This document shows, piece by piece, positions 1 to 11,809 of a stretch of DNA of 11,809 bases (positions are counted from its first letter, which is position 1; every line of letters starts with the position of its first letter). Under the pieces are notes generated by a model. That model worked only from the letters and a program-made list of their open reading frames with translations, was not told the origin of the DNA and ran no database searches. Source of the stretch: an uncultured bacterium. Lineage in GTDB: Bacteria; Verrucomicrobiota; Kiritimatiellia; CAIKKV01. Where the stretch lies: positions 1 through 11,809 of the forward strand of contig CAIKKV010000554.1 in assembly GCA_903828035.1 (NCBI GenBank), read 5' to 3'. The translations under genes and the position numbers were made by a program.

Positions 1-1674
1 GACGCGCGCGAGCAGGCCGCCCTCCAAGCCATGATCGCCACGCTCGAGGCTTTTTCGGGCTGGATGAAACGCTGGGCCGAGGCGGCTGAGCGGCGCGGAC
101 TGGCCGAATTGGCGGCCGTGGCCCGGAATGTGGCCTGGGAGCCGCCCCGGACTTTCCACGAGGCGGTTCAGCTGGTGGCCTTCACCCACCTGTGCTTCGA
201 GAGCGAATCCCGCTACCACATGGCGCTGGGCCGGATCGACCAGTACCTGCTGCCCTTTTATCGGCGCGATATTGAGGCCGCCATCCTGACGCGCGGCGAG
301 GCGCTCGACCTGATCTGCCATCTGTGGATCAAGCTGGCCGAGAACATGGGCGTGCAGAATATCTGCATCGGCGGGGTGACCCCCGACGGCAGGGACGCCA
401 CGAACGAGCTGTCGTTTATCGGCCTCGAAGCCACCGGGCTGGTGCAGTCGCCCCACACGAACCTTTCCGCCCGGTTCCATGACGGAACGCCGGAAACGTT
501 CTACAACGCCTGCTTCGAGGTGATTCGCACAGGCGTGGGTTTTCCCGCCATTTTCAACGATCATGTGCTGATCCCGGGGCTCGTGGAGATCGGAATTCCC
601 CTCGAGGTCGCCCGCGACCACTGCATGGTGGGCTGCATCGAAACCATGTTGCCCGGGCGGCAGCAGGCCTGGACCGATAGCCGCTACAACATGCCGATTC
701 AACTGGTCAACGCCATGGAGAAGTTGCGCGGCCGCCAGGGCCTCACGTTCGACCAGGTGCACGAGGCCTTCCTGCAGGAAATGCGGGATTCGATAGCCAG
801 GCACACGGAGAACGTCAACGCCTATATTGCGAAGTTTCCCGTCGATCGTTTTCCGGACCCCTTCCTTTCGGCCATGACCCGCGATTGCATCGGCCGCGCC
901 AGGGACATCAACGATGGCGGCTCCGAGTTCAAGCGCATGCACGGCATTGCCGTTATGGGGCTGGGCACCACCGCCGATTCGCTCGCGGTGATCAAGACCC
1001 TGGTCTTCGAGGAGAAGAAGATCGGGTTCGATGAGTTGCTGGAGGCCATGACGGCCGATTTTGCGGGCCGTGAGCCGCTGCGGCAGATGCTGATCAACCA
1101 GTCGCCGAAATACGGCAACGATGACGACCGGGTCGACGACCTGGCCGTGTTCCTGGTCGATTGGACCGCCCGCGAATGCCTGAAGCACAGGACCATCGAC
1201 GGCGGCCGGTTTGTCTCGGCCATGGCGGCCAACACGAGCAACATCCCGGCCGGCAAGGAAGTGGGAGCCACTCCGGACGGCCGCCACGCCTTTACGCCGC
1301 TGTCCGACGCGGCCAGTCCCTATTTCGGCAGGGACATGAACGGGCCCACGGCTCTCCTGAACTCGGTCGCCAAGCCCGACTATCAGCGGGTGCTGACGGG
1401 CAGCGTGATCAACATGAAGTTCGAGCCCTCGTTCTTCCAGGGAGCGGGCGGCACCAAGGTGTTCACCACGCTGATGAAGGCGTTTGTCCAAAAACGCGTG
1501 CCGGAGCTGCAGTTCAACTTCACCGGCAATGAGTTGCTGATGGAGGCCCAGAAAAATCCCGAGAACCATCGCGATCTGGTGGTGCGGGTGAGCGGGTTCT
1601 CCCAGTACTTCGTTCATCTGGACAAGGAAGTTCAGGACGACGTGATCCGGCGGCGTTCGCACGCGCGGCTGTAA
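1..1674 (+). CDS. Glycyl radical enzyme (PFL-like family), C-terminal part, 5' end outside window
   Basis: This is a glycyl radical enzyme: an activase-generated Gly radical passes to an active-site Cys that starts C-C, C-O or C-N bond chemistry on the substrate. The frame is open from base 1, so the ATG at 31 is not a credible start. About 557 codons are present, whereas family members usually have 750-850, so roughly the first third is missing. The thiyl Cys lies in the motif MVGCIE (Cys codon 634-636), with Glu two residues later as in eliminase-type members such as CutC and glycerol dehydratase; pyruvate formate-lyase has Cys-Cys here. The glycyl loop is RVSGFSQYF (Gly codon 1594-1596), followed by a normal C terminus. 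The motif continues as TMLPGRQQAW, which I cannot tie to a known substrate class. Its activase follows 17 bp downstream, surely in one operon. Family assignment is very secure; substrate is unknown. Confidence 0.95.
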   Translation, partial: DAREQAALQAMIATLEAFSGWMKRWAEAAERRGLAELAAVARNVAWEPPRTFHEAVQLVAFTHLCFESESRYHMALGRIDQYLLPFYRRDIEAAILTRGEALDLICHLWIKLAENMGVQNICIGGVTPDGRDATNELSFIGLEATGLVQSPHTNLSARFHDGTPETFYNACFEVIRTGVGFPAIFNDHVLIPGLVEIGIPLEVARDHCMVGCIETMLPGRQQAWTDSRYNMPIQLVNAMEKLRGRQGLTFDQVHEAFLQEMRDSIARHTENVNAYIAKFPVDRFPDPFLSAMTRDCIGRARDINDGGSEFKRMHGIAVMGLGTTADSLAVIKTLVFEEKKIGFDELLEAMTADFAGREPLRQMLINQSPKYGNDDDRVDDLAVFLVDWTARECLKHRTIDGGRFVSAMAANTSNIPAGKEVGATPDGRHAFTPLSDAASPYFGRDMNGPTALLNSVAKPDYQRVLTGSVINMKFEPSFFQGAGGTKVFTTLMKAFVQKRVPELQFNFTGNELLMEAQKNPENHRDLVVRVSGFSQYFVHLDKEVQDDVIRRRSHARL

Positions 1675-1691
1675 AAAAGAAGCGGCGACTC

Positions 1692-2648
1692 ATGACTCAT
1701 TCCGATTTTCGGTCCGTGAAGGGGCTCGTGTTCGACATCCAGCGGTTTTCGCTGTTTGACGGTCCCGGGATCCGGACCACGGTTTTTTTCAAGGGCTGCC
1801 CGCTGCGCTGCCTCTGGTGTCACAACCCCGAGGGGATCGACCCCCAGGCCCAATTGCTATACAGCTCGGGCCTGTGCGTGAGCTGCGGCTTGTGCGTCAA
1901 AGCCTGTGCGAGCGGAGCCCATGCGATCGACAAGGCGGGGCGCCATACCCTGGACCGGGCGCGCTGCAACGTGTGCGGCGCCTGCGTGGCCGCCTGTCCT
2001 ACGAGGGCGCTTGAGATGGCCGGGCGGACCATGACCGCGGGAGCCGTCATGGACGAGGTGGTCAAGGACCGCTTGTTTTATACGGAGTCGGGCGGCGGCT
2101 TGACGCTGTCGGGCGGCGAGCCCCTGCTGCAGCCCGAGTTCGCCGCCGCGCTGCTACGGGCGGCCCGGGAGGAGGGGCTGCATACGGCGGTCGAGACGTC
2201 AGGCTGCTGTTCCTGGAGCCGGCTGGAGGCGATACTCCCGCTGACCGACCTGTTCCTGTATGATCTCAAGGAGATGGATCCGCTTCGGCATGAAACCTTC
2301 ACGGGCGTGGCGCTGAAGCCGATCCTGGACAATTTGAGCCGGTTGTCTGAGGCCGGGGCGACGATCGTCCTGCGGCTGCCGTTCATTCCCGGCTGCAATG
2401 CCCGGCCCGATCATATTGCCGCCGTGGCGGAATTGGCGGCCGGGCTTACCGGGCCCCTTCGACAGGCTCAGGGCAGGCTTGCTGGAGTGGATCTGTTGCC
2501 CTATCACCGGCTGGGTGAGGGCAAGCGGGCGCGGCTGGGCCTGGCGGAAACGGCGCCGCCGGCGGCTGTCCCTGAAAAGGAAACAATTGCCGGCTGGAAG
2601 AAGGCGTTTGCCGAGGCCGGCCTGCTCGTCCGCACCGCCGACGATTGA
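1692..2648 (+). CDS. Glycyl radical enzyme activase (radical SAM, two extra 4Fe-4S clusters)
   Basis: This cytoplasmic radical-SAM enzyme abstracts hydrogen from the glycyl-loop Gly of the GRE encoded directly upstream. The SAM cluster motif CPLRCLWC uses Cys36, Cys40 and Cys43. Two ferredoxin-type clusters follow: CVSCGLCVKAC (Cys62, 65, 68, 72) and CNVCGACVAAC (Cys92, 95, 98, 102). The SAM-contact motif GGEP is at 141-144, and LLPYHRLG, typical of the family C terminus, is at 268-275. The ferredoxin insert occurs in activases of non-PFL enzymes and is absent from PflA, which agrees with the partner's Cys-x-Glu site. The length (318 aa) is normal. The ATG at 1692 starts 17 bp after the GRE stop; only a weak purine-rich AAGAAG precedes it, so translation may be coupled. 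Oddity: residues about 255-262 (PLRQAQGR) come from a dispersed repeat inserted in frame just before the strand leading to LLPYH. Confidence 0.95.
   Translation: MTHSDFRSVKGLVFDIQRFSLFDGPGIRTTVFFKGCPLRCLWCHNPEGIDPQAQLLYSSGLCVSCGLCVKACASGAHAIDKAGRHTLDRARCNVCGACVAACPTRALEMAGRTMTAGAVMDEVVKDRLFYTESGGGLTLSGGEPLLQPEFAAALLRAAREEGLHTAVETSGCCSWSRLEAILPLTDLFLYDLKEMDPLRHETFTGVALKPILDNLSRLSEAGATIVLRLPFIPGCNARPDHIAAVAELAAGLTGPLRQAQGRLAGVDLLPYHRLGEGKRARLGLAETAPPAAVPEKETIAGWKKAFAEAGLLVRTADD
2454..2480. repeat. Dispersed short repeat inserted in frame within the activase gene
   Basis: The core CCTTCGACAGGCTCAGGGC, plus a few flanking bases, matches a short dispersed repeat that I recognise from its translations in many bacterial genomes (for example FDRLRAG on this strand and LSLSKG on the other). 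Here it is read in a third frame as PLRQAQGR. It contains a direct repeat of CAGGCT (2463-2468 and 2474-2479). Its exact borders need a comparison with an uninterrupted homologue. Recognition comes from memory of the family, not from a search. Confidence 0.7.
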
Positions 2649-2674
2649 GGGCCGCCCTCGTTCCGCTTGATCAT

Positions 2675-2705
2675 GCGGCGCTCACGGGACCGAGCGCCCT
2701 ACCTG
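2675..2705 (-). repeat. REP-like hairpin unit A (family 1, minus orientation)
   Basis: Read on the minus strand, this 31-nt unit begins CAGGTAGGGCG. The tetranucleotide GTAG lies immediately 5' of a hairpin with stem GGCGCTCG paired to TGAGCGCC (7 Watson-Crick pairs plus one G-T) and the 6-nt loop GTCCCG. It is an inverted copy of unit B: the first 11 bases, the loop core GTCCC and the stem base are the same, but the four stem pairs nearest the loop differ in a compensated way. Confidence 0.75.
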
Positions 2706-2723
2706 AAGAATATGTGCAACTGG

Positions 2724-2754
2724 CAGGTAGGGCGGCGAGTCCCTTCGCCGCCGT
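2724..2754 (+). repeat. REP-like hairpin unit B (family 1, plus orientation)
   Basis: This 31-nt unit begins CAGGTAGGGCG and forms a perfect 8-bp hairpin, GGCGGCGA paired to TCGCCGCC (2731-2738 with 2745-2752), with the loop GTCCCT. GTAG (2727-2730) lies directly 5' of the stem, as in REP elements processed by RAYT (TnpA-REP) proteins. It faces unit A head to head across 18 nt (2706-2723), so the outer CGCCCTACCTG and CAGGTAGGGCG arms could also pair over 11 bp. Confidence 0.75.
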
Positions 2755-2759
2755 CATAG

Positions 2760-2783
2760 GTAGCCGCCGCTGATAAGCGGTGG
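2760..2783 (+). repeat. REP-like hairpin unit C (family 2, plus orientation)
   Basis: GTAG (2760-2763) is followed directly by a 7-bp stem, CCGCCGC with GCGGTGG (one G-T pair), closed by the 6-nt loop TGATAA. The bases just before it (AG) extend the 5' tag to AGGTAG, as in units A and B, although the stem and loop sequences belong to a different family. It starts only 5 nt after unit B and is in the same orientation. Confidence 0.7.
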
Positions 2784-2796
2784 ACATGGCGAAAGA

Positions 2797-2820
2797 CCGC
2801 GCCTTAGCAGGCGCGGCTAC
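2797..2820 (-). repeat. REP-like hairpin unit D (family 2, minus orientation), supplies the pfkB-like stop codon
   Basis: On the minus strand GTAG (2820-2817) precedes a perfect 7-bp stem, CCGCGCC with GGCGCGG, and the loop TGCTAA. It is the inverted partner of unit C, with 13 nt (2784-2796) between them. The TAG of its GTAG is the stop codon of the PfkB-family kinase, so the hairpin begins exactly at the 3' end of that gene. It could stabilise the mRNA 3' end or attenuate transcription from the minus strand; no T-tract follows. Confidence 0.75.
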
Positions 2821-3758
2821 GAATAGGCGGCGCGATTGATCACGGCGACCGTCCGCTCCAGCTCCCGCACGCGCGCCAATGAAAGGACCGGCGTGCCCTG
2901 CTGCTCCACGGCGGCGGCGCCGGCGGCCACGGCGCGGGCGGCGATTTCGGGCGTCAGGGTTCGGGCGGGAAAGTAGTCGGCGCAGAACTGGCCGAGCAGG
3001 GTGTCGCCGGCGCCCGTCGTATCCACGCGCGGGACGTCCGGGGATGGCGCGTAGAGTAGGGCTCCGCTTGAGGCAAACCAGGCGCCGGCGGGGCCGTCCG
3101 ACAGGATCACCACTTCATGTCTCCCCGCTAGCTCGCGCAAGGCATCCTTGATGGCGTCAGTCGATTCCAGCCGCCGGCCCAGGACCTGCTCCAACTCGTG
3201 CCGGTTGGGTTTGATCACATCAGGCTTTTCCGCGAGCCCGGCCGGCAGGGCGGGGCCGGAGGTGTCGAGCACGGTGACGCAGGCGGCCTTGCGGAAGATC
3301 CGGATCAGCCGCGCATAGGTGTCGGCCGGAAAGCGGACCGGCAGCGAGCCGCTCAGGATGACAACGGTTCCCGGTATAGCCAGTGTTTCGGCGTAGGCAA
3401 TCAGGGGGCCGTCGGGGAAATCCAGCTCTGGAAACCCGGGTTTGTTAAGCTTCAGTTCGCGTCCGGCGCCATCCGTGAGCATGGTGTTGGTCCGTGTCGC
3501 GAAGGGCACGGCCAAAAACCGGCAGGCGATGCCGGCCGGCGTTAACGCGCCATCGTAGAAGGGCAGGTCCTTTTTCCCGAGCAGACCGCCGGCCGTCACC
3601 GACTTGCCATTTGCCGCAATCATTTTAGCCACGTTCACGCCCTTGCCGCCGGGCGTGCGGGTTTCACCGGTCACGCTGCAGATGGCTCCAAGCGCGAGCG
3701 GTGGCTTCACAAGGACAGTCAAATCGATGGCGGGATTGAGGGTGAGGGTGAGGAACAT
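2817..3758 (-). CDS. PfkB-family sugar-phosphate kinase (1-phosphofructokinase / tagatose-6-phosphate kinase type)
   Basis: This is a soluble PfkB (ribokinase-fold) kinase of 313 aa, a normal length. The N terminus MFLTLTLNPAIDLTV is the standard opening of the 1-phosphofructokinase / tagatose-6-phosphate kinase branch, with substrate-side residues in NPAID. GGKGVNVAK lies at about 37-45. The anion hole and catalytic Asp lie in DTTGAGD (Asp252), near the C terminus as expected. It probably phosphorylates fructose 1-phosphate or tagatose 6-phosphate to the bisphosphate; the motifs do not separate the two. I chose the ATG at 3758 because the family consensus starts there. The frame stays open to an ATG at 3851, but those extra codons translate a dispersed repeat (CHPERSRGIS) that overlaps the end of the giant gene. 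There is no Shine-Dalgarno before 3758, and an alternative ATG at 3785 also lacks one. The stop codon comes from REP-like unit D. No phosphotransferase gene adjoins it. Confidence 0.9.
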   Translation of the reverse strand: MFLTLTLNPAIDLTVLVKPPLALGAICSVTGETRTPGGKGVNVAKMIAANGKSVTAGGLLGKKDLPFYDGALTPAGIACRFLAVPFATRTNTMLTDGAGRELKLNKPGFPELDFPDGPLIAYAETLAIPGTVVILSGSLPVRFPADTYARLIRIFRKAACVTVLDTSGPALPAGLAEKPDVIKPNRHELEQVLGRRLESTDAIKDALRELAGRHEVVILSDGPAGAWFASSGALLYAPSPDVPRVDTTGAGDTLLGQFCADYFPARTLTPEIAARAVAAGAAAVEQQGTPVLSLARVRELERTVAVINRAAYS

Positions 3759-3765
3759 GGGCAGC

Positions 3766-3795
3766 ACTTTAGCAGGATTTTGCATCAAGGGGCAA
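3766..3795 (-). promoter_or_regulatory. Possible promoter for the PfkB-like kinase gene, perhaps leaderless
   Basis: On the minus strand TTGCCC (3795-3790) and TAAAGT (3771-3766) are separated by 18 nt, and TGC precedes the -10-like box as an extended -10. Each box matches the sigma-70 consensus at four of six positions. The -10-like box ends 7 nt before the ATG at 3758, so transcription would begin at or next to the start codon. That fits the absence of a Shine-Dalgarno sequence. The match is weak and rests only on inspection. Confidence 0.25.
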
Positions 3796-3810
3796 TAAAC
3801 TGTTCGGGAG

Positions 3811-3840
3811 GAGATCCCTCGGCTACGCTCGGGATGACAA
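3811..3840 (-). repeat. Dispersed short repeat between the kinase and giant genes
   Basis: On the minus strand the unit contains TCATCCCGAGCGTAGCCGAG followed by GGATCTCC. I recognise it as a widespread dispersed repeat often mistranslated as CHPERSRGIS or SSRAxSRD. Its ends ATCCC and GGGAT form a short inverted repeat. It overlaps the last codons of the giant gene: the final residues SSRA and the TAG stop (3825-3823) lie inside it. It also creates the false N-terminal extension of the kinase frame. Borders are approximate and recognition is from memory. Confidence 0.7.
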
Positions 3841-6800
3841 AGTTTTAGCAACTATTCCGCTGATCGCCAGCACGCCCAGCACCAGGAGGAGGTTGCCGGC
3901 CTTGTGCCACGGGGAGGCGGGAAGGGAGCGGAAGGTGACCCGCAGCGCGGCGTCGGGCTGGATGACGAGCGGGCGCTGCAGCCGGATGCGGACGCCCTGC
4001 TCCGGAACGGTGATCCGGATGGAGCGCGCCACGGCCGTCGCCGCCTTCTGCTGGCCGATGATCTTGTCCGCCGCGACCGTCAGGTTGGCGCTTTCGTCGG
4101 CGGAAAGGGCCTGCTCGATCTGCTTCGCATATTCGGGCGTGAAGTTGCCCGCGTTGTAGCCGGCCGGCTGGTTCGCGGCGCCCTGCTGGGCCACGTCCAC
4201 GTCGATCTGCCGCTCCTGCTGGAGCTCCGAGCGCCGCTGAACGAGGCCCACGATGGCCTGCTGCCGCACCAGGTTCTGGTACTGGACCCGGGCGTCCTCG
4301 TTCAACTCGGCCTCGCCCTGCGAGTAGTTCATGGCTACTTCCAGCGCCTGCTTGGCCTCCTTCTGGTTGCCTGTTTTGATGTAGGATTCGCCCTTGGCCA
4401 TCACGCTCCTGGCCTTGCTCAGGTCCGTGCTCAGCAGCATCCGGTTCTGGCTTGAGTAGATCGACTGGTCGAAGAGCACCGGCCCTTCCAGTTGCTCGGC
4501 CAGGGTGAAATCGCCGCCGAATCCGAAGTAGGTGCGGCCGGGCCGCAGGTAGAGCGTCCAGGTGACATTGTTCAGGGGCAAGTCGAAGGAGGGCGCCTCC
4601 AGGCTGTTGCCGGAGGGCGCCACGCTCCCATAGGTGATCTCGACCGTGGTGGCGTCGCCCGCCAGCGCGCCTTCCAGCGGCAGGCGGTAGGCCTTGCCGC
4701 GGCGGGAGGGGCGGCCCACCTTGCCGTTGACGAAGACGGACCACAGGCTGTCCTTCTCGCCGGGGAGCGTGACGGTCAGGTAGCGCAGGTCGCCGGCGTC
4801 CAGCTCGAGCCGCGCGCGCGTGAGAAGCTGGCCCTCCTCGGCCAGCACCGAGGTCAGCTCCACCTGGCGCACGGTTGCCGGCAGCACGGCGGCCGACCCG
4901 TGGCGCCGGACGTCGAGGGCCAGGACGTAGTCGGGCGAGACTGACCGGTAGCAGAGGATGGCGTCGGAGAGGTCGCCCGCTCCGAACTCGGCCGGCAGCC
5001 CGCGCGAATCCTCGGGCTTCAGCCCTTCCGGCTCGCCCTGCGGCTTCACCTGCATGCGGCCCGACGAGGTGACCGTCACGTAGCCGCGCTGGTTCTCGGC
5101 GTCCAGCGCGCGGAAGGAGCGCACGGCGACCTGGCGGTTGGCGGGATCGAAGGGGCTCTGGCAGCTCGCCCTCAGGATGACCGTCTGCTCGGCCTTGCTG
5201 GCCAGCTCCACCTGCCAGATGCCCTTTTCGGGATCGGCTTCGAACATCTTGGCGACCCCGCGGCCGGTGATCGTGAGCGGCAGGCCGGGGCGGGGCGCCT
5301 GGATGCGGAAGATCTTGCAGCCCGCGTTTTCAATCGTGTACCGGAAGGTGGCGGTCTCGCGCATCATGCCCTCGGCCAGGTCCACGCTGTGCAGCACCTC
5401 GGGCTTGAGCGTGGGCGCCAGCACTTCGGCGGAGAGGGTGACCGACCAGGCCGGCCGCAGGAGGCTGTAGGCCAGCGCCTTGCCGTCGGCCACGCCCAGG
5501 TCCCGGGGATTGATCTCGACCACGCCGTCGCGCGAGGCCGTGGAGAGCCGCACGCCGCGTTCCCCGGTGACGACCAAAGAGCCGCTGTGCTTGACCGCGT
5601 CGCGCACCTCGAGGCGGGGCAGGAGAATCGTTTTCTCGATGCCTTTTTCCATCCGGGAAATAACGACGTTCAGCCGCCGCGTGTCGAGCACCTGGCGCTG
5701 GAAGTGAACAACGACGCCCCGGTTGGTGGCGTCCTTCAGGTCGTCCCAGTGGCTGACCTCCTGCCCGGTGAGCGTTTCCACGTCGTAGCCGGCGGGAATG
5801 CCGAGCGTGAGCGAGAAGATGCCGGCCCGGGCCACGGTGACATCCAGCTGCGAGCTCAGCAGGATGCGCTCGTCGCCGATGGAGAGCGTCGCCGTTTCAA
5901 CGGAGCGGATTTCGGGCACGACCTTGTCTGCGGTCACGGCGAGGCTCGAGCCGGTCTGCTGGTAGCGATAGGCGCGCTTCAGCGTCCGCGCAGCGGCTCC
6001 CGCCTTGGCGGGCGGCTGGGCGGCCCGCGGGAAATCCTCGATGGCCATGCCGCTGACGCCCTCCGCCTTGCCGACGGCGATCTGCACGGAATCGGGGACG
6101 GCCAGGGCGAAGGCGCCGCGCTGGCGGGCGGCCCCGTGCACGGCGGGGGCGGCCAGGACGGCCGCGTAGGGCAGGCCTTCGCGCGGGACCTGCAGGGCGA
6201 TGGCCAGGCTCAGGTTGCCGCTGACAGGGCTCTCGAACAGGGCCTCGAGCTGGCGGGTATCGGAGTCGTACCGCCAGGTGCTGAGGCCCGGCGCGGTGAC
6301 GGCCGTGACGCTCATGCCGGCGGGGATATCCATCACCACCGACTGAAGCTGGCCCTGGGCGATCTGGAGCAAGGCCAGGCAGGAGAGCTCGACCACGCCC
6401 GGCTCGAAGCCGGCATAGGTCTGCACCTCGGCGAAGAAGACGGTCTGCTCGAGCTGCGTTTTGCGCGCCCGGGGCTTCCACCGGATGTCGGCCACGGGCT
6501 CGGCCGTGGGCCGCAGTTCCACCACGGTCTCGGTGGCGGTTTCCCGGATATCCCGGCGCGCCGTGCCGCTGGTCAGGTAAACGTCGACCGGTGCGGCTGG
6601 AATATGCAGCACGGCCTTGGAGAGGCGGGACAGCGGATGGTACAGCCGCACGCCCCACGCGTCGGCCGCCGCGCCCTCGACGAGGGCGGGGAGGACGTAG
6701 CCGAGATGGATCTCGTACGCTCCTTTTTTCAAGACCTTGAGGACGAGGCCCCGCGGCGTGCGTTCAATTTTCAGGTCGCTTGTGAGCGTCGGCGCGTTGG

Positions 6801-9800
6801 TGAGAACGGCGTCCGCACCGGCGGCGAGGAAGGAGCCGGGCTCTTCGGCTTTCACCCGGTAGACGGCTTCCACCTGGAGGCTGGGCTCCGAGTGACGATT
6901 CATGGGCGGGGCGCGGAGCGTCAGGCTGACCTCCTGCAAAATCAGGTCGGCGGGCGAAGGGGCGGGCGGGGTCGGGATGGCCGCGCGTTCGGCGGCGCGC
7001 AGGGCGGGGAGGAGGAGCACGCTGACGCCCAGCGCGAGCAGGAATCCGCGCAGGGTGGCGAAGCCGGAGTCGGCCGGCATGCCGGGGGATTCGGCAACGA
7101 GGTCATCGGAAGGCCGCCGACGGCGGCCGGCTTTCCACGCGGCTTTCAGGACCAGGACGGCCAGGAGCAGCGGGGGTGCGGCGGCCAGCAGGAGGGTCAG
7201 GAGCACCCGCCCCGCGGTGAAGCCGGCGGCGGCCGCCGCCAGGAGGGCCGCGGCCGCATAGCCGGCGGGGCGCGAGCCGCGCGCCAGCGCCAGCACGGCC
7301 AGCAGCAGGCCCAGGCCCAGGGAGGCCAGCAGGCCGAGCCGGGAGAAGCCGGCGCCCAGCCAGGCGGGGGCGGCGTCGAGCACGACCGCCAGCGGCTGGC
7401 CGCCTTCCAGGCTCAGCGTCCGGCTGGCGGAGACGAGCGGTTCCCCGGCGCTGCACGAGAGCTCGCGAATGCCCCAGGAGAAGGGCGCCTTCGCCAGGTG
7501 CATCAGCAGCCCGCCGGCCGCGGCCGAGAGGGTCACGAGAAGCAGCGCGAGCCCGATGCCGAGTCCGAGGCCTCTTCCGCGGGCGGCCGCGAACAGGATC
7601 AGCGCCAGCCCTCCCAGAAGCCCGAGCGCCAGCGTTCCGATGAAGGGGACATCCAGCACGGGGAAGCCCCAGAGGCGGCCGACATTGCGGAGCACCTGCC
7701 AGAGGGCGGCGTCGCGGGGCTGGTCCGGAAGGAGGGTGCCTCCGATGGCGCGAAGCTGCCAGCGGGCGGGCGCCCGGACGGTCCAGCGCGCGAAGGTGGA
7801 CTGCGTGGCGGCCGTGGCGGGCGCCTCCAGCCGCACCGGCCCGCCCAGCGGGCCGAAGGGCGCCGTGGCGGCGGCGTAGGACAGCTCCACCATGAGCGGG
7901 GTGTTCGGATCGCGCAGCCGGTCGAGCGGAATCAGGGTCGCCTGCTCGCCGTTCAGCGGGGAGACGGCCTTGAGGTTGTTTTCCCGGGTTCCGGAGCGGA
8001 CCGACCAGAGCCGCGCGCCGGGCGGCAGCTTGACGGCCAGGTATTGCTGGGAGGCGTTCTTGATGAAATAGGTGACCGTGGTGACCGCTTCGCCGTCGCG
8101 CGCCAGCGTGGTGGTCAGGGCGGTGTGGTCCACCACCTGGTCGAGGAGCCGCTCGGTGTCGTGGCGCGTGAAGGCGAAGGCGGCGCCGGGCGCGGCGCCG
8201 ACATATTTATAGGACGCCACGACGGGGTTGTTCAGCAGCAGGGCGTAGGAGGTGGGGATCTCCTCGCGGTCGATCCGCAGAAGTCCGGGGGCCAGCGTTT
8301 TTTCGGTGACGGTCAGGTTCGCGTCGCTGGCGATGACGAGGTAGCCGACCTCGCCCTCGGTGTCGAGCGCGGAGAGGCCGCCGGCCTCGAAGTCGGCCGC
8401 CGCGTAATCCATGCGCTGGTCGAAGGTCACGAGCAGCGTGTAGGCGCCCATCGCCTTTTCCTGGAGCGTCACGGTCCAGATCTCGCCCTCCTGCGTCCAG
8501 TTCCGGATGTTGCGCCCCGTGAACTCGACATTCTGGAGGCGGGCCGGGATCCGGAGCCGGAGCGTGCGGGCCGGCGCGCCGCTGATGTGATAACTGATCG
8601 AGGCGCTGCCGTAGAGAACGCCTTCGCCGATGGAGCAGAGGTTGAAGATTTCGGCATACAGGGCGGGCTTGGTCCGCTCCACGCTGAACTCGGCGGCCCA
8701 GTTGGCGTCGCGGTAGCGGTAGGCGAGCTGGGCGTCGGGCACGCGCACGGGAATGGCGCCCGCGTGCGCCTCGCGCAGGCCCTCCAGCCGGCCGGCCTTG
8801 AGGCGCAGCCCCTTTTCGGCCGAGGCGACCACGTAGCCGCGCTGCCCCTTGGCCCCCGCGAGGCGGAAGCGGGGCAGCGTGAACGTGTCCACGCCGGAGG
8901 CGAGGTTCCGCTCGAGGCGCAGCTCGACGAGCGTGCGGCCGACCAGGGCCGATTTGAAGGCCAGCCGGATCTGGCGCACGCCGCCGGCGTCGCGGACATC
9001 GTAATCGGCCACCTGGGAGCCGGCCACCGACGCCACGGCCCAGGCGGGGTCGATTTCGAGGACGTCCTCGCGGGCGGGGGCGTCGCGGAACTCGATCTCG
9101 GTGGATGCGGTGAGCACGAGGTCGCGGTCTTCGACCGAGAGAACGAGGCGGTCATCCGAGCTGAACTCGGGCACGATGTCCTGCGCCTCGCAGCTCAGCG
9201 TGTAGGGAAGGTTGGCGTATTGCCAGGCGAACGCATTGCGCTGGGGAAGGGCCCGCGCGGCGGACGGGGCGTCGAGCGCCAGGGTCGGGAAGGCGGCCTG
9301 GTCGATCTGCGTCAGGCCGGAGGTTTTGAGGAGCACGAGCTTGACCGCCGTATCGGCGCCGGCCATGAGAAAGCCGCTGGTGCGCATGACGCCCAGCGGC
9401 AGCAGCGCCGGCAGGTCGAACCGGCAGGGCATATCGGGCAGGGGCATGTCCCCCGTGATCTGGAGGCGGTAGGCGCTCTCCCAGGGGCGGCGGAGGGTGA
9501 CGGACAGCAGCCGGCTTCCATCGGCGGCGGCGGCGGGCGCCATTTTCCATTCCTGGATTTCCGCGCCGGTGACCTCGGTGACATTGATGGCCGCGGGACC
9601 GCGGATATCCATTTTCTGAAGCGCGCCCTGGGAGACGCGGTAGACGAGCAGCGTGTCGAGGCGGAGCGCGCCGACCGTGGTGGCGGCGATGACGTTGGCT
9701 TCGCAGGAGGCGACCAGCTCGCCCTCGCGCTTGCGGAGCTGGGGCTTCCAGCGCACCACGACCGAGGGGGAAGGGGGCAGGAAGGCGCTCACGGAAAGGT

Positions 9801-10284
9801 GGCCGTCCGGCTCGGTCCGCCGCGTCATATCCCGGCCGCCGGGGAACTCGACGTCGGTTTCGGGCTTGTCGGCGGTCACGGCGATGCTCCGGATCAGGGA
9901 AGAAGGCAGGCGGAAGGTGGTTTCATTCCAGCCGTCGGCCTGCGGGGCGACCCGGCTGGCGAAGGTCAGCCGGATGGAATCGCCCGCGAGGGACCGGAAC
10001 CAGCGGGAGCGGCGGGGCGCCTTGAGCACGAGGATGCCGTCCTCCAGCCGGATGGAGGCGCCGGAAGGCAGCTTGGCGCTGAGAAAGGCCACCTCGCCTT
10101 CCACCAGCGGGAGCGAGACGGCGCCGTTTTGAGGCAGGGTGAAGGAAAGGCTAAACGTGGCGTTTTCAGCCTCCAGCGCGCCTTCGATGGCGAGGTTGTC
10201 CAGCGGTCGCGGGGCGGGCTCGGCGGCGAAGGCGGAAAGGGTTGCGGCCAGGCAGGCGGACAACAGGAGGAGGGAACGTTTCAT
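3823..10284 (-). CDS. Giant duplicated membrane-anchored envelope protein (2153 aa), function unknown
   Basis: I do not recognise a named family. MKRSLLLLSACLAATLSAFA followed by AEP is a signal peptide, probably cleaved after about residue 20; LSAC at 8-11 resembles a lipobox but is very early. Lobe 1 (about 28-870) and lobe 2 (about 1110-1930) are beta-rich with no catalytic motif that I can see. They align collinearly, for example RWKPQLRK near 177 with RWKPRARK near 1267. Between them, residues about 880-1095 hold some six hydrophobic helices. The Arg-rich loops (RGRG near 902, ARGSR near 1003, GRRRRP near 1053) suit the cytoplasm, which places both lobes in the periplasm. A helical, TPR-like and Gln-rich stretch (about 1950-2035) follows, then a last membrane helix (about 2129-2148) and the tail KTLSSRA. 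The start is supported by AAAGGAAG 6 nt upstream. The VWA gene lies 38 bp upstream on the same strand. I infer a structural or assembly role in the cell envelope. Confidence 0.88.
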   Translation of the reverse strand: MKRSLLLLSACLAATLSAFAAEPAPRPLDNLAIEGALEAENATFSLSFTLPQNGAVSLPLVEGEVAFLSAKLPSGASIRLEDGILVLKAPRRSRWFRSLAGDSIRLTFASRVAPQADGWNETTFRLPSSLIRSIAVTADKPETDVEFPGGRDMTRRTEPDGHLSVSAFLPPSPSVVVRWKPQLRKREGELVASCEANVIAATTVGALRLDTLLVYRVSQGALQKMDIRGPAAINVTEVTGAEIQEWKMAPAAAADGSRLLSVTLRRPWESAYRLQITGDMPLPDMPCRFDLPALLPLGVMRTSGFLMAGADTAVKLVLLKTSGLTQIDQAAFPTLALDAPSAARALPQRNAFAWQYANLPYTLSCEAQDIVPEFSSDDRLVLSVEDRDLVLTASTEIEFRDAPAREDVLEIDPAWAVASVAGSQVADYDVRDAGGVRQIRLAFKSALVGRTLVELRLERNLASGVDTFTLPRFRLAGAKGQRGYVVASAEKGLRLKAGRLEGLREAHAGAIPVRVPDAQLAYRYRDANWAAEFSVERTKPALYAEIFNLCSIGEGVLYGSASISYHISGAPARTLRLRIPARLQNVEFTGRNIRNWTQEGEIWTVTLQEKAMGAYTLLVTFDQRMDYAAADFEAGGLSALDTEGEVGYLVIASDANLTVTEKTLAPGLLRIDREEIPTSYALLLNNPVVASYKYVGAAPGAAFAFTRHDTERLLDQVVDHTALTTTLARDGEAVTTVTYFIKNASQQYLAVKLPPGARLWSVRSGTRENNLKAVSPLNGEQATLIPLDRLRDPNTPLMVELSYAAATAPFGPLGGPVRLEAPATAATQSTFARWTVRAPARWQLRAIGGTLLPDQPRDAALWQVLRNVGRLWGFPVLDVPFIGTLALGLLGGLALILFAAARGRGLGLGIGLALLLVTLSAAAGGLLMHLAKAPFSWGIRELSCSAGEPLVSASRTLSLEGGQPLAVVLDAAPAWLGAGFSRLGLLASLGLGLLLAVLALARGSRPAGYAAAALLAAAAAGFTAGRVLLTLLLAAAPPLLLAVLVLKAAWKAGRRRRPSDDLVAESPGMPADSGFATLRGFLLALGVSVLLLPALRAAERAAIPTPPAPSPADLILQEVSLTLRAPPMNRHSEPSLQVEAVYRVKAEEPGSFLAAGADAVLTNAPTLTSDLKIERTPRGLVLKVLKKGAYEIHLGYVLPALVEGAAADAWGVRLYHPLSRLSKAVLHIPAAPVDVYLTSGTARRDIRETATETVVELRPTAEPVADIRWKPRARKTQLEQTVFFAEVQTYAGFEPGVVELSCLALLQIAQGQLQSVVMDIPAGMSVTAVTAPGLSTWRYDSDTRQLEALFESPVSGNLSLAIALQVPREGLPYAAVLAAPAVHGAARQRGAFALAVPDSVQIAVGKAEGVSGMAIEDFPRAAQPPAKAGAAARTLKRAYRYQQTGSSLAVTADKVVPEIRSVETATLSIGDERILLSSQLDVTVARAGIFSLTLGIPAGYDVETLTGQEVSHWDDLKDATNRGVVVHFQRQVLDTRRLNVVISRMEKGIEKTILLPRLEVRDAVKHSGSLVVTGERGVRLSTASRDGVVEINPRDLGVADGKALAYSLLRPAWSVTLSAEVLAPTLKPEVLHSVDLAEGMMRETATFRYTIENAGCKIFRIQAPRPGLPLTITGRGVAKMFEADPEKGIWQVELASKAEQTVILRASCQSPFDPANRQVAVRSFRALDAENQRGYVTVTSSGRMQVKPQGEPEGLKPEDSRGLPAEFGAGDLSDAILCYRSVSPDYVLALDVRRHGSAAVLPATVRQVELTSVLAEEGQLLTRARLELDAGDLRYLTVTLPGEKDSLWSVFVNGKVGRPSRRGKAYRLPLEGALAGDATTVEITYGSVAPSGNSLEAPSFDLPLNNVTWTLYLRPGRTYFGFGGDFTLAEQLEGPVLFDQSIYSSQNRMLLSTDLSKARSVMAKGESYIKTGNQKEAKQALEVAMNYSQGEAELNEDARVQYQNLVRQQAIVGLVQRRSELQQERQIDVDVAQQGAANQPAGYNAGNFTPEYAKQIEQALSADESANLTVAADKIIGQQKAATAVARSIRITVPEQGVRIRLQRPLVIQPDAALRVTFRSLPASPWHKAGNLLLVLGVLAISGIVAKTLSSRA

Positions 10285-10290
10285 GATCGG

Positions 10291-10298
10291 CTTCCTTT
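10291..10298 (-). promoter_or_regulatory. Shine-Dalgarno site of the giant envelope protein gene
   Basis: AAAGGAAG on the minus strand ends 6 nt before the ATG at 10284. It supports this start, which also opens directly into a signal peptide. Confidence 0.7.
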
Positions 10299-10322
10299 CG
10301 GGCGCTGGACAATAAAAAAGGG

Positions 10323-11809
10323 TTACTTGTTGTTTCCGCGTTTCAGCTGGGACGTGGTTTCAACCAGGCGCAGCAGCTCCTGGACGCGGCTGTCGAGCGC
10401 ATACGCCGGGGCGACCCGGCGCAGGCGGCTGGCGACGTCGGAGGCTTCGCCGCCCGCGGCATACGGGCTGCCCCGGAGAATCTCGGCCCACTCGGCGGCG
10501 CAGGCGGCGAGCTGGAGGGAGGGGTCCGCCTGGTCGAAGGCCGGGACCAGCATGCTTTCGGCGAGCGGGGCGGCGATCTCCTCGATGCGGCCGGTGCGCA
10601 GGTCGCGGTAGCGGATGCGGACGACGCCCAGCGGGCCGCGCGAGCCGGGGGCCAGGCCCAGCTCGTAGAGGGCCGTGATCGACTGGCCGGAGCCGACTTC
10701 TCCGGCGTCGACGGAGTTGTCCCTGAAATCTTCTTTTTTCAGCTGGCGGTTCTCGTAGCCGAGCTGGCGGTGCTGCCCCACGCGGGAGGGGGCGAACTCG
10801 ACCTGGATCTTCACATCCGCGGCCACGGTGTTGAGGGTGGCGGAGAGGTCGTCCACGAAGACGCGGCGGGCTTCGTCGAGGGAGTCGAGGTAGACGTAGG
10901 AGCCGTCGCCCTTGTTGGCCAGCGTTTCGAGCATGGCGTCGTTCAGCCCGCCGCGACCGACGCCGTAGACGGAGCAGAAGATGCCCTGCCGGCGGGAGTC
11001 GGCCACGACGGCCAGGATTTCCTCGGCCGTGGCGCCGCCGAGGTTGGCGGCGCCGTCGGAGAGGAGCAGCACGCGGTTGCCGGCGCCGGGCTGGAAGGCG
11101 CGGCGGGCGCTCTCGTAGGCCAGGCGCATGCCTTCCTCCAGGTTGGTCGAGCCGGAGGTCTGCAGCGCGTTGATGGCCTTGAGGATCCGGGCCTTGTCGC
11201 CGGCGCGGGTGTAGTCCAGGACGAGCCGGGCGTGGCTGTCGAACTGGACGATGCCCACCGCGTCCTCGGGCGACAGCTTGTCGACCAGCAGGCGCAGGGC
11301 CTGCTGGACGAGGCCGAGCCGCTCGGGGCTGCTCATGGAGCCGGAGGAGTCGATGGCGAAGGTGAGCACGGCGGGGCGGTTCTCCTCGCGGCCGAGGTGG
11401 CGGGCCTTGACGCCGATGCGCAGGAGCTGCTGGCCCGGGCGGAAGGGCGCGGGAGCGCACTGGGAGTGGACGGCGAAGAGCGCCTCGGCGGGCGGCGGGG
11501 AGTAGTGGTAGTCGAAAAAGTTGACGATCTCCTCGGTCCGCACGGCCTCGGGCGGCGGCAGCTTGCCCTGGAGCAGGCTGTTACGGGTGAAGGTGTAGGA
11601 GGCGGTGTCCACGTCGATGGAGAAGGTGGAGAAGGGTTGCTTCGCGGTTTCGACAGTGGGGTTCACGCCATAGGCGCGGAATTGGCTGACGCTATCGCGC
11701 TCCTTTTTCTCGCGGGATTCGCCGGATTTGGAGGCGAAGAAGTCGGACGAGTCGGACCGGTCGGACCCGTCAGACACGTCCGACTTGTCGGAGTCGGAGT
11801 CGGCGGCTC
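10323..11809 (-). CDS. YfbK-like von Willebrand factor A domain protein, N terminus outside window
   Basis: The order of parts matches the YfbK family: an N-terminal vWF_A-associated region (NPTVETAKQPFSTFSIDVDT and on), a VWA domain, then a DUF3520-like C-terminal region (from about RDNSVDAGEVGSG). Counting from the GTG at 11777, the MIDAS metal site is complete: DSSGS at 143-147, Thr211 in GSTNLEEG, and Asp241 in LLSDG. The domain should therefore bind a divalent cation and a protein ligand. The frame stays open upstream of that GTG to the window edge, reading through an Asp/Ser-rich linker, so the true start and any export signal lie outside. Family members are usually lipoproteins or exported, which I infer here. 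The stop TAA at 10325-10323 lies 38 bp before the giant envelope gene on the same strand, so the two are probably cotranscribed and may act together. The molecular role of this family is poorly known. Confidence 0.93.
   Translation of the reverse strand, partial: AADSDSDKSDVSDGSDRSDSSDFFASKSGESREKKERDSVSQFRAYGVNPTVETAKQPFSTFSIDVDTASYTFTRNSLLQGKLPPPEAVRTEEIVNFFDYHYSPPPAEALFAVHSQCAPAPFRPGQQLLRIGVKARHLGREENRPAVLTFAIDSSGSMSSPERLGLVQQALRLLVDKLSPEDAVGIVQFDSHARLVLDYTRAGDKARILKAINALQTSGSTNLEEGMRLAYESARRAFQPGAGNRVLLLSDGAANLGGATAEEILAVVADSRRQGIFCSVYGVGRGGLNDAMLETLANKGDGSYVYLDSLDEARRVFVDDLSATLNTVAADVKIQVEFAPSRVGQHRQLGYENRQLKKEDFRDNSVDAGEVGSGQSITALYELGLAPGSRGPLGVVRIRYRDLRTGRIEEIAAPLAESMLVPAFDQADPSLQLAACAAEWAEILRGSPYAAGGEASDVASRLRRVAPAYALDSRVQELLRLVETTSQLKRGNNK
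11742..11795. repeat. 9-nt tandem repeat encoding an Asp/Ser-rich linker
   Basis: Six consecutive 9-nt units of the form GTCGGACnn (some diverged, for example GTCAGACAC and GTCCGACTT) run on the plus strand. On the coding minus strand each unit encodes Ser-Asp-x or a close variant, giving a hydrophilic stretch such as SDGSDRSDSSDFF between the missing N terminus and the vWF_A region. The series continues less regularly towards the window edge. Confidence 0.8.

Follow-up and report, generated by a model that had tools for sequence, protein, structure and literature searches.

The window (the whole stretch of DNA that was analysed, 11,809 nt) carries, between two convergent genes, what are in all probability two REP dimers of the BIME/REPIN type, which lie side by side, belong to two GTAG families and would each be recognised by their own RAYT/TnpAREP. 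The window sequence, read directly, contained four GTAG-tagged hairpins at 2677-2820 in the order A(-) B(+) C(+) D(-), base for base as the original prediction had described them. The units, their spacers and the genes on either side are as follows.

1692-2648, plus strand: upstream gene, glycyl-radical-enzyme activating protein (TIGR02494); ends 28 bp before unit A

2677-2702, minus strand: REP unit A, family A/B; tag 2702-2699; GTAG-GGCGCTCG-GTCCCG-TGAGCGCC; 8-bp stem, loop GTCCCG

2703-2726, no strand: A/B spacer, 24 nt, inside the tags-inward (TT) dimer

2727-2752, plus strand: REP unit B, family A/B; tag 2727-2730; GTAG-GGCGGCGA-GTCCCT-TCGCCGCC; 8-bp stem, loop GTCCCT

2760-2783, plus strand: REP unit C, family C/D; tag 2760-2763; GTAG-CCGCCGC-TGATAA-GCGGTGG; 7-bp stem, loop TGATAA

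2784-2796, no strand: C/D spacer, 13 nt, inside the tags-outward (HH) dimer

2797-2820, minus strand: REP unit D, family C/D; tag 2820-2817; GTAG-CCGCGCC-TGCTAA-GGCGCGG; 7-bp stem, loop TGCTAA

2817-3851, minus strand: convergent PfkB hexose kinase gene (TIGR03168); profile match from residue 34

As expected of REP/BIME elements, an unpaired GTAG stands directly 5' of a 20-40 nt palindrome in each unit, and the units form inverted pairs, with a TT dimer in A/B, an HH dimer in C/D and further inverted pairs in relatives. The compensatory stem changes that had been claimed were all present. Units A and B differ by G-C/C-G, C-G/T-A, G-C/C-G and A-T/G-T, and units C and D by two swapped pairs (C-G/G-C and G-C/C-G) and one G-C/G-T. 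Alternative folds are available to three of the units: with the loop reduced to 4 nt, the stem has 8 bp in C and D and 9 bp in B. In the minimum-energy fold, unit A pairs with unit B to give one long hairpin instead of two separate ones. The fold of the strand had a z-score of -5.0. The pattern GTAGN8GTCCC was found twice in the window against 0.04 expected, and GTAGN7TGNTAA twice against 0.00 expected. The window had four instances of GTAG directly 5' of a 7-8 bp stem; 500 first-order Markov shuffles had 0.18 on average and never more than 3, and none of them placed two GTAG hairpins within 146 bp. The window was without a match in Rfam at the gathering thresholds.

Both families are dispersed in related genomes, where the copies retain the tag, the loop and the pairing. 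Of 288 genomes of the class, 61 contained the A/B pattern and 13 the C/D pattern, each pattern with one match in the reversed control. A BLAST search with window positions 2660-2835 gave matches in 15 of 58 genomes, including G001, the nearest relative. Identical copies of unit B (a 26-mer) and of unit C (a 24-mer) were found in G001 and also in other genomes, which for unit B are genomes of the class. G001 contained eight strict A copies, several of them as inverted pairs, and one strict C copy, and 59 strict A copies were counted in genome G078. A C/D dimer in G001 (L033/L034), together with part of the spacer, showed 85% identity to window 2760-2820 at a different place, which is consistent with mobility of the dimer; the first eight bases of the C/D spacer, ACATGGCG, are identical there (G001:C5, L033).

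With two units of each family, the window by itself would give thin evidence for covariation, and it is the copies in relatives that supply it. Among the matches listed, 32 of 41 distinct A-type sequences paired in all four pattern-free columns, compared with a mean of 2.4 and a maximum of 8 fully paired sequences in shuffles. The remaining nine were without full pairing, and two of these (both from G222) are probably another repeat. Similarly, 18 of the 20 distinct C-type sequences listed paired in all three pattern-free columns (shuffles: mean 4.5, maximum 12). The pairing in the free columns of both types is covariation, with the reservation that the shuffle statistics ignore the kinship of the copies. 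The earlier claim that the fold, and not the sequence alone, has been conserved is supported.

The side-by-side position of the two dimers was also considered as a composite unit, and this was rejected. Both strict patterns were present in three of the 288 genomes (G001, G011 and G013), where independence predicts approximately 2.75, and among the matches listed the A/B and C/D copies lay on different contigs in all three. With co-occurrence near independence and separate contigs, the neighbourhood of A/B and C/D in the window looks like coincidence.

Y1 HUH genes adjoining the same REP families were identified in relatives, in line with the check proposed in the original prediction, for family A at L133, L136, L205 and L072 and for C-type hairpins at L083. 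In G078 (L133), a RAYT gene has family-A hairpins on both flanks; in G081 (L136), an A pair lies just downstream of the RAYT; and in G101 (L205), a strict A copy lies 151 bp before the RAYT match. The RAYT of G011 (L072) has A-type stems on one side, with the loops altered to CGCCGT/GGCCCT. In G014 (L083/L141), the RAYT lies within an array of C-type hairpins, the loops of which are TGTCAA/GGTCAC, with one TGTTAA, and not TGATAA. Within L083, at 1210-2064, C-type REPs were also noted inside the RAYT's own reading frame, downstream of the Y motif, where they give rise to repeated peptide pieces such as AVTGAATG.

The RAYT proteins were compared with the REP-associated tyrosine transposase family NF047646 and with solved structures. 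The HxH, Q, Y and NPV motifs, which include the catalytic tyrosine, were invariant in seven aligned RAYTs. The NF047646 scores were 85.6 bits for L072, 77.8 for L136, 77.2 for L133 and 43.9 for L083, so that one of the four scored RAYTs (L072) passes the 80-bit cut-off and three fall below it, L136 and L133 just short and L083 well short; the E-values of the four range from 3e-24 to 2.2e-11. L136 and L072 share 51% identity. L136 and L133 were just under the cut-off of Pfam Y1_Tnp, and no Pfam match was returned for L072 or L083. L136 matched the solved E. coli TnpArep structure (4er8) with E = 2.3e-4, and L083 had no PDB match at E ≤ 0.01.

Other observations speak against a simple picture. 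Although G001 carries both families, the five RAYT-like genes scanned there (L029, L030, L031, L032/L064 and L084) had other hairpins on their flanks, or none, so that the nearest relative does not mirror the earlier suggestion of one or two active RAYTs elsewhere in the window's genome. Across eight A-rich genomes, family-A hairpins were present at only two of 30 Y1-transposase loci (L133 and L136). A search of eight C-carrying genomes with the L083 protein found no second RAYT adjoined by C-type hairpins, and the C-family association is therefore a single locus (L083/L141). Inspection by eye of the ORFs listed for G006:C10 (L053), between clustered C copies, revealed no RAYT. RAYT-like genes as such are nearly universal in the class of G001, with 257 of 288 genomes matching NF047646 at E ≤ 1e-6 and most genomes having several matches. 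Together with the retention of tag, loop and pairing in dispersed copies, the RAYT genes adjoining such units in relatives uphold the identification of the hairpins as REP/BIME elements of two families.

The four units are extragenic and downstream of genes, as REP elements mostly are, and lie between the two convergent genes, with unit D overlapping the pfkB stop codon: the TAG of its tag is that codon. The start of pfkB is probably at approximately 3758, since the protein matches the profile from residue 34 onwards. This placement, exactly between convergent genes and with a REP unit supplying a stop codon, would also suit hairpins that act purely as a bidirectional terminator or as a protector of the mRNA 3' ends, with no history as a mobile element, and stable RNA folds are predicted on both strands. 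Such a reading is nevertheless very unlikely, because these tagged units are found at numerous other sites in those 61 and 13 genomes and adjoin RAYT genes, and because the conserved GTAG is unpaired and unnecessary for a terminator. The hairpins may have a role at the RNA level on top of their identity as REPs.

In G001, 16 bp separate the pfkB relative (L001) from the end of the opposite-strand ORF that comes next, and no unit is present there. This agrees with an insertion in a single lineage; as the downstream neighbours differ, the site does not amount to an empty-site comparison. Several other features of the neighbourhood were noted. A 2153-aa ORF (window 3823-10284, minus strand) was without a Pfam match at E ≤ 0.001 and had one relative in the searched genome contigs, also in L001 (G001, PVC group bacterium MiH-14oct19-188), with 74% identity over the best segment and the same two kinds of neighbouring gene. 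On this relationship, the probable source of the window is an uncultured PVC-group bacterium. Inside the activase gene, positions 2458-2474 read TTCGACAGGCTCAGGGC, which we take to be part of a common dispersed palindromic repeat; this region of the activase has extra residues in the alignment with 3can and none in the alignment with PflA 3c8f. On the minus strand at 3811-3838, upstream of the likely pfkB start, lies GTCATCCCGAGCGTAGCCGAGGGATCTC, presumably another common repeat type. A 23-nt inverted repeat at 11740-11786, with arms 1 nt apart and 87% complementary, is located at the start of a von Willebrand/YfbK-type gene.

That the units are what remains of the ends of complete IS200/IS605 insertion sequences is highly improbable. 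RAYTs are related to the transposases of these elements, L032 and L029 match transpos_IS200 weakly and far under its cut-off, and the ends of such insertion sequences are likewise hairpins with a 5' guide tetranucleotide, according to PMC6006769. However, the best match of the RAYT genes near the units is the REP-associated transposase family, the units enclose no transposase gene, as the two hairpin ends of an insertion sequence would, and short inverted dimers, with 59 strict A copies in G078 alone, are unlike full insertion sequences. Chance palindromes, although the window is GC-rich and has many imperfect inverted repeats, are refuted to the point of negligible probability by the Markov shuffles and by the covarying copies in other genomes.

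The preferred reading, two REP dimers of two GTAG families with their own RAYTs, would operate as follows. Each family would be a non-autonomous repeat, the folded single strand of which presents the GTAG tag and a hairpin with a family-specific loop. By analogy with the TnpAREP proteins of E. coli and of group 3, the family's own RAYT, an HUH-tyrosine nuclease, would recognise the tag, the stem and the loop of this strand, and would cleave and rejoin single-stranded REP DNA through its HUH/Tyr centre. REP dimers would spread in this way, and the copies would then remain as extragenic palindromes at the ends of genes. We infer cleavage, mobilisation and any influence on the mRNA 3' ends of both genes from published work on other REPs. 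What the sequences themselves provide is the structure, the dispersal, the conservation of tag and loop with covariation of the stem, and the RAYT genes that adjoin these families in related genomes.

The tags of other REP families of the class were analysed at 130 RAYT loci. GTAG was the most enriched of the 256 tetramers 5' of hairpins; GGAG ranked fifth, next after GTAG apart from shifted GTAG registers, and CGTC ranked 118th. PMC6006769 gives the canonical tag as GT[AG]G, with CnGA for class 3. REP families tagged with GGAG adjoin RAYTs at L064, L129, L139, L177, L180, L195, L234, L245, L264, L273, L278, L281, L282, L326 and other loci. GGAG was not found as a named REP tag in the REP literature covered, which is partial and does not establish its absence in print. 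The papers listed as joining RAYT with GGAG were unrelated by title; three REP papers contain the letters GGAG, namely PMC3686654 (in the passages covered, inside GTAG or GTGG REPs), PMC2817692 and PMC3116915.

The tag was found to correlate with one RAYT residue. From 277 RAYT loci, 89 were used in which the RAYT motif was clear and at least two hairpins sharing one loop formed a family tagged with GTAG or GGAG; 68 were excluded as being without a clear motif, 119 as being without such a family and one as a duplicate. At position X of the motif WQ..F[FW][DE]X, His was present in 56 of 58 RAYTs with GTAG families, and Arg or Thr in 28 of 31 with GGAG families. The correlation was first noticed in 202 loci, and the other 75, from genomes unused before (15 and 60 further listed places), served as a hold-out, in which GTAG went with His in 17 of 17 and GGAG with Arg or Thr in 8 of 10. 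When the tag at these 75 loci was called by a tag-agnostic procedure requiring at least three hairpins, the agreement was 10 of 10 for GTAG/His and 5 of 5 for GGAG/Arg-Thr, and the remaining hold-out loci had another top tetramer or none. In the alignment with 4er8, E. coli H101 falls at position X, and PMC6006769 lists H101 among the E. coli TnpAREP residues contacting GTAG. The same source reports that H101 is sometimes R in subclasses 2.5 and 2.7, the REPs of which carry GT[AG]G tags, an exception that counts against a tag code.

The correlation is strong in counts, but the number of independent events is small. In a tree computed without the trait columns, the tag required seven changes, the residue four and the concordant GGAG group four (three of them forced by starred branches). 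Four independent pairs differed in tag on starred branches, and the residue was concordant in one and unchanged in three; in three pairs differing in residue, the tag followed in approximately two and was the same in approximately one. A sign test on these few independent pairs cannot reach significance. It is possible, though we would not call it probable, that a near one-residue code governs how the RAYTs of the phylum recognise the REP tag, in which His would specify GTAG, and Thr or Arg GGAG. If this is true, tag specificity would be predictable from the RAYT sequence. Judging from the RAYTs that adjoin related units in related genomes (L072, L083, L133 and L136), the window families would be on the GTAG/His side. 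Some Arg-type RAYTs in the phylum hold-out (L288, L298, L301, L303, L309, L314, L328 and others) had the apparent tags GAGC, GAAC and GACC, with loops such as ACC, TCCA and CCCA; these hairpins are possibly further tag classes. Complementarity between tag and loop (GTAG with CTAC loops, GGAG with CTCC loops) was also considered and was dropped, because one clade keeps GTAG with the loops CTCCGT, CTCTGC, CTACGC and CTCAGC (L200, L208, L221 and L214), and because families A and C lack such complementarity.

Covarying tagged hairpins that were read from a sequence alone have thus turned out, with high probability, to be genuine REPs. The class is very rich in RAYTs, with many tag and loop families, and provides good material for the question of how each RAYT recognises its REP. 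A literature search returned no paper joining REP elements and Kiritimatiell-.

Among described systems, the E. coli REP/BIME elements with their TnpAREP (group 2; 4er8; PMC8266576) share with the window units the GTAG tag, the inverted pairs and an HUH-Y1 protein, and the family-A RAYT L136 is alignable to the E. coli structure. The E. coli REPs differ in having a long, bulged stem, whereas the window units are short perfect palindromes. In this they resemble the group 3 REPs of Stenotrophomonas, Marinomonas and Pseudomonas, which are likewise short perfect GTAG palindromes and in which single loop positions are reported to be crucial for the cognate TnpAREP (PMC8266576, PMC3686654); this loop requirement fits the fixed loops of families A/B and C/D. 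The likeness to group 3 concerns the REPs; the loop sequences and the lineage are other than those of the window families. The closest description is that of the GTAG REPs by Di Nocera et al. (2013, PMC3733652), where GTAG stands directly 5' of a stem of mostly 6-9 bp. HH and TT dimers, heterodimer stems, alternative complementary stem residues, several families per genome, intergenic positions between convergent ORFs and repeat-specific RAYT genes are all described there, and the hosts include PVC bacteria such as Opitutus terrae, 'highly enriched in GTAG repeats'. In those terms, the window dimers are a TT (A/B) and an HH (C/D) heterodimer. The comparison with the 24 families of that paper was by description, and either window family may equal one of them. 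As GTAG REPs of PVC hosts, multiple families, heterodimers and convergent placement are already on record there, families A/B and C/D are of a known kind: they are further members of the described GTAG REP superfamily, to which they would add two families of an uncultured PVC-type bacterium.
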